Source: Marmoricola sp. OAE513
GTDB lineage: Bacteria > Actinomycetota > Actinomycetes > Propionibacteriales > Nocardioidaceae
Assembly: GCF_040546585.1 (NCBI RefSeq)
Contig: NZ_JBEPOC010000001.1
Coordinates: 496,001-560,000 of the forward strand
DNA: 64,000 nucleotides
Reading direction: 5' to 3'
In this document: in pieces, positions 1 to 64,000 of the stretch
Position numbering within the stretch: position 1 is the stretch's first letter
Layout of the letters: each line of letters opens with the position of its first letter
Notes under the pieces: model-generated
The model's database searches: none
What the model was told of the DNA's origin: nothing
What the model saw: the letters and a program-made list of their open reading frames with translations, nothing else
Position numbers and translations under genes: made by a program

Positions 1-180
<180 letters not shown>

Positions 181-753
181 CTACTCCTCCGTTGCTTCGG
201 GGCGGCGAAGGTACCAAAGCACCGTCTCGCCGTACTTCTTCTGCCTCGCGGTCCCGAGTCCGTCCGGCCACGCAGGCTCAACGCTACGCCGGGACCGCTC
301 CACCACGACAGCGGCGCCCTCCGAGAGCCAGCCTCCGGTCGCCAGCAGACCGAGCGCCTCGGTCACGGCCTCCGCGGGCAGCGGGTACGGCGGGTCGAGG
401 AACACGACGTCGAACGGTTCTCGGGCCGGAGCGGTCAGCACCCGCTCGACGGGATGCGCGCTGACCTCGACGGCGAGCCCGAGGGTGCGGGCGTTCTCGG
501 CGATCAGGGCCGCGGTGCGCCGGTCCGACTCCACCGCCAGCACGGCGGTCGCCCCGCGGGAAGCCGCCTCCAGCCCGACGGCGCCGGAGCCGGCGTACAG
601 GTCGAGGACGCGCAGTCCGTGCAGCGAACCGAACTGGGCCTCCAGCGCGGAGAACAGCGCCTCCCGGACCCGGTCCGAGGTCGGGCGGGTGACGTCCCCC
701 GCAGGCGTCCGGACCCGGCGACCCTTCGCCGTGCCCGCGATGATGCGTGTCAT
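181..753 (-). CDS. rsmD: 16S rRNA (guanine966-N2)-methyltransferase RsmD
   Basis: This 190-residue SAM-dependent enzyme methylates G966 of 16S rRNA during 30S assembly. The N-terminal MTRIIAGTAKGRR stretch is typical of RsmD. The SAM motif I is VLDLYAGSGAVGLEA (about residues 48-62), and the catalytic DPPY tetrapeptide of amino-methyltransferases sits in VVFLDPPYPLP (about 117-127). Length matches the family. It lies between recG and coaD on the same strand, a common actinobacterial arrangement. Confidence 0.95.
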   Translation of the reverse strand: MTRIIAGTAKGRRVRTPAGDVTRPTSDRVREALFSALEAQFGSLHGLRVLDLYAGSGAVGLEAASRGATAVLAVESDRRTAALIAENARTLGLAVEVSAHPVERVLTAPAREPFDVVFLDPPYPLPAEAVTEALGLLATGGWLSEGAAVVVERSRRSVEPAWPDGLGTARQKKYGETVLWYLRRPEATEE

Positions 754-760
754 CCGGACC

Positions 761-2944
761 TCACCCCTTGTCCAGGAACTCGGCGCGCTCGGAGAACTCC
801 AGGATCTCCACGGCGCGCTTCAGCGCCGGCGTACCGTCCAGGTCGGGGTCGGAGGCCAGGTACGCCGTCGCGGCCTCGCGCGCCGCCACGATCACGTCCT
901 CGTCGGTGAGGACCGACAGCAGCCGCAGCGCTGAGCGTCGGCCGCTCTGCTCGACACCGAGGACGTTGCCCTCGCGCCGCTGCTCCAGATCGATCCGGGA
1001 GAGCTCGAAACCGTCGCGGGTGCCGGCGACCGCGGTGAGGCGTTCCATGCTCGGCGAGTCCGGCGCCGCGCTGGTGACGAGGAGGCAGAGACCGGAGTGG
1101 CCTCCGCGGCCGATCCGGCCGCGGAGCTGGTGCAGCTGTGAGACGCCGAAGCGCTCGGCGTCGAGGATCACCATGACCGTGGAGTTCGGGACGTCGACGC
1201 CGACCTCGATCACCGTCGTGGAGACCAGGACGTCGACCAGGCCCGAGGCGAAGGACTGCATGACACGGTCCTTGTCCTCCGGGGTCATCCGGCCGTGCAG
1301 CATCTCCACCCGCAGGCCCGCGAGCGGTCCGCTCGCCAGGTCGGGGGCGAGGTCCTCCACGGCGAACAGGTCCGGACCGTCCTCGGGCGGCGGCTCGTCA
1401 CCGATCCGGGCACAGACCACGTAGGCCTGCCGTCCCTGGGCCACCTCCTCGCGGATCCGGCTCCAGGCGCGGTCGAGCCAGGCCGGTTGCACCTGCACCG
1501 GAACCACGCTGGTCTGCACCTCGCCACGACCGGCCGGCAGCTCGGAGAGCGTGGAGGTGTCGAGGTCACCGAAGACCGTCATCGCCACGGTCCGCGGGAT
1601 CGGCGTCGCGGTCATCACCAGGACGTGCGGCGGGGTCCCCGCCTTACCGGTCAGGGCCGCACGCTGCTCGACGCCGAAGCGGTGCTGCTCGTCGACGACG
1701 ACGAGGCCGAGGTCGAAGAACTGGACCTTCTCCTCGAGCAGCGCGTGCGTCCCGATCACGATGCCGGCCTCCCCGCTGGCCGCGTCGAGCATCGCCTGGC
1801 GGCGCGCGGCCGTGCTCATCGACCCGGTGAGCAGTGCCAGCCGGGTCGCCTGCTCGGCACCGCCCAGAAGACTGCCGAGCGTGCCGCCCTCGGCGAGGTC
1901 GCCGAGCATCGAGGCCATCGAGCGGAAGTGCTGCTGGGCCAGGACCTCGGTGGGCGCGAGCAGGGCTGCCTGTCCTCCGGCATCGACGACCTGCAGCATC
2001 GCCCGGAGCGCGACCAGCGTCTTGCCGGAGCCGACCTCGCCCTGGAGCAGTCGGTGCATCGGGTGGTCCGAGGCGAGCTCGTCGGCGACCTCGTCCCCGA
2101 CCCGCTCCTGGCCGGCCGTCAGGGTGAACGGCAGCCGCGTGTCGAACGCGTCCAGGATCCCGTCGGTGCGCAGCGGACGCGGCACGGCCGGTTCGGCGCG
2201 GTGGTTCGCACGACGCCTCGCGAGCACCATCTGGGTGGTGAACGCCTCGTCGTACTTGAGCCGCTTGCGGGCGGCTCCGAGCTCTCCGTGGTTGTCGGGT
2301 CGGTGGATCCAGCGCAGCGCCTGGTCGGCCGAGAGCAGCTCCCGCTCGGCCCGGACCGCTGCGGGCAGGGTGTCCGGGATGTCGTCGACCAGCTCGAGCG
2401 CCAGGCCGATGAGCTCCTCGAGCTGCCAGCTGTCGACCTTGCCGGTCACCGGGTAGATCGGGATCAGCTCGGGCATCTTCGCGAAGGCGTCCGCCGCGTC
2501 GTCGGCGTCGTCGCCGTACATCCGCGAGTTCGGGTTGTTCAGCTCCCAGTGCCCGTTGAACCACTTGAGCTTGCCGGAGAACATCCCGATCTTCCCGGCC
2601 GCCAGCTGCTCGGCCCGCCACCGAGCGGTGTGGTGCGCGCGGTCGAAGAACGTCATCCGCAGGGTGCCGTCCTCGGCCTTGACCAGCACCTCCTGCCGGT
2701 ACGCCGTCTTCCGGGTCCGCCGGTCCTGGTAGGTCTTCTGCGCCGAGGACACGATCTCGCCGACCAGCGAGAGCATGTCGCCCTCCTGCAGCTGGCCGAG
2801 GTCGCTAAGGCGACCCTTCTCGACGTAGCTGCGCGGGTAGTGGCCGAGCAGGTCGCCGACCGTCTCGTAGCCGGTCTCCTTGACGACGTCGGCGGCCTTC
2901 TTGCCCCCGATCGTCGTGAGGGCCGACTCCCAGCTGACCTTCAC
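761..2944 (-). CDS. recG: ATP-dependent DNA helicase RecG
   Basis: RecG remodels stalled replication forks and branch-migrates Holliday junctions. This 727-residue protein has the N-terminal wedge/OB region (about 60-160) and a two-domain SF2 helicase core. Walker A is GEVGSGKT, Walker B is the family-typical DEQH box in VVVDEQHRFG, motif III is TATPIPRT, and QLRGRIGRG is motif VI. The reading frame stays open far upstream, but that part is antisense to the neighbour's true frame. The start is GTG at 2944-2942, which overlaps the upstream stop as GTGA, so translation is probably coupled to the FakA-like gene. Confidence 0.96.
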   Translation of the reverse strand: MKVSWESALTTIGGKKAADVVKETGYETVGDLLGHYPRSYVEKGRLSDLGQLQEGDMLSLVGEIVSSAQKTYQDRRTRKTAYRQEVLVKAEDGTLRMTFFDRAHHTARWRAEQLAAGKIGMFSGKLKWFNGHWELNNPNSRMYGDDADDAADAFAKMPELIPIYPVTGKVDSWQLEELIGLALELVDDIPDTLPAAVRAERELLSADQALRWIHRPDNHGELGAARKRLKYDEAFTTQMVLARRRANHRAEPAVPRPLRTDGILDAFDTRLPFTLTAGQERVGDEVADELASDHPMHRLLQGEVGSGKTLVALRAMLQVVDAGGQAALLAPTEVLAQQHFRSMASMLGDLAEGGTLGSLLGGAEQATRLALLTGSMSTAARRQAMLDAASGEAGIVIGTHALLEEKVQFFDLGLVVVDEQHRFGVEQRAALTGKAGTPPHVLVMTATPIPRTVAMTVFGDLDTSTLSELPAGRGEVQTSVVPVQVQPAWLDRAWSRIREEVAQGRQAYVVCARIGDEPPPEDGPDLFAVEDLAPDLASGPLAGLRVEMLHGRMTPEDKDRVMQSFASGLVDVLVSTTVIEVGVDVPNSTVMVILDAERFGVSQLHQLRGRIGRGGHSGLCLLVTSAAPDSPSMERLTAVAGTRDGFELSRIDLEQRREGNVLGVEQSGRRSALRLLSVLTDEDVIVAAREAATAYLASDPDLDGTPALKRAVEILEFSERAEFLDKG

Positions 2945-4647
2945 TCGACCGCCAGCAGCAACGGGTACCGCTCCTGACCGCCGTCGTAGACGAGCACGTC
3001 GACGCCGGCGTGGGCACCGGCGATCCACTGCTCGAGCCGCTCGGTCAGATCGCCGCAGTCCTGACCGGAGACCAGGGTCACCAGCTCGCCGCCCCCGCCG
3101 AGCATGCGCTCGAGCAGCTGAACGGCGACGTCGAACCGGTCCTGCCCGACGATCGCGAAGTCCCCCTGCAGCACGCCGAGCACGTCGCCGACCTCGCAGG
3201 GGCCGGCGGTGGTCATCGCCTGCTTGGCCGCCACGGTGACGGCACCGTGCCGGGTGCTGCGCGCCGCGGAGGTCATCTGGACGACGTCGGAGTCGAAGCC
3301 GCGGCCGGGCTCGTGCACCGCCATCGCGGCGATGCCCTGCACCTGCGCCCGGGTCGGGACCACCACCACCCGGATCTCGCCGCCCTCCTCGGCGGCAGCG
3401 GCAGCGGCCTGCGCGACGCCCAGGGAATCCGGGTCGTTGGGCAGCACGACGACCTCGTCGGCGCCGCTGCCGAGCACGGCCTCGAGGATCTCGCCGGTGC
3501 TCGGACGACGTCCGGGTCCGCCGATGAGCACCTTCGCCCCGGCCTCGGCGAAGATCGCGCCGATCCCCTCGCCTGCGGCGACCGCGACCACCGCACGACC
3601 TCGACGGGTCGCGCGCCGCTCCTGCGCACGGGTGATCTGCTCGGCGAAGTGCGTGACCCGGATGCGTCGTGGACGACCGGTGTCGATGCCCGCCTCGACG
3701 GCGGCCCCGACGTCGTCGGTGTGCACGTGCACGTTCCACAGACCCTCGCCGCCGACGACCACGACGGAGTCGCCGAGGGCGCCGAGCCGGGTGCGCAGGT
3801 CCTTGATGACCTCGCTCTCGTCCGCGTCCTCGGAGCACTCGACGTCGAGCAGGTACATCACCTCGTACGCCGGCCCGCCCTCGGTGAGGTCGCCGGTCGG
3901 CAGCGCGGGAGCGATCGGCTGCGGGATCCTGCGAGCGCTGCCGGTGCTCTGCGGAGCGCCGACCGGGCGCTGGCCGGTCACCGCTGTCTCGGCGGCGTCC
4001 AGGATCACGCAGAGCCCACGGCCACCGGCGTCGACCACGCCGGCATCGCGGAGCAGCTGCATCTGGTCGGGGGTGCGGGCCAGGGCTTCCCGGGCCGCCT
4101 CGGCGGCCGCGTGCAGGACGTCGCCCAGGTGGGCCTGCGGGTCCTCGGCCCGGACCGCAGCGGCGGTGGCCGCTGCCTTCGCGACGCTGAGCATGGTGCC
4201 CTCGACCGGGTTCCCGACCGCCGCGTACGCCGCCTCGCTGGCCAGCGCGAAGCCCTCGGCCATGAGCACGGCGGAGCGGTCCTCGGGGCCGCCCTTCCCC
4301 ATCCGGCGCAGCAGCGCCGTGAGCAGCTGGCTCAGGATGACCCCTGAATTCCCGCGGGCGCCGAGGAGGACGGCACGTCCGTAGGCCTGCAGCGCGGCAC
4401 GGAGGTCGGGCTCGACGCCCGGCTCGGCGGCCTCGGCCGCCTCCAGGTGCTCGCGCAGGGCTCCCCGGGCCGACTCCATGGTCAGGAACATGTTCGTCCC
4501 GGTGTCCCCGTCGGGGACCGGGTAGACGTTGAGCGCGTCGATCTCCTCGCGGGCGGCGGAGAGCCCCTCGACGGCCAGATCCGCGAACCGGCGTACGGTT
4601 CCCAGATCGAAGGTGGCGATCTGCTCGCCACGCGTGCCAGCCGTCAT
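2941..4647 (-). CDS. DAK2-domain protein, FakA/YloV-like
   Basis: The 568-residue protein has an N-terminal DhaL-type kinase domain (about residues 10-205) with the ADP-Mg signature NVYPVPDGDTGTNM. A middle segment and a C-terminal EDD-type region follow. This is the architecture of FakA, the ATP-binding subunit of fatty acid kinase, which phosphorylates fatty acids held by a FakB (DegV) partner. No FakB gene is in the window. It directly precedes recG with a 4-base overlap, an order common in actinobacteria. The fatty-acid kinase role is inferred from family only; older annotation calls such proteins dihydroxyacetone kinase-like. Confidence 0.85.
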   Translation of the reverse strand: MTAGTRGEQIATFDLGTVRRFADLAVEGLSAAREEIDALNVYPVPDGDTGTNMFLTMESARGALREHLEAAEAAEPGVEPDLRAALQAYGRAVLLGARGNSGVILSQLLTALLRRMGKGGPEDRSAVLMAEGFALASEAAYAAVGNPVEGTMLSVAKAAATAAAVRAEDPQAHLGDVLHAAAEAAREALARTPDQMQLLRDAGVVDAGGRGLCVILDAAETAVTGQRPVGAPQSTGSARRIPQPIAPALPTGDLTEGGPAYEVMYLLDVECSEDADESEVIKDLRTRLGALGDSVVVVGGEGLWNVHVHTDDVGAAVEAGIDTGRPRRIRVTHFAEQITRAQERRATRRGRAVVAVAAGEGIGAIFAEAGAKVLIGGPGRRPSTGEILEAVLGSGADEVVVLPNDPDSLGVAQAAAAAAEEGGEIRVVVVPTRAQVQGIAAMAVHEPGRGFDSDVVQMTSAARSTRHGAVTVAAKQAMTTAGPCEVGDVLGVLQGDFAIVGQDRFDVAVQLLERMLGGGGELVTLVSGQDCGDLTERLEQWIAGAHAGVDVLVYDGGQERYPLLLAVE

Positions 4648-4827
4648 TCCCCGCCCTCGGTCCTCGCGCCCGGTCAGGGTGCACAGATGTTGTGGATCAC
4701 GCTACCGATCCGGTGCTCGATTCGCGCGCAGGGGGTGGTGTCGTTTATCCTTCTTCGGTTGCCCAGAACGGATCGACGTCCGGGACGGGACCCTGACTTT
4801 GTTTGAACGAGAATCAAGGAGTGCACG

Positions 4828-5013
4828 GTGGCTGCCGTCTGCGACATCTGCGCCAAGAAGCCCGGCTTCGGCAACAACCGACCCTGGTCGCGCAAGATCA
4901 CGAAGCGTCGCTTCAACCCGAACATCCAGCGCGTGCGCGCGACCGTGAACGGCACGCCGAAGCGCGTGAACGTCTGCACCGGCTGCCTCAAGGCCGGCAA
5001 GGTCTCCCGCTAA
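4828..5013 (+). CDS. rpmB: Large ribosomal subunit protein bL28, zinc-binding form
   Basis: A 61-residue basic protein of the 50S subunit. It carries two CxxC pairs, C5-C8 and C50-C53, so it is the zinc-containing (C+) version of bL28. Actinobacteria often hold a second, cysteine-free copy that replaces it under zinc starvation; none is in this window. The start is GTG at 4828 with a strong AAGGAG ribosome site at 4816-4821. It is transcribed away from the FakA-like gene across a 180-base gap. Confidence 0.96.
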   Translation: MAAVCDICAKKPGFGNNRPWSRKITKRRFNPNIQRVRATVNGTPKRVNVCTGCLKAGKVSR

Positions 5014-5027
5014 GTACGTTCCTCGGC

Positions 5028-5060
5028 AGCGGCGCGGTGCTCCGGCACGGCGCCGTTGCT
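5028..5060 (+). terminator. Probable rpmB terminator
   Basis: A GC-rich hairpin pairs CGGCGCGGTG (5030-5039) with CACGGCGCCG (5046-5055) with one mismatch, and AGC/GCT at the base extend it. A short GTCGTTTT tract follows. It lies 15 bases after the rpmB stop, between convergent rpmB and thiL. Confidence 0.45.
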
Positions 5061-5098
5061 GTCGTTTTGAACCAGTTCGGCCTGAGGTGCCTGGTGCC

Positions 5099-6064
5099 TC
5101 AGAAGTGCGTCCAACCCGAGGGACCCTCGTATTCCTCACCGTCGACGGTGACCTCCGGGCCGTCCTCCCCCGCCGCGAGCACAGCACCGATCGCCCGGAA
5201 ACCTTCGGGCAGCACGGCGTCGCCCGGAAAGGTCGCCACCAGCGCGTGGTCCTCGCCACCGCCGAGGACGAAGCTGATCGGCTCCACCCCCAGCGCCGCG
5301 CCGACGGCCTGCAGCGGCCCGTCGAGGTCGAAGGCCCCCGACCACACGTCGATGCGGACACCCGAACCGTGCGCCAGGTGGCCCACGTCGGCCACCAGCC
5401 CGTCGGACACGTCGATCATCGAGGTCGCTCCCCCGGCCGCTGCCAGTGGGCCGGCGGCGTACGGCGGTTCCGGGCGCTGGTGAGCCAGCACGACCGCGCG
5501 GGGTGAGCGGAAACCGCGCCCCAGCACCGCGAGACCTGCCGCTGCCCAGCCCTGACGACCCGCGATCGCGAGGACGTCACCCGGGCGGGCCCCGCTGCGC
5601 AGCACCGGAGCGACCGTGCACTCCCCCAGGACCGTGACGGCGATGACGATCTCCGTACCCCGGGTGATGTCGCCGCCGATGACGCTGGCCCCGACCAGGG
5701 CCGCCTCGGCAGCGACCCCGTCGGCCAGGTCGAGCACCCACCGCGCCTCGAGGTCCGGGGGCAGCGTCAGCCCGAGGGTCAGGGCGGTCGGGGTGCCACC
5801 CATGGCGTTGATGTCGGAGAGGTTCTGCGCCGCGGCACGGTGCCCGACATCGGTGGCCCCGGCCCAGTCCCTGCGGAAGTGCCTGTTCTCCACCAGCAGG
5901 TCGGTGGAGACCACGACGTGACCCTTGGGGGTGCGCAGCAGCGCGGCGTCGTCACCCGGGCCGACGAAGACCGCCGGGCCCTGCTCGAAGCGGCTGACGA
6001 CCTGCTGGATCAGCCCGAACTCTCCGAGGTCGGCCACGGTGGCACCCGGCGGCGGGGACGTCAT
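5099..6064 (-). CDS. thiL: Thiamine-monophosphate kinase ThiL
   Basis: ThiL phosphorylates thiamine monophosphate to thiamine diphosphate, the active cofactor used for example by acetolactate synthase further along this window. The 321-residue protein shows the PurM/AIR-synthase fold signatures: VGPGDDAALL near the N terminus, the STDLLVENRHF block, and NLSDINAMGG. A second Asp-rich metal site, SVIGGDITRG, follows. Length is normal. No TPP riboswitch is visible upstream, which fits ThiL being a salvage/activation enzyme. Divergent from the Lrp-like gene. Confidence 0.94.
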   Translation of the reverse strand: MTSPPPGATVADLGEFGLIQQVVSRFEQGPAVFVGPGDDAALLRTPKGHVVVSTDLLVENRHFRRDWAGATDVGHRAAAQNLSDINAMGGTPTALTLGLTLPPDLEARWVLDLADGVAAEAALVGASVIGGDITRGTEIVIAVTVLGECTVAPVLRSGARPGDVLAIAGRQGWAAAGLAVLGRGFRSPRAVVLAHQRPEPPYAAGPLAAAGGATSMIDVSDGLVADVGHLAHGSGVRIDVWSGAFDLDGPLQAVGAALGVEPISFVLGGGEDHALVATFPGDAVLPEGFRAIGAVLAAGEDGPEVTVDGEEYEGPSGWTHF

Positions 6065-6160
6065 GGGGCAATTCTGTCATCCCACCGGCGATTCGCACCG
6101 CGGCAGGTGTCCGGTAGGTTCGTCACTGGCCACTCAGCGTCGAGAACTCAGGGAGCTCAC

Positions 6161-6397
6161 ATGGTTGCTCAGGCATACGTACTGATCCAGACCGACGTCA
6201 AGCGAGCCGCGGAGGTGGCGACCCGCATCGGGGAGATCAAGGGCGTGACCCTGGCCGAGAACATCACCGGTCCGTACGACGTGATCGTCCGCACCGAGGC
6301 CCGCAACCTCGACGAGCTCGACAAGCTCGTGCTGACCAAGGTCCGCCAGGTCGACGGGATCATCCGGTCGCTGACCTGCCAGGTCGTGCACCTCTAG
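6161..6397 (+). CDS. Stand-alone Lrp/AsnC ligand-binding (RAM) domain protein
   Basis: At 78 residues this is only the effector-binding alpha/beta RAM domain of Lrp/AsnC regulators; there is no DNA-binding helix-turn-helix. The body (MVAQAYVLIQTD...GPYDVIVR...GIIRSLTC) fits the family closely. The ATG at 6161 has a GGGAGC ribosome site at 6151-6156. Such SARD proteins can form oligomers and may modulate full-length Lrp regulators, but the role here is unknown. Convergent with ddl. Confidence 0.88.
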   Translation: MVAQAYVLIQTDVKRAAEVATRIGEIKGVTLAENITGPYDVIVRTEARNLDELDKLVLTKVRQVDGIIRSLTCQVVHL

Positions 6398-6418
6398 CCT
6401 GCCCGGCCAGCCCTCGGG

Positions 6419-7552
6419 TCAGCGCAGGCCGGTCCCCCGGGCCAGCGCGAGGGCGACCAGGTGGTCGAGCAGCTCGGGGTACTCCAGGCCGGAGGCCGCC
6501 CACATCCGCGGGAACATCGACGTCGCGGTGAATCCCGGCATGGTCTCGACCTCGTTGAGGACTACCCGTCCGTCGTCGAAGACGAAGAAGTCCACGCGTG
6601 CCAACCCCTCCACGTCGAGGGCGGCGAACGCCTCGAGCGCGAACTGGCGCACCCTGGCCGCGACCGCGTCCCCGAGGTCCGCCGGCACCTGCAGCGCGGT
6701 GTTCTGCTCGGGCAGGTACTTGGCCTCGAAGTCGTAGAACGTGTGCGCCGCGTCGACGGTGATCTCGGCGATCGCACTGGTGCGCGGCTCTTTGCCGTCG
6801 AGTCCGCCGAGCACACCGATCTCGACCTCGCGGGCACCCTCGGCCGCTGCCTCGACGAGCACCTTGGGGTCGAACCGCTGGGCCTCCGTGATCGCTTCGC
6901 CCAGGTCCTCGGGGCGGTCGACGCGGCTGATCCCGAAGCTCGACCCGGCGCGGGCGGGCTTCACGAAGACCGGGTAGCCCAGCGAGGCGACCGCCTCGGA
7001 GATCGCCGCCTCGTCGCGCTCCCAGGCGCCGGGACGGACGAGCACCCACGGAAGCACCGGCAGGCCCTGGGCGGCGAAGAGCAGCTTCATGAACATCTTG
7101 TCGGTGCCGACCGCCGAGGACAGCACGCCGGCGCCGACGTACCGGACCCCGGAGAGCTCGAGCAACCCCTGCAACGTGCCGTCCTGCCCCCAGGGACCGT
7201 GCATCACCGGGAAGACCACGTCCACCTCGCCGAGACGGGTCGGGACGGCACCGGGCTCGCTCACGACGAGGTCGGCCTCGGGACTGAGCGCGACCTCGCG
7301 GTCGCCGGTCACCGCAGGGAGCTCGCCGGCAGGACCGAGAGCGAGGCGTCCGCCCTCGTTGGACTCCAGCACCCAGCGACCGTCGGTGGTGATGCCGATC
7401 GGCACGACGTCGTACTTCTCGGGGTCGAGCGCGTTGATCACGCTGCCCGCAGAGATGCACGAGATCGCGTGCTCGCTGGAGCGGCCGCCGAAGACCACCG
7501 CGACCCGGATCCGGGAGCGCTCGGGGGTGCTGTCGGCGGGCTGCGAGGACAT
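6419..7552 (-). CDS. ddl: D-alanine--D-alanine ligase Ddl
   Basis: Ddl joins two D-alanines with ATP to make the dipeptide end of peptidoglycan precursors. The 377-residue protein has the N-terminal VAVVFGGRSSEHAIS motif, HGPWGQDGTLQGLLE (Ser/Glu loop), and an ATP-grasp C-terminal half with KPARAGSSFGIS. The metal-binding motif reads LNEVETMPGFT; most Ddl and VanA-type enzymes have N where this one has the second E, so one predicted Mg2+ ligand is changed. Start ATG at 7552; the open frame upstream belongs to a shadow of the divergent gene. Confidence 0.94.
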   Translation of the reverse strand: MSSQPADSTPERSRIRVAVVFGGRSSEHAISCISAGSVINALDPEKYDVVPIGITTDGRWVLESNEGGRLALGPAGELPAVTGDREVALSPEADLVVSEPGAVPTRLGEVDVVFPVMHGPWGQDGTLQGLLELSGVRYVGAGVLSSAVGTDKMFMKLLFAAQGLPVLPWVLVRPGAWERDEAAISEAVASLGYPVFVKPARAGSSFGISRVDRPEDLGEAITEAQRFDPKVLVEAAAEGAREVEIGVLGGLDGKEPRTSAIAEITVDAAHTFYDFEAKYLPEQNTALQVPADLGDAVAARVRQFALEAFAALDVEGLARVDFFVFDDGRVVLNEVETMPGFTATSMFPRMWAASGLEYPELLDHLVALALARGTGLR

Positions 7553-7585
7553 GGGGACGACCCTACCGGCCACTAGGGTTGGGAC

Positions 7586-8641
7586 ATGCGACCTGCCACC
7601 CGCGCCGTCCACGTCGGCCGCCCGCCGCACGAGAGCGACGAGCCGCTCAACGTCCCGATCACCATGGCCGCGACCTACGTCGCCGGGGGTGACCGGGAGT
7701 ACGGCCGCTACGCGAACCCCACGTGGACCGCCTTCGAGGAGGCGCTCGCCGACCTCGAGGGCGGGGATCAGGGAGCGCTCTGCCTGTCCTTCGCCAGCGG
7801 TCTCGCCGCCGTCTCCGTCGTGCTCGACCTGGTCGGCGCCGACCAGGTCGTCGTCGCGCCGCGGCACGCCTACAACGGCACCACCATGCAGCTGGCCGAC
7901 CTCGAGTCGCGCGGACGGATCAGGACCGTGCTCGTCGACCTCACCGACACCGCGGCCGTGACCGCCGCCTGCGAGGACGCCGCCCTGGTGTGGCTGGAGT
8001 CGCCGAGCAACCCGGCGATGGAGCTGGCCGACCTCGCTGCGATCGCCGAGGCAGCGCACGCGGCAGGTGCCTACGTCGTGGTCGACAACACCTTCGCGAC
8101 TCCGCTGCTGCAGCAACCGCTGGACCTCGGCGCCGACCTGGTCGTGCACTCGGCGACCAAGTACATCGCCGGCCACTCCGACGTGCTGATGGGAGCCATC
8201 GTCACCCGTGACGCCGAGCTGTACGACGTGCTGAAGCGCCGCCGCGACCTGCTGGGGGCCATCCCGGGGCCCTTCGAGGCCTGGCTGGCGCTGCGCGGCC
8301 TGCGCACCCTCCCGCTGCGCGTCGAGCGGGCGCAGGCGAACGCGACCGAGCTGGCCCGGCGGCTGCGCGAGCACCCGGCCGTGGTCGACGTCCGCTACCC
8401 CGGGTTCGGCGGCATGCTGGCGATCGTGCTGGAGAACGCCGCCGTGGCCGACGTGCTGACCCACAGCACGAAGCTCTGGGTGCACGCGACCTCGCTGGGG
8501 GGCGTCGAGTCGATGTTCGAGCGGCGTCGCCGCTGGGCCGCAGAGCCGAGCACGATCCCCGAGGGGCTGGTCCGGCTCTCGGTCGGCATCGAGGACGTCG
8601 ACGACCTCTGGGACGACCTTGTCGCCGGGCTGCCGTCGTGA
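7586..8641 (+). CDS. Cystathionine gamma-synthase/lyase family PLP enzyme
   Basis: A fold-type I PLP enzyme of the Cys/Met metabolism family, 351 residues, somewhat shorter than the usual 380-400. The PLP lysine is in SATKYIAGHSDV, the phosphate-binding region is SFASGLAAVS, and the C terminus has the family SLGGVES and RLSVGIEDVDDL blocks. The normal PxxMTHA segment after SLGGVES is replaced by ERRRRWAAEP, so substrate specificity (gamma-synthase, gamma-lyase or another) cannot be set from sequence. The next gene starts inside its stop codon (GTGA). Confidence 0.88.
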   Translation: MRPATRAVHVGRPPHESDEPLNVPITMAATYVAGGDREYGRYANPTWTAFEEALADLEGGDQGALCLSFASGLAAVSVVLDLVGADQVVVAPRHAYNGTTMQLADLESRGRIRTVLVDLTDTAAVTAACEDAALVWLESPSNPAMELADLAAIAEAAHAAGAYVVVDNTFATPLLQQPLDLGADLVVHSATKYIAGHSDVLMGAIVTRDAELYDVLKRRRDLLGAIPGPFEAWLALRGLRTLPLRVERAQANATELARRLREHPAVVDVRYPGFGGMLAIVLENAAVADVLTHSTKLWVHATSLGGVESMFERRRRWAAEPSTIPEGLVRLSVGIEDVDDLWDDLVAGLPS

Positions 8642-9537
8642 CCGGACTCCCCGACGGCGTCTCCTCGCGCCCGCTGGTCCTGGCCGACGCCCCTGCGGTC
8701 GTCGAGGTGATGGCCGCCTTCGAGATGGCGACGATCGGCTCGGTCGTCATCACCGAGGCCGACATCATCGGCGACTGGAACCGCCCGAGCTTCGACCTGG
8801 ACGCCGGCACGATCGGCGTCTTCGAGGGCGATCGGTTGCTCGGGTACGCCGAGGTCAGCGGACCCGCCCGCGGTGACGCGTGCGTGCACCCGGAGGAGAC
8901 CGGCCGCGGCATCGGCACCTTCCTGGCGCACTGGATGCAGGACACCGCGCGCGCCCAGGGGCAGAGCGAGATCGGCATGCCGGTGCCGGAGGGCTCCCCC
9001 GGCGAGACCTTGCTCCGGGACCTCGGCTACCACCAGCGGTGGACCTCCTGGGTGCTGGAGCTCCCCGCCGGTCGCGACATCCCGCAGCTCCCACTCCCCG
9101 CGGGCTACGGGCTGCGCATCGCCGAGGCGGAGGACGTCGAGGCGACTTACCACGTGATCGAGGACGCGTTCCTGGAGTGGTCGGTGCGTGACAAGCAGCC
9201 GTACGACGACTGGCGCGCCCAGGTCGTCGAGCGTCCCGGCTTCGAGCCGTGGAACCTCCAGCTGGTCACCGGACCGGACCGCGAGGTCGTCGGCGGCGTG
9301 CACGTCGTGCTCGACCCCGACGGGACCGGGTTCGTCAGCAAGGTCGCCGTCCGGGCGGACCAGCGCGGCAAGGGGCTGGCGAAGGCGCTCCTGGCCGCCG
9401 CGTTCGCCGCTGCCCGCGAGGTCGGCAACGGCCGCTCCGAGCTGAGCACCGACTCCCGGACAGGGGCGCTCGACCTCTACCTGGGCCTCGGGATGGAGAT
9501 CAGCTCGACGTGGATCAACTACGGCATCGCCGTCTGA
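8638..9537 (+). CDS. Two-domain GNAT N-acetyltransferase
   Basis: The 299-residue protein holds two GNAT folds in tandem. The second has the clearer acetyl-CoA motif, KVAVRADQRGKGLAKALL. The first has a weaker version (HPEETGRGIGTFLAHW). Its GTG start overlaps the preceding stop as GTGA, so it is co-translated with the PLP enzyme. Tandem GNAT proteins such as mycothiol synthase share this architecture, but substrate cannot be assigned. Confidence 0.85.
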   Translation: MTGLPDGVSSRPLVLADAPAVVEVMAAFEMATIGSVVITEADIIGDWNRPSFDLDAGTIGVFEGDRLLGYAEVSGPARGDACVHPEETGRGIGTFLAHWMQDTARAQGQSEIGMPVPEGSPGETLLRDLGYHQRWTSWVLELPAGRDIPQLPLPAGYGLRIAEAEDVEATYHVIEDAFLEWSVRDKQPYDDWRAQVVERPGFEPWNLQLVTGPDREVVGGVHVVLDPDGTGFVSKVAVRADQRGKGLAKALLAAAFAAAREVGNGRSELSTDSRTGALDLYLGLGMEISSTWINYGIAV

Positions 9538-9565
9538 GGCTCAGCCCCGCTGACGTCGTGAGAGG

Positions 9566-10567
9566 TCAGTCGCGTTCGGCCTTGGTCTGTCGGGCTATGA
9601 ACGCGTCCATCATGTCGCGCGCACCGATCTCGCCGCGCACGACCGCGTCGACCTGCTCGGCGATCGGCGCGTCGACACCGATGCTGCGGGCGAGCTCGAG
9701 GATCGAGGAGCAGGACTTCGCGCCCTCTGCGACCTGGCTGGTCGTCGCGTAGATCTCCTCGGCGCTCATCCCCTGACCGAGCTTCTCGCCGAAGGTGCGG
9801 TTGCGCGAGAGCGGCGAGGAGCAGGTCGCGACCAGGTCACCGAGACCGGCGAGACCCATCAGCGTCAGCGGGTCGGCGCCCTGGGCCATCGCGACCCGCG
9901 CCGTCTCGGCGAGACCGCGGGTGATCACCGAGGCGGTGGTGTTGTCGCCGAACCCCAGGCCCACGGCCATGCCGACGCACAGCGCGACGACGTTCTTGTA
10001 GGCGCCGCCCAGCTCGCAGCCGAGCACGTCGGTGCTGCGGTAGGGCCGGAACGCCCGCGAGTGGCAGAGCTCCTGGAGCCGACGCGCGACCGCGTCGTCC
10101 GCGCAGGCCACCACGCTGGCGGCGGGCTCGCGCAGCGCGATCTCCTTGGCCAGGTTGGGGCCGCTGATCACGCTGATCCGCTCGGGGCCTGCGCCGGTGA
10201 CCTCGGCGATGACCTCGCTCATTCGCTTCGTGGTGCCGAGCTCGACGCCCTTCATCAGCGAGATGAAGACGGCGTCCTGCGGCACCAGCGGTGCCCACTC
10301 GGCGAGGTTCTGGCGCAGCGACTGCGACGGGACCGACAGCACGACGTACTCGGCGCCTTCGAGAGCAACCGCCGGGTCGGTGGTCGCGGTGATCGAGGAC
10401 GGAAGCTCGATACCCGGGAAGTAGTCGGTGTTCTCGTGCTTGTCGTTGATGTTGGCGCAGACGTCCTCGCGTCGCGCCCACAGCGTGACGTCGTTGCCCG
10501 CGTCCGCGAGCACGATCCCGAACGCCGTCCCCCAGGAGCCTGCACTGAACACAGCCACGCGTGCCAT
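9566..10567 (-). CDS. gpsA: Glycerol-3-phosphate dehydrogenase [NAD(P)+] GpsA
   Basis: GpsA reduces dihydroxyacetone phosphate to sn-glycerol 3-phosphate, the backbone for phospholipids and possibly for teichoic-type polymers. The 333-residue protein has the N-terminal Rossmann loop VFSAGSWGTAFG, and the C-terminal domain with GACKN-like ELGGAYKNVVAL and the GLGDLVATC motif. The ATG start overlaps the plsC stop (TGATG). GpsA product is the direct substrate of the PlsC branch, so the pair makes sense as an operon. Confidence 0.96.
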   Translation of the reverse strand: MARVAVFSAGSWGTAFGIVLADAGNDVTLWARREDVCANINDKHENTDYFPGIELPSSITATTDPAVALEGAEYVVLSVPSQSLRQNLAEWAPLVPQDAVFISLMKGVELGTTKRMSEVIAEVTGAGPERISVISGPNLAKEIALREPAASVVACADDAVARRLQELCHSRAFRPYRSTDVLGCELGGAYKNVVALCVGMAVGLGFGDNTTASVITRGLAETARVAMAQGADPLTLMGLAGLGDLVATCSSPLSRNRTFGEKLGQGMSAEEIYATTSQVAEGAKSCSSILELARSIGVDAPIAEQVDAVVRGEIGARDMMDAFIARQTKAERD

Positions 10568-11343
10568 CAGCTGTTCCGTCCCCTCTTGTGGTCCTCGGCG
10601 TTCGGGTTGCCGGTCTCGTTGACCCCGGCCTTCTTCGGGTCGAACCGTACGGCAGGAGCGGCCTCGCCGCGCAGATCCCCGACCAACCCCGCGATCGCCG
10701 CCATGATCCGGTCGGTGGCCTCGTGCAGGACCTCGTTCGTCAGCGGCCGGCCGCGGAGGTCCGACAGGTCGACGGGGTCGCCCACCTTGTAGCGCGCGGT
10801 CCGCCGTGGCAGCAGGTGCGGTCGGAACGTGTACGGCGGAAGGATCTCGTGCGCTCCCCACTGACCGATCGGGATCACCGGGCACCCCGTCTCCAGGGCC
10901 ATCCGGGCAGCACCCGTCTTGCCGCGCATCGGCCAGCCGGTCGGGTCCTTGGTGATGGTGCCTTCGGGGTAGACACCCACGCACCCGCCCGCGTTGATCG
11001 CCTCGACGGCGGCGTCGAACGCCTTCGCGGCGTCGGTGCTCGATCGGGACACGGGGATCATCCGAGCGTCCCGGATGATGTACTTGAAGACCGGGACCTC
11101 GAACAGCGCGTCCTTGGCCAGGTAGCGGACCAGGCGACCGTGCTCGTAGAGCAGCCAGCCCAGCGTCAGCGGGTCGATGTGCGAGATGTGGTTCATCGCG
11201 ACGACGCAGCCGCCGGTGGCCGGGATCTTCTCGCCGTCGATCCACTCGTGCTTCGTGGTGGCCAGCAAGGTGGGCTTCACTATCGCGACGACCGTGCCCC
11301 ACGCCCATCCGCGTCGCTCGCGGAGCTTGCGCACCTTGACCAC
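10567..11343 (-). CDS. plsC: 1-acyl-sn-glycerol-3-phosphate acyltransferase (PlsC family)
   Basis: It acylates lysophosphatidate to phosphatidate at the membrane. The HX4D catalytic motif is NHISHID, motif II lies around DALFEVPVFKYI, and the acyl-acceptor motif III is VYPEGTITKD. The frame opens at 11385, but a GGAGG ribosome site seven bases before the GTG at 11343 favours the shorter 258-residue protein starting MVKVRKLRERRG. The C-terminal tail (about 35 residues) is polar and may be disordered. Operon with gpsA. Confidence 0.9.
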   Translation of the reverse strand: MVKVRKLRERRGWAWGTVVAIVKPTLLATTKHEWIDGEKIPATGGCVVAMNHISHIDPLTLGWLLYEHGRLVRYLAKDALFEVPVFKYIIRDARMIPVSRSSTDAAKAFDAAVEAINAGGCVGVYPEGTITKDPTGWPMRGKTGAARMALETGCPVIPIGQWGAHEILPPYTFRPHLLPRRTARYKVGDPVDLSDLRGRPLTNEVLHEATDRIMAAIAGLVGDLRGEAAPAVRFDPKKAGVNETGNPNAEDHKRGRNS

Positions 11344-11429
11344 ACCGACACCTCCAGACGACAACCTCCGAGCACCCCGAGGCACCCGTGCAGGAGCACA
11401 CTACCGACGCGGCTGGGAGGATCAGTGCT

Positions 11430-12044
11430 GTGACAACACCCCGTTATGCATTGTTGATCCCGGTCAAGGACGGGAGCGGCGCCAAGAGCCGCCTCGGAGT
11501 AGGGAGCGCCGCTGTCCGCGCGCGCCTGATGGCAGCCTTCGCCCGGGACGCCATCACCGCCGCCGCCGCGTGCGACCTGGTGAGCGTGCACGTGGTCGGG
11601 GACGCCGGCGGTCTGACGGAGCTGCTCGCCGGCGTGGACTGCCAGATCGTCCCCGACGAGGGCGAGGGTGACCTCAACCGGGCACTGGTGCGGGCCGCCG
11701 CCCGCGTCGCCGCCCCGGGCGCCGGGATCGCCGTCATGCTGGCCGACCTGCCCTGCCTGCGGACCGATGACGTGCGCAGCCTTTTCGCCTCGGCCGTCGG
11801 CCGTTGCTTCGTGCCGGACGCCAGCGGCACCGGGACGACCTTCCTGCTCGCGCCGGCCGGCACCGAGCTGGACCCGCACTTCGGCGTCGGGTCGGCGCAG
11901 GCGCACGCAGGCACCGGGGCCGCCGCGGTCGCCCTGGACCACGTGTCGCTGCGGCTGGACGTCGACACCACCGAGGACCTCACCGCAGCCCTGCAGTTCG
12001 GTGTCGGCGCGCGGACCGCAGAAGTCGCCGCCAGCCTCACCTGA
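11430..12044 (+). CDS. cofC: 2-phospho-L-lactate guanylyltransferase CofC
   Basis: CofC activates 2-phospholactate (or phosphoenolpyruvate in actinobacteria) with GTP to build coenzyme F420. The 204-residue protein starts at GTG 11430, behind a GGGAGG site at 11415-11420, with the family opening ALLIPVKDGSGAKSRLG. The IAVMLADLPCLRTDDV block carries the metal-binding Asp. Other cof/fbi genes are not in the window. Divergent from plsC and convergent with hupB. Confidence 0.9.
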   Translation: MTTPRYALLIPVKDGSGAKSRLGVGSAAVRARLMAAFARDAITAAAACDLVSVHVVGDAGGLTELLAGVDCQIVPDEGEGDLNRALVRAAARVAAPGAGIAVMLADLPCLRTDDVRSLFASAVGRCFVPDASGTGTTFLLAPAGTELDPHFGVGSAQAHAGTGAAAVALDHVSLRLDVDTTEDLTAALQFGVGARTAEVAASLT

Positions 12045-12060
12045 CCGACCGGAGAAACGG

Positions 12061-12096
12061 AAACGGCAGCATTCCCCGAGGGGAATGCCGCCGTTT
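12061..12096. terminator. Bidirectional terminator between cofC and hupB
   Basis: A 17-base stem (12061-12077 with 12080-12096) closed by a 2-base loop, with a single A/C mismatch that becomes a G-U wobble on the minus-strand RNA. It sits between the convergent stops of cofC and hupB; the flanking A-rich and T-rich ends suit termination from both sides. Confidence 0.8.
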
Positions 12097-12106
12097 CTCT
12101 CAGGCG

Positions 12107-12799
12107 TTACTTCTTCTTCGCTGCCTTCTTGGCCGGAGCCTTCTTCGCCGGAGCCTTCTTCGCGGGCGCCTTCTTGGCCGGAGCCTTCTTCGCCGGAGCC
12201 TTCTTCGCGGGCGCCTTCTTGGCCGGAGCCTTCTTCGCCGGAGCCTTCTTCGCGGGCGCCTTCTTGGCCGGAGCCTTCTTCGCCGGAGCCTTCTTCGCGG
12301 GAGCCTTCTTGGCAGGAGCCTTCTTCGCCGGAGCCTTCTTCGCGGGCGCCTTCTTCGCCGGAGCCTTCTTCGCGGGCGCCTTCTTGGCCGGAGCCTTCTT
12401 CGCCACGGTCTTCTTGGCAGCAGCGGCCGTCTTGGTCGCCGTCTTCTTGGCCGCGGCGGCGGTCCGCGAAGCAGCCGCAGCCGGACGGGCCACCTGCGAC
12501 TCGACGAGGGCCGGGAGCTTCTTGGCGCCGGAGACGATCGCCTTCAGCTCAGCGCCGGCGCTGAACTTCGGGACGTTGGTCTTCTTGGACTTCATCCGCT
12601 CGCCGGTCGCGGGGTTGCGCACCCAGCGGGCCTCGCGGACGCGCTTCTCGAAGGAACCGAAACCGGTGATGGCGACCTTCTCGCCCTTGGCCACCTCACG
12701 GGTGATGGTGTCGAGCACCGACTCCAGCGCGTGCGCCGCCGCCTTCTTGTTTCCCTCAAAGCGGGCCGCAAGAGCGTCGATCAACTGACTCTTGTTCAC
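12107..12799 (-). CDS. hupB: HU-family nucleoid protein with Lys/Ala-rich tail (HupB type)
   Basis: Residues 1-90 are a standard HU domain ([35 protein letters not shown] with the DNA-inserting proline arm). A tail of about 140 residues then runs mostly as repeats of PAKKA, resembling eukaryotic H1 and mycobacterial HupB. It packs DNA and in mycobacteria also affects iron responses and cell-wall traits. GTG start at 12799 with an AAAGGGAAG ribosome site. The tail-coding DNA is a tandem repeat likely to vary in length. Confidence 0.95.
12131..12405 (-). repeat. Tandem repeat in the hupB tail, 15-bp units in a 45-bp higher-order period
   Basis: The coding DNA for the PAKKA units repeats every 15 bases. 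At 12131-12175, 12176-12220 and 12221-12265 there are three nearly identical 45-base blocks, each three units with fixed synonymous variants; the order then degenerates up to about 12405. This shows copying at the DNA level by slippage or recombination rather than protein selection alone. Confidence 0.85.
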
Positions 12800-12980
12800 A
12801 AGCTTCCCTTTCGTGAACGTCTGGTATCGAGCGCCTTGCTCGACTTTCTCCTTGCACGCTAGGCAAAACGGCGCGTCGGAACAATGCTCGGGTGCGCGTG
12901 TCGTCGTACGAAATTTCCGCTTGGGAAATGATCAGGAAACACGATTTCCCAGGACGCGCTCCTGGCTCGAAAACGAGCGA

Positions 12981-13016
12981 CGCGGACTTTCCCCTTGCAG
13001 AGATGGGGAAAGTCCG
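12981..13016 (-). terminator. Terminator downstream of leuD
   Basis: A perfect 13-base stem (GCGGACTTTCCCC at 12981-12993 with its complement at 13004-13016) with a 10-base loop, 20 bases past the leuD stop. A second small hairpin, GCTCG/CGAGC with a TTTT loop on the transcript, follows at 12964-12977. The remaining 150 bases up to hupB hold its promoter region. Confidence 0.75.
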
Positions 13017-13035
13017 CGCTGCGAGTCGCCGATGA

Positions 13036-13638
13036 TCAGTGCTGCGTGACCGGCTTCCACGACGGACGCGTCGATTCGTACGTCGAGATGGAGTCGGCGT
13101 TGCCGAGCGTGATGCCGATGTCGTCGAGTCCCTCGAGGAGACGCCAACGCGTGTAGTCGTCGATGTCGAACGAGTCGACGATCGCGTCCGGACCCTCGCC
13201 GGCCTTGACCGTGCGCGACTCCAGGTCGACGGTGACGGCCGCACCCGGGTGATCGTCGAGGTAGTCCCAGATCCGCTGCACGACCTTCTCGTCGACCTGC
13301 GCTGCGAGCAGTCCGGCCTTGCCGGAGTTGCCGCGGAAGATGTCGGCGAAGCGCGCCGAGATGACCACCTTGAAACCGTAGTTCTGCAACGCCCAGACGG
13401 CGTGCTCGCGCGAGCTGCCGGTGCCGAAGTCCGGGCCGGCGACGAGCACCGACGCACCTTCGTACTCGGGCTTGTTGAGGACGAACTCCGGGTCCGAGCG
13501 CCAGGCCGAGAAGAGCCCGTCCTCGAATCCGCTGCGGGTGACCCGCTTGAGGTAGACGGCCGGGATGATCTGGTCGGTGTCGACGTTGCTGCGCTTCAGG
13601 GGAACCGCGACGCCGGTGTGCGTGGTGAACTTCTCCAT
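13036..13638 (-). CDS. leuD: 3-isopropylmalate dehydratase small subunit LeuD
   Basis: The 200-residue swivel-domain subunit of isopropylmalate isomerase, also used on citramalate. The family signatures [14 protein letters not shown] and the substrate-binding [17 protein letters not shown] are present, and the length is normal. ATG start at 13638, two bases after the leuC stop, so the two subunits are made together. It ends before a strong terminator. Confidence 0.97.
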
Positions 13639-13640
13639 CG

Positions 13641-15053
13641 TCAGACTCCTGCGGTCTCGAGGTCGGCGGGTGACGAGAGCGTGCCGCGGATCGCGGTCGC
13701 CGCGGCGACCGGGATCGAGACGAGGTGCGTCCGACCGCCCTTGCCCTGGCGCCCCTCGAAGTTCCGGTTGGACGTCGACGCGCTGCGCTCCTGCGGAGCC
13801 AGCTGGTCGGGGTTCATGCCGAGGCACATCGAGCAGCCCGCGCCGCGCCACTCGGCACCGGCCTCGGTGAAGACCTTGTCGAGCCCCTCCTCCATCGCCT
13901 GGATGCGCACCCGCACCGAACCCGGCACCACCAGGAGGCGGGTGCCGTCGGCGACCTTGTGGCCCTTGATGATCTCGGCGGCGAGGCGGAGGTCCTCGAT
14001 GCGACCGTTGGTGCAGGAGCCGACGAACACGGTGTCGACCTTGACGTCGCGCAGCGGCGTCCCGGCCTCGAGGCCCATGTACTCCAGCGCCTTCTCGGCG
14101 GCGATCCGGTCCTGCTCGTGCTCGAAGTCGTCCGGCGACGGGACGTTGGCGCCCAGCGGCGCACCCTGGCCCGGGTTGGTGCCCCAGGTGACGAACGGGG
14201 TCATCGTGCTCGCGTCGAGGACGATCTCCTTGTCGAACTCGGCGTCCGCGTCGGTGACCAGCGTCTTCCAGTGCGCGACGGCAGCGTCCCAGTCCGCACC
14301 GGTCGGCGCTTCGGGCTTGCCCTCGATGTAGTCGAAGGTGGTCTGGTCGGGAGCGATCATGCCCGCCTTGGCGCCCCACTCGATGCTCATGTTGCAGACC
14401 GTCATCCGGCCCTCCATGGAGAGCTCCTCGATGGCCTGACCGCGGTACTCGACGATGTAGCCCTGGCCGCCTCCGGTACCGGTGTGCGTGATCAGGGTGA
14501 GCACCAGGTCCTTGGCGGTGACGCCTGCGGGCAGGGAGCCGTTGACCGTCACGGCCATCGTCTTGGGCTTGGCCTGCATCAGCGTCTGGGTCGCGAGCAC
14601 GTGCTCGACCTCGGAGGTACCGATCCCGAACGCGATCGCGCCGAACGCGCCGTGGGTGCTGGTGTGGCTGTCGCCGCAGACGATCGTCATACCCGGCTGG
14701 GTCAGACCCAGCTGCGGACCGACGACGTGCACGATGCCCTGGTCGACGTCGCCGAGCGGGTGCAACCGCACGCCGAACTCGGCGGCGTTCTTGCGCAGGG
14801 TGTCGACCTGGGTCTTGGAGACGGGGTCCGCGATCGGCTTGTCCCAGTCGATCGTGGGGACGTTGTGGTCCTCGGTCGCGAGGGTGAGGTCGGGGCGGCG
14901 TACCTGACGGCCGGCGAGGCGCAGTCCGTCGAACGCCTGCGGCGAGGTCACCTCGTGGATGAGGTGCAGGTCGATGTAGAGGAGATCGGGTTCACCCTCC
15001 GCCGAACGGACGACGTGCTCGTCCCAGACCTTCTCTGCCAGGGTCTTGCCCAC
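13641..15053 (-). CDS. leuC: 3-isopropylmalate dehydratase large subunit LeuC
   Basis: The [4Fe-4S] aconitase-type subunit that isomerises 2- to 3-isopropylmalate (leucine) and citramalate to methylmalate (isoleucine, with cimA in this window). The 470-residue protein shows [12 protein letters not shown], and the three cluster cysteines in VGSCTNGR and [14 protein letters not shown] start at 15053 with an AAGGAGGAGCC ribosome site. Divergent from the IclR regulator ndgR, the known regulator arrangement in Streptomyces and Corynebacterium. Confidence 0.97.
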
Positions 15054-15125
15054 GGCTCCTCCTTGATGAGTGCTGCCGACCAGAGCCACACCGGTCGGTG
15101 AACGATGTTGAGCGTAGCAGTTGCA

Positions 15126-15140
15126 TCTCAGCGATTGAGA
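15126..15140. promoter_or_regulatory. Candidate NdgR operator between leuC and ndgR
   Basis: A dyad TCTCA-GCGAT-TGAGA lies in the 102-base divergent gap, 16 bases before the ndgR ATG. The same geometry (TCCCA-N5-TGGGA, and TCCCA-N5-CGAGA) occurs upstream of the ilvB and leuB leaders. Binding by NdgR is inferred. Confidence 0.5.
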
Positions 15141-15155
15141 CGGCAGTATTGCTAT

Positions 15156-15878
15156 ATGGACAACTCTAGCGGAGTCGGTGTTCTCGACAAAGCCGCGCTC
15201 GTGCTCGCCGCTCTCGAGTCGGGACCGGCTACCTTGGCGGGCCTCGTCGCCGGCACGGGCCTCGCGCGACCGACCGCGCACCGACTGGCCGTTGCGCTGG
15301 AGCACCACCGTCTGGTGGCCCGGGACATGCAGGGGCGCTTCGTCCTCGGACCGCGCCTGGCCGAGCTGTCCGCGGCCGCCGGCGAGGACCGCCTGCTCGC
15401 CGCCGCCGGACCCGTCCTCGCCCGCCTGCGCGACATCACCGGGGAGTCCGCCCAGCTGTGGCGCCGCCAGGGCGAGTACCGCGTCTGCGTAGCCGCCGCC
15501 GAGCGTCCCAGCGGACTGCGCGACACCATCCCGGTCGGTTCGCAGCTGACGATGCGTGCCGGGTCGGCCGCCCAGATCCTGCTCGCCTGGGAGGACCCGG
15601 AGCGGATCCACCGCGGCCTGCAGAACGCCGCCTACTCGGCGACCGCGTTGGCAGGTATCCGTCGACGAGGTTGGGCACAGTCGATCGGCGAGCGCGAGCA
15701 GGGTGTCGCGTCGGTCTCCGCACCGGTGCGCTCCCCCAGCGGCAAGATCATCGCGGCCGTCTCCGTGTCCGGCCCCCTGGAGCGTCTCTCCCGCCAACCC
15801 GGTCGGATGCACGCCCCGGCCGTCCTGGCCGCGGCCGACCGGCTCTCGGAGTCCCTGCGCCGCGCCGCTGCCGAGTAG
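15156..15878 (+). CDS. ndgR: IclR-family regulator of leuCD (NdgR/LtbR type)
   Basis: A 240-residue IclR protein. The winged helix-turn-helix is at about residues 8-70 ([20 protein letters not shown]), and the effector domain follows with the [20 protein letters not shown] and [20 protein letters not shown] blocks. Orthologues next to leuCD (NdgR in Streptomyces, LtbR in Corynebacterium) control leucine, other branched-chain and sometimes tryptophan genes. The ATG at 15156 is chosen over a longer frame because the leader of that frame overlaps the operator. It probably represses itself and leuCD. Confidence 0.88.
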
Positions 15879-15973
15879 GCCCTGCGGGAGCGGTCCGGGC
15901 GCCGCTGCGGTGTTAAGTTGCGGGGTCAGCGTCGCAACGACGCCTCGTCCAGTGCGGAAACGGATCCTCGACC

Positions 15974-17525
15974 TTGTCCTTCAGCGTGACCGACGACCAC
16001 GTTCTCGTCCCGCGGAGCGAACGCGGGACCCTGCGGGTCCTCTTCGACGATGCCTACGTCTGGTCCTTCACCACCCCGCGCGACGGCACCTTCCGCGCCG
16101 GCGGCTGGAAGGTCCCGTGGCCTGAGGCCTTGCGACCGCGTCTGGTGGGCACCACGTCGGTCGCCCTGTCCAGCGACGAGAACGGCAAGCGCTTCGAGAG
16201 CACCGTGTCGTTCGGTGGGGAGGCCGCCCCGCTCGAGCTCGTCGACGACCACGGGCACCGGCTCGCCATCGACGGCGCCGGCCACCTGGCCCGGGTCTTC
16301 TCCGAGACCGGCGACGACATCCGCCGACAGATCGTCGAGGGCACCCGGCAGGCTCTCGCCGACCTGCGCGCCGACGGGTACGACGCACACCTCTCCTACG
16401 GCTGCCTGCTCGGCGCGGTGCGCGACGGCAAGATGATCGGTCACGACACCGACTCCGACCTCGCCTACCTGAGCCCGTACACGCACCCGGCCCAGATCAT
16501 CGCCGAGTCGTACGCGATGGAACGCTCGATGCGCCGCCGCGGCTGGCGGGTCGTGCGCATGTCGAACGCCGACCTCAAGCTGCTGTACCCGTTGGCCGAC
16601 GGCCGTCGGGTGCACATCGACATCTTCGGCGCGTTCCACGTCGGCGACACCTTCTACCAGCTCGGCGGACGCAGCGGAGTCCTGCCGCGGGAGGCACTGA
16701 CCCCGGCCGGGACCATCACGCTCGAGGGCGTCGAGGTCCCGGCGCCCGCCGACCCGGAAGCCGTGCTGGCCTTCCTGTACGGCCCGTCCTGGCGGGTCCC
16801 GGACCCGGCCTTCCAGAACGTCGATCCGCCGGGAGGCCTGCGCCGCATCCAGGGCTGGATGCGCGGCGTGCGCGACGACGTCATCGAGTGGAACGAGTTC
16901 ACCCGGGACCGCAAGGGCACCTTCCCCAAGAAGGCGTCGAGCTTCGCGCACTGGACGCTCACCAAGGTGCCGCCGGGGTCCCCGATCGCCGACATCGGCG
17001 CGGGGCAAGGGTCGCGACACCTCCTTGTTCCTGCGCCGCGGCCACCAGACCCTGTCCTTCGACTACTCCGGCAAGGCGCTCCAGTCGACCCGACGCCGTG
17101 TCACCCGCGGCGGCGGCGACCCCGACTCGGTCCGCACGCTGTCGCTGAACGACCGCCGCTCGGTGCTCATCACCGGTGCCGAGCTGGCCCGGAACCCCGA
17201 CCCGGTCAACCTGTACGTCCGCCACGTCATCGGCTGCCTGAACGCCGAAGCACGCGACCTGCTCTGGCTGATGGCCTCGATGTCGCTGCGCCGCGGCGGC
17301 AAGCTGCTCGTCGAGTTCAGCGCCGACAGCGGGCCGAAGCCCGAGCCGAGCGAGCTGATCTCCCGGTTGCCGACCGATCTGGTGGTCGCCGAGATCGAGT
17401 CGCGCGGCGGGATCATCGACGAGCTCGTCGTCGAGGCAGGCACCGGCTACCTGGACGAACCCGACCCGCGGATCGCACGCATCGTGGCGCACTGGAACCA
17501 CACTTCCCAGAAAGGAACGTCATGA
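15974..17525 (+). pseudogene. LicD-type phosphotransferase/SAM-methyltransferase protein, copy 1, frameshifted
   Basis: Homologous along its length to the intact protein at 21429-23264. Order: an N-terminal domain of about 95 residues with a YVWSF motif; a LicD/fukutin-type domain (about 100-300) with YGCLLGAVRDGKMIGHDTDSD, HIDIF and AFLYGPSWRVPDP; then a class I methyltransferase. The frame breaks inside methyltransferase motif I: GSPIADIGAG is followed by GQGSRHLL in one frame, while removing one G from the run at 17002-17005 restores GAGKGRDTSLFLRRGHQTLSFDYS and continues to the stop at 17523-17525. The original frame stays open by chance to 17752. Starts are TTG 15974 or GTG 15986. It is either a true pseudogene, two polypeptides, or a sequencing error. 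Confidence 0.8.
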
Positions 17526-17752
17526 CGACGAACAAGAAGAAGCGCGGGGTACGCCGCTACTTCGCCGAGACGGTCTACCTCCCCAAGCGCATCCTCGACC
17601 TCGAGGACGCCGTCATGGAGAACCGCCAGCTGAACCGTCGACTGGCCGAGCTGACCGACATCCTCGCCGAGCTGCTGGTCCCCGCGACCCAGCGTGACGA
17701 GGAGAAGCTGAACGAGCTGCTCGCGAAGTTCCGCGCGGAGTCGTTGACCTGA
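17522..17752 (+). CDS. Small coiled-coil protein, partner of LicD copy 1
   Basis: A 76-residue charged protein: a basic N terminus (MTTNKKKRGVRRYF) and then a heptad-rich helix with ENRQLNRRLAELTDILAELL. Its ATG overlaps the stop of the LicD/methyltransferase gene (ATGA), with AAAGGA six bases upstream. The same module (ENRELHRRIAELTDVVTELL) is the C terminus of LicD copy 2. It may serve as an oligomerisation or docking subunit. No named family is recognised. Confidence 0.8.
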   Translation: MTTNKKKRGVRRYFAETVYLPKRILDLEDAVMENRQLNRRLAELTDILAELLVPATQRDEEKLNELLAKFRAESLT

Positions 17753-17756
17753 CGCC

Positions 17757-18158
17757 TCAGGCGAGCAGCAGACCGACGCCGAGGGTGCCCAGGCCGAGCG
17801 CCATCACCGCTCCCCCGGCGTAAACCAGCGCGATGAAGCGGTTCGGACCGGTCCGCCCAGGGCCGGCCGATGCCGCGAAGAAGCCTGCGGGCATGAGCAG
17901 TGCTGCCGCGGGGACACCGACCCGCGCCACCCACTCCCAGCCGCCGCTCAGGTCGGCGGCGTCGACGTACAGCTGACACAGCAGCCCGAGGACCAGCAGC
18001 ACCCCCGCGTGCGCGTGCCCGGCACGGGCGAACCCGATCTGGAACGGGGTCGCGCCGCTGGCGTCCTTCCAGAGCTTGACCAGGTAGAGGCCGCCGGTCT
18101 CGACGGTCACCAGGGACAGGAACAGCGTGCCGGCCAGGATCCGGGACTCGTCAGACAT
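17757..18158 (-). CDS. Four-helix membrane protein next to a MerR regulator
   Basis: A 133-residue protein with about four hydrophobic segments (roughly residues 8-25, 48-66, 80-97, 108-131). The polar loop between helices 1 and 2 contains GFARAGHAHAGVL, with two histidines that could bind metal or haem. Function is not recognised. It is divergent from the MerR gene across a 62-base gap holding a large palindrome, so the regulator very probably controls it. Confidence 0.75.
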   Translation of the reverse strand: MSDESRILAGTLFLSLVTVETGGLYLVKLWKDASGATPFQIGFARAGHAHAGVLLVLGLLCQLYVDAADLSGGWEWVARVGVPAAALLMPAGFFAASAGPGRTGPNRFIALVYAGGAVMALGLGTLGVGLLLA

Positions 18159-18172
18159 GGTGCCTCCGTTTG

Positions 18173-18210
18173 GATAGTTCGACTCACCAATATTGGACAG
18201 TCGAACTATC
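18173..18210. promoter_or_regulatory. Palindromic operator between the membrane protein and merR
   Basis: Perfect 12-base arms, GATAGTTCGACT at 18173-18184 and its complement at 18199-18210, flank an inner palindrome CCAATATTGG (18187-18196). On the plus strand, TTGGAC at 18193-18198 and the TATCTAAT region at 18207-18214 could be the merR promoter, making the arms overlap promoters on both sides. The element is AT-rich against its surroundings. Confidence 0.75.
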
Positions 18211-18220
18211 TAATGTCAAG

Positions 18221-18838
18221 ATGCATTCCATGTGGATGGCGGAGCTGGCGGCGCGCTCGGAGCTCCCGGTGGCGACCATCAAGTACTACCTGCGCCAGGG
18301 TCTCCTCCCCGCGGGCGAGGCGACCGGTGCGACGCGCGCGGTCTACGACGAGGCCCACGTACGCCGACTGCGCCTGATCCGCGCCCTCACCGACGTCGGC
18401 CAGATGAGTCTGGAGACCGTGCGGGAGGTCCTCGCCGGGATCGACGACGCGGGCTCGGTGCACGACGCGGTCGGCAGCGCGCACACCCGTCTCGGCGGAA
18501 CTCCCGAGGAGCCCGCCAGCGATGCCGCCCTCCGCGTCGTCGCCGACCTGCTCGAGCGGCACGGCTGGGAGCTCGCACCGGACAGTCCGCAGCGCACCGT
18601 TCTCGCGCGCGCCCTGGACACCCTGGTCGGGCTGGACTTCCCGCTCACCCCCGAGGACCTCGACGGGTACGCCGCCGCGATGGCGTCGATCGCGCCCGCC
18701 GAGGTCGCCTCGGTCCTGGCCGACACCCGCGAGGAGACGGCCGAGCGTGCGGTGATCGGGACGGTGCTGGTGGAGCCGGTGCTGCTGACGATCCGGCGGA
18801 TCGCGCAGGAGAACGCGAGCCGAGAGGTCAGCTCGTAG
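18221..18838 (+). CDS. MerR-family transcriptional regulator
   Basis: A 205-residue protein. The MerR helix-turn-helix and wing are near the N terminus (AARSELPVATIKYYLRQGLLPAG; AVYDEAHVRRLRLIRAL), followed by a coiled region and an effector domain of about 120 residues that has no obvious metal cysteines. Three ATG codons lie at 18221, 18230 and 18236 with no good ribosome site; the transcript may be nearly leaderless. Expected to bind the adjacent palindrome and control itself and the membrane protein. Confidence 0.88.
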   Translation: MHSMWMAELAARSELPVATIKYYLRQGLLPAGEATGATRAVYDEAHVRRLRLIRALTDVGQMSLETVREVLAGIDDAGSVHDAVGSAHTRLGGTPEEPASDAALRVVADLLERHGWELAPDSPQRTVLARALDTLVGLDFPLTPEDLDGYAAAMASIAPAEVASVLADTREETAERAVIGTVLVEPVLLTIRRIAQENASREVSS

Positions 18839-18848
18839 GGGTCAGCTC

Positions 18849-19370
18849 CTAGAACAGAGAGTCCTGCTCGACGTCGAGGAGGATCTGCTTCCGCTCCAGG
18901 CCACCGGCGTACCCGGTCAGCGAACCGTTCGCCCCGATCACCCGGTGGCACGGGATCACGATCGGGATCGGATTCTTGCCGTTGGCCAGACCGACCGCAC
19001 GGGACGCGGCGTTGGTGTGGCCGAGCCGGTGGGCGATCTCGCCGTACGAGGCGGTCTCGCCGTACGGGATCGCGACGAGCTGCTCCCAGACCTTCGTCTG
19101 GAACTCGCTCCCCCGTGGCGCCAGCGGCAGGTCGAAGACCCGCAGCTCACGCGCGAAGTACGCCTCGAGCTGCTCGACCGCTCGCCGCAGCAGCGGGTCG
19201 TCGTCGGTGCGCTCACCGATCGGGCGGCCGTCCGCGAACCCGCGGAACGGGCTGAACTCGATCGCCACGACGGCGGCCTTGTCCGCGATGACGCGCAGGT
19301 CCCCGATCGGGGAGGTCATCACGGTCCACATGGTCGTCACTGCCTTTTCGTGTGCGGTGCTGGTGGTCAC
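18849..19370 (-). CDS. ogt: Methylated-DNA--protein-cysteine methyltransferase Ogt
   Basis: A suicide repair protein that removes methyl from O6-methylguanine onto its own cysteine. The 173-residue protein has the active-site motif IPCHRVIG and the DNA-binding GSEFQTKVWEQLVAIPYGETASYGE region (given in part). The GTG at 19370 follows the stop of the Ada/AlkA gene by one base and has AAGGAG upstream, so it starts earlier than the internal ATG at MWTVMTS. Co-transcribed with the Ada-AlkA fusion, giving a complete alkylation-repair unit. Confidence 0.94.
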   Translation of the reverse strand: MTTSTAHEKAVTTMWTVMTSPIGDLRVIADKAAVVAIEFSPFRGFADGRPIGERTDDDPLLRRAVEQLEAYFARELRVFDLPLAPRGSEFQTKVWEQLVAIPYGETASYGEIAHRLGHTNAASRAVGLANGKNPIPIVIPCHRVIGANGSLTGYAGGLERKQILLDVEQDSLF

Positions 19371-19371
19371 C

Positions 19372-20844
19372 TTATGACTCCTTCGTTCGCTGGTCGGACA
19401 GGACCGACCACAGGTGGACGAGTGCGTAGGACCGCCACGGTCGCCAGTCCTCGCTGCGCGCGGCGACGTCGTCGATCCCGAGGTGCGCCGCCGCGTGCCG
19501 GACACCGAGGTCGGTGGGGAGGAAGACGTCGGGGTCACCGAGCGCCCGCAGGGCGATGTAGTCCGCCGTCCACGGCCCGACGCCGGCGAGCCCGAGCAGG
19601 GCTGCGCGGGTCTCGGCACGGTCGGCACTGCGGTCGAGGGTGATGTCGCCCGAGGCCAGAGCCGTGCAGACCGAGGCCAGCGCACGTCCTCGGGCTCGCG
19701 GCATCGCGACCTCGGTCGGGTCGAGCTCGGCGAGCACGTCGGCCGAGGGGAACAGGTGCGTGACCTGGTGGCCACCGTCGAGGTCGAGCTCGTGACCGTG
19801 GGAGGCGACCAGCCGGGACGCCAGGGTGCGCGCACCGACGACACTGACCTGTTGACCGAGGACCGCTCGTACGGCGACCTCGGCGCCGTCGACGTGACCC
19901 GGCACCCGCAACCCCGGGCGGCGGCGTACGACGGGGGCCAGCAGCGTGTCGGCCGCGAGCTGGTCGTCCACCGCGACCGGGTCGGCGTCGGCGTCGAGCA
20001 GGCGCCGGGTGCGCTCGAGCGCGGGCGCGAGATCCCGTGCGTCAGCCAGGGTCAGCTGGCAGGGAACCTGTCCCGCTGGCCGATCCAGGAGCTCGACGCG
20101 GACGACGCCGGGGCCGTGCGGGAGGGCCAGCGAGCGTTCGTACCACCCGGGGCCGACCGCCTCGATGCCCGGGACCGCACGCAGGGCGAGGAAGGCGTGC
20201 AGGCCGGCACCGTGGAACGGCTCTCGCACACCGATGCGCGTCGACAGCGTCCCGGACGTGCTGGTGCTCCCGCGGCGTCCGCGCAGCTCGGTCGGGGTCG
20301 CGGCGTACACCTCGCGGATGGTGTCGTTGAACTGGCGGATGCTCGCGAAGCCCGACGCGAAGGCCACGTCGGCGAACGAGAGCGCCGTGGTCTCGATCAG
20401 CACCCGCGCGGTCTGGGAGCGGCGGGCGCGGGCCAGCGCCAGCGGTCCGGCTCCGTACGCGCCGGTGACCACCCGGTTGAGCTGACGGGTGGAGTAGCCG
20501 AGTCGACCGGCCAGCCCGTCCACGCCTTCCCGCTCGACCGTTCCGTCCGCGATCAGCCGCATCGCACGACCCGCCACGTCCGCGGCCACGTTCCACTCCG
20601 GCGAGCCCGGCGTGGCGTCGGGCAGGCAGCGCTTGCACGCCCGGTAGCCGGCGAGCTGAGCCGCCGCCGCGCTCGGGTGGAAGGTGACGTTCGCGAGCCG
20701 GGGCGTGATCGCCGGGCAGCTCGGGCGGCAGTAGATCCCGGTGGTGCGCACCGCGGTGTAGAAGATCCCGTCGAAACGCCGGTCCTTGCTCTTCACCGCG
20801 CGGTAGCAGGCTTCGCTGTCGGTGTGCATTCCGGTCGAGGACAT
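19372..20844 (-). CDS. Ada-type regulator fused to AlkA 3-methyladenine DNA glycosylase
   Basis: About 490 residues. Residues 5-80 form the Ada zinc domain with four cysteines (YCRPSCP and RACKRC) that accept methyl from DNA phosphotriesters. An AraC helix-turn-helix follows at about 85-190 (ALSFADVAFASGFASIRQFN). The C-terminal half is AlkA with a helix-hairpin-helix and catalytic Asp (LAGVGPWTADYIALRALGDPDVF). This AlkA-type fusion makes the sensor also the repair enzyme. Possible starts are 20868, 20844 and 20829; none has a clear ribosome site, and 20844 is chosen. Downstream is ogt. Confidence 0.9.
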   Translation of the reverse strand: MSSTGMHTDSEACYRAVKSKDRRFDGIFYTAVRTTGIYCRPSCPAITPRLANVTFHPSAAAAQLAGYRACKRCLPDATPGSPEWNVAADVAGRAMRLIADGTVEREGVDGLAGRLGYSTRQLNRVVTGAYGAGPLALARARRSQTARVLIETTALSFADVAFASGFASIRQFNDTIREVYAATPTELRGRRGSTSTSGTLSTRIGVREPFHGAGLHAFLALRAVPGIEAVGPGWYERSLALPHGPGVVRVELLDRPAGQVPCQLTLADARDLAPALERTRRLLDADADPVAVDDQLAADTLLAPVVRRRPGLRVPGHVDGAEVAVRAVLGQQVSVVGARTLASRLVASHGHELDLDGGHQVTHLFPSADVLAELDPTEVAMPRARGRALASVCTALASGDITLDRSADRAETRAALLGLAGVGPWTADYIALRALGDPDVFLPTDLGVRHAAAHLGIDDVAARSEDWRPWRSYALVHLWSVLSDQRTKES

Positions 20845-21015
20845 GACCCGAAGTCTGCCCGCCGTCACCGACGACTTCTAGCGGAAATCAGCCATCACCG
20901 TGCCCGGTGGCCCGCGGGCACTGCGGAGCCGCGTGCCCGCGTGCGAAATCGCGTCGCCCCGGTGACTTCTGTAGACTGATCAAGTACACAATCCGACCCT
21001 GTGGAGTCCCAGCAC

Positions 21016-21432
21016 ATGAGCCAGACGATCGGTTACGCCCCCGGCGCGTTCGACTTGTTCCATGTCGGACACCTCAACGCGCTGAGGTTCGCGCGCGAGC
21101 ACTGCGACGTGCTGATCGCCGGCGTCGTCAGCGACGAGGTGTGCCGGGCCACCAAGGGCGTCGACCCGTTCGTCCCCGAGAACGAGCGCGCCGAGATCGT
21201 CGCGGCTCTCCGGATCGTCGACCGCGTCCACATCGAGACCACCACCAGCAAGCTCGACGCCTGGAAGGAGCTCGGGTTCAACCTGATCTTCAAGGGCGAC
21301 GACTGGCGTGGCACCCCCAAGGGCATCAAGCTGGAAGCCGACTTCGAGCCGCACGGCGTCGAGGTCTGCTACTTCCCGTACACGATGCACACCTCGAGCA
21401 CCCAGCTCCGGCGCGCGGTGTCACGGTATTGA
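21016..21432 (+). CDS. TagD-like cytidylyltransferase (glycerol-3-phosphate type)
   Basis: A 138-residue nucleotidyltransferase with GAFDLFHVGHLNALRFA, the HxGH motif at residues 16-19, and a C-terminal SST motif in place of the usual ISTT. TagD enzymes make CDP-glycerol for wall teichoic acid; relatives make CDP-ethanolamine or similar donors. It sits directly before the LicD-type protein, whose TTG start overlaps its stop (TTGA). The likely job is to supply a CDP-activated polyol phosphate to that transferase. The exact substrate is unknown. Confidence 0.85.
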   Translation: MSQTIGYAPGAFDLFHVGHLNALRFAREHCDVLIAGVVSDEVCRATKGVDPFVPENERAEIVAALRIVDRVHIETTTSKLDAWKELGFNLIFKGDDWRGTPKGIKLEADFEPHGVEVCYFPYTMHTSSTQLRRAVSRY

Positions 21433-23264
21433 CCGTCGATCTCAGCGGCGTCGCAGTCAGCACCTCTGTCTCCGGCCCGGTCATCGTCGAGTTCGACGGG
21501 CAGTACGTCTGGTCCTTCGTCCCCTCCCGTGACGGCACCCGCAGCCTGACCGGTATCCACACCCCGTGGCCTCCGGTCCTGCACCCCTTCCTCAAGGGCA
21601 GCACCCAGGTGGTGCTGCGCTCCCCGGAGGACGAGACCTACTTCGACGAAGAGGTTCGCTTCTCCGACGACGACACCCGCGTCGCGGTCACCGACAAGCG
21701 CGGCAACCCGGTCTCGGTCGACAAGGTCGGCCACCTGCAGCGGATCTTCGACGAGTCCTCCGGCGGCATCAAGGACGAGATCCTGACCGGCACCCAGCGG
21801 GCGCTCGCGGACCTCAAGGAGTACGGCGGGGTCGAGGCCTACCTGAACTACGGCGCCCTGCTCGGCGCCGTGCGCGACGGCAAGATGATCGGCCACGACT
21901 CCGACACCGACCTCTGCTACATCAGCGCCTACACGGTCCCGGTCGACATCATCCGTGAGTCCTACCGCGTGGAGCGCGCGATGAAGGCCCGCGGCTGGAA
22001 CCTGCTGCGGATGTCCGGCGGCGACATCAAGCTGCTGCTCCCGCTCAGCGACGGGCGTGACTGCCACATCGACGTCTTCGGCGCCTTCCACATCAACGGC
22101 GTCTTCTACCAGTTCGGCAACCGCAGCGGGCAGCTCGCCCGGGAGTCGATCCTGCCGCTGGGCACGATCGACCTGGAGGGCTACGAGTTCCCGGTCCCGC
22201 GGGATCCGGAGGCGATGATGGCCTTCCTCTACGGCCCGAATTGGCGTACCCCCGACCCGTCCTTCCGGTACGCCGACCCCGCCCCCGGCGTACGGCGCCT
22301 GAACGGCTGGTTCCGCGGTTTCCGCACCGAGATGGGCCTCTGGACCGAGCTGTACCGCAGCCCGGCGACCGAGCGGATCCCGGAGGGCGGCTCCCCGTTC
22401 GCAGCCTGGGTCAACGAGCGCATCGAGCCGGGCTCCCCGATCGCCGACATCGGGTGCGGCACGGGCAGCGACGCGATCTGGTTCAACCAGCAGGGCCACC
22501 CCGTCCGCGCGTTCGACTTCTCCCGGATCGCGGTCCGGATCGCCAAGCGTCGCCTGACCAAGGAGACCGGCTCGGCGGACGTCCGCAAGCTGATCCTCAA
22601 CGAGCTGCGCACCGTGCTGGTCGCCGGCGCCGAGTTCGCCAACGAGGAGGTGCCGTACCACCTCTACGCGCGGCACCTGATCGGCTGCCTGGACGAGAAC
22701 GCCCGGGACTACTTCGTCCGCCTGGCCGACGTGTCCCTGCGCCGGGGCACCTCGCTGTTCGTCGAGTTCGCCGCGCACGACCCGTCCCTGCCCGAGGAGC
22801 AGCACCACCTGGTCCGCCGGTTCGGGGTCCAGTGGTTCAAGGAGGAACTCGAGGCCCGCGGTCTCGTGGTCGTCGAGGAGGAACAGGGGCCGGGTACCGA
22901 CATGTTCGGCGAGCCCGACCCGCTGATCACCCGGATGCAGATCCGGCACCGGACCACGGCTGAGATCGAAGCCAGCCCGAACCCGCCGCGCCCGCAAGAC
23001 AAGGAAGCAGACATGACCCAGACTCCCCCGCCGCCGGCCCGAGGTGGCCTCCGCTCGTTCGTCAAGCGCATCCTCGGGCGCGGCCACCTCGAATCGGTCA
23101 GCCAGCGCGTCGAGGTCCTCGAGCAGGAGGTCCAGGAGAACCGCGAGCTGCACCGCCGGATCGCCGAGCTGACCGACGTCGTCACCGAGCTCCTGCTGCC
23201 CCTCGAGCAGGCCGACCGCGAGCGCATCGCCAAGCGCCTCGAGGGCTACCGCGAGTCCATCTGA
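21429..23264 (+). CDS. LicD-type phosphotransferase/SAM-methyltransferase/coiled-coil protein, copy 2
   Basis: A 611-residue multidomain protein. Residues 1-105 are a beta-rich-looking domain with QYVWSF. Residues 110-310 are the LicD/fukutin-type domain: YGALLGAVRDGKMIGHDSDTD (in part), CHIDVFGAFH, and AFLYGPNWRTPDP. Residues 335-510 are a class I methyltransferase (motif I IADIGCGTGSD). The last 83 are a coiled coil starting MTQTPPPP. LicD proteins move phospho-alcohol groups from CDP donors onto glycans. The start is TTG 21429, coupled to the cytidylyltransferase. An internal ATG at 23013 has AAGGAAG at 23001-23007, so the coiled coil may also be made alone. Confidence 0.85.
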   Translation: MTVDLSGVAVSTSVSGPVIVEFDGQYVWSFVPSRDGTRSLTGIHTPWPPVLHPFLKGSTQVVLRSPEDETYFDEEVRFSDDDTRVAVTDKRGNPVSVDKVGHLQRIFDESSGGIKDEILTGTQRALADLKEYGGVEAYLNYGALLGAVRDGKMIGHDSDTDLCYISAYTVPVDIIRESYRVERAMKARGWNLLRMSGGDIKLLLPLSDGRDCHIDVFGAFHINGVFYQFGNRSGQLARESILPLGTIDLEGYEFPVPRDPEAMMAFLYGPNWRTPDPSFRYADPAPGVRRLNGWFRGFRTEMGLWTELYRSPATERIPEGGSPFAAWVNERIEPGSPIADIGCGTGSDAIWFNQQGHPVRAFDFSRIAVRIAKRRLTKETGSADVRKLILNELRTVLVAGAEFANEEVPYHLYARHLIGCLDENARDYFVRLADVSLRRGTSLFVEFAAHDPSLPEEQHHLVRRFGVQWFKEELEARGLVVVEEEQGPGTDMFGEPDPLITRMQIRHRTTAEIEASPNPPRPQDKEADMTQTPPPPARGGLRSFVKRILGRGHLESVSQRVEVLEQEVQENRELHRRIAELTDVVTELLLPLEQADRERIAKRLEGYRESI

Positions 23265-23294
23265 GGCAGCGGGCCTGCAGAGCCCTGGAACGAC

Positions 23295-23324
23295 AGAAAC
23301 CCGAGTCCTGAGACTCGGGTTTCT
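23295..23324. terminator. Bidirectional terminator after LicD copy 2
   Basis: A perfect 13-base stem (23295-23307 with 23312-23324, core AAACCCGAGTC) and a CTGA loop. It lies 30 bases past the LicD stop and 8 bases before the 3' end of the tRNA-Glu gene on the other strand. The arms start with A-rich and end with T-rich tracts, fitting both directions. Confidence 0.85.
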
Positions 23325-23332
23325 GGCTTCTG

Positions 23333-23405
23333 TACTCCCGAAGGGATTCGAACCCTCGTTACCCACGTGAGAGGCGGGCGTCCTAGGCCACTAGACGACG
23401 GGAGC
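23333..23405 (-). tRNA. tRNA-Glu (anticodon CTC)
   Basis: A 73-nt cloverleaf read on the minus strand. The acceptor GCTCCCG pairs with CGGGAGT plus discriminator A; the anticodon stem CCCGC/GTGGG has one G-U pair and a loop CTCTCAC; the T arm contains GGTTCGAATCC. CCA is not encoded. It decodes GAG. Confidence 0.95.
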
Positions 23406-23470
23406 CTGAGCAGGCGAGACTTTATCGGCTCGGCGCACCTGGCACCAAATCGACGAGACCTCGTCACTCG

Positions 23471-23542
23471 CTGGGATACAAGGACTCGAACCTTGACTAA
23501 CTGGACCAGAACCAGTCGTGCTGCCAATTACACCATATCCCA
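23471..23542 (-). tRNA. tRNA-Gln (anticodon CTG)
   Basis: A 72-nt cloverleaf on the minus strand. Acceptor TGGGATA/TATCCCA with discriminator G, anticodon stem ACTGG/CCAGT around loop TTCTGGT, and T loop TTCGAGT. The U1-A72 pair and G73 are typical of glutamine tRNAs. CCA is not encoded. It lies 65 bases upstream of tRNA-Glu and is probably co-transcribed with it. Confidence 0.95.
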
Positions 23543-23586
23543 CTATTTCGGGCCGACTGCCGGGGCAACCGGACCGAAGGGGAACT

Positions 23587-24522
23587 TTACACGGACGCTT
23601 GCGCGGGCAGCAAAACGGGTCGGTCCGTGACGGGTGTGATCCGCATCCTGTGGGCCAACCACACGACGAGCAGCAGGTAGGACCCGTTCTGCACCAGGCT
23701 CAGCGGCAGGTTCGCCCAGGACGTCTCCTCGACGTTGAGCGTCTCGGTGATGTCGCCGAGCCCGAGCGCCAGACCGAACGCGAACAGGTTGTTCCAGACG
23801 TGCAGCGCGATGCCGGCCTCGAGGCCTCCGGTCCGGACGACGACGTACCCGGCCATCAGGCCGAAGGAGAGCCGGTCGAGGAACAGCGGCGCGTTCTGGA
23901 CCCCGTGAGCCAGGGCGAACAGCAACGAGGTGAGCAGGACGGCGACCCAGGGTCGGCGCGTCAGCGCACCGAACGCCTGCATCAGGTAGCCCCGGAAGAG
24001 GAACTCCTCCCCCATCGCCTGGAACGGCGTCGTCAGCAGGACGACCAGGCCCATCGCCAGGAGCGTCCCGGTGGCCTTGTTCGCCGAGCCGGAGAGGCTG
24101 TTCTGGTCACCGCCTAGGATCGCGCCGAGGGTGAGCTGGAGGGCGACGGCGACCAGGGCCAGACCGGCGCAGGCCCAGAAGAAACGCCAGCGGATCCCCG
24201 GTTTCACCGACATCAGGAACTTGCCGGAGACGCCGTGCACCAGTCGGACGATCGCCCAGGTCGCCGGCACCAGGAAGGCCAGCAACAGGTTCAGGTAGAG
24301 CAGTCCCTGCCAGGTGACCGGGTCGAGGTCGAGCGCCTCGTTGAACGCCGGCGCGAACGCCCCGTCGTGGTCGACGGCGATCGCGACCGCGAGCACCGCC
24401 TGGCCGATGAGCGGGGCGAACAGCGCGAAGGTCAGCACCGCGAGGACGATGCCGGTCGCCGGTTGCAACCACCGGTACGCCGCAGTGCGCAGCACCAGCG
24501 GGTAGCTGCGTGGCTCCTCCAC
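23587..24522 (-). CDS. CPBP-family intramembrane metalloprotease (CAAX-like)
   Basis: A 311-residue polytopic membrane protein with about eight hydrophobic segments. The CPBP motifs are EEFLFRGYLMQAF (glutamates and arginine) and later histidines in LFALAHGVQN and GIALHVWNN, matching type II CAAX prenyl protease and bacteriocin-immunity relatives. GTG start at 24522, two bases after the gltX stop, so it is the last gene of a FAH-gltX-CPBP run. Substrate unknown. Confidence 0.88.
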   Translation of the reverse strand: MEEPRSYPLVLRTAAYRWLQPATGIVLAVLTFALFAPLIGQAVLAVAIAVDHDGAFAPAFNEALDLDPVTWQGLLYLNLLLAFLVPATWAIVRLVHGVSGKFLMSVKPGIRWRFFWACAGLALVAVALQLTLGAILGGDQNSLSGSANKATGTLLAMGLVVLLTTPFQAMGEEFLFRGYLMQAFGALTRRPWVAVLLTSLLFALAHGVQNAPLFLDRLSFGLMAGYVVVRTGGLEAGIALHVWNNLFAFGLALGLGDITETLNVEETSWANLPLSLVQNGSYLLLVVWLAHRMRITPVTDRPVLLPAQASV

Positions 24523-24524
24523 GG

Positions 24525-26108
24525 TCAGGCCGGGACGGTGTCGAGGCGTCGCAGCGACTCCTCGCGCCCGAGCAGCTCGAGCGACTCGAACAGCGGCGGC
24601 GAGATCCGGCGACCGGTGATCGCGACCCGGACCGGTCCGAACGCGTTCTTCGGCTTGATGCCGAGCTCCTCGACCAGCTTGGCGCGCAGAGCCGCCTCGA
24701 TCGCCTCGGTGCTCCACGTGCTGAGCGCGGCGAGAGCGTCACGGGACGCGGAGACGACCTCGCGACCGGCGTCGTCGAGCAGCGCGGCGACGTCGGCCTG
24801 GTCGTAGGTGACCTCGCTCGCGAACAGGAAGCCGAGCATGTCCGGCGCCTCGGTGAGCTTGTTGATCCGCTCGGCGACCAGCGGCATCGCCTGCTCGAGA
24901 AGCCTGGTCTCCGACTCGGTGATGGGGTCGCTGATGACACCGGCCGCGTGCAGGAACGGCAGCACGCGGTGGGTGATCTCCTCGAGCGGGAGGAGGCGCA
25001 GGTGCGCGGCGTTGATCGCCTCGGCCTTCTTCAGGTCGAACCGGGCAGGGTTCGCGTTCACGTCGGCGATGTCGAACTTCTCGATCATCTCCTCGACCCC
25101 GAACACGTCACGGTCTGCGGCCACCGACCAGCCGAGCAGGGCCAGGTAGTTGAGCAGGCCCTCGGGCAGGAAGCCGTCCTCGCGGTAGCCCAGCAGGCTG
25201 GCGCCCGGGTCGCGCTTGGAGAGCTTCTTGTTGCCCTCGCCCATGACGTACGGGAGATGGCCGAACTGCGGCGTCGTGCCGTTGCCGATGCCGACCGCGG
25301 CCAGCGCGTCGTACAGGGCGAGCTGGCGCGGGGTCGAGGACAGCAGGTCCTCGCCGCGCAGCACGTGGGTGATCTCCATCAGGGCGTCGTCCACCGGGTT
25401 CACCAGCGTGTAGAGCGGGTCGCCGTTGGGTCGCGCGAGGGCGTAGTCCGGGACGTGCTTGGTGTCGAAGGAGACCTCCTTGCGCACCAGGTCGTCCCAG
25501 CTGATCCTTCCCTCCGGCATCCGGAAGCGAACCACGGCCGGTCGGCCGGCGAACGCAGCGAGCTGCTCGTCGGTCAGCTCCCGGCAGTGCCCGTCGTACC
25601 CCAGCACCTGGGACTTCAGGACACCGACGGCGGCGTCGACCGCGGCCTTGAGGTCGGGGTTCTCCGGGTCCGCGGCGGCGGCCGCCTTCGCGGTGGTGAT
25701 CGCGGCCTTGGCCAGGTCCTTGACGGCCTCGTGGCGCGCCTCGACCTCGTCGTTGGTGCAGTAGCAGTCGTAGGTGTAGCCGCCCTCGCGCAGGCGGTTC
25801 AGCGCGTCGACGTACAGGTCGGTCCGCTCGGACTGCTTGTACGGACCGAAGTCGCCGCCGACCTCGGGGCCCTCGTCCCAGTCCAGGCCGAGCCAGCGGA
25901 ACACCTCGATGATCGCGGTCAGCGACTCCTCGGTGCTCCGCTCCTTGTCGGTGTCCTCGACGCGGAACACGAAGGTCCCGCCGTGATGCCGGGCGAACGC
26001 CCAGTTGAACAGTGCGGTGCGTGCCAGGCCGACGTGCGGGGAGCCGGTCGGGCTCGGGGCCATCCGGACTCTCACACCGTTGGTTGAGCTTGTCGAAACC
26101 TCAGTCAC
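24525..26108 (-). CDS. gltX: Glutamyl-tRNA synthetase GltX
   Basis: Charges tRNA-Glu (and perhaps tRNA-Gln, for later amidation). Class I signatures: [17 protein letters not shown] (HIGH-like PHVG) and the KLSKRD (KMSKS) loop. The called start, GTG 26108, gives a 527-residue protein whose first ten residues are translated from the dispersed repeat at 26079-26100. The family usually begins near [11 protein letters not shown], so a start at GTG 26075 is possible. The 26108 start overlaps the upstream FAH stop. The two tRNA genes lie about 1 kb downstream. Confidence 0.94.
26079..26100. repeat. Dispersed 22-bp repeat, copy 1 (in gltX start region)
   Basis: Reads GTTGGTTGAGC then TTGTCGAAACC on the plus strand. 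It differs by one base from the copy at 32477-32498; diverged copies are at 27007-27028 and 52396-52416. Here it overlaps the 5' end of the gltX frame. Confidence 0.8.
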
Positions 26109-26901
26109 GCTGCTTCACCTTGTTGGTCAGGTTGCCGATGCCCTCGACGAAGATCTCGATCTCGTCATCGACCTGGACGGGGCCGACCCCCTCGGGGGTG
26201 CCGGTGAGGATGACGTCGCCGGGCAGGAGCGTCATCACCGAGGAGACGTAAGCGATCAGCTCGGGGACCTTGAAGATCATGTCCGAGGTGCGACCGTCCT
26301 GCTTGAGGTCACCGTTGACGTAGGTCTTGACGGCGAGGTCGGTCGGGTCGATCTCGGTCTCGATCCACGGGCCGAGCGGGCAGAAGGAGTCGAAGCCCTT
26401 GGCCCGGGTGAACTGCCCGTCCTTGCGCTGCAGGTCGCGGGCGGTGACGTCGTTGCCGACCGTGTAGCCCTGGACCACGTCTGCGAACCTCTCGGCGGGG
26501 ATGTCGCGGCACGGACGGCTGATCACGACAGCGAGCTCGCCCTCGTAGTGCACCTCGCTGCTCTGGTGCGGGTAGAAGACCGGGTCGTTCGGACCGATCA
26601 CGCTGGTGTTCGGCTTGATGAACATCAGCGGCTCGTCAGGGACGTCGCCGCCCATCTCCGCCGCGTGCGCCGCGTAGTTGCGGCCGATGCCGATCACCTT
26701 GCTGCGGGGGATCACCGGCGAGAGCAGACGGACCTCGCTGAGCGGGTACTCCTTGTTGGACAGGTGCAGCCCGACGTGCAGCGGGTCGCCGTGCAGCCCG
26801 ACGATGACGCAGTCGTCATCGGGGATGCCGTTCTCGTCGACCTCCCCCGTCACGACGCCGAACAGGGGGTCTTCTCCGGTGGTGAACCTCGCGATGCGCA
26901 C
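26101..26901 (-). CDS. Fumarylacetoacetate hydrolase-family protein
   Basis: A 266-residue member of the FAH superfamily (acylpyruvases, 2-hydroxyhepta-2,4-diene-1,7-dioate isomerases). The metal-site glutamates are in [15 protein letters not shown] and the substrate loop is [26 protein letters not shown] and [10 protein letters not shown] are family blocks. GTG start at 26901 (MRIARFTTG); the longer frame has no homology. Its stop lies within the first codons of gltX. Actual substrate unknown; acylpyruvate hydrolysis is most likely. Confidence 0.88.
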
Positions 26902-27006
26902 GGGTGCGAGCCTACCGAGCGCCCGTCGAGGCTGCGAGACGAGGCCGAGCGGGTGAGCCCGAGGATCGACGCCGGTGCCTGTCTCGGGCCTTCCCGGGTC
27001 CGCGAC

Positions 27007-27028
27007 GTTGGTCGAGCCGGTCGGAACC
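27007..27028. repeat. Dispersed 22-bp repeat, diverged copy
   Basis: GTTGGTCGAGC followed by CGGTCGGAACC; four differences from the 26079 copy. It lies in the 142-base gap between two divergent genes, just before the GTG start at 27044. Confidence 0.5.
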
Positions 27029-27043
27029 TCGTAACCTCGACCG

Positions 27044-27931
27044 GTGATCCTGGACCCGGCCGAGTGGCGCGCACGAGCCGAGGCGCACGCGGCCCGCGTC
27101 GACGTCTGGGTCCAGCCGCACCTCGCGCGACGCCACCGCGGTGAGGCGCACCCGGTCCACGACTTCCTCTTCACCTACTACTCCCAGCGCCCGGCCGGAC
27201 TGCTTCGCTGGCATCCCGGGTACGGCGTCACCCTGGCGGACGCCCCGGAGTACGACGGCCTCAAGGGGTACGCCGGCAGCACCGTCTCCCCCGACTACCT
27301 GGCCGCACAGCTACCCCTGGTTCGCGGGCTGCACACCCTCCTCAGCGCGACCGCGTCCCGCCCGCCGACGCTCGGCTGCTTCGGGCTGCACGAGTGGGCG
27401 ATGGCCTACCGCAGCGCCCAGTCCGACCCCGCCGAGGGCAGCGAGCTGCGGCACGCGTGGCCGCTGCGCCTGGGGGGCTCCGGCACCGACGAGGTCGTCG
27501 AGGGCCACCGGATCGGCTGCTCCCACTTCGACGCCTACCGGTTCTTCACTCCCCCGGCGCGTCCGCTGAACACCCTTCAACCGGGGCGCGACGACCGGCC
27601 GGCGTTCGAGCAGCCGGGCTGCCTGCACGCCGGCATGGACCTGTACAAGCACGCATTCCGGCTCAGCCCGCTGATCCCTTCGGAGCTCGTCGCCGATGCG
27701 TTCGCGCTGGCGTGGGACATCCGCATCCTCGACATGAGGGCGGCGCCGTACGACTTCACCGGCGTGACTCTCGATCCCACGGGCGAACCTTGGACGCCGG
27801 TTGCGATCGAGACGCCTGAAGGGAAGTCGGAGTACGTCGCCGCTCAGCGCGGGTTCAGCGAGCGAGGTGCGCCGATCCGGACGCGGCTGGTCGAGGAGTG
27901 TGCGCGGCTGCTCCGAGCCTCGACGGCGTGA
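27044..27931 (+). CDS. Protein annotated in relatives as 3-methyladenine DNA glycosylase
   Basis: A 295-residue soluble protein (MILDPAEWRARAEAHAARVD; HPVHDFLFTYYSQRPAGLLR; HIGCSHFDAYRFFTPPARPLN in part). It belongs to a family widespread in actinobacteria that databases often label 3-methyladenine DNA glycosylase, but I see no helix-hairpin-helix or AAG/AlkA signature, so the label should be treated as tentative. GTG start at 27044. Many conserved His, Tyr and Asp residues suggest an enzyme. Confidence 0.6.
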   Translation: MILDPAEWRARAEAHAARVDVWVQPHLARRHRGEAHPVHDFLFTYYSQRPAGLLRWHPGYGVTLADAPEYDGLKGYAGSTVSPDYLAAQLPLVRGLHTLLSATASRPPTLGCFGLHEWAMAYRSAQSDPAEGSELRHAWPLRLGGSGTDEVVEGHRIGCSHFDAYRFFTPPARPLNTLQPGRDDRPAFEQPGCLHAGMDLYKHAFRLSPLIPSELVADAFALAWDIRILDMRAAPYDFTGVTLDPTGEPWTPVAIETPEGKSEYVAAQRGFSERGAPIRTRLVEECARLLRASTA

Positions 27932-27978
27932 CTCCGGTTCCGAAACTTTTTGTCGGTGCTCAGTTCTAGATTGACTGC

Positions 27979-29241
27979 ATGGCTGAAGGACTCCACGAAC
28001 CGCACCCGGCGCACCCCGCCGAAGCGCTGGTCGGTGCGTTGGAGTCGGCGTTTGCGGCGTTCGACGGGTCGCCGGTGTGGACGTTGACCTCGTCGCAGCT
28101 CGCTGACCTGGTGCCTCGGATCGGTGCGGTCACCAACCGCCTGGAGGCTCTCGGGCTGGCCGTGCTCCGGGAGGCGGACCGGCACCAGGTCGGGGACGCT
28201 GTCGGGGCGGCGAACACCGGTGCATGGTTCGCCAACGTCACCCGCACCACCAAGCCGGCCGCTGCAGGCGCGATCTCGCTGGCAGCACGGTTGGACGCCG
28301 ACGAGCACACGACCGTACGTTCGGCCTTCGCCGCCGGGGCGGTCGCCCGGGACCAGGCACGCGTCATCATCAAGGCCGTCGACGCGCTCCCCGTCGAGCT
28401 GGTCGAGCCCGCCGTACGCCGTCAGGCCGAGGCACACCTCGTCGCGTTCGCCGAGCACCACGACGCCCGCGACCTCCGGTTCCTGGGCCGGCGGATCCTC
28501 GAGTACGTCGCGCCGGAGGTCGCGGAGGCGCACGAACGAAAGATCCTGGAGAGGGAAGAAGCACTCGCCAACGCGAACGCGTCGTTCTCGATGAGCCCCG
28601 ACGGCGCAGGTTCCCTGGTCGGTCGGTTCAAGATCCCGGTGCTCGCCGGGAAGATGCTCGCCAAGCACCTCAACGCCCTCGCCGCCCCCGGGCACCAGGC
28701 CGCGACGACCGGGACCGTCGACCTGACCACGGCCCGCCCGCTGCGGCTCGGCCAGGCCTTCGTCGAGTACATCGAAACGCGGTCCGCTGAGGACACACCG
28801 AGGGCCGGCGGCCTCGCTGCCACGATCGCAGTCACCATGACGATGGCAAGCCTCCTCGGGGTCGAACAGGCGGCCACCCTCGACACCGGAGACCGGATCT
28901 CCGCCTCCGAGGCCCGCCGCCTGGCCTGCGAGGCCGGGATCATCCCTGCGGTGCTCGGCGGGAGGTCCCAGCCCCTCGACGTGGGCCGGCAGTCGCGGTT
29001 CCACACCGGTCCGCAACGGGTGGCGATCGCCCTGCGCGACAAGGGGTGTGTGGTCAAGGACTGCGACAAGACGCCCGACCAGTGCCACGTCCACCACCTC
29101 ACAGCCTGGTCACGAGGTGGTCGCACGACCGTCGACGACGCGATCATGATCTGCGGTCCCCACCACCGGGTCGCGCACGACGCCAGGTTCCAGATGAAGA
29201 CCGACAAGCACGGCAAGGTCATCTTCAGCCGGAGGACGTGA
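27979..29241 (+). CDS. DUF222/HNH endonuclease-domain protein (13E12 type)
   Basis: A 420-residue protein with an N-terminal DUF222 helical region (about 20-300) and a C-terminal HNH nuclease motif (CVVKDCDKTPDQCHVHHLTAW ... GPHHRVAHD, given in part) with zinc-ligand cysteines. These proteins are present in many copies in Nocardioides, Mycobacterium and relatives (13E12 repeat family). They may be remnants of mobile or self-targeting elements, but their role is unknown. No inverted repeats or integrase are seen around this copy. Confidence 0.88.
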   Translation: MAEGLHEPHPAHPAEALVGALESAFAAFDGSPVWTLTSSQLADLVPRIGAVTNRLEALGLAVLREADRHQVGDAVGAANTGAWFANVTRTTKPAAAGAISLAARLDADEHTTVRSAFAAGAVARDQARVIIKAVDALPVELVEPAVRRQAEAHLVAFAEHHDARDLRFLGRRILEYVAPEVAEAHERKILEREEALANANASFSMSPDGAGSLVGRFKIPVLAGKMLAKHLNALAAPGHQAATTGTVDLTTARPLRLGQAFVEYIETRSAEDTPRAGGLAATIAVTMTMASLLGVEQAATLDTGDRISASEARRLACEAGIIPAVLGGRSQPLDVGRQSRFHTGPQRVAIALRDKGCVVKDCDKTPDQCHVHHLTAWSRGGRTTVDDAIMICGPHHRVAHDARFQMKTDKHGKVIFSRRT

Positions 29242-29283
29242 GGAGTCAGCGGCGGCGCTATCCCCGCGGTCGGCCGGCCATCG

Positions 29284-29664
29284 TCACACCAGCGAGCCGT
29301 TGGCGGCCACACCGCTGGCGGCCACGATGAAGCCGATCACGATGCCCGAGGCTGACAAGGTCGTCCACACGATCGGCACCCACCAGGCCGACTCGTCCGC
29401 GCGCATCCGCTTGATCGAGTGCACCAGCGAGATCAGGAAGAACAGCACCGCGACGCCGAGCGGGGTCATCATGCCCAAGGCGATCCGGTCGGTGTCGCAC
29501 GTGCTCGACGCTCCGCAGGAGTCGCTGATGAAGGCGATGAACAGGCCGAAGGCACCGAAGACGAGCACGCTCCCCACTTGCAGCACGAGCAGGATGATCG
29601 GGATGACGATGCCGTGCTTGTTCACCCGCGGGCCGGTACTGGGGTCAGCACTGGGTTCAGCCAT
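29284..29664 (-). CDS. Small membrane protein, unknown function
   Basis: A 126-residue protein with three hydrophobic segments (about 18-42, 57-80, 96-120). The first loop has two cysteines (SDSCGASSTCDTD) that could form a disulfide outside the cell. The N terminus is polar (MAEPSADPSTGP). No family recognised. Start ATG 29664. Confidence 0.7.
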   Translation of the reverse strand: MAEPSADPSTGPRVNKHGIVIPIILLVLQVGSVLVFGAFGLFIAFISDSCGASSTCDTDRIALGMMTPLGVAVLFFLISLVHSIKRMRADESAWWVPIVWTTLSASGIVIGFIVAASGVAANGSLV

Positions 29665-29734
29665 GGCAGCACCGTACCGCTCGGTCGTGTGCGTGACGAC
29701 GCGCTCGAGCGCGTCCTGGGGCACACGACAGGAC

Positions 29735-31132
29735 TCACCAGCACGGCGGCACCCGGTCCAGCCACGGTGACGCTTCCTCGACCTGGGTGGCAAGCGACAG
29801 TAGCAGCGCTTCCGCGCCGGGTGCAGCGGCGAGCATCACCCCGATCGGCAGACCCGAGGCGGACTGCCCGAGCGGCAGCGAGACGGCCGTGCTGCCGGTG
29901 ACGTTCCACATCGAGGTCCACGGCGTGAACCGCTTCTGCGCCTCGAAGTCGGCCGCCGGGTCCTCATCGTCACGCAGCGCACCGACGGGAAGCGGGAGCG
30001 ACGCGAGGGTGGGCGTGAGCACGACGTCGTACGGTTCCAAGGCCTCCAACGTCCGTGCGGCGATCCGGCGGAGCTCGCCCAGGGCTAGCCCGAACTGTGG
30101 ACCGGAGACCGCCTCGCCGCGCTCGCCCAACCATCGCGTCAACGGCTGCAGCAGCGCGCGGGCGGAGTCATCGAGCCCGGCGGTCGAGAGCCCGGTGAGC
30201 ACGGCCCAGCAGGTCTCGAACGTGGCGACCGCCTCGCGCGGCATCGGGACATCGATGTCGACGACCTCGTGGCCCAGCGACTCCAGCAACCGACTCGCGT
30301 CCTCGTACGCCGCGAGCACCTCGGGGTCGACGGACGTCTCGGCGATCACCGGCACGGAGAACCGCGCGACGCGCAGCCGGCCCGGGGTCCGGTCGCACGC
30401 GGCCAGGAACGGCGTCGCCTCCTCGGGCGCCCAGAACGGGTCACCGACGGCGCGCCCGGCCATCACGTCGAGGAACGCGGCCGCGTCGCGCACGGTGCGC
30501 GCCAGCGGGCCGACCGTGGCCAGGCCGGTGATCTCGCCGTACATCGGGGCGCCGGAGATCCGGCCGCGGGTCGGTTTGAGCCCGACGATGCCGCAGCAGC
30601 TCGCCGGGATCCGGATCGAACCTCCGCCGTCGGAGCCCTGGGCCAGCGGGACCAGTCCGCCGGATACTGCCGAGGCAGCGCCGCCGCTGGAACCGCCCGC
30701 CATCCGGGTGGTGTCCCACGGCGTCACCGCCGGCGGTGCGACCGCGGACTCGGTGTAGCAGGGCGATCCGAACTCCGGGGTGTTCGTCTTGCCGAGGCTG
30801 ACCAGTCCCCCGGCCTCGATCCGCCGCACCACCTCGTCGCTCTCGTCGGGCACGTAGTCACCGAGGAGGCGTGAGCCGAACATCGTCCGCACGCCGGCAG
30901 TGGCGTTCAGGTCCTTGATCGCCGTCGGTACGCCGGCCAGCGGCCCGTCCCCGACGACCGTCGCCGCACGCTCGCGCGCCTGGTCGGCGCTGAACGTGAC
31001 GAACGCGCCGAGCGACGGGTTCAGTCGCTCGGCGCGTTCGAGGTAGTGCTCGACCAGCTCGTCCGACGAGATCTCGCCGAACCGGAGCGCGGCGCCCTGC
31101 TGGAGAGCGGTCAGGTCGTGGAGCTGGGTCAT
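29735..31132 (-). CDS. Amidase (amidase-signature family)
   Basis: A 465-residue hydrolase with the Ser-cisSer-Lys triad of the amidase signature: Lys in VPTAIKDLN, the [11 protein letters not shown] block, and the nucleophile region [16 protein letters not shown]. Such enzymes split carboxamides; close relatives include aryl-acylamidases and 6-aminohexanoate hydrolases. It has no GatB/GatC neighbours, so a role in tRNA amidation is unlikely. Substrate unknown. Confidence 0.9.
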
Positions 31133-31200
31133 GAGAGTGACGCTAGTCCGTCACCAGGTTTCGAGGCAGGCGCCAGTGCGCCTGCGCCTCAACCACCCTG

Positions 31201-31743
31201 CTACGCGGCAGAGGTCTCCGGGACGTAGGAGACCAGGGTCTCCAGCGCACCGCGCAGCTTGCCCTGCACCTCGGGGTCGTTGAGGACGTCGACGTCGATC
31301 GAGGTCTGCGAGACGGTGACGTCCTCGACCACGAGCGCACCGGCGATCTTGGCCGACAGCGCAGCGTGCTCGTGGGCCCACTTGCCGCCGTACGGGGTCG
31401 GCGTGACGCCGACCACGCCGAACGGCTTGCCCGCGATGGCGCCGGCGCCGTATGGGCGGGAGAGCCAGTCGATGGCGTTGTTCAGGACGGCCGGCATCGT
31501 GGCGTTGTACTCGGGAGTCACGACCAGGACGCGGTCGGCGGAGCTCACGCGGTCACGCAGGGCGGACGCGGCGGCCGGGGCGGACCCGACGTCGATGTCC
31601 TCGTTGTAGAACGGGACGTCGCCGAGGCCGTCGACGATGTCGATCTCGACGCCGGCGGGAGCCAGCGTCTTCAGGGACTCGGCTACCTGGCGGTTGACGC
31701 TGTCGGCGCGGAGGCTACCGACGAGAACGGCGATCTGGGTCAT
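31201..31743 (-). CDS. NADPH-dependent FMN reductase family protein
   Basis: A 180-residue flavodoxin-fold protein. The FMN phosphate loop is VGSLRADSVNRQVAE and the family block is VTPEYNATMPAVLNNAIDWLSRP. Relatives reduce FMN, quinones, azo dyes or chromate. It is transcribed away from a TetR gene with a clear dyad between them, which suggests induction by a redox-active compound. Confidence 0.92.
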   Translation of the reverse strand: MTQIAVLVGSLRADSVNRQVAESLKTLAPAGVEIDIVDGLGDVPFYNEDIDVGSAPAAASALRDRVSSADRVLVVTPEYNATMPAVLNNAIDWLSRPYGAGAIAGKPFGVVGVTPTPYGGKWAHEHAALSAKIAGALVVEDVTVSQTSIDVDVLNDPEVQGKLRGALETLVSYVPETSAA

Positions 31744-31793
31744 GGGATTTCTGGCTCCTGAGTAGAAGGGGGACCTGCTTCACGAGGCATAAC

Positions 31794-31807
31794 CGGACCC
31801 TGGTCCG
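31794..31807. promoter_or_regulatory. TetR-type operator between FMN reductase and tetR
   Basis: Perfect 6-base arms CGGACC and GGTCCG around CT, in the 136-base divergent gap. The CGGACCnnGGTCCG form is common for actinobacterial TetR regulators of oxidoreductase genes. It is about 50 bases from the reductase start. Confidence 0.65.
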
Positions 31808-31879
31808 CTTTCATTCCCGGATCTCAGAAATTTTTTCCGCCTCCCCGTCCCCGGTTGACCCTCCGTCTAGGTTGGGGGC

Positions 31880-32485
31880 ATGTCCGAGCCCGAGCTGCTG
31901 CCGATCCTGGGTCAGCAGCCGCGCGAGCGCAGCGACGCCGCCCGGAACCGCGATGCGCTGATGTGCGCCGCCCAAAAGCTGATCGACCAGTGCGGCGTCG
32001 AGTCGGTGACGATGGATGCCGTCGCCGAGGCGGCCGGCGTCGGCAAGGGCACGGTCTTCCGCCGGTTCGGCAACCGCGCCGGGCTGATGGCCCGACTGCT
32101 CGACGAGTCCGAGGCCGCGTTCCAGGCCTCCGTGATCAGCGGTCCCCCGCCCCTGGGTCCCGACGCAGCGCCGCGCGAGAGGCTGCTCGCCTTCGGACGC
32201 GCACGACTCGTCTCCAACCTCGCGAACGCCGACCTGCTGCTGGCCGCTTCCGGCGCCGACACCGGACGCAGCTACGCGGCGTACTCGTTCACCGCGACGC
32301 ACGTGCGGTACCTGCTCGGGCAGATCGGCGTCGGCGGGGACATCGCCCTGCTCGCGACCGCCCTGCTCGCACCGCTCGAGGTTCCGATCCTGCGTCAGCA
32401 GGTGAACATCGAGCACATGGAGGTCGAGCGGATCGTCGCCGGGTGGGAGGACCTGGCGCTGCGCATCATCCGCCCCGTTGGTTGA
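31880..32485 (+). CDS. TetR-family regulator
   Basis: A 201-residue protein with an N-terminal TetR helix-turn-helix (SVTMDAVAEAAGVGKGTVFRRFGN, in part; about residues 20-65) and a helical ligand domain. Expected to repress itself and the divergent FMN reductase through the dyad at 31794-31807. Its last codons (PVG and stop) lie in the dispersed repeat copy at 32477-32498. Confidence 0.9.
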   Translation: MSEPELLPILGQQPRERSDAARNRDALMCAAQKLIDQCGVESVTMDAVAEAAGVGKGTVFRRFGNRAGLMARLLDESEAAFQASVISGPPPLGPDAAPRERLLAFGRARLVSNLANADLLLAASGADTGRSYAAYSFTATHVRYLLGQIGVGGDIALLATALLAPLEVPILRQQVNIEHMEVERIVAGWEDLALRIIRPVG

Positions 32486-32498
32486 GCCTGTCGAAACC
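32477..32498. repeat. Dispersed 22-bp repeat, copy 2 (between tetR and cimA)
   Basis: GTTGGTTGAGC followed by CTGTCGAAACC; one difference from the 26079 copy. It supplies the tetR stop codon and ends on the first base of the cimA stop, so it fills the whole convergent junction. Confidence 0.8.
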
Positions 32499-34072
32499 TA
32501 GGCCCCGTGCCGGCGCAGGCCGAAGGTCAGCCCGTCGATCAGCGCCTCCCAGGACGCCTCGATCACGTTGTGGCCGACCCCGACCGTGACCCACGACGAC
32601 TCCCCGTCGGTGGTCTCGATGAGGACCCGGGTGATCGCGTCCGTGCCGTGGCCCTGGTCGACGATCCGGACCTTGTAGTCGATCAGCTCGAACTTCACGA
32701 CCTCGGGGTAGAGCTGCTCGATCGCCTGGCGCAGCGCGTGGTCCAGCGCGTTGACCGGTCCGTTGCCCTCCCCCGTCACGACGAGGCGCTCACCGCCGGC
32801 GCGCAGCTTCACCGTGGCCTCCGAGGACGCCTCGTCCTCCGGGCTGGAGTCGGTGATCACCCGCCAGGACTCGACCTCGAAGTACGTCGGTCGGGCGCCC
32901 TCGACCTCTCCCACCAGGAGCAGCTCGAAGGAGGCGTCCGCCGCGTCGAAGGTGTACCCCTGCAGCTCCAGGTCCTTGACCCGGGCCGTGGTCGCGACGA
33001 CCTGCTCCGCGGTCAGCTCGAAGCCCAGCTCGCGGCCCTTGAGCTCGATCGACGCGCGACCCGCCATGTCGGAGACCAGCAGCCTCATGTCGTTGCCGAC
33101 GCCCTCGGGGTCCATGTGCTGGTAGAGGTTCGGGTCGACCTTGATGGCGCTCGCGTGCAGGCCGGCCTTGTGCGCGAAGGCGGAGACGCCGACGTACGGC
33201 TGGCGCGAGGACGGCGGCACGTTGGTGACCTCCGCGACCGCGTGCGCGATCCGGGTGGCGTCGCGCAGCAGGCCGGCCGGAAGCACCTGCTTGTCGAGCT
33301 TCAGCTCCAGGTTGGCGACGACGTTGATCAGGTCGGCGTTGCCGGTGCGCTCGCCGTACCCGTTGATGCAGCCCTGGACGTGGGTGGCGCCGGCGTCCAC
33401 GGCGGCCAGGCTGTTCGCGACGGCGCAGCCGGTGTCGTTGTGGGCGTGGATGCCGATCCGACCTCCGGTGCTGGAGACCACGTCGTGCACCACGTCGCTG
33501 ACCCAGTTCGGCAGCATGCCGCCGTTGGTGTCGCAGAGTGCAGCCACCTCGGCGCCGGCCTCGAAGGCGGTCCGCAGCACCTCGAGCGCGTAGTCCCGGT
33601 TGTCGCGGTAACCGTTGAAGAAGTGCTCGGCGTCCAGGAACACCCGCTGCCCCTCGGCGGTCAGGTGCGAGACGGTGTCGCGGACCATCGCGAGGTTCTC
33701 CTCCAGCGTGGTCCGCAGCGCGAGCTCGACGTGCCGGTCGTGCGACTTCGCGACCAGCGTCACGACCGAGGCGCCCGAGTCGCGCAGGGCTGCGACCAGC
33801 GGGTCGTCCGCGGCCTTCACCCCCGCACGCCGGGTGGCGCCGAACGCTGCGAGCTGCGCATTCTGCAGCTTCAGCTCCTCACGTGCCTTGGCGAAGAACT
33901 CGGTGTCCTTCGGGTTCGCGCCCGGCCAGCCACCCTCGATGAAGCCGACCCCGAGGCCGTCGATGTGCCGCGCGATGGCCAGCTTGTCCGCGACCGAGAG
34001 GTTCAGCCCCTCCTGCTGCGCTCCGTCGCGCAGGGTCGTGTCGTAGACGTGGAACGCGTCCGAGGTGGTCAT
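32498..34072 (-). CDS. cimA: Citramalate synthase CimA
   Basis: Condenses pyruvate and acetyl-CoA to citramalate, opening the threonine-independent route to isoleucine. The 524-residue protein has the alpha-isopropylmalate-synthase TIM barrel (VYDTTLRDGAQQEGLNLS; GIHAHNDTGCAVANSLAAV; GYGERTGNADL) and a C-terminal LeuA-type allosteric domain (about 400-524). The DGAQQEG variant and length fit the CimA rather than LeuA branch. The leader with Ile codons and an attenuator upstream supports an isoleucine role. ATG start at 34072 behind GAAGGA. Confidence 0.92.
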   Translation of the reverse strand: MTTSDAFHVYDTTLRDGAQQEGLNLSVADKLAIARHIDGLGVGFIEGGWPGANPKDTEFFAKAREELKLQNAQLAAFGATRRAGVKAADDPLVAALRDSGASVVTLVAKSHDRHVELALRTTLEENLAMVRDTVSHLTAEGQRVFLDAEHFFNGYRDNRDYALEVLRTAFEAGAEVAALCDTNGGMLPNWVSDVVHDVVSSTGGRIGIHAHNDTGCAVANSLAAVDAGATHVQGCINGYGERTGNADLINVVANLELKLDKQVLPAGLLRDATRIAHAVAEVTNVPPSSRQPYVGVSAFAHKAGLHASAIKVDPNLYQHMDPEGVGNDMRLLVSDMAGRASIELKGRELGFELTAEQVVATTARVKDLELQGYTFDAADASFELLLVGEVEGARPTYFEVESWRVITDSSPEDEASSEATVKLRAGGERLVVTGEGNGPVNALDHALRQAIEQLYPEVVKFELIDYKVRIVDQGHGTDAITRVLIETTDGESSWVTVGVGHNVIEASWEALIDGLTFGLRRHGA

Positions 34073-34107
34073 CAGGCTGGTCCTTCGGTGGGTCGGTCGG
34101 GACAAAC

Positions 34108-34134
34108 AAAAAACCTCCCGCTGGACGAGAGGTT
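34108..34134 (-). terminator. Attenuator terminator before cimA
   Basis: On the transcript, AACCTCTC pairs with GGGAGGTT (one G-U) around a 7-base loop and runs into six or more T residues (plus-strand A-tract 34108-34113). It lies between the Ile-rich leader peptide and the cimA start, 36 bases before the ATG. Confidence 0.9.
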
Positions 34135-34173
34135 GGCGCGGCGGGGGCCCGATCTTCGCGGGCTTCCGTCGCG

Positions 34174-34203
34174 CTAGACGATAATGATGGTGGCGGAGTG
34201 CAC
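34174..34203 (-). promoter_or_regulatory. Leader peptide MHSATIIIV for cimA attenuation
   Basis: A 9-codon frame beginning GTG at 34203 and ending TAG at 34174, with three consecutive Ile codons then Val. No ribosome site precedes it; CAGACT (34215-34210) and CGGACA (34238-34233) at 17-base spacing would place transcription start at the GTG, so it may be leaderless. The terminator at 34108-34134 follows, as in classical attenuation by charged tRNA-Ile. Confidence 0.75.
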
Positions 34204-34273
34204 ATGAGGAGTCTGCCACACGGCACTGTCGATGTCCGAAGAGGAGTCCCATGACGCTGTACCGGAGAACCGA

Positions 34274-35101
34274 GTGACGCGGGCGCTGGTGCTCGGCGGC
34301 GGCGGCGTGACCGGTGTCGCCTGGGAGCTCGGGGTCGTGGAAGGGCTGCGGCGGGCGGGCGTCGACCTCGGCGACGCCGACGTCGTCTTCGGCACCTCGG
34401 CGGGCTCGGTCGTCGGCACCCGGCTGCGCCTGGGCACGATCGCGGAGGCCTTCGAGGAGCAGCTCGCGGACGCCAGCGGCGAGATCGCCGCCAAGATCGG
34501 AACGCGCACGATGATCAAGCTGGTCGTGATGATGTCGCGCCGCACCGACGAGGCGACCAAGTTCAAGAAGATCGGCAAGGCCTCGCGGGAGACGAAGACC
34601 GTCACCGCCGCCGAGCGCCGTGAGGTGATCCGCACCCGCGTCGGTGACCCGGAGTGGCCCGCGGGCGACCTTCGGATCACCGCGATCGACATCGACAACG
34701 GCCGCCTCGAGATCTTCGACCGCACCTCGGGGGTCTCCGTCCTCGACGCCGTCTCCGCCAGCTGCGCCGTGCCGCTCGTGTGGCCTCCGGTGACGATCAA
34801 CGGCACCACGTACGTCGACGGCGGCGCCCGGTCCCCGGTGAACGCCGACCTCGCCGGTGGCGGTGACGTCGCGGTGGTCATCGCCCCGATGCCGGACGCG
34901 GTGTCCAAGGAGCACCACCTCGACAAGCAACTCGAGCGCGCAGGCTTCGACGCCCACGTCTCGGTGGTCCCGGACAAGGACGCGACCGAGGAGATGGGCT
35001 CCAACTCGCTCGACCCGACCCGCCGGAGGCCGTCCGCCGAGGCAGGGCTCCGCCAAGGCCTCGCAGCGGCCGGAGCCGTCGCCGCGCTGTGGAACCGGTG
35101 A
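34274..35101 (+). CDS. Patatin-like phospholipase family protein
   Basis: A 275-residue lipid acyl hydrolase: oxyanion loop VLGGGGVTGVAWE, nucleophile GTSAGS (GxSxG), and catalytic Asp in VDGGARSPVN (DGG). Start GTG 34274 is preferred because GGAG lies eight bases upstream; an ATG at 34232 in the same frame would overlap the cimA promoter. No signal peptide. Possible role in membrane lipid turnover. Convergent with ilvE with a 3-base gap. Confidence 0.88.
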   Translation: MTRALVLGGGGVTGVAWELGVVEGLRRAGVDLGDADVVFGTSAGSVVGTRLRLGTIAEAFEEQLADASGEIAAKIGTRTMIKLVVMMSRRTDEATKFKKIGKASRETKTVTAAERREVIRTRVGDPEWPAGDLRITAIDIDNGRLEIFDRTSGVSVLDAVSASCAVPLVWPPVTINGTTYVDGGARSPVNADLAGGGDVAVVIAPMPDAVSKEHHLDKQLERAGFDAHVSVVPDKDATEEMGSNSLDPTRRRPSAEAGLRQGLAAAGAVAALWNR

Positions 35102-35104
35102 GGC

Positions 35105-36196
35105 CTACTCGGCTTTGGTGACCTGGTGCATCCAGCCGAAGACGTCCGGCGTGCGGCCGTACTGGATGTCGACGAGCGCGGCGCGGATCTCGTTGGTGAA
35201 GTCTCCGGGCTCCGCCGAACCCCGGACCTCGCCGCCCGCCCACTTCAACGTACCGACGGGCGTCACGACGGCCGCGGTGCCGCAGGCGAAGACCTCGACG
35301 ATCTCACCCGACGCCACGCCGTCGCGCCACTCGTCGATGGAGAACTTACGCTCCTCCACGGTGCGGCCGGACTTCCGGGCGAGCTCGATGATCGCCGAGC
35401 GGGTGATGCCCTCCAGGATGGTGCCGGTCTCCGGGGTGACGATGTGGCCGTCGGCGAACACGAAGTACATGTTCATCCCGCCGAGCTCCTCGACGTACTT
35501 GCCCTCGGCGCCGTCGAGGAAGACGACCTGGTCGCAGCCCTGGCCGATGGCCTCCTGCTGGGCGACGAGCGAGCTGGCGTAGTTGCCACCGGTCTTGGCG
35601 GCACCCATCCCACCGCGGCCGGCCCGGGTGTACTCCTCGGTCAGCCAGAGGGTCAGCGGCTTCACGCCGCCCTTGAAGTACGCGCCCGCCGGCGAGGCGA
35701 TCACCATGAAGGTGACGTGCTGGGACGGGCGGACACCGAGGAACGCCTCCGTGGCGATCATGAACGGGCGGATGTAGAGACTCTTCTCCGAGCCCGACTC
35801 CGGCACCCAGCGCTGGTCGACCTCGACGAGCGCGTCGACGGCCTGGACGAAGTCCTCCGGTTCGAGCACGGGCAGGGCGAGGCGGTGCGAGGACCGCTTC
35901 ATCCGGTCGGCATTCGCATCCGGACGGAACGTCCAGATCGAGTCGTCGGCGTGCCGGTAGGCCTTCATGCCCTCGAAGGTCTCCTGGGCGTAGTGCAGCA
36001 CCGCCGTGGCGGGATCCAGCGTCAGCGGCCCGTACGCCGTGATGCGCGCGTCGTGCCAGCCCTTCTCGGGGGTCCACTCGACGGTGAACATGTGGTCGGT
36101 GAAGTGCGTGCCGAAGCCTGGGTCGGCCAGGATCTCGGCAACCTCCGCGGCGGAGCGCGGCTGGGCCGAGGGGACGATCGAGATGTCCAGAGTCAT
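35105..36196 (-). CDS. ilvE: Branched-chain amino acid aminotransferase IlvE
   Basis: A fold-type IV PLP enzyme of 363 residues that makes Ile, Leu and Val from their 2-oxo acids with glutamate. Family blocks: HYAQETFEGMKAYRH, the PLP lysine region AKTGGNYASSLVAQQEA, and GTAAVVTPVG near the C terminus. Length and order match group II BCATs. It lies downstream of leuB on the same strand, separated by 86 bases with a hairpin. Confidence 0.96.
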   Translation of the reverse strand: MTLDISIVPSAQPRSAAEVAEILADPGFGTHFTDHMFTVEWTPEKGWHDARITAYGPLTLDPATAVLHYAQETFEGMKAYRHADDSIWTFRPDANADRMKRSSHRLALPVLEPEDFVQAVDALVEVDQRWVPESGSEKSLYIRPFMIATEAFLGVRPSQHVTFMVIASPAGAYFKGGVKPLTLWLTEEYTRAGRGGMGAAKTGGNYASSLVAQQEAIGQGCDQVVFLDGAEGKYVEELGGMNMYFVFADGHIVTPETGTILEGITRSAIIELARKSGRTVEERKFSIDEWRDGVASGEIVEVFACGTAAVVTPVGTLKWAGGEVRGSAEPGDFTNEIRAALVDIQYGRTPDVFGWMHQVTKAE

Positions 36197-36255
36197 GACG
36201 TCACGTTATCTCTCTGTGTCGGATTGCAGAACAGGGGTGAGCGGTCGTTAACCCC

Positions 36256-36284
36256 GAGCTGCGCCTCGACCAGGAGCGCAGCTC
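36256..36284 (-). terminator. Hairpin between leuB and ilvE
   Basis: A perfect 9-base stem, GAGCTGCGC with GCGCAGCTC (36256-36264 and 36276-36284), overlapping the leuB stop codon. There is no strong T-run, so it may only reduce read-through into ilvE. Confidence 0.5.
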
Positions 36285-37335
36285 AGCCGGCTACTCGGGC
36301 AGCGACGCGGTCGCCGATCTCCGAGGTGCTCAGGGCGACGCCGGGCTCGCGGGCGTCGAGGTCCGCGATCACCGCATCCTCGATCTTCGTGGCCACGTCC
36401 GTCATCCCGAGGTGGTCGAACATCAGCGAGACCGAGAGGATCGCCGCGGTCGGGTCCGCCTTCTGCTGGCCGGCGATGTCGGGCGCCGAACCGTGCACGG
36501 GCTCGAACATCGACGGAGCCGTGCGGTCCGGGTTGATGTTTCCGCTCGCGGCGACGCCGATGCCCCCGGTCACCGCGGCGGCCAGGTCGGTGATGATGTC
36601 GCCGAACAGGTTGTCGGTGACGATCACGTCGAAGCGCGCCGGGTCGGTGGTCATGTAGATCATCGCGGCGTCGATGTGCATGTAGTCGGTGGTCACCTCG
36701 GGGTACTCCGCGGCGACCGACTGGAACAGGCGCCACCAGACCGAGCCGGCGTTGACCAGCACGTTGGTCTTGTGGACCAGGGTGAGCTTCTTGCGCGGAC
36801 GACGCTGCGCACGGGCGAAGGCGTCGCGGACGACCCGCTCGACGCCGAAGGCCGTGTTCACCGAGACCTCGGTAGCGACCTCCTGCGGCGTACCGACGCG
36901 GAGTGCACCGCCGTTGCCGGTGTAGGGACCCTCGGTGCCCTCACGGACGACCACGAAGTCGACCTCGCCCGGGTGGGCCAGCGGGGAGACCGAGCCCGGG
37001 AAGATGCGCGACGGGCGCAGGTTCACGTAGTGGTCGAGCTCGAAGCGCAGCCGCAGCAGCAGGCCGCGCTCCAGGATGCCCGGGGGCAGGTTCGGGTCGT
37101 TCGGCTTGCCGCCGACGGCACCGAGGAGGATCACGTCGTGCGCACGGATCTCCTCGAGCACGGTGTCCGGGAGCACCTCACCGGTGGCGAGGTAGCGCTC
37201 GGCACCCAGGTCGTACCGGGTCGGCTCGAACTTCACGTCCGACGGGGTCACTGCTTCCAGCACCTTGAGCGCTTCGGCAGTGACCTCGGTCCCGATCCCG
37301 TCGCCGGGGATGACAGCAAGCTTGAGGGAAGACAT
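36283..37335 (-). CDS. leuB: 3-isopropylmalate dehydrogenase LeuB
   Basis: NAD-dependent oxidative decarboxylase of 350 residues for 3-isopropylmalate, and for methylmalate in the citramalate route. Signatures: [12 protein letters not shown], the arginine block [28 protein letters not shown], and [13 protein letters not shown] with [17 protein letters not shown] at 37335, ten bases after the stop of the 45-residue frame and downstream of a leader peptide. Confidence 0.97.
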
Positions 37336-37345
37336 GCGGGCGATG

Positions 37346-37483
37346 CTAGTTGTCGTCGGGGCGCGGCCCGCCGTTGTCTCGCAGGTCAAGAGCGGTCTGC
37401 AGTGCCAAGCGCTGAGCGCGCTGGTTGGCCGGGCTCTCCGGGTCGTGCTTGGCCGGGCCCCATTCGGGATACATCTCGTACAT
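37346..37483 (-). CDS. 45-residue protein upstream of leuB
   Basis: A small frame, [20 protein letters not shown] to a C terminus ending RPDDN, with an AAGGA ribosome site seven bases before the ATG at 37483. It reaches to ten bases before the leuB start, so it is co-transcribed with leuB. The composition (Pro, Trp, Asp, acidic end) looks like a real soluble protein. I do not recognise the family. It could be a small regulator or chaperone of LeuB, which is speculation. Confidence 0.65.
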
Positions 37484-37513
37484 CGTTCGTTCCTTGCTCG
37501 CGGAGTGGTTGAT

Positions 37514-37570
37514 CTCGTAGGCCCGACAGGGCGGGGGTACGCCGAACTCCGCGGCGAGGTGGCCTACGAG
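37514..37570 (-). promoter_or_regulatory. Long hairpin in the leuB leader
   Basis: Perfect 10-base arms CTCGTAGGCC (37514-37523) and GGCCTACGAG (37561-37570) enclose 37 GC-rich bases that can form further internal pairs. It begins right after the stop of the leader peptide at 37571 and lies before the 45-residue gene, the place expected for an attenuation structure. No T-run follows, so it is not a classical terminator. Confidence 0.55.
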
Positions 37571-37615
37571 TTAGGCCCCGCCACGGCGGCGAATGGATAC
37601 GAGGAACGTCCGCAT
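37571..37615 (-). promoter_or_regulatory. Leader peptide MRTFLVSIRRRGGA upstream of leuB
   Basis: A 14-codon frame with Leu, Val and Ile codons, followed by an Arg/Gly-rich end, closely resembling the ilv leader of Streptomyces (MRTRILVLGKRVG) and the ilvB leader in this window. It is followed at once by the hairpin at 37514-37570. ATG at 37615; ribosome site weak. Confidence 0.65.
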
Positions 37616-37670
37616 AGCGCTTTCAGGTTACGACGCGTTAACCGCGGGCGCAGCCCCTTTTCTCAACTTG

Positions 37671-37685
37671 TCCCACGATCCGAGA
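37671..37685. promoter_or_regulatory. Candidate NdgR site upstream of the leuB leader
   Basis: TCCCA-CGATC-CGAGA, the same 5-5-5 dyad as at leuC and ilvB with one mismatch, 56 bases upstream of the leader ATG. Confidence 0.4.
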
Positions 37686-37735
37686 ATCCCGACCGATATC
37701 CGGACCGGGGCGTTCTGTTTGGAAGACTCCTCGGC

Positions 37736-38302
37736 ATGAGTGCTCCCCCCGATGTACCGCCGATCGTGGCGCGAGCGTTCGACGTCTCCCGGCGGGCGGG
37801 GTACGTGTCGTTCTGCCGCAACGAGACCGGCCGCCTGCTGGCAGCGCTCGCCGCGACCCGCCACGGCACCATGGCCGAGTTCGGCACCGGCTGCGGCGTG
37901 GGCACCGCCTGGTTGCGCTCGGGCGCGCGCGACGGCGCCATGATCCTGACGGCCGAGCTCGACCAGAAGCTCGCGGTCGCCGCTCAGGAGATCTTCGAGG
38001 ACGACCCCCAGGTCGAGGTGCTCTCCGCGGACTGGTCGACGCTGCTGAACAAGGGCCCGTACTCGCTGCTCTTCCTCGACCCGTCCTCCCCCGAGGACGC
38101 CGGCGTCGACGCCGTGGCCGACCTGGTCGAGCCGGGCGGCATCGTCGTGATGGACGACTTCACGCCGTGCGAGATGTGGCCGCCGATCACGATGGGCCGG
38201 GTCGACGCGCTGCGCGAGGCGTGGCTGACCGACCCGCGGTTCACCGCGGTCGAGGTGATGGTGGCGCCCGACGCCTCGGCGCTCATCGCGACGAAGAACT
38301 AG
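37736..38302 (+). CDS. Class I SAM-dependent methyltransferase (O-methyltransferase-like)
   Basis: A 188-residue protein with motif I AEFGTGCGVGTAWL, acidic loop TAELDQKL, and LLFLDPSSPEDAGVDAVADL followed by EPGGIVVMDDFTP, the DD pattern of the catechol-O-methyltransferase-like group. Substrate unknown. ATG at 37736. Its TAG stop (38300-38302) would share CTAG with the restored stop of yczE on the other strand. Confidence 0.82.
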   Translation: MSAPPDVPPIVARAFDVSRRAGYVSFCRNETGRLLAALAATRHGTMAEFGTGCGVGTAWLRSGARDGAMILTAELDQKLAVAAQEIFEDDPQVEVLSADWSTLLNKGPYSLLFLDPSSPEDAGVDAVADLVEPGGIVVMDDFTPCEMWPPITMGRVDALREAWLTDPRFTAVEVMVAPDASALIATKN

Positions 38303-38974
38303 GCCTTGCGGGGGCGGGAGCTCCACGATCGCGTAGGGCAGCATCAGCTGCACCAGCGGGCCGATGGCCAGCGTGTAGACGACCGTGCCGAGCCCGACCA
38401 CACCGCCGAGCACGAAGCCGATACCGACGACGCTGAGCTCCAGGCAGGTGCGTACGAGCCGGATCGAGACGCCCGTACGCCGGTGCAGGCCGGTCATCAG
38501 GCCGTCGCGCGGACCGGGTCCGAACTGCGACCCGATGTAGAGAGCAGTCGCGGCACCGTTGAGCACGACGCCGCCGACCATCATCGCGACCCGGAGCCCG
38601 AGGTTGTCCGGACGCTCGAAGACCGAGAGGAAGAAGTCGGCCGAGAGCCCGACGAGGAACGTGTTGGCGATCGTGCCGAGCCCCGGGAGCTCCTTGATCG
38701 GGATCCAGAGGACGAGCACGACGACGCTCATCACGATCACGGCCTCACCGATCGAGATCGGCAGGTGCTTGGCCATGCCCTGGTGCAGGACGTCCCACGC
38801 TGCGTTGCCGACCCCGGCCCGGATGATCATCGCGAGCGTGAGGCCGTACAGGACCAGCCCGAGAGCCAGCTGGAACAGCCGTCGGGTCAGGCGCCCGGCA
38901 CGGAGCTGCGCGACCGGGCCCAGGCGGGCCAGCTCGCGCGCAGGTGCGAGGTGTGCGTCAGCGGGTGCGGACAC
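38299..38974 (-). CDS. yczE: YczE/YitT-type membrane protein, C-terminal frame disrupted
   Basis: A polytopic protein (about five to six helices, RLFQLALGLVLYGLTLAMIIRAG onward, in part) of the YczE family, usually about 215-225 residues. As written, the frame misses a stop after VELPPPQGLVL and continues to 37628, 224 extra residues antisense to the methyltransferase. Removing one G from the run at 38310-38314 gives VELPPRKA and a TAG at 38299-38301, the normal length. Coordinates here are for the corrected end. GTG start at 38974. Divergent from its MocR regulator, the usual pairing. Confidence 0.8.
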
Positions 38975-39091
38975 GGGTCAGCAGCGTGTCGAGGCCGAAC
39001 CGGTTGCCCAGACGACGACGGGGACTGCGACCGAGAGGAGGGGTACCCATGCGGGAGTTGTTGAATGCGCTCATGAAACTAGGGTGGCTCA

Positions 39092-39133
39092 GATTGGTCT
39101 GGTCTTAAATAGCCAATCCAGTTAAAGTGGTCT
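39092..39133. promoter_or_regulatory. Direct GGTCT repeats and dyad between yczE and the MocR gene
   Basis: Three GGTCT boxes at 39096-39100, 39101-39105 and 39129-39133, plus the dyad GATTGG (39092-39097) / CCAATC (39113-39118). MocR regulators typically bind repeated half sites in the divergent promoter of their target. Confidence 0.55.
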
Positions 39134-39135
39134 GC

Positions 39136-40578
39136 ATGGACACGACCAATCGAGTGATCCCCGCCACACGCGTCGCCGCCCTCGTCGGAGACTTCGACCG
39201 CGAGCCGGCGTACCGCGGGCTTGCCGAAGGCATCCGCGTGCTCATCACCGATGGTCGTGTCCCCGTCGGCGTACGGCTCCCCAGCGAGCGGGAGCTGACC
39301 GACGCCCTCGGCGTCAGCCGCACCACCGTGACCCGCGCGTACGCCGAGCTCCGCGACCACGGCTTCCTGGTCTCCCGCCAGGGCTCCGGCAGCCTCGCCG
39401 CGCTCCCGGCCTCGCGTGGCCTGCGCAGCGACCACCTGCTGCCGCCCGGGGACCTGCCCGAGGGCAAGATCGACCTCACGTGCGCCGCGCCGATCCCCGG
39501 GCGCGGGATTGTGGCGGCGTACGAGAAGGCGATGTCGGAGCTGCCCGGCTACCTGGCCAGCACCGGCTACTACCCCTCCGGTCTCGGCGTCCTGCGGCAG
39601 GCCGTCGCCGACCGGTACACCGAGCGTGGTCTGGCCACCGTGCCCGAGCAGATCCTCATCGTCCCGGGTGCGCAGGCCGGCGTCGCGGTGGCCGCACGGG
39701 CTCTGCTCAGGCGCGGCACCCGCACCTTGGTCGAGAGCCCGACCTACCCGAACGCGATCGCGACGCTCCGACACTCAGGCGGCCGGCTGCTGTGCAGCCC
39801 CGTCGGGCGCGAGACGGCAGACGCCTCCGACCTGCTCGCGAGCATCGCGCAGGTGCGGCCGGGCGTCGCCTACCTGATCCCCGACTTCCACAACCCGACC
39901 GGGCACCTGCTCTCCGACGAGAGCCGACAGCGTGTCGGCGCCGCTCTGACCAGTGCCGGGACGGTCCCGATCATCGACGAGTCGATGGTCGAGCTGGCGC
40001 TCGACGGGCAGGCCATGCCGGCACCGTTCGCTGCGCACCACCGCGACGCCATCACCGTCGGTTCGCTGAGCAAGCCGTTCTGGGGCGGCGTCCGGATCGG
40101 CTGGGTGCGCGCACCCCAGGCCCGGATGGAGGACCTCTTCCGAGCCCGCCTGAGCCTCGACCTGGGTACTCCCCTGCTCGAGCAGCTGGTCGCGACCGAG
40201 CTCATCCGCAACCGTGCCGACCTGATCGAGCACCGTCGCGAGCAGCTGCGCACCAGCCGGGACGCCGCCCTCGACGCGCTCGCCCGGCACCTGCCCGGGT
40301 GGGCGGTGCGCAAGCCCTCCGGTGGGCTGAACCTGTGGTGCGAGCTCCCGGCCGAGCGGTCATCCGACCTGGTTCCGCACGCCGCAGCGCGCGACGTGCT
40401 GCTCGCACCGGGTCCGAGCTTTGCCCCGGACGGCGGCCTGGACCGCTTCCTGCGGATCCCCTACACCCAGCCAGCACACGTCCTGACCGACGCGATCGCC
40501 CGCGTCGCCGAAGCCTGGACGGCCACGCTCAGCGAGGAGTCCGGCCTGCGTCGCAGCGAGCCGACGCTCGTGGCTTGA
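39136..40578 (+). CDS. MocR-family regulator (GntR HTH plus aminotransferase domain), YczR-like
   Basis: A 480-residue regulator. A GntR winged helix-turn-helix (about 25-95; VRLPSERELTDALGVSRTTV) is followed by a fold-type I aminotransferase domain with the PLP lysine in VGSLSKPFWGGVRIGW. Such proteins sense PLP or its amino adducts. The divergent yczE neighbour matches the YczR/YczE pairing described in Firmicutes. ATG 39136 preferred over the in-frame upstream start. Confidence 0.9.
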   Translation: MDTTNRVIPATRVAALVGDFDREPAYRGLAEGIRVLITDGRVPVGVRLPSERELTDALGVSRTTVTRAYAELRDHGFLVSRQGSGSLAALPASRGLRSDHLLPPGDLPEGKIDLTCAAPIPGRGIVAAYEKAMSELPGYLASTGYYPSGLGVLRQAVADRYTERGLATVPEQILIVPGAQAGVAVAARALLRRGTRTLVESPTYPNAIATLRHSGGRLLCSPVGRETADASDLLASIAQVRPGVAYLIPDFHNPTGHLLSDESRQRVGAALTSAGTVPIIDESMVELALDGQAMPAPFAAHHRDAITVGSLSKPFWGGVRIGWVRAPQARMEDLFRARLSLDLGTPLLEQLVATELIRNRADLIEHRREQLRTSRDAALDALARHLPGWAVRKPSGGLNLWCELPAERSSDLVPHAAARDVLLAPGPSFAPDGGLDRFLRIPYTQPAHVLTDAIARVAEAWTATLSEESGLRRSEPTLVA

Positions 40579-40596
40579 GCGGCCGGCCCGCCGCCC

Positions 40597-41490
40597 TCAG
40601 GCCCAGACGCGGACGTAGTCCACGGTCATCGAGCCCGTGCTCGGCGTGAAGACGTTCGGAGCGTTCACCCCGGTGCCGAGCAGCTGGGTCAGCGCGACCA
40701 TGTAGTTCTTGTTGAACGGGTCCTTGCCGGACGCGGTCGAGTTGGTCAGGCAGACCTGGTCGTCGTAGATGAACTTGATCGTCTGCGGGGTCCACTCGAG
40801 GGCGTAGGTGTGCCAGGCGCTGCCCACGTTCGCGACCTTGCAGTTGTTGTTGGTCGCGTAGGGGTCGTAGTACGTGCCGCCGTAGTGCAGGAACGGGATC
40901 ACCCGGTCGGGGTACTTGCTGTACCACTCGGCGATGTCGATCTCGCCGCTGTAGGGCCAGATGTTGCCCGGGACCTCGGGGTAGAGCCAGAAGGCGGACT
41001 GGTGCCCGGGCTGCTTGGTGGTGCCGAACTTGGCCCGGATCTCGAACCGTCCATAGGCCTGGGTGAACTTGGTGTAGGTGCTGACCATGCCCGAGGAGTA
41101 CTTCGTGCTGAAGTTGCCGCGGGTCGACTTGCAGGTCGTCGCCCAGGAAGCTCGCTTGAGGGTGAGCTTGAGCGCCCCCTGGGTGACCGCGAGGTTGGTG
41201 CTGCTGTCGGTGTAGCAGACGCCACCCTGGTCGAAGCCGCTGGTGGCGGTCAGCTGGGGAACCCACTTGGTGGTGTCGAGCTTGGTGCCGGTGAACTCGT
41301 CGGCGAAGGTGCAGGTCCACGGAGAGCCGTCGGCCTTCGTGATCACGACGGTGCCGCAGGAAGGCCCGGTGGTCGCCGTGACGGCGGACTCAGCGGGCGA
41401 GGTGACGGCTGCGGTCAGCAGCCCGGTCCCGAGGACCCCCGCCGCGGCGGCCGCCGTGAACCGAGCCTGAATACGGATGCGTGTACCCAT
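40597..41490 (-). CDS. Secreted family 16 glycoside hydrolase, copy 1
   Basis: A 297-residue exported enzyme. A signal peptide (about 1-36, ending SPAESA) precedes a GH16 jelly roll with catalytic GEIDIAEW (ExDxxE). Cysteine pairs (CGTVVITKADGSPWTCTF; GGVCYT; TTCKST; NNNCKV; QVCLTN) suggest several disulfides. GH16 enzymes cut beta-1,3/1,4-glucans, agar-type galactans or related polymers; substrate not predictable here. Paralogue of the next gene. Confidence 0.9.
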   Translation of the reverse strand: MGTRIRIQARFTAAAAAGVLGTGLLTAAVTSPAESAVTATTGPSCGTVVITKADGSPWTCTFADEFTGTKLDTTKWVPQLTATSGFDQGGVCYTDSSTNLAVTQGALKLTLKRASWATTCKSTRGNFSTKYSSGMVSTYTKFTQAYGRFEIRAKFGTTKQPGHQSAFWLYPEVPGNIWPYSGEIDIAEWYSKYPDRVIPFLHYGGTYYDPYATNNNCKVANVGSAWHTYALEWTPQTIKFIYDDQVCLTNSTASGKDPFNKNYMVALTQLLGTGVNAPNVFTPSTGSMTVDYVRVWA

Positions 41491-41662
41491 GTCTGCCTCC
41501 CACTGGCGGTGCCGAGGCGAACCGGGTGCAACCTGTTCTAGATCCCCGAGCAGGAGAAAAGTAGCGCAAACCGGTCACTCTGCATAGACATTCGTCCCTG
41601 TGAATCAGGACTTGTGGCCCGATGTCCCGTTTGGTCAGCGTTTCAGCGGGTACGCAGGCCGT

Positions 41663-42883
41663 TCAGGACCAGACCCGGACCCACGCGAACTGAGCGCGCG
41701 AGACGGCCGGGGTGGCGGAGGTCGGCTTGTTCTTCTGCAGGCCGTATCCCTGGAACATCGAGATCATGTACGCCTTGTTGAACGGCGCGCCGCCGCCCTT
41801 CTTCAGCAGGCACTGCTTGCCGTCGTAGCTGATCCGCAGGTAGGCAGGGGTCCACTCCAGCAGGTAGGTGTGCCAGTCCTGGACCCGGTTGACCAGGCAG
41901 TAGTTGTTGGTCGTCTGGTCCTTGGGGATGAGGAAGTTCCCCTGGTGCAGGTACGGGATCACGCGGTCGTCGAAGTGGCTGTACCACTCGGCGACGTCGA
42001 TCTCGCCCGACGCGGGCCAGGAAGCGCCGCTGGCGCCCTCGGGCCAGAGCCACATCGAGGTCTGGACGCCGTCCTGGCTCGTCCACGGCAGTCGGGCACG
42101 GAACTCGAAGCGGCCGTACGCCTGGGTCCACTTGTCGTAGGTGCTGACCATGCCGGCGGTGAGGTTGGTGGTGACCTTGCGCCCGCTCTGGTTGCAGACG
42201 AACGACTTCGACTCCTTGCGCGAGGTCAGCGTGAGCATGCCGTGGGCGACCGAGATGTTGTTCGGCGAGTTCACGAAGCAGTCCGGGCGAACGCCGTAGG
42301 CGAACTTGTCACTGGTCATGGCACGCCACAGCAGCGGGTTCAGGGAGGTTCCGTCGAACTCCTCGCCCATCGTGCACCTCCACAGGGACCCGTCGTCCTT
42401 GCGGTAGGTCGTCGAGCCGCACGCGGGTGCCACCACGGCAGCGGCGCGGGCTCCCGCGAGCCGGCCGGCCTTGGCGCCTGCCTTCTTGCCGGCTTTCCTT
42501 CCCGCCGGCGCTCCCCCGGTCCGACCGGCCTTCTTGCCCGCCTTCGCCCCGGCAGCAGCTCCGGCCTTGCGGCCGGCCGCCTCGCCGGCAGCAGCAGCCT
42601 TCTTGCCGCGCTTGGCTGCCGCAGCCCGTCCGGCCTTTGCGCCGGCGGCCGCCCCGGCCTTGCGACCGGCCTTGCGTCCGGCAGCCTCCTTGGCCAGCTC
42701 CTTCGCGCTGAGCCTGGGCTCGACGGCGGCCTTGACGGCCCGGGGCGCGACGGCGGTCGAGGCCCCCTCGGAGGAGGTCGAGGCGTTCGCAGCCTCGAAG
42801 GAGGACACGCTCGTCAGGGCAGCTGCGACTAGGGCAGCCATCAGCAGGACGATCAGAATTTGCGCGCGCGAGCGAGCGGTCAC
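41663..42883 (-). CDS. Secreted family 16 glycoside hydrolase with Lys/Ala/Gly-rich linker, copy 2
   Basis: A 406-residue protein. A signal sequence or anchor (about 7-32) is followed by about 90 residues rich in AGRKAG, AGAKAG and AKRGKKAAAA motifs, then a GH16 domain (about 155-406) with GEIDVAEWYSHFDD. The very basic segment could bind teichoic or other acidic wall polymers, nucleic acid, or anionic lipids. Its DNA is imperfectly repetitive. Domain-level homologue of copy 1, which lacks this segment. Confidence 0.9.
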   Translation of the reverse strand: MTARSRAQILIVLLMAALVAAALTSVSSFEAANASTSSEGASTAVAPRAVKAAVEPRLSAKELAKEAAGRKAGRKAGAAAGAKAGRAAAAKRGKKAAAAGEAAGRKAGAAAGAKAGKKAGRTGGAPAGRKAGKKAGAKAGRLAGARAAAVVAPACGSTTYRKDDGSLWRCTMGEEFDGTSLNPLLWRAMTSDKFAYGVRPDCFVNSPNNISVAHGMLTLTSRKESKSFVCNQSGRKVTTNLTAGMVSTYDKWTQAYGRFEFRARLPWTSQDGVQTSMWLWPEGASGASWPASGEIDVAEWYSHFDDRVIPYLHQGNFLIPKDQTTNNYCLVNRVQDWHTYLLEWTPAYLRISYDGKQCLLKKGGGAPFNKAYMISMFQGYGLQKNKPTSATPAVSRAQFAWVRVWS

Positions 42884-42988
42884 GGTACTTCCCCCACACT
42901 AGACCGGAATCCGATCAAACCGGGGTGCAGCCGGTGCAATCAGATGATTGAAGACAATTTAGCGCAACTCGGGCATCCCCGCATGCGC

Positions 42989-43041
42989 TTCGGGGCAATG
43001 TATCTTCCGGACCGGGGATCAGGAAGGCACATTGCCCCGAA
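42989..43041 (-). terminator. Large hairpin downstream of serA
   Basis: Perfect 13-base arms TTCGGGGCAATGT (42989-43001) and ACATTGCCCCGAA (43029-43041), with an inner CTTCC/GGAAG stem. It starts 27 bases after the serA stop. There is no T-run, but the size and position fit a terminator; it could also protect an mRNA end. Confidence 0.65.
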
Positions 43042-43068
43042 TGGCGTACTGGTCTACCTCAGAGCTGA

Positions 43069-44658
43069 TCAGCTGGTGAGGTCGACACCCCGCACGGTCT
43101 CGGCGTCGATCGACGCGCGGATCTGCTCGAGGACCTCGGCAGGCACCGCGGAGTCGACCGAGAGGGCGACCAGCGCCTGACCGCCCTTGGCGTCCCGGGC
43201 GACCTGCATACCGGCGATGTTCACGCCGGCCTCGCCGAGGATCTGGCCGACGGTGCCGACCATGCCGGGACGGTCGGAGTAGCGGAAGAACGCGAGGTGG
43301 TCGGTCGGCTCGAGGTCGACCAGGAAACCGTTGACCTCGACGAGGCGCTCGCGCTGGTTGATCCCGACCAGGGTGCCCGACACCGAGAACTGGGTGCCGT
43401 CCGCGAGCGTGCCCCGGATGGTGATCAGGTTGCGGTGGTCGGGGCTCTCCGCGTCGGTGACCAGCCGGACGGCCACTCCCCTCTCGGCGGCCAGCAGCGG
43501 CGCGTTGACGTAGGAGACCTGCTCCTCGACGATGTCCGCGAAGACGCCCTTGAGCGCCGCGAGCTCGAGCACCTTGACGTCGTACTCGGTGATCTCGCCC
43601 CGGACCTCGACGTCGAGGGACTGCGCGACCTCACCGGCCAGCGAGGTGAAGATCCGGCCGAGCTTCTCGGTCAGCGGGATGCCGGGGCGGACGTCCTCGG
43701 CGATCACGCCGCCCTGGACGTTGACCGCGTCCGGGACCAGCTCGCCGCCGAGCGCGAGGCGCACCGACTTGGCGACCGCGATTCCGGCCTTCTCCTGGGC
43801 CTCGTCGGTCGACGCACCGAGGTGCGGCGTGGCGACGACGTTCTCGAGCTCGAAGAGCGGCGAATCGGTGCACGGCTCCTTGGCGAACACGTCGAGACCG
43901 GCGGCAGCGATCTCCCCGGTCTTCAGCGCGTCGTACAGGGCGGCCTCGTCGACGATGCCGCCGCGGGCGGCGTTGACCAGCACCAGGCTGGACTTCGCGG
44001 CCTTCAGCTGGTCGGCGCCGATCAGACCGACGGTCTCGGGCGTCTTCGGCAGGTGCACGCTCATGAAGTCGGCCTCGGCGAGGAGCTCGTCGAGGGAGAC
44101 CATCCGCACGCCCATCTGCGCGGCCCGGCCGGCCTGGACGTACGGGTCGTAGGCGATCACGTTCATGCCGAACGCCGAGAGGCGCTGGGCGACCAGGACG
44201 CCGATCCGACCGAGACCGACGATGCCGACGGTCTTCTCGTAGAGCTCGATGCCGGTGTACTTGGAGCGCTTCCACTCACCGTTGCGCAGCGCGGCGTGGG
44301 CCGGCGAGACGTGGCGGGCGGCGGCGAGCATCAGCGCGACGGCGAGCTCGGCCGCGGAGACGATGTTGGACGTCGGCGCGTTGACGACCATGACGCCGGC
44401 CTGCGTGGAGGCCTTGACGTCGACGTTGTCGAGACCGACACCGGCACGGGCGACGATCTTGAGCCGGGTCGCGGCGGCCAGCGCCTCCGCGTCGACCTGG
44501 GTCGCGGAACGGACCAGGATGGCGTCGACGTCGACGATCGCGGCAAGCAGCTCGGCGCGGTCGGCACCGTTGCAGTTGCGGATCTCGAAGTCGGGGCCGA
44601 GTGCCTCGACGGTGGCGGGGCTGAGTTCTTCAGCGATGAGTACGACGGGCTTGCCCAC
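43069..44658 (-). CDS. serA: D-3-phosphoglycerate dehydrogenase SerA
   Basis: First enzyme of serine synthesis. The 529-residue long form: substrate domain, NAD-binding domain (VGIVGLGRIGVLVAQRL) with catalytic region HLPKTPETVGLI and HLGAST, an intervening domain (about 320-450), and a C-terminal ACT domain for serine feedback (DRPGMVGTVGQILGEAGVNI). This is the mycobacterial type I architecture. GTG start at 44658 with AAGGA upstream. A GC hairpin lies in the 5' untranslated region near 44696-44725. Confidence 0.96.
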   Translation of the reverse strand: MGKPVVLIAEELSPATVEALGPDFEIRNCNGADRAELLAAIVDVDAILVRSATQVDAEALAAATRLKIVARAGVGLDNVDVKASTQAGVMVVNAPTSNIVSAAELAVALMLAAARHVSPAHAALRNGEWKRSKYTGIELYEKTVGIVGLGRIGVLVAQRLSAFGMNVIAYDPYVQAGRAAQMGVRMVSLDELLAEADFMSVHLPKTPETVGLIGADQLKAAKSSLVLVNAARGGIVDEAALYDALKTGEIAAAGLDVFAKEPCTDSPLFELENVVATPHLGASTDEAQEKAGIAVAKSVRLALGGELVPDAVNVQGGVIAEDVRPGIPLTEKLGRIFTSLAGEVAQSLDVEVRGEITEYDVKVLELAALKGVFADIVEEQVSYVNAPLLAAERGVAVRLVTDAESPDHRNLITIRGTLADGTQFSVSGTLVGINQRERLVEVNGFLVDLEPTDHLAFFRYSDRPGMVGTVGQILGEAGVNIAGMQVARDAKGGQALVALSVDSAVPAEVLEQIRASIDAETVRGVDLTS

Positions 44659-44905
44659 GTTGGATTCCTTGGCTTGAGATTGTCGGCAGGTGAGGGCGGC
44701 CCGTCCGAGATGGGGACGGCCGCCGCGCACGACGCTGTGCCATCGAGAACTCTACCCGACCAGGCCCGCCCCCGAGGGCTGGTCCGGGAGACGAAACGGA
44801 CAGATCGACGCGGGAGTTGAACGGGTGCGAAGAACACCCTGACAAGGGCCTGAGATTCGCCGTCCGGGGGCGCGCACGGGGGTTCTGCGCTGCCATGGTG
44901 AGCAG

Positions 44906-45478
44906 GTGGAAGAACATCTGTGCGCCAGCTGCGGCGGCGTCCTGCCGCCGACCGGCACGTACTGCCTCGCCTGCGACACCCCGGTCGCCGATGCCCCGCG
45001 CGGGCTCTCGGTCGGCACCACCGAGGTCGTCGCGCACGGTCGCCCCCTGCTCGGGGTCGGCGTCATCCTCGCCGTCGTCCTCGTCCTGGGCGGGGTCGCT
45101 TTCGGGATCCGCTCGCTGTGGATCTCCCACCTCGACGGCAACGCCACCGCGGCCGCGATCCGCGGTACCGACATCCTGGTGCACTCCGAGAACGGCTCGG
45201 CCAAGGCCTGCGTGCACGCGGAGACCGCCGTGATCGGTGACCCGAAGACCGTGCAGACCGAGTGCGACGCCCTGGTCGGGACGATCCCCGGGGCGGTGAT
45301 CCGCGGACTGCACGCCACCGCGGTGCACCGCAACGGTCAGCACGCCACCGTGGTCCTGCGCGGGACGTGGCAGGACGACGAGGGCTCCGCGCCGTACAGC
45401 CGCACGGTGAAGGTCCGGTCCGACCACAACGAGTGGGAGCTGATCTGGGACGGGAAGCCCGTCACCGCCCAGGGTTGA
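44906..45478 (+). CDS. Zinc-ribbon membrane protein, unknown function
   Basis: A 190-residue protein with an N-terminal zinc ribbon (C6, C9, C20, C23), one membrane helix (about 47-68, LLGVGVILAVVLVLGGVAFG) and an extracytoplasmic domain of about 120 residues. The start GTG 44906 lacks a strong ribosome site. No family recognised; it resembles the general zinc-ribbon-plus-TM design of many actinobacterial envelope proteins. Confidence 0.75.
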   Translation: MEEHLCASCGGVLPPTGTYCLACDTPVADAPRGLSVGTTEVVAHGRPLLGVGVILAVVLVLGGVAFGIRSLWISHLDGNATAAAIRGTDILVHSENGSAKACVHAETAVIGDPKTVQTECDALVGTIPGAVIRGLHATAVHRNGQHATVVLRGTWQDDEGSAPYSRTVKVRSDHNEWELIWDGKPVTAQG

Positions 45479-45521
45479 CCGTGGTAGCTGCCCTCGGCGG
45501 GCGGGTGCCTGTGGCGCCGGC

Positions 45522-46987
<1,466 letters not shown>

Positions 46988-47002
46988 AACGCCCCGGTAC
47001 CG

Positions 47003-47713
47003 TCAGATCGCGCAACCGTCCGGGCCGCAGGCGTCTCCCTCGGGTCCGCCGACCAGGTCGAGCTGCGGATGCAGGTCGGCCCAGGCCTTCTCGAGCACCT
47101 GGGTGAACGTCTCCGCAGGCTGAGCACCGGAGACGCCGTACTTGCGGTCGACCACGTAGAAGGGCACTCCCCCGGCACCGAACGCCACGGCGTGGTCGAT
47201 GTCGGCCTGGACCGCCTCGGCGTACTCGCGGCCGGCCAGAACCTCCTCCACCCGGTCAGAATCCAGCCCGACACCCGTCGCGATCCGGGTGAGCGTGGCG
47301 TGATCGGCAACGTTCTCGGTCTCCACGAAGTACGCCGAGAGCAGCGCCTCCTTGAGCCGTCCCTGGAGGTCCGGCCCTCCGGTCTCCAGAGCCAGGTGCA
47401 GCACGCGGTGCGCGTCGACGGTGTTGACCCGCAGCGAGGCGTGGTGTCGGAACAGCAGCCCCTCCTCGGCCGCCACGGCCTCCACGCGGTCGATCATCGC
47501 CCTGCCGGCTTCCGTACCGCCGCCGTACTTGCGACCCAGCGACTCCGCGACCGTCTCGACGGGGACCTCGGGAGCCGAGGGGTCGAGCTGGAAGGAGCGC
47601 CAGAGGACCTCGACCTCGTCGCGGTGCGGGAACGTCGCGAGCGCCTGCTCGAGGCGGCGCTTGCCGATGTAGCACCACGGACAGACGACGTCGCTCCAGA
47701 TCTCGATACGCAT
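47003..47713 (-). CDS. DsbA-family oxidoreductase, FrnE type
   Basis: A 236-residue cytosolic thioredoxin-fold protein with CPWC near the N terminus (MRIEIWSDVVCPWCYIGK) and a cis-Pro in GVPFYVVDRK. FrnE-like proteins act as disulfide isomerases or in polyketide pathways. The C terminus ends with an extra CGPDGC pair. No signal peptide. Divergent from the SRPBCC gene. Confidence 0.9.
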   Translation of the reverse strand: MRIEIWSDVVCPWCYIGKRRLEQALATFPHRDEVEVLWRSFQLDPSAPEVPVETVAESLGRKYGGGTEAGRAMIDRVEAVAAEEGLLFRHHASLRVNTVDAHRVLHLALETGGPDLQGRLKEALLSAYFVETENVADHATLTRIATGVGLDSDRVEEVLAGREYAEAVQADIDHAVAFGAGGVPFYVVDRKYGVSGAQPAETFTQVLEKAWADLHPQLDLVGGPEGDACGPDGCAI

Positions 47714-47766
47714 GCCGGGTCAACGCGGGCGCGCGTGCGGTTGTTCCTGCTGGGTAACGTCACTGC

Positions 47767-48207
47767 ATGAAGCTCAACGTGCGCCGTTCCTTCACGACCG
47801 TCAACCCTCCCGGGGTGGTCTTCGCCTACCTGGCCGACTTCCGCAACGCCGAGACGTGGGACCCGGGCACAGTGAGCTGCGCCCTGCTCAGCGGGGACGT
47901 CGGGGTCGGAGCGACGTACCGGAACACCTCGGAGTTCCTGGGCCGCGAGGCGGTGCTCACCTACACGACGTTGACCCACGAACCCTCGCAGCGCCTGCAC
48001 TTCCAGGGCGTCAACGACTCCTTCGTCGGCGACGACCGGCTGACCTTCGCTCCCGAGGGCCCGGGGACCCGGGTCGGGTACCACGCGACGTTCGAGCTCA
48101 AGGGCGCCTCGGCCCTGGCCGTGCCCGTCGTGGCGGCGTACCTGCCGTTCCTGGCGAGCAAGACGATCAAGCAGCTGCAGGCGACGCTGGACCGCCTCAC
48201 GGTCTAG
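47767..48207 (+). CDS. SRPBCC (START-like) family protein
   Basis: A 146-residue protein of the polyketide cyclase/dehydrase or lipid-transport fold: a short first strand (MKLNVRRSFTTVNPPGVVFAYLAD, in part), the DFRNAETWDPG loop and a long C-terminal helix. It binds a hydrophobic ligand in a cavity; function unknown. Followed by a hairpin. Confidence 0.82.
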   Translation: MKLNVRRSFTTVNPPGVVFAYLADFRNAETWDPGTVSCALLSGDVGVGATYRNTSEFLGREAVLTYTTLTHEPSQRLHFQGVNDSFVGDDRLTFAPEGPGTRVGYHATFELKGASALAVPVVAAYLPFLASKTIKQLQATLDRLTV

Positions 48208-48229
48208 CCCCTGCCCGCTACCCGTCTCC

Positions 48230-48262
48230 GACCCTGAGGCCCCTAGGGGATCTCTCGGGGTC
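48230..48262 (+). terminator. Hairpin between SRPBCC gene and ABC exporter
   Basis: GACCCTGAG (48230-48238) pairs with CTCGGGGTC (48254-48262) with one G-U, and an inner CCCCTAGGGG closes it. Without a T-run, its role as a terminator is uncertain. Confidence 0.45.
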
Positions 48263-48318
48263 AGGTCCAGCGTTGTCCCCGATGTGCCGGCTGCCGTCCC
48301 CGGACGAGAGTTCGGGAC

Positions 48319-49236
48319 ATGATCACCGTCGAAGCACTCACGAAGAAGTACGCCGGATTCACCGCCGTCGATGACGTCACCTTCACCGCTCGGGCCGGCC
48401 GGGTCACCGGCTTCCTGGGCCCGAACGGCGCCGGGAAGTCGACCACGATGCGGATGATGGTCGGGCTCACCCAGCCCACCTCCGGATCTGCCACCGTCCA
48501 CGGACGACCGTTCGCCGACCTGCCCAACCCGGGCCTGACCGTCGGTGTCCTCCTCGACGCCTCGGCCCAGCACGCCGGACGCACCGGCCGGGAGATCCTC
48601 GGCATCGCGCAGCGCACGATGGGCCTCCCCAAGGCACGCGTCGAGGAGATGCTGCACAAGGTCAGCCTGTCCGACGGGGAGGCCGAGCGCCGGGTCCGGA
48701 ACTACTCGCTCGGCATGCGCCAGCGGCTCGGGATCGCCACGGCCCTGATCGGCGCCCCCGAGGTGCTGATCCTCGACGAGCCGGCCAACGGGCTCGACCC
48801 GGCGGGCATCCGCTGGATGCGCGACCTGCTGCGGGACTACGCCGACCAGGGCGGCACCGTGCTGCTCTCCTCGCACCTGCTCCACGAGATCGAGGTCGTC
48901 GCCGACGACCTGGTGGTGATCGGCAACGGTCGGATCGTCGCCCAGGGCACCAAGGAGGAGCTGCTCGCGGCGGCGGGCACCGTCGTACGGGCCGCGGAGG
49001 AGAAGGCGCTCGCGCTGGCCCTCACCAACGCAGGCCTGACCTGCACGATCTCCGGCGACGGCGCAATCCGCACCGACGCTGACGCAACCCGGGTCGGCCA
49101 GGTCGCCCTGCACGCCGGGATCGCCCTGACCGAGCTGAAGTCGGCCGACGGCGCCGGCCTGGAAGAGATGTTCCTCGAGCTCACCGCTGAGACCCAGCGG
49201 GAAGCCACCCCCACCCACGAGAAGAGCGCAGCATGA
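48319..49236 (+). CDS. ABC transporter ATP-binding protein
   Basis: A 305-residue ATPase of the DrrA/CcmA exporter type. Walker A GPNGAGKSTT, Q-loop GLTQPTSG, signature NYSLGMRQRLGIA, Walker B VLILDEPANGLDP, switch His in LLSSHLLHE. The C-terminal 80 residues are the usual regulatory extension. It overlaps the permease gene by ATGA. Exporters of this class move lipids, drugs or peptides; substrate unknown. Confidence 0.94.
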   Translation: MITVEALTKKYAGFTAVDDVTFTARAGRVTGFLGPNGAGKSTTMRMMVGLTQPTSGSATVHGRPFADLPNPGLTVGVLLDASAQHAGRTGREILGIAQRTMGLPKARVEEMLHKVSLSDGEAERRVRNYSLGMRQRLGIATALIGAPEVLILDEPANGLDPAGIRWMRDLLRDYADQGGTVLLSSHLLHEIEVVADDLVVIGNGRIVAQGTKEELLAAAGTVVRAAEEKALALALTNAGLTCTISGDGAIRTDADATRVGQVALHAGIALTELKSADGAGLEEMFLELTAETQREATPTHEKSAA

Positions 49237-50039
49237 GCACCTCGACCCTGGAGCGCACCAACGCCGTCCCCACGACCCGCCCCGAGCCGGGGCCGATCCC
49301 GATGACCCGCATCGTCGGCGTCGAGCTCTCGAAGATGTTCAACACCCGGTCCGGCTTCTGGCTGATGGCGAGCATCGGCATCGCCGCCCTCCTCGCCACC
49401 GGCGCCACGCTGCTGTTCGCCCCGAACGACGAGCTGACCCAGGAGGCGTTCTCCGGGGCGATCGGCTTCCCGATGGCCGTCATCCTGCCGATGATCGCCG
49501 TCCTCTCGGTCACCAGCGAGTGGAGCCAGCGCAGCGGGCTGACGACCTTCACCCTGGTACCGCACCGCGGCCGGGTCATCCTCGCCAAGCTGCTCGCCAC
49601 CCTGACGATCGCGGTCGCCTCGATGGTGCTGGCGCTGGCGATCGGGGCGGTCGGCAACCTGGTCGGTTCGGCGATCGCGGGCGTCGACACCGTCTGGGAC
49701 CTGACGTTCCTGGACTTCACCATGATCGTGCTGGCCAACGCGCTGGGCATGCTGATCGGCTTCATGCTCGGGGTGCTGCTGCGCAACTCGCCCGCTGCGA
49801 TCGTCGGCTACTTCGTGATCTCGTTCGTGCTGCCCGGCTTGTTCCTGCTGCTGTCGAACACCCAGTCGTGGTTCGAGGACGCCTGGCCCTGGGTCGACTT
49901 CAACTACGCCCAGGGAGCCTTGTTCAACGGACCTCTGAGCGTCTCGGAGTGGGCCCACCTCGGCGTGACCGGCCTCTTCTGGCTGGTGATCCCGCTGGCC
50001 GTGGGTCTGCGGATCGTCGTCCGGTCCGAGGTGAAGTAG
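49233..50039 (+). CDS. ABC transporter permease (ABC-2 type)
   Basis: A 268-residue membrane protein with six hydrophobic segments (first near residues 43-63, last 245-262). N-terminal 25 residues are cytosolic and Pro-rich. It is translationally coupled to the ATPase and completes a simple two-gene exporter. No regulator is adjacent. Confidence 0.9.
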   Translation: MSTSTLERTNAVPTTRPEPGPIPMTRIVGVELSKMFNTRSGFWLMASIGIAALLATGATLLFAPNDELTQEAFSGAIGFPMAVILPMIAVLSVTSEWSQRSGLTTFTLVPHRGRVILAKLLATLTIAVASMVLALAIGAVGNLVGSAIAGVDTVWDLTFLDFTMIVLANALGMLIGFMLGVLLRNSPAAIVGYFVISFVLPGLFLLLSNTQSWFEDAWPWVDFNYAQGALFNGPLSVSEWAHLGVTGLFWLVIPLAVGLRIVVRSEVK

Positions 50040-50048
50040 CCGGACGCC

Positions 50049-50134
50049 GGTTTTTCGGGGTCACCGGAAAATCCTGCCGCCCAACCCGAAGTTTCAGGTT
50101 GGGCGGCAGGTTTTTCGTCGTACCCCGAAAAACC
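50049..50134. terminator. Nested palindromic bidirectional terminator
   Basis: Outer 13-base arms GGTTTTTCGGGGT (50049-50061) and ACCCCGAAAAACC (50122-50134) enclose inner 14-base arms CCTGCCGCCCAACC (50073-50086) and its complement (50097-50110). TTTTT on one side and AAAA on the other follow the inner stem, so it works for both the exporter and the SnoaL gene, whose stop touches it. Confidence 0.85.
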
Positions 50135-50617
50135 TCAGTGCTTGAGGCTCGGGTCCCAGCGGTTCGCGATCAGCTTGAAGCTCGGGGTGTCCTCGAGCGA
50201 GGTCATCGACTCGTAGATGCGCTCGTACTTGGTCGCGGCGATGCGCCACTTGCCGTCGGCGTCCTTGCGGTACTCGTCGATGTAGTAGCCGCCGCCCCGG
50301 ATGATGATCTTGAAGTCGGGGACGATCACGGTGTCCTCGAAGGCCCAGGAGCCGGTGGCACTGTCGCCGTCGACCTCGATCTCCGGGTGGTTCGCGATGT
50401 GGATCGTCACGATCCCCTCGCCGAGGTTGCCGGACATGAACTCGACGACGTCGGCACGGTTGTCGTAGTGCAACGGCTTGTCCATCGCCTGGGTCCCGTA
50501 GCGCGCGGTGACGTCCTCGGTGAGGCAGTCACCGAACTCGTCCCACCGCTTGAGGTCGAGGGTGCGGAAGTAGCGGTACTTGAGCTGGCGGATTTCTTCG
50601 ATTCCTGCGAGGTCCAT
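50135..50617 (-). CDS. SnoaL-like (NTF2-fold) protein
   Basis: A 160-residue protein of the NTF2/SnoaL fold (steroid isomerase, dehydratase and polyketide cyclase relatives): IRQLKYRYFRTLDLKRWDEF is the typical first helix, followed by a curved sheet with GSWAFEDTVI. A KstR-type dyad lies 10 bases upstream of the start, which hints at steroid or lipid metabolism. Confidence 0.85.
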   Translation of the reverse strand: MDLAGIEEIRQLKYRYFRTLDLKRWDEFGDCLTEDVTARYGTQAMDKPLHYDNRADVVEFMSGNLGEGIVTIHIANHPEIEVDGDSATGSWAFEDTVIVPDFKIIIRGGGYYIDEYRKDADGKWRIAATKYERIYESMTSLEDTPSFKLIANRWDPSLKH

Positions 50618-50627
50618 GCGCCGAGCC

Positions 50628-50641
50628 TAGAACGTGTTCTA
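50628..50641. promoter_or_regulatory. KstR-like dyad upstream of the SnoaL gene
   Basis: TAGAAC-GT-GTTCTA matches the published TNNAACNNGTTNNA consensus of KstR, a TetR repressor of steroid catabolism in mycobacteria and relatives. Other TetR regulators of lipid genes use similar sites. Confidence 0.55.
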
Positions 50642-50686
50642 GTTCGCGGGAAGAGTTTCCCCCGAGATTGAAGGCGCCCTCAGAAA

Positions 50687-51232
50687 TCAGGCGAGCAGGT
50701 TCAGTGCCGGGTCCCGACCGGCGTACGCGAGCAGCTTGTCCTGCGGAGAGGCACCGGCGGGCACGGCGATCTCGGGCGCGAACACGCCCTGGCGCTGCTC
50801 GTCGGTGAAGCTCCCGTGCACCAGTCCGTACGCCGTCTCGGCCAGGTCACCTGGCATCGCGCCGGACTGGCCCATCGACTTGGCGAGGTCCCAGCCGTGC
50901 AGGAGCTGGTCGGCGAACGCGATCCCGAGAGCGGGTCCCGTCCTCTCGATCACTCCGGGGGTGCCGAAGACGCGCAGCATCTCCTCGCGGGCGCGGAGGA
51001 AGTCGTCGATCGGGTCGTCGCTGAGCAGCTGCGGCGGCTCGCCTGCAGGGGGTGCGACCTTCTGACCCAGGGCCGACCCGACGAAGTACTGCTGGGTCTG
51101 GAGCATGTGGTTCATCAGCGTTCCGACGTCCCAGCCCTCGCACGGGGTGAGCGCATCGAGGCGCACCGCGGCGCCGGTCGCCTTGCCGAGAGTCCATTCG
51201 CTGGCACTCGCGTACAGGTCCAAAAGATCCAT
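50687..51232 (-). CDS. TIGR03086-family (DinB/MDMPI-fold) protein
   Basis: A 181-residue four-helix protein (MDLLDLYASASEW; LTPCEGWDVGTLMNHML; ADQLLHGWDLAKSMG) of the mycothiol-dependent maleylpyruvate isomerase N-terminal fold. Histidines in NHM and LLHGWD are the usual metal ligands. Such proteins may use mycothiol as a co-thiol. Function unknown. ATG at 51232. Confidence 0.85.
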   Translation of the reverse strand: MDLLDLYASASEWTLGKATGAAVRLDALTPCEGWDVGTLMNHMLQTQQYFVGSALGQKVAPPAGEPPQLLSDDPIDDFLRAREEMLRVFGTPGVIERTGPALGIAFADQLLHGWDLAKSMGQSGAMPGDLAETAYGLVHGSFTDEQRQGVFAPEIAVPAGASPQDKLLAYAGRDPALNLLA

Positions 51233-51271
51233 GCAGAAGGGGTGCCCCGGGCTGAGGCGCGTCAAACGCCG

Positions 51272-51300
51272 GACGCCCCCGGCCACGGGCCGGGGGCGTC
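51272..51300 (-). terminator. Terminator downstream of ilvC
   Basis: A perfect 13-base GC stem (51272-51284 with 51288-51300) with a 3-base loop, 42 bases after the ilvC stop. It lacks a T-run, as is common for high-GC actinobacterial terminators. Confidence 0.7.
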
Positions 51301-51342
51301 GGTAGCGCGTACGACGGTGTGCACGAGAGCGCACGAGAGGGA

Positions 51343-52977
<1,635 letters not shown>

Positions 52978-52981
<4 letters not shown>

Positions 52982-53061
52982 CGCCGTCCTCGCTTCGCTG
53001 CGGGCGTCGATGCCCGATCCGGAACGCTGTGCTTGATCATTCGCTCGCTTCGCTCACTCAT
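52978..53061 (-). CDS. Small frame bridging ilvB and ilvH (possible coupling ORF)
   Basis: A 27-codon frame beginning [20 protein letters not shown]. Its ATG overlaps the ilvB stop (TGATG) and its TGA overlaps the ilvH ATG (ATGA). The DNA contains CTCGCTTCGC twice (52989-52998 and 53044-53053), so it may be a repeat-derived insertion. Whether it is translated is unknown; it could carry ribosomes across the gap. Confidence 0.4.
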
Positions 53062-54827
53062 CAGAGGTCGTCCTCCTCGAACTGCGGCGCCAGGTCGCGC
53101 GCGTACTTGATGTCGTCGTTGGACGTGCCGGCGGCGACCATCGGCCACACCATCGCGTCCCGGTGGACCCGGAAGTCGACGACGACCGGGACGTCGTTGA
53201 TCTCCATCGCCTTCTTGATCGTCGCGTCGACGTCCGAAGCGGAGTCGCACGAGAGGCCGACGGCGCCGTACGCGTCGGCGAGCTTGACGAAGTCCGGGAT
53301 CCGTCGCGCCGGACCGGTGTGCAGGTCGGTGTTGGAGTAGCGACCCTCGTAGAACAGGGTCTGCCACTGCCGCACCATGCCGAGCGACTCGTTGTTGATG
53401 ATCGCGACCTTGATCGGGATGCCCTCGAGCGTGCAGGTCGCGAGCTCCTGGTTGGTCATCTGGAAGCAGCCGTCCCCGTCGATCGCCCAGACCACCGAGT
53501 CCGGGCTCCCGACCTTGGCGCCCATGGCAGCCGGGACCGCGAAGCCCATCGTGCCCGCGCCACCGGAGTTGAGCCAGGTGTTCGGGTTCTCGAAGCCGAG
53601 GTAGTGGGTCGCCCACATCTGGTGCTGCCCGACCCCTGCCGCGTAGATCGACTCCGGGCCGCTGATCTGGCCCAGGCGCTCGAGCACGTACTGCGGCGCG
53701 AGACCGTCCGCCGGGGTGTCGTAGCCGAGCGGGTAGGTCTCCTTGATCCCGGCGACGAACTTGACCCAGCCCTCGAAGTCACCGGTGTTGCCGGCATCCT
53801 GCTCGGTCTGCAGCGCGACGATCAGGTCGGCGATCACCTCACGGCAGTCCCCCACGATCGGGACGTCGACCGCGCGGTTCTTGCCGATCTCAGCCGGGTC
53901 GATGTCCGCGTGGATGACCTTGGCGCCCGGCGCGAACGAGTCGAGGTTGCCGGTCACCCGGTCGTCGAAGCGCGCCCCGAGGCTGATGATCAGGTCGCTC
54001 TTCTGCAGGCCGGCGACCGCGGCGACCGTGCCGTGCATGCCCGGCATGCCGAGGTGCTGCGGGTGGCTGTCGGGGAACGCGCCGCGAGCCATCAGGGTGG
54101 TGACGACCGGGATGCCGGTCATCTCGGCCAGGACGCGCAGCTCCTGGTGGGCGCGAGCACGGATGACGCCACCGCCGACGTACAGGACCGGCTTGCGGGA
54201 TTCCAGGATCAGCTTGGTGGCTTCCCTGATCTGCTTGGCGTGCGGACGCGTGACCGGTCGGTAGCCCGGCAGGTTCAGCTCGGTCGGCCAGTCGAAGGTG
54301 GTCATCGACTGGAGCGCCGACTTGGCGACGTCGACCAGCACCGGGCCGGGACGACCGGTCGAGGCCAGGTAGAACGCCTCGGCGACGGTGCGCGGGATCT
54401 CCGCCGGGTCGGTGACCAGGAAGCTGTGCTTGGTGATCGGCATCGTGATGCCGCGGATGTCGGCTTCCTGGAACGCGTCGGTACCGATCGAGGCGGCCGG
54501 CACCTGTCCGGTGACGGCGACCATCGGGACCGAGTCCATGTAGGCGTCGGCGATCGGGGTGACCAGGTTCGTCGCACCCGGGCCGCTGGTGGCCATGCAG
54601 ACACCGACCTTGCCGCTCGCGACGGCGTAGCCCTGAGCAGCGTGCCCGGCGCCCTGCTCGTGGCGTACCAGGATGTGCCGGATCGAGGAGTCGTAGAGCG
54701 GGTCGTACGCCGGAAGGATGGCACCTCCGGGGATACCGAAGATGTTCTCGACGCCTGCGCTCTCCAGCGACTTGATCAGGCTCTGTGCGCCGGTGACCTG
54801 AGTCCCGGTGCCGCCCTGCTCACTCAT
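53061..54827 (-). CDS. ilvB: Acetolactate synthase large subunit IlvB
   Basis: ThDP-dependent catalytic subunit, 588 residues, for the first shared step of Val/Leu and Ile synthesis. N-terminal [15 protein letters not shown] with the catalytic glutamate in [15 protein letters not shown], and the ThDP-Mg motif [20 protein letters not shown] near the C terminus. First gene of ilvB-ilvH-ilvC, behind an attenuator with a leader peptide. Confidence 0.97.
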
Positions 54828-54864
54828 CTAGATCCTCTGTGTCTGGGTGGTGCTCGTGTCCAAC

Positions 54865-54897
54865 AAAAAACCCCTCGGCCATCATGGCAACGAGGGG
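54865..54897 (-). terminator. Attenuator terminator before ilvB
   Basis: CCCCTCG (54871-54877) pairs with CGAGGGG (54891-54897), extended by GCCAT/ATGGC inside, and runs into six T residues on the transcript (A-tract 54865-54870). It lies 38 bases before the ilvB start and after the leader peptide. Confidence 0.92.
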
Positions 54898-54924
54898 CGG
54901 ACGCGTGTGCGGAAGGCCGGGGCC

Positions 54925-54966
54925 TCAGCTCACGCGTCGCGTGCGTACAAGAATCTCAAAACGCAT
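54925..54966 (-). promoter_or_regulatory. Leader peptide MRFEILVRTRRVS for ilvB attenuation
   Basis: A 13-residue frame with consecutive Ile-Leu-Val codons, ATG at 54966 and TGA at 54925. It is the typical actinobacterial ilvB leader: slow translation at Ile, Leu or Val codons should favour an antiterminator over the hairpin at 54865-54897. Confidence 0.9.
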
Positions 54967-55018
54967 GGGTACATAGTGCCTCTCGGACCGTGCCGGTCTC
55001 AACCGGTATTGCCACGGG

Positions 55019-55033
55019 TCCCAGCATATGGGA
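55019..55033. promoter_or_regulatory. Candidate NdgR site upstream of the ilvB leader
   Basis: TCCCA-GCATA-TGGGA, a perfect 5-5-5 dyad with the same layout as the one between leuC and ndgR, 53 bases upstream of the leader ATG. Confidence 0.45.
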
Positions 55034-55057
55034 TGTCCGTCCCGACTGGTGGTCGGG

Positions 55058-55741
55058 TCACGGTCGGCGGAGCGGTGCCCGCTGGCGGCCGTCCTCGTCG
55101 AAGTTCTCCGGCGCCAGCCAGGTCTCGAGGCGGTCCCGGACGGCGGGCCACTCCTCCCCCGTGATCGAGAACCAGTCGGTGTCCCGGTTGCGCGCCTTGT
55201 AGACCACCGCGTTGCGGTGGGTGCCCTCGTAGGTGAAGCCCAGTCGCTGAGCCGCGGCGCGGGAAGGACCGTTGCAGGAGTCGCACTTCCACTCGTAACG
55301 GCGGTAGCCGAGGTCGTCGAAGGCGTGCCGCATCATCAGGTACATCGCCTCGGTGGCGGCGCGGGTCCGCTGGAGCTCGGCGGCCAGGGCGATCGCGCCG
55401 ACCTCGACCGACCCGTTCGCGTGGTCCAGCCGCAGGTACGACGCCGTGCCGACCGCGCGCCCGTCGGGCCGGCAGATGGTCAGCGGCACGGCCCCGGGGT
55501 CGGCGGCCAGCCCGTCGAGCCAGGCGCCCAGGCCGGCGGGTTCGTCGAGCGGCGGCGTGGCGAGGTAGGTCCAGAGACTGGCCGGCGACCGGCGTACGGC
55601 GGCGTCGTAGAGGTCCTCGAGGTGGGCGCCGGACCACGGTTCGAGTCGGCAGTGCTCGCCGACGAGGGTGATCGGTTCGACCGGCGGGCGTGGTGTCCAG
55701 TCGACGGGGTGCCCGATCGGCTGGCCGAACTCGTTCAGCAT
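55058..55741 (-). CDS. GNAT acetyltransferase, RimJ/RimL type
   Basis: A 227-residue protein. The N-terminal VEPITLVGEHCRLEPW and the late block SCNGPSRAAAQRLGFTYEG are typical of RimL-like GNATs, which acetylate protein N-termini or small amines. A GC dyad (CCCGAC/GTCGGG, 55041-55057) directly after its stop may end transcription before the ilvB promoter. Substrate unknown. Confidence 0.88.
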   Translation of the reverse strand: MLNEFGQPIGHPVDWTPRPPVEPITLVGEHCRLEPWSGAHLEDLYDAAVRRSPASLWTYLATPPLDEPAGLGAWLDGLAADPGAVPLTICRPDGRAVGTASYLRLDHANGSVEVGAIALAAELQRTRAATEAMYLMMRHAFDDLGYRRYEWKCDSCNGPSRAAAQRLGFTYEGTHRNAVVYKARNRDTDWFSITGEEWPAVRDRLETWLAPENFDEDGRQRAPLRRP

Positions 55742-55750
55742 GCGGCCAAG

Positions 55751-56794
55751 TTACTGGAAGCTGACGAAGGACACCTTCGGGTTGATCTGCAGCACCCGGG
55801 CGGGCGTCATCCGCGGCACGTCCTCGTCGTAGAACAGCTTGAAGCCGAGGTGGAACTGCCGCGGCCGCACCAGCGCCCGGTATGTCGCGAGCTTCTCCCG
55901 CGGGGTGCCGTACCCGTCGACGTGCTGCACCATCGCCAGGCCCGCGCGGGGCTGGACCCGTTCGATGCCGCGGACCATGTCGGCGCGGAACTGGTGCAGC
56001 AGGAAGATCTTCTCCGGGAGGGCCTTCGAGGAGGTCAGGTTTGCCAGCCACGCGGAGACCCGGTTGACCTCGTCGGAACCCACCGAGCCGACCCGCTGAC
56101 CCGGCACGCCGCCCTGGCTCATCCGCCACTCCGGGTCGAGCGCCAGCCCGACCCACGGGTCCTCCAGCGCCCACTGCCAGCGCTTGGCGATCTTCAGGAA
56201 GTCGGCCTTGCCGGGCTGCAGGTCGAGCAGCAGCAGAACGCCGTGCCGGTGCGCTGCGTCGATGTAGCGACGGACGTCGTCCCTGTCGATCTCGGTGCTG
56301 TAGTCGCCCTCGTCGGTCGGGCCGGCGTGGGCGACGGTGACGATCAGCTCGAAGACCGGCTGCACCGTGCGGCCCCCGACGGCGAACTCCTTCGCAGCCT
56401 TTGCCAGCCGCGGCATGACCTTCTCCGGTGAGGACTCCCCGAGGACGCCGAGGGACGCGGTGCCGGCCGTGCCGTAGTACGCGACCAGCACGCGGTTCGG
56501 CTCGAAGATCGTCCTCGCACCGCGGGGCAGGCCGCTGGGCCCGGGCGGGGGCACCGTCTCGGTGGGCGCGGCGGGCTTCGGGTCGGGCGCGTCACCGGGG
56601 CGCTGCGGAGTGCCGGTCGACGCACGATCCGCTGCGCGCGCGTCGGCACGGTCCTCGGCACCGACGCCGCCGGCGACCAGGAGCAGGGCCACCAGGGCCA
56701 GCACGGCCAGGTAGATCTGGATCCAGTCCTCGGGCACGGTCCGCTCGATCAGCGGCGTACGTTCCCCGGGCTTGTCCACGCCCCCATTCGACAC
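55751..56794 (-). CDS. Membrane-anchored extracytoplasmic protein, unknown function
   Basis: A 347-residue protein: cytosolic N terminus (about 20), one helix (about 26-45, IYLAVLALVALLLVAGGVGA), a Pro/Asp-rich linker (46-95), then a globular domain of about 250 residues. Segments such as RVLVAYYGTAGTASLG, VLLLLDLQPGKADF and WVGLALDPEWRM look like strands of a TIM barrel with Asp/Glu at strand ends, suggesting a glycosidase-like or deacetylase-like enzyme of the wall. No family is firmly recognised. Confidence 0.7.
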   Translation of the reverse strand: MSNGGVDKPGERTPLIERTVPEDWIQIYLAVLALVALLLVAGGVGAEDRADARAADRASTGTPQRPGDAPDPKPAAPTETVPPPGPSGLPRGARTIFEPNRVLVAYYGTAGTASLGVLGESSPEKVMPRLAKAAKEFAVGGRTVQPVFELIVTVAHAGPTDEGDYSTEIDRDDVRRYIDAAHRHGVLLLLDLQPGKADFLKIAKRWQWALEDPWVGLALDPEWRMSQGGVPGQRVGSVGSDEVNRVSAWLANLTSSKALPEKIFLLHQFRADMVRGIERVQPRAGLAMVQHVDGYGTPREKLATYRALVRPRQFHLGFKLFYDEDVPRMTPARVLQINPKVSFVSFQ

Positions 56795-56934
56795 CAGCGC
56801 CCCAAGGACGGCGAATCGGGCGCACGGATCAGCCGACCGCCAGCTCGGCGAGCTCGGCGAGCACCTGCAGAAGGACGACCTTCGCCGGCGATTGGTTCTC
56901 CTCGCGGTGCACGACGCCCGGTCAGCGGGAGGTG

Positions 56935-57654
56935 TCAGGTCTGAGCAAGTGCGGAAACGCCGGGGCGATGGCGCCTAAATGCCGCTGCCCGCGATCGCCT
57001 TCGAGCGGTGTTTCCAGTGCCTTCCATCCACGCGAGTACGTCGAACACCCTCAGCGAAGTGACGTCAGGCGCCATTCCAGCCATGGCGTGCAGTCGCCGG
57101 AGGTACTCCGCCAGGGTCTCTCCATTTGCATGATGGCTGTTGAGGGCCCCATGCATCGCATCCCAGTGATCGCTTCGACCCCCAAGTACATACTGCTTGA
57201 TGACACTGTCGAAGATCGGGATCAGCCTCGGACGCTTCCGCGCCATGAGCTTCGAGACAGTAGTCGGACCGAGACCATGTACGTCAATCAATGCCCGCCA
57301 CAGGTCCCACGCAGGCCAGAACGCATCTTCAGAAACATCTGGGACGTCGGCGAAGTCGAGGTCGGGCTTGAGATGGTCAAGTAGTGCGCTGAACCTGGCC
57401 CGCTGATTGACCAGGATTTCGTGCGCAGCGAGCGGCGGGACATCGACCGAAAGAAAGGTGACCGCGATCAGATCGTCTGAGGTGAAACAGTTGGCATTGG
57501 CCGTCCTGCTGGCGTTTGGATCAAATCCGTCGAACAAAGCCCCTGTATAGCCTCGGGCACCCTGGTGCGGTCGGTAGTAGGCGCGGAGAACCTGCACCGC
57601 TCGTTCCTCCGCCCCGGGCAACAAACACTCGGGCAGCTTCATGCAATCGGACAC
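56935..57654 (-). CDS. Protein of unknown function (DUF6308-like)
   Basis: A 239-residue protein with a helix-hairpin-helix-like segment (LIDVHGLGPTTVSKLMARKRP), as in DNA glycosylases. I associate it with DUF6308, with modest confidence. GTG start at 57654 shares a base with the stop of the upstream gene (TAGTG) and has GAGAGG six bases before it. Base composition here is lower in GC than the neighbours. It could be a nucleic-acid-binding member of a small accessory cluster. Confidence 0.65.
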   Translation of the reverse strand: MSDCMKLPECLLPGAEERAVQVLRAYYRPHQGARGYTGALFDGFDPNASRTANANCFTSDDLIAVTFLSVDVPPLAAHEILVNQRARFSALLDHLKPDLDFADVPDVSEDAFWPAWDLWRALIDVHGLGPTTVSKLMARKRPRLIPIFDSVIKQYVLGGRSDHWDAMHGALNSHHANGETLAEYLRRLHAMAGMAPDVTSLRVFDVLAWMEGTGNTARRRSRAAAFRRHRPGVSALAQT

Positions 57655-58091
57655 TATGCCTCTCTGCCGAACGCTGCCTCGATCTCAGGCATGAGGTCGG
57701 GGTCGAACCTGACACAGCCGCGCAATCTTCGCTCGCTTACGGACGGATTCAGACTGAGTTCCAGAACCACCGGCGAGCCGGACTTGAGGTATTCGCGGCC
57801 CGGTCGCGGCGGCTTCGACCCGAACTGGACCGAGACCTTGATCTGCGCGACACGTCCGGGAACCGAGAGGGCCTCCAAGGTCTCGGCGAAGAACCTCGAT
57901 CCGTCGGCTGCGTCGGGAAACGAGATGTAGCTCTCGCGCCCGTCCCCACCGGGCTCCGGAGGCGAGGTGCCCTGGCACGAGTAGCTCGTGCGGAGGCCGA
58001 GCTCCCAAAGGGAGCGCAGCAGTGGGGCGATTCCGACGTCGACCTCGATGCCGTCGGGCATGGTGAGCTGTTCGTGTTCAAGGTTGAGCAT
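57654..58091 (-). CDS. Hypothetical protein
   Basis: A 145-residue soluble protein (MLNLEHEQLTMPDGIEVDVG; LGLRTSYSCQGTSPPEP). The second segment is like a conserved TxxSCQG loop found in several uncharacterised families. It is coupled by overlap to the downstream DUF6308-like gene. Function not recognised. Confidence 0.65.
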   Translation of the reverse strand: MLNLEHEQLTMPDGIEVDVGIAPLLRSLWELGLRTSYSCQGTSPPEPGGDGRESYISFPDAADGSRFFAETLEALSVPGRVAQIKVSVQFGSKPPRPGREYLKSGSPVVLELSLNPSVSERRLRGCVRFDPDLMPEIEAAFGREA

Positions 58092-58166
58092 GCACCGAAA
58101 CTAGGTCGACCTCCCGACACACACTCGGGCGAGGATTTCGACCCCTCCGGCAGGAAGATGCGCTCG

Positions 58167-59054
58167 TCAATCCCACCAGATGAGCCATTCTCGACTTCGG
58201 GCCATGTCTTTGGCACTGGCCTCGTGGGCCATGTTCTGGATGTGGAACCCGCCTTGAAGAGCGGTGTCTGTGGCGAACGCAAAGATCTCAGCGCTCAATC
58301 GCTCAACCTGGACGTCCTCTGTCGGCGGAGCAACGGCCTGGAACGCGGTCCAAGAGGGGTCGAGCATCACGGGGACGACGCCGAAGCGTTCCTCCCACGA
58401 GCGAACGACTCCGGCAAAGATTCCCGGGGTCGCATCGTCGTTCGCCACCCCGAAGTCGAGAACGAGACTGGCATCCGCAGGCCGGCGACACGCGACAAGG
58501 GTGAGGCGCTCATGACCGACCGGTGCCACCAACCGAGCAAGCGGGTCGTCCGGCAACGCTGCAGCTGCGGCCGGAATCATCTCGGTCTCGGTGATCCCGA
58601 AGTCCTCCATCAAACGCCGGTAGGATTCCGGTTCGCCCCGGTCGTCGAATTGTCCATCCCTGTCCGGCAATTCGGCTGCGCCGTAGACGTCGACCGGAAG
58701 GGCGTACGGGTCTCGCCAGACCAAGGACCCGTCGTTCCCGCGCGTGTGCTGCCAACGCCGCTCCGGCTCGATCGGCCACGGGTAGTCACAAACGGGCCAG
58801 AGGCCAGTCGCCGGAAAGCTCTTCGCGCACCTGAGCCACAACGCCCCGATCTCGGTCGGCGATGCCGGCGCTGACTCCCATGCCAGGAGCTGGCCCGCTT
58901 TACCGTGAACGGTGGTTCCTGCGGGAAGGAGGAGGTTGTCCAGGGTCGCGGAGGTCGGTCGCGACGCTGCCCAAAGCGACGGGTGGAGCGCCGCAGGCCG
59001 CACGTCTTCCATTTGCGAGGTTGGACGAGCATCGACCGTCGGCAGGAAGTTCAT
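58167..59054 (-). CDS. DUF4253 domain protein
   Basis: A 295-residue protein. The C-terminal 110 residues are DUF4253: SWEERFGVVPVMLDPSWTAF, APPTEDVQVERLSAEIFAFA, and the terminal REWLIWWD. The function of this domain is unknown; it is found near toxin/immunity and SMI1-type genes in some genomes. ATG 59054; a longer start at 59078 has no support. It precedes the two hypothetical genes, with a 75-base gap. Confidence 0.82.
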   Translation of the reverse strand: MNFLPTVDARPTSQMEDVRPAALHPSLWAASRPTSATLDNLLLPAGTTVHGKAGQLLAWESAPASPTEIGALWLRCAKSFPATGLWPVCDYPWPIEPERRWQHTRGNDGSLVWRDPYALPVDVYGAAELPDRDGQFDDRGEPESYRRLMEDFGITETEMIPAAAAALPDDPLARLVAPVGHERLTLVACRRPADASLVLDFGVANDDATPGIFAGVVRSWEERFGVVPVMLDPSWTAFQAVAPPTEDVQVERLSAEIFAFATDTALQGGFHIQNMAHEASAKDMARSREWLIWWD

Positions 59055-59090
59055 GTCGCGAAGGTAGGGGCCGCCCACGACAGATCACCG

Positions 59091-59513
59091 CTAGTCGGGC
59101 AGGACGATGCTCTCCAGCCGTGGGTCCGGGTTGTAGGCGATCTCCCAGCGGAAGCCGTCGGGGTCGGCGAAGTAGCCGGTGTAGCCGCCCCAGTCGCGCT
59201 TCTCGCCCACGCCGACGGGGTCCGCCCCGATCGAGGCGGCCAGGGCGAGGATCTCGTCGACCTCGGCCTCGGTGCGGACGTTGTGCGCGAGTGTGATCGG
59301 GGCGAGACCGCTCCCCCGCCGGATCGGACCGACCTCGCCCTCGAAGCCGGACTCGGCCCAGAACGAGAGCACCAGGGCGTCGCCGGCCCTGATCATCAGG
59401 ACCTCGTCCGGCACGTGCAGCTCGGGCGTCCAGCCCAGGCCGTCGACGTAGAACGCGTAGGTCTTCTCCAGGTCGGCGACGGCCAGGGTCACGAAGCTGA
59501 GGCGTTGTTCCAT
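59091..59513 (-). CDS. VOC-family (glyoxalase-like) protein
   Basis: A 140-residue paired beta-alpha-beta-beta-beta protein (SFVTLAVADLEKTYAFYVDG; GGYTGYFADPDGFRWEIAYNP). The DPDGFRWE block and the first-strand position suggest metal binding; typical homologues are glyoxalase or bleomycin-resistance-like. Start ATG 59513. Confidence 0.9.
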   Translation of the reverse strand: MEQRLSFVTLAVADLEKTYAFYVDGLGWTPELHVPDEVLMIRAGDALVLSFWAESGFEGEVGPIRRGSGLAPITLAHNVRTEAEVDEILALAASIGADPVGVGEKRDWGGYTGYFADPDGFRWEIAYNPDPRLESIVLPD

Positions 59514-59565
59514 GCCACCACTGTGCCTCGCGCGACCGACAACTGGTCGGGCCTCCCGCCCTCTG

Positions 59566-61266
59566 TCAGCCGCAGACGGCGCCGTGGGCCGCCGACTGGA
59601 CGACCTTCGCGTACTTGCCGAGCACCCCGCGGGTGTACTTCGGCGGATTCGGCTCCCAGCCCACCTTCCGCGCCTCCCAGGAGTCGGATCCGTCGGCCGT
59701 GGTGACCTCGAGGGTCTTGTTGGCCACGTCGAGGGTGATCGGGTCGCCGTCCCGGATGAACGCGATCGGCCCGCCGTCCACGGCCTCCGGCGCGATGTGG
59801 CCGACGCAGAGACCGGTCGTACCGCCCGAGAAGCGGCCGTCGGTGATGAGCAGGACGTCCTTGCCCAGACCGGCACCCTTGATGGCTCCGGTGATCGCCA
59901 GCATCTCGCGCATGCCAGGTCCGCCCTTGGGGCCCTCGTAACGGATGACCACGACGTCGTTCGCGACGATCTTGCCCTCGGTTAGCGCGTCCAGAGCGGC
60001 CCGCTCGCCGTCGAAGACCCGAGCGGTGCCGGTGAAGGTGGTGTCGTCGAAGCCGGCGCTCTTGACGACCGCGCCCTCGGGAGCCAGGGAGCCCTTGAGG
60101 ATGGTGATGCCGCCGGTCGCGTGGATCGGCTCGTTGATCTGGCGCAGCACGTCGCCGTCCAGCGGCTTCGGGTTCAGCGCCTCGAGGTTCTCCCGCATCG
60201 TCTTGCCGGTCACCGTCAAGGTGTCCCCGTGCATCAGGCCGGCGTCGAGCAGAGCCTTCATCACGACCGGGATGCCACCGATCTTGTCGACGTCGTTCAT
60301 CACGTACTTGCCGAACGGCTTGAGGTCCCCGAGGTGGGGGACCTTGTCGCCGATCTTGTTGAAGTCGTCGATGGTCAGGTCGACCTCGGCCTCGCGGGCG
60401 ATGGCCAGCAGGTGCAGGACGGCGTTCGTGGAACCACCGAGTGCCATCACGACGGCGATCGCGTTCTCGAACGCCTCCCTGGTCATGATCTGGCGGGCGG
60501 TGATGCCGTTCGCCAGCATGTTGACCACGGCCTCGCCGGAACGGTGCGCGAAGCCGTCGCGTCGACGGTCCACCGCCGGCGGCGCCGCGCTCCCCGGCAG
60601 CGACATGCCCAGGGCCTCGGCGACCGACGCCATCGTGTTGGCGGTGTACATGCCGCCGCAGGCACCTTCGCCCGGACAGATCGCCTTCTCGATCCGGTCG
60701 ACCTCCTCGCGGGTGATCTTGCCGGCCAGGCACGCGCCGACGGCCTCGAAGGCGTCGATGATCGTGACGTCGTGGCCGTCCACGCTGCCGGGCATCGTCG
60801 AGCCGGCGTACAGGAACACGCTGGCCAGGTCGAGGCGGGCGGCGGCCATCAGCATGCCGGGCAGCGACTTGTCGCAGCCGGCCAGCAGCACCGAGCCGTC
60901 CAGCCGCTCGGCCATCATCACGGTCTCGACCGAGTCCGCGATGACCTCGCGCGAGACCAACGAGAAGTGCATCCCCTCGTGGCCCATCGAGATGCCGTCG
61001 GAGACGGAGATCGTGCCGAACTCGAGCGGGTAGCCGCCGGCGGCGTGCACGCCGTTCTTCACGGCCTTGGCCAGCCGGTCCAGCGACAGGTTGCAGGGGG
61101 TGATCTCGTTCCAGCTCGACGCGACGCCGATCTGCGGCTTGACCCAGTCGTCGTCCCCCATGCCTACGGCCCGGAGCATCCCTCGCGCGGCGGCCTTCTC
61201 GAGGCCGTCGGTGACATCGCGGGAGCGGGGCTTCATGTCGTGGGTCCCGGAGGACAGATCTGTCAT
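59566..61266 (-). CDS. ilvD: Dihydroxy-acid dehydratase IlvD
   Basis: Fe-S dehydratase of 566 residues that makes 2-oxoisovalerate and 2-oxo-3-methylvalerate. Cluster cysteines in [11 protein letters not shown] and [32 protein letters not shown] near the C terminus. ATG at 61266 with GGAG close upstream. Unlike ilvB and leuB it has no leader peptide. Confidence 0.96.
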
Positions 61267-61337
61267 GTCTCCATTCTCTACGACAGCCCCAGGGCACTGC
61301 ACAGGGGTTTCGCCCCTCGGCACCCGCCGGCGCCGGC

Positions 61338-62417
61338 TCAGACCGTCGCTGCGCGGACCACCATCACGTCCGGGAGGTTCGCGACCAGCTGCTGCCACGT
61401 GTCCCCGGCGTCTGCCGAACCCCAGACCGCCCCGTTGCGAGCGCCGAGGTAGAGCCCGGGCACCTCGTGGGTGTCGGCGGTCATGGCGTCCCTCATCACG
61501 CCGACGTAGAAGTCGTGCGGCAGTCCGCTGTCCAGGGGTTCCCAGCTGTCACCGGCGTCGCGGGACCGCCAGACGCGGGCACGGGCCTCCGGCGGGTACC
61601 GACCGTCACCGGCGCCCAGCGGGAAGACGAAGACCGTGGCCGGCTCGTGCGGGTGGACGACCACCGGGAAACCGAAGTCCGAGGGCAGGGTGTCCCCGAT
61701 CGACTGCCAGCTGAGCGCGTGGTCCTCGGAGCGGTAGACACCCCCGTGGTTCTGCAGGAACAGGCGCTCCGGGGCGGACGGGTGCCGGGCGATCTTGTGC
61801 ACGCACTGCCCGAAGTCCGGGTACTGCTGGCCCTCGGGCAGGAACTCGGCACGGATGCCGGCGTTGCGGGCGTGCCAGGAGGCCCCGCCGTCCGCGGTCT
61901 GGTAGCAGCCGCCGGTGGAGATGGCGACCGTCACCGACTCCGGGTCGTGCGGGTGCGGCAGGATCGTGTGGAACGCCTGACCCCCGAACCCCTCCCCCCA
62001 CTCGGTGCGTTCGGGGTGGTCCCACAGGCCGCGCTCGAGCTGGAAGGTGGCTCCGTCGTCGTCCGAGCGGAACACCGCCCCGGGCTCGGTGCCGGCGTAC
62101 ACGACTCCGTCGCGGGTGCCGGGCACGAGCTGCCAGATCCGCTCCACCGAGGCGTCGACGTCCTCGGGGAAGTGCGCTCCCCCGGTGGGCTGCCACGTCG
62201 CGCCGAGGTCGTCGGAGACCTGGATCTGGGGTCCTGTCCAGGGGGACGATGCGCCGGCGTAGAGCCGGGTCCGACCGCCGCGGGGGTCGACCATGCAGGA
62301 GTACACCTCCATCATGTCGAAGTGCGGACCGGTCCAGGTCCAGCCGGTACGCCGATCGGCGGCGGTGCCGATCCAGAGCCCCTTGCGCGTACCCACCATC
62401 AGGATCGTGGTCGTCAT
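61338..62417 (-). CDS. BNR/sialidase-fold beta-propeller protein
   Basis: A 359-residue protein with repeated Asp-box motifs ([48 protein letters not shown]), one per blade of a propeller. No signal peptide, and the sialidase arginine triad is not evident, so catalytic sialidase activity is unlikely. Often annotated exo-alpha-sialidase; a scaffold or glycosyl-hydrolase-like role is possible. Confidence 0.85.
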
Positions 62418-62579
62418 GGTCCGAGCATGACCCCCGCAGAGCTGCGCCTCAAGACATCTGTGAGACGTAGTTCACACACTCGTCACACACCCGGAACCGT
62501 CCTGTCGCCCACGACTGCCATCGTGGGTGGCTCGAGAGGGAGTTTCTCGAGCACCACCACCGAAGAGGGAGGAATCCGG

Positions 62580-62822
62580 ATGAGCAGCATCTTCGCCACG
62601 TCGCCGCTGGGCCTCGTCGCACGTTGGTCGACCAGCAGCCAGGAGCAGGCGCGCCGCAACGCGATGGCCGCGTGCACGGTCCTGACCGCCCGCCGGATCG
62701 AACGTGTCGAGGTCGAGGAGTTCGTCGCGGCCCACCTGGCCCGACGTGTCCAGACCGCCACCAAGATCGCCGACCAGAGCACCACCACGACGACCGCCGC
62801 GCCCGCGCGGCACGTCAGCTGA
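62580..62822 (+). CDS. 80-residue protein of unknown function
   Basis: A small protein (MSSIFATSPLGLVARWSTSS; then a charged helix, then a Thr/Ala-rich end) with a strong GAGGGAGG ribosome site at 62565-62572. One helix (about 20-62) is predicted by eye. Function unknown. It is divergent from the propeller gene over 162 bases. Confidence 0.7.
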   Translation: MSSIFATSPLGLVARWSTSSQEQARRNAMAACTVLTARRIERVEVEEFVAAHLARRVQTATKIADQSTTTTTAAPARHVS

Positions 62823-62927
62823 AACCCACCTGACCTGAGTTCCCGCAGTCCGCGTGACCGCTCCCGCACCGCGTGAGATCGAGCACGAAAGCCCCCTTAC
62901 GCAGAGGGCCTGGGGGAAACTCAGCAC

Positions 62928-63866
62928 ATGTCCGCCTCAGTCGCGCCCCTGCACCTCGTCCCCGAACCGGACGAGGGGCTCGCGCTGCGCTACTACAAGG
63001 TCACCGCCAAGGACGGAACCGAGCTGGTGGCCTGGACGAACGACGTCGCCGGACCGACGGTCCTGCTGTGCAACGGGCTGGGAACCAATCCGTACGCGTG
63101 GCCGGCTCTGCTCGACCCGCAGTGCGGGGTCCGGGTGATCTCCTGGAACCACCGCGGCACGGGCGGTTCCGAGCGTCCCTCGGACCGCGACCACGTCGGC
63201 ATCGACGCGTTCGTCGAGGACGCGGCCTCGGTGCTCGACGCGTCCGGCGTGAAGTCCTGCACGGTCATGGGCTGGTCGATGGGCGTGAACACCGCCTTCG
63301 AGCTCGCCACCCTGCATCCCGACCGGGTCGACGGCCTGTTCGCCGTCGCCGGCGTGCCGGGGGGCACCTTCTCCTCCATGCTCGCGCCGCTCGGCGTACC
63401 GCGCTGGGCGCGAGCGGCGCTCACCGTCAACGCCGCCCGCCTGATGCGGCTCACCGGTCCGCTGACGAGCCAGTTCTTCCGCCGCGCTCCGGTCGGCCCG
63501 AAGGTCGTCACCTTCCTCAGCCACACCGGGTTCATGCTCCCGGTGGCCGACCCCGAACTCACCGCCGAGACCGTCCGGGAGATGTTCCAGACCCCGGTCG
63601 AGTGGTACATGCACCTCGCCGTCCAGACCTCGAAGCACCTGCGGATCTCGCTGCGGAACATCGACGTGCCGACGTCGTTCGTCGCCGGACGCTGGGACGT
63701 CCTCGCCTCCTCCGAGGACATGCGCACGGCGGCCGAGCGGATCGACGGCGCGGAGTACACCGAGCTCAACGCGTCGCACTTCGTCGCGATGGAGAAACCC
63801 GACGAGGTGCACGAGCTGTTGCTGAGCCTGCTCGACCGGGTCCCCGACCGCGGGACGCTCTTCTGA
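62928..63866 (+). CDS. Alpha/beta hydrolase
   Basis: A 312-residue hydrolase with oxyanion motif ISWNHRGTGGSERPS, nucleophile GWSMGV (GxSxG), catalytic Asp in RWDVLAS and His in NASHFVAMEKP. Resembles esterases, haloalkane dehalogenase-like or 3-oxoadipate lactonase-like enzymes. Substrate unknown. Confidence 0.9.
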   Translation: MSASVAPLHLVPEPDEGLALRYYKVTAKDGTELVAWTNDVAGPTVLLCNGLGTNPYAWPALLDPQCGVRVISWNHRGTGGSERPSDRDHVGIDAFVEDAASVLDASGVKSCTVMGWSMGVNTAFELATLHPDRVDGLFAVAGVPGGTFSSMLAPLGVPRWARAALTVNAARLMRLTGPLTSQFFRRAPVGPKVVTFLSHTGFMLPVADPELTAETVREMFQTPVEWYMHLAVQTSKHLRISLRNIDVPTSFVAGRWDVLASSEDMRTAAERIDGAEYTELNASHFVAMEKPDEVHELLLSLLDRVPDRGTLF

Positions 63867-63914
63867 GCCGTTCGACGCCCCGCGGGTGGTTTCGGCGGCA
63901 GGTACTTTCGAGGA

Positions 63915-64000
63915 ATGGCGCCCAGACTCCGCACCAGCCTTGCTCTCACTCCCCTGCTGCTGGCACTCGTCGCCTGCGGCGCCGATCCCGACGAGGACTC
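63915..64000 (+). CDS. Lipoprotein, N-terminal part (cut by window edge)
   Basis: The first 28 codons give a signal peptide MAPRLRTSLALTPLLLALVA followed by CGAD, with lipobox LVAC. It is a lipoprotein anchored at the outer face of the membrane; the rest is beyond the window. The GAGG just before the ATG is close for a ribosome site, so the true start could differ. Confidence 0.7.
   Translation, partial: MAPRLRTSLALTPLLLALVACGADPDED

Follow-up and report, generated by a model that had tools for sequence, protein, structure and literature searches.

The window, as we use the word here, is the whole 64,000-nucleotide stretch of Marmoricola sp. OAE513 DNA that was analysed. Within it, the cimA leader element lies on the minus strand, flanked by cimA and a divergent ORF (Table 1). 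The cimA product scores 634.9 bits against TIGR00977, the citramalate synthase equivalog (cut-off 450), and is the only gene in the genome to exceed that cut-off; its closest named relatives, among the matches listed, are from Nocardioides and Marmoricola. The leader ORF reads GTG CAC TCC GCC ACC ATC ATT ATC GTC TAG and encodes fMet-HSATIIIV. An ATG at 34205 overlaps the leader start but lies in a different frame. The preliminary description had placed an Ile-Ile-Ile-Val leader and a T-run terminator before cimA, and both are present in the sequence; its span of 34108–34203 runs from the leader start through the end of the T6 run, and the residues of its MHSATIIIV stand as read, with the correction that the start codon is GTG and not ATG. 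Elsewhere in the window, an ORF on the plus strand (27979–29241) resembles by eye the actinobacterial repeat proteins of the 13E12 type, which contain HNH.

Six nt separate the last T of a -10-like CAGACT from the leader GTG, so that the transcript start and the start codon may coincide and the message may be leaderless. A sigma-70 consensus scan at the cimA leader returned no promoter and did not pick up CAGACT. In the 601 nt scanned for terminators there is one terminator-like site, compared with a mean of 0.1 in shuffles. Its stem has 10 pairs and a loop of 3 nt, with TTTTGTTTGT next, and it begins 1 nt past hairpin 1 (hp1); the cimA start is about 30 nt downstream. hp1 itself adjoins the leader stop codon and starts 5 nt past the last Ile codon. 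An intrinsic terminator therefore sits between the leader ORF and cimA, as in an attenuator. Together, hp1 and the terminator fold at -37 kcal/mol (z -3.63), which none of 200 shuffles matches; with the leader ORF added to the fold, z is only -1.75 and 11 of 200 shuffles are equally good. No Rfam 15 covariance model matched at the cimA leader at the gathering threshold, nor when E was relaxed to 5, and a T-box, ilvB-OMG or other Rfam family was rejected on this ground, as far as Rfam models these.

Table 1. Positions of the cimA and ilvB leader features in the window
Feature	Position	Strand	Basis
Leader ORF, fM-HSATIIIV	34174..34203	-	sequence; comparative frame test
Putative sensor Ile codons ATC ATT ATC (n=3)	34180..34188	-	sequence; codon survey
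-10-like CAGACT, TGG before	34210..34215	-	same position recurs in relatives
hp1, basal GCGCG/CGCGC	34136..34174	-	folding, alignment
Intrinsic terminator: stem 34134-34112 and U-tract TTTTTTGTTTG (34113-34103)	34103..34134	-	terminator scan
cimA, citramalate synthase, 524 aa	32498..34072	-	TIGR00977 match
Second scaffold example, before ilvB (acetolactate synthase)	54861..54966	-	R2, folding
ilvB leader MRFEILVRTRRVS*	54966-54925	-	window sequence
ilvB hp1 and terminator	54937-54861	-	R2, folding

Conservation and covariation of the cimA leader element

Upstream regions of cimA were collected from related genomes (of 98 searched, 80 gave a match, and 30 loci were taken), from a further set comprising the best 80 of 584 confirmed relatives, from the class (296 genomes searched, 240 with a match) and from 60 extra hand-chosen regions drawn from both genome lists. 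There were 193 cimA loci with at least 150 nt upstream, 180 of them distinct. We defined a strict anatomy as a start codon with a -10, followed by a run of two or more Ile codons, a stop codon and a terminator. This anatomy is found in 121 of the 180 distinct upstreams, compared with none of the 180 reverse strands and none when the set was mononucleotide-shuffled 20 times, so the arrangement is not a product of chance. Apart from the Ile codons, the leader peptide is variable in relatives, and at the Ile sites ATC and ATT interchange. The preliminary description had proposed a search of relatives for the Ile codons as its check; they are conserved together with the terminator before cimA, beyond genus and family, and the claim withstands it.

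Re-reading covered 62 cimA loci that an earlier, different pattern had overlooked; L037 and L087, also missed, lie outside these 62, and L010, which is without upstream sequence, was set apart. With a second pattern, 31 of the 62 show a short ORF that contains two Ile codons, and a codon-free model, R2, finds the hairpin and terminator in 46, leaving 16 upstreams with neither hp1 nor terminator. These 16, like the negative promoter scan, count against the attenuator reading set out below. At 17 loci that have the hairpins and no proper Ile-Ile ORF, reading by eye shows that an ATT lies 8–9 nt before hp1 in 12 cases, lies further off in four and is absent in one.

For covariation, 145 elements were reduced to 92 by removing those shorter than 65 nt, those longer than 120 nt and near-identical ones, and 90 of these were aligned, the longer L091 and L092 being omitted. 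The alignment shows two hairpins in which 94.0% of cells pair. Changes on both sides are seen in 13 of 18 pairs; two-sided changes fill 174 cells, compared with 37.3 in shuffled alignments, a value reached in none of 500 shuffles, and pairing is lost when the partners are slid. Both hp1 and the terminator stem covary. The geometry is equally constrained: in 107 of the 145 elements the last Ile codon and the start of hp1 are exactly 5 nt apart, and the gap between hp1 and the terminator is 0 nt in 63, 1 nt in 80 and 2 nt in 2. These features bear on a rival explanation, in which ribosome stalling acts not on termination but on the accessibility of the cimA start. Translation attenuation is mentioned for cysteine genes of M. 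smegmatis in the available part of PMC13236596. However, a strong, conserved terminator with its U-tract stands between the leader and the cimA start, and its stem is among those that covary; we regard control at the level of translation as very improbable.

Putative sensor codons and the scaffold before other genes

Two models were used to look for the element elsewhere. R1 was trained on cimA elements alone, codons included, and R2 describes hp1 and the terminator only and was trained on 51 cimA elements and 15 others (7 ilvB, 4 leuS, 2 leuA and 2 ACT-like). Because R2 recovers some of its own training elements, independent recovery is shown by the wider set and the ilvA-like genes alone; the first ilvB, leuS and leuA examples had already been turned up by R1, whose training included no gene but cimA. 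At E up to 0.01, R1 has matches in 212 of the 296 genomes of the class, a count of genomes and not of cimA positions; at E up to 0.001, R2 has matches in 76 of 98 genomes of the class. In the window, R2 scores 57.4 bits at cimA, which was in the training set, and 36.5 bits at ilvB, which was not; the codon-free two-hairpin scaffold is recognised at both genes.

The loci surveyed included 20 matches whose place was not known as cimA (3 proved to be cimA) and 60 further ones taken by rank, with places already covered skipped. The 110 loci represent 107 elements, because L250/L277, L251/L272 and L256/L276 are duplicates. The downstream gene is ilvB at 41 loci, cimA at 39, leuS at 21 and leuA at 3 (two elements); at 4 loci it is threonine ammonia-lyase-like, and at 2 it encodes a small ACT-matching protein, below the cut-off.

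We found that the codons beside hp1 track the gene: Ile before cimA, Leu and Val, mostly with GTA, before ilvB, and a Leu run, most often with CTT as its last codon, before leuS and leuA. Codons were counted at the 95 of 110 loci with an I/L/V run, and the resulting counts are approximate because the automatic hp1 finder failed or misplaced hp1 at some loci (15 of 110 are without a run, L256 and L325 are misplaced by eye, and the run of L349 is out of the leader frame). Ile accounts for 78 of the 109 I/L/V codons in cimA leaders and Leu for 51 of 54 in leuS leaders, while the ilvB leaders contain 61 Leu, 52 Val and 25 Ile. Codons that are rare in eight genes of the window are prominent here: ATT makes up 50 of the 78 Ile codons in cimA leaders (1 of 142 in the eight genes), GTA 37 of the 52 Val codons in ilvB leaders (7 of 307) and CTT 22 of the 51 Leu codons in leuS leaders (7 of 292). 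This match of codon to gene is comparative evidence for the importance of the leader codons, and such sensor codons may be of use in gene annotation.

The reading frame was compared in the same loci. A start codon (ATG or GTG) accompanied by a -10 lies in the frame of the run at 88 of 95 loci and in the other two frames at 2 and 2; when the -10 is not required, the figures are 90, 17 and 38. By the frame and codon comparisons, the leader ORF appears to be translated and is rich in end-product codons. One could instead suppose that the short ORF is no sensor, with a terminator that is either constitutive or meant for a different transcript and Ile codons that are a sequence-level element. The negative promoter scan and the variability of the rest of the peptide would agree with this, but the near confinement of start and -10 to the frame of the run, the tracking of the gene by codon identity and the interchange of ATC and ATT all speak against it, and we consider it the most improbable of the explanations.

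The proposed attenuation and its relation to known systems

A trp-type ribosome-mediated attenuator consists of end-product codons, a stop codon and an intrinsic terminator. The cimA leader shares all three, and differs in that folding revealed no mutually exclusive antiterminator. We hold with good confidence that transcription of cimA is attenuated at this element through its leader peptide, in response to charged tRNA-Ile. Since the arrangement recurs in relatives and the codons suit the gene, cimA is very probably switched on at Ile shortage. Attenuation by charged tRNA-Ile had been suggested in the preliminary description, and gains support, at the level of sequence comparison, from the conserved Ile codons and from codons that change with the gene.

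In the mechanism that we propose, the transcript would start at the GTG or no more than two bases from it, and its leaderless end would be used for initiation by a 70S ribosome. With ample Ile-tRNA, the ribosome would pass ATC ATT ATC to the UAG, where its footprint (taken at the size used in PMC13236596) would lie over the 5' arm of hp1; with this arm covered, the terminator would form and transcription would end near 34104. In relatives whose ORF extends into hp1, a ribosome at the stop codon would likewise be expected to cover the 5' arm. With scarce Ile-tRNA, the ribosome would stall at the Ile codons, most sharply at the rare ATT, and its leading edge would be near the foot of hp1, leaving hp1 folded and allowing more polymerases to enter cimA. 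hp1 may weaken termination through contact, stacking or base competition; a possible role as a pause hairpin was considered too.

M. tuberculosis ilvB1 is, by analogy, an experimental precedent for the cimA leader. According to the available part of PMC13236596, its terminated RNA is ~120 nt long and changing LVVI to AAAA abolishes induction; the proposal made there is that a stall at LVVI permits an anti-terminator, which a ribosome at the stop codon blocks. Compared by description, the ilvB1NC attenuator and the cimA leader both have a leader ORF with branched-chain codons and a terminator before the gene, and GUA, a regulatory codon there, corresponds to the GTA that is frequent in the surveyed ilvB leaders. 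The M. tuberculosis system differs in its gene, ilvB rather than cimA, in its RNA length, in sensing several amino acids and in having been tested experimentally. R1 matches a leader of this kind, L263, with LLVVI, in a genome without a cimA match; it is probably of mycobacterial type. The Corynebacterium ilvBNC leader and ilvB-II, as portrayed in parts of PMC10272879 and PMC11857589, also have an ORF with branched-chain codons and a terminator hairpin, and in C. glutamicum ilvBNC the antiterminator and terminator bases are adjacent (PMC11857589), as are hp1 and the terminator at cimA. In contrast to cimA, the ilvB-II leader ORF covers most of the first stem, ilvBNC and ilvB-II have a third, anti-antiterminator hairpin, and the two Corynebacterium hairpins have a boundary trinucleotide in common, where at cimA there is a gap of 0–1 nt and no shared pairing is predicted. 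The M. tuberculosis ilvB1 logic and the adjacent hairpins of C. glutamicum together suggest that hp1 is the counterpart of the known antiterminator.

The Streptomyces ilvL, leuL2 and leuL1 leaders are leaderless, as the cimA leader may be, and similar to it in having branched-chain codons and terminators, there before ilvB and leuS. Leader peptides with terminators have been described in Actinobacteria before ilvB, leuS and trp genes (PMC8079986 and PMC1262725); the available sections of these two sources and of PMC10272879 do not name cimA. In the LEU element of leuA, a conserved pseudoknot pairs Leu codons with the Shine-Dalgarno box; the element is presented in the accessible part of PMC1262725 as lacking a typical terminator, whereas the cimA leader has one. 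The role of leader codons is disputed: in S. coelicolor ilvB, altered leader codons were without effect, as told in part of PMC1262725, which counts against the attenuation reading of the cimA leader, whereas in M. tuberculosis they are needed (PMC13236596, in part). We found no report of cimA attenuation in open full-text papers, a scope that most subscription papers lie beyond, in line with the preliminary description, which knew of no such case; a term search of the available text of PMC12452182, PMC4833913, PMC2864571 and PMC8269248 returned nothing on cimA leaders. Leader attenuators before ilvB and leuS have already been described, and what appears to be new from the sequence is cimA as the regulated gene.

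A further point against the attenuator reading is that no antiterminator that excludes the terminator was predicted when the 5' end was hidden at nine positions in the 145 elements. Mean terminator pairing in the cimA elements is 0.95–0.98 whichever 5' part is hidden, the terminator 5' arm is seldom paired beforehand, and hp1 and the terminator coexist in nearly all of them. The partition-function folds show no competing fold as a rule, and on this evidence a classical antiterminator is unlikely as a general feature. The survey loci were folded with four hidden positions; the ilvA rows were excluded, as the terminator was misplaced there (probability 0), and it is probably misplaced too in some ilvB rows with means of 0.65–0.68. 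A sub-variant of the attenuator reading is that the leader is trp-type in the classical sense, and that its true antiterminator, paired with the terminator arm, escaped the folding; a pseudoknot, co-transcriptional intermediates or an hp1 extended by tandem G-A pairs would allow this. The C. glutamicum ilvBNC hairpins, which are adjacent and compete for the boundary trinucleotide (PMC11857589, in part), would fit it, as would the ilvB element L263, whose hp1 folds into the terminator 5' arm. Against this, the terminator 5' arm is held before the 3' arm appears in only 5 of 35 cimA elements when unobstructed and in 0–2 of 35 with ribosome positions imposed, and folding of the cimA element in the window shows no such structure. 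We consider this sub-variant possible but on balance unlikely. The absence of a predicted antiterminator poses a clear experimental question.

If the attenuator reading is true, the committed step of the citramalate pathway is directly under charged tRNA-Ile across much of Actinomycetota, and a single RNA scaffold links cimA, ilvB, leuS, leuA and ilvA-like genes. The preliminary description had also taken the leader as support for citramalate as the isoleucine source. This is partly supported: the leader argues that cimA is part of the supply, but the genome also encodes a threonine ammonia-lyase (TIGR01127, 459.4 bits, cut-off 378.75), so that isoleucine may be made by another route as well.

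Further genes behind the scaffold

In a phylum sample of 197 genomes, R1 matches are found in 47 at E up to 0.001; of these 47 genomes, eleven belong to the class of the window. By tblastn, 20 matches outside the class precede ilvB (12), cimA (3) or leuA (1) or are without a match (4); two of these last four are leuB-like, with Ile codons. A more general proposal, which we advance tentatively and rather doubt, is that a single Actinomycetota scaffold, a ribosome-gated hairpin abutting a terminator (0–1 nt at cimA), is an exchangeable amino-acid sensor in which a few codons are swapped for cimA, ilvA-like, ilvB, leuA, leuB-like and leuS genes, and in which hp1 may lower termination by contact or stacking, without an antiterminator.

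In family f19 (L335, L349, L355 and L360), the scaffold precedes a threonine ammonia-lyase-like gene, the entry to the other isoleucine route, a call for which one of the four, a fragment, was tested. By eye, these leaders each have one Ile codon, ATT, in the usual place, for example M-P-Q-H-L-M-V-I-T*. L248 and L249 are Ile-codon leaders before a protein of 103–107 aa with an ACT_4 match below the cut-off, and both genomes carry a cimA element too.

A leuB enzyme acts in the citramalate route too. Outside the class, L383 and L387 have leaders ending in VIIIE* and IVIIR* before a leuB-like dehydrogenase. At L376, also outside the class, Val, Leu and Ile codons stand before the hairpin and the next ORF is by eye prephenate dehydratase-like, a gene that may be there by chance or as an indirect neighbour.
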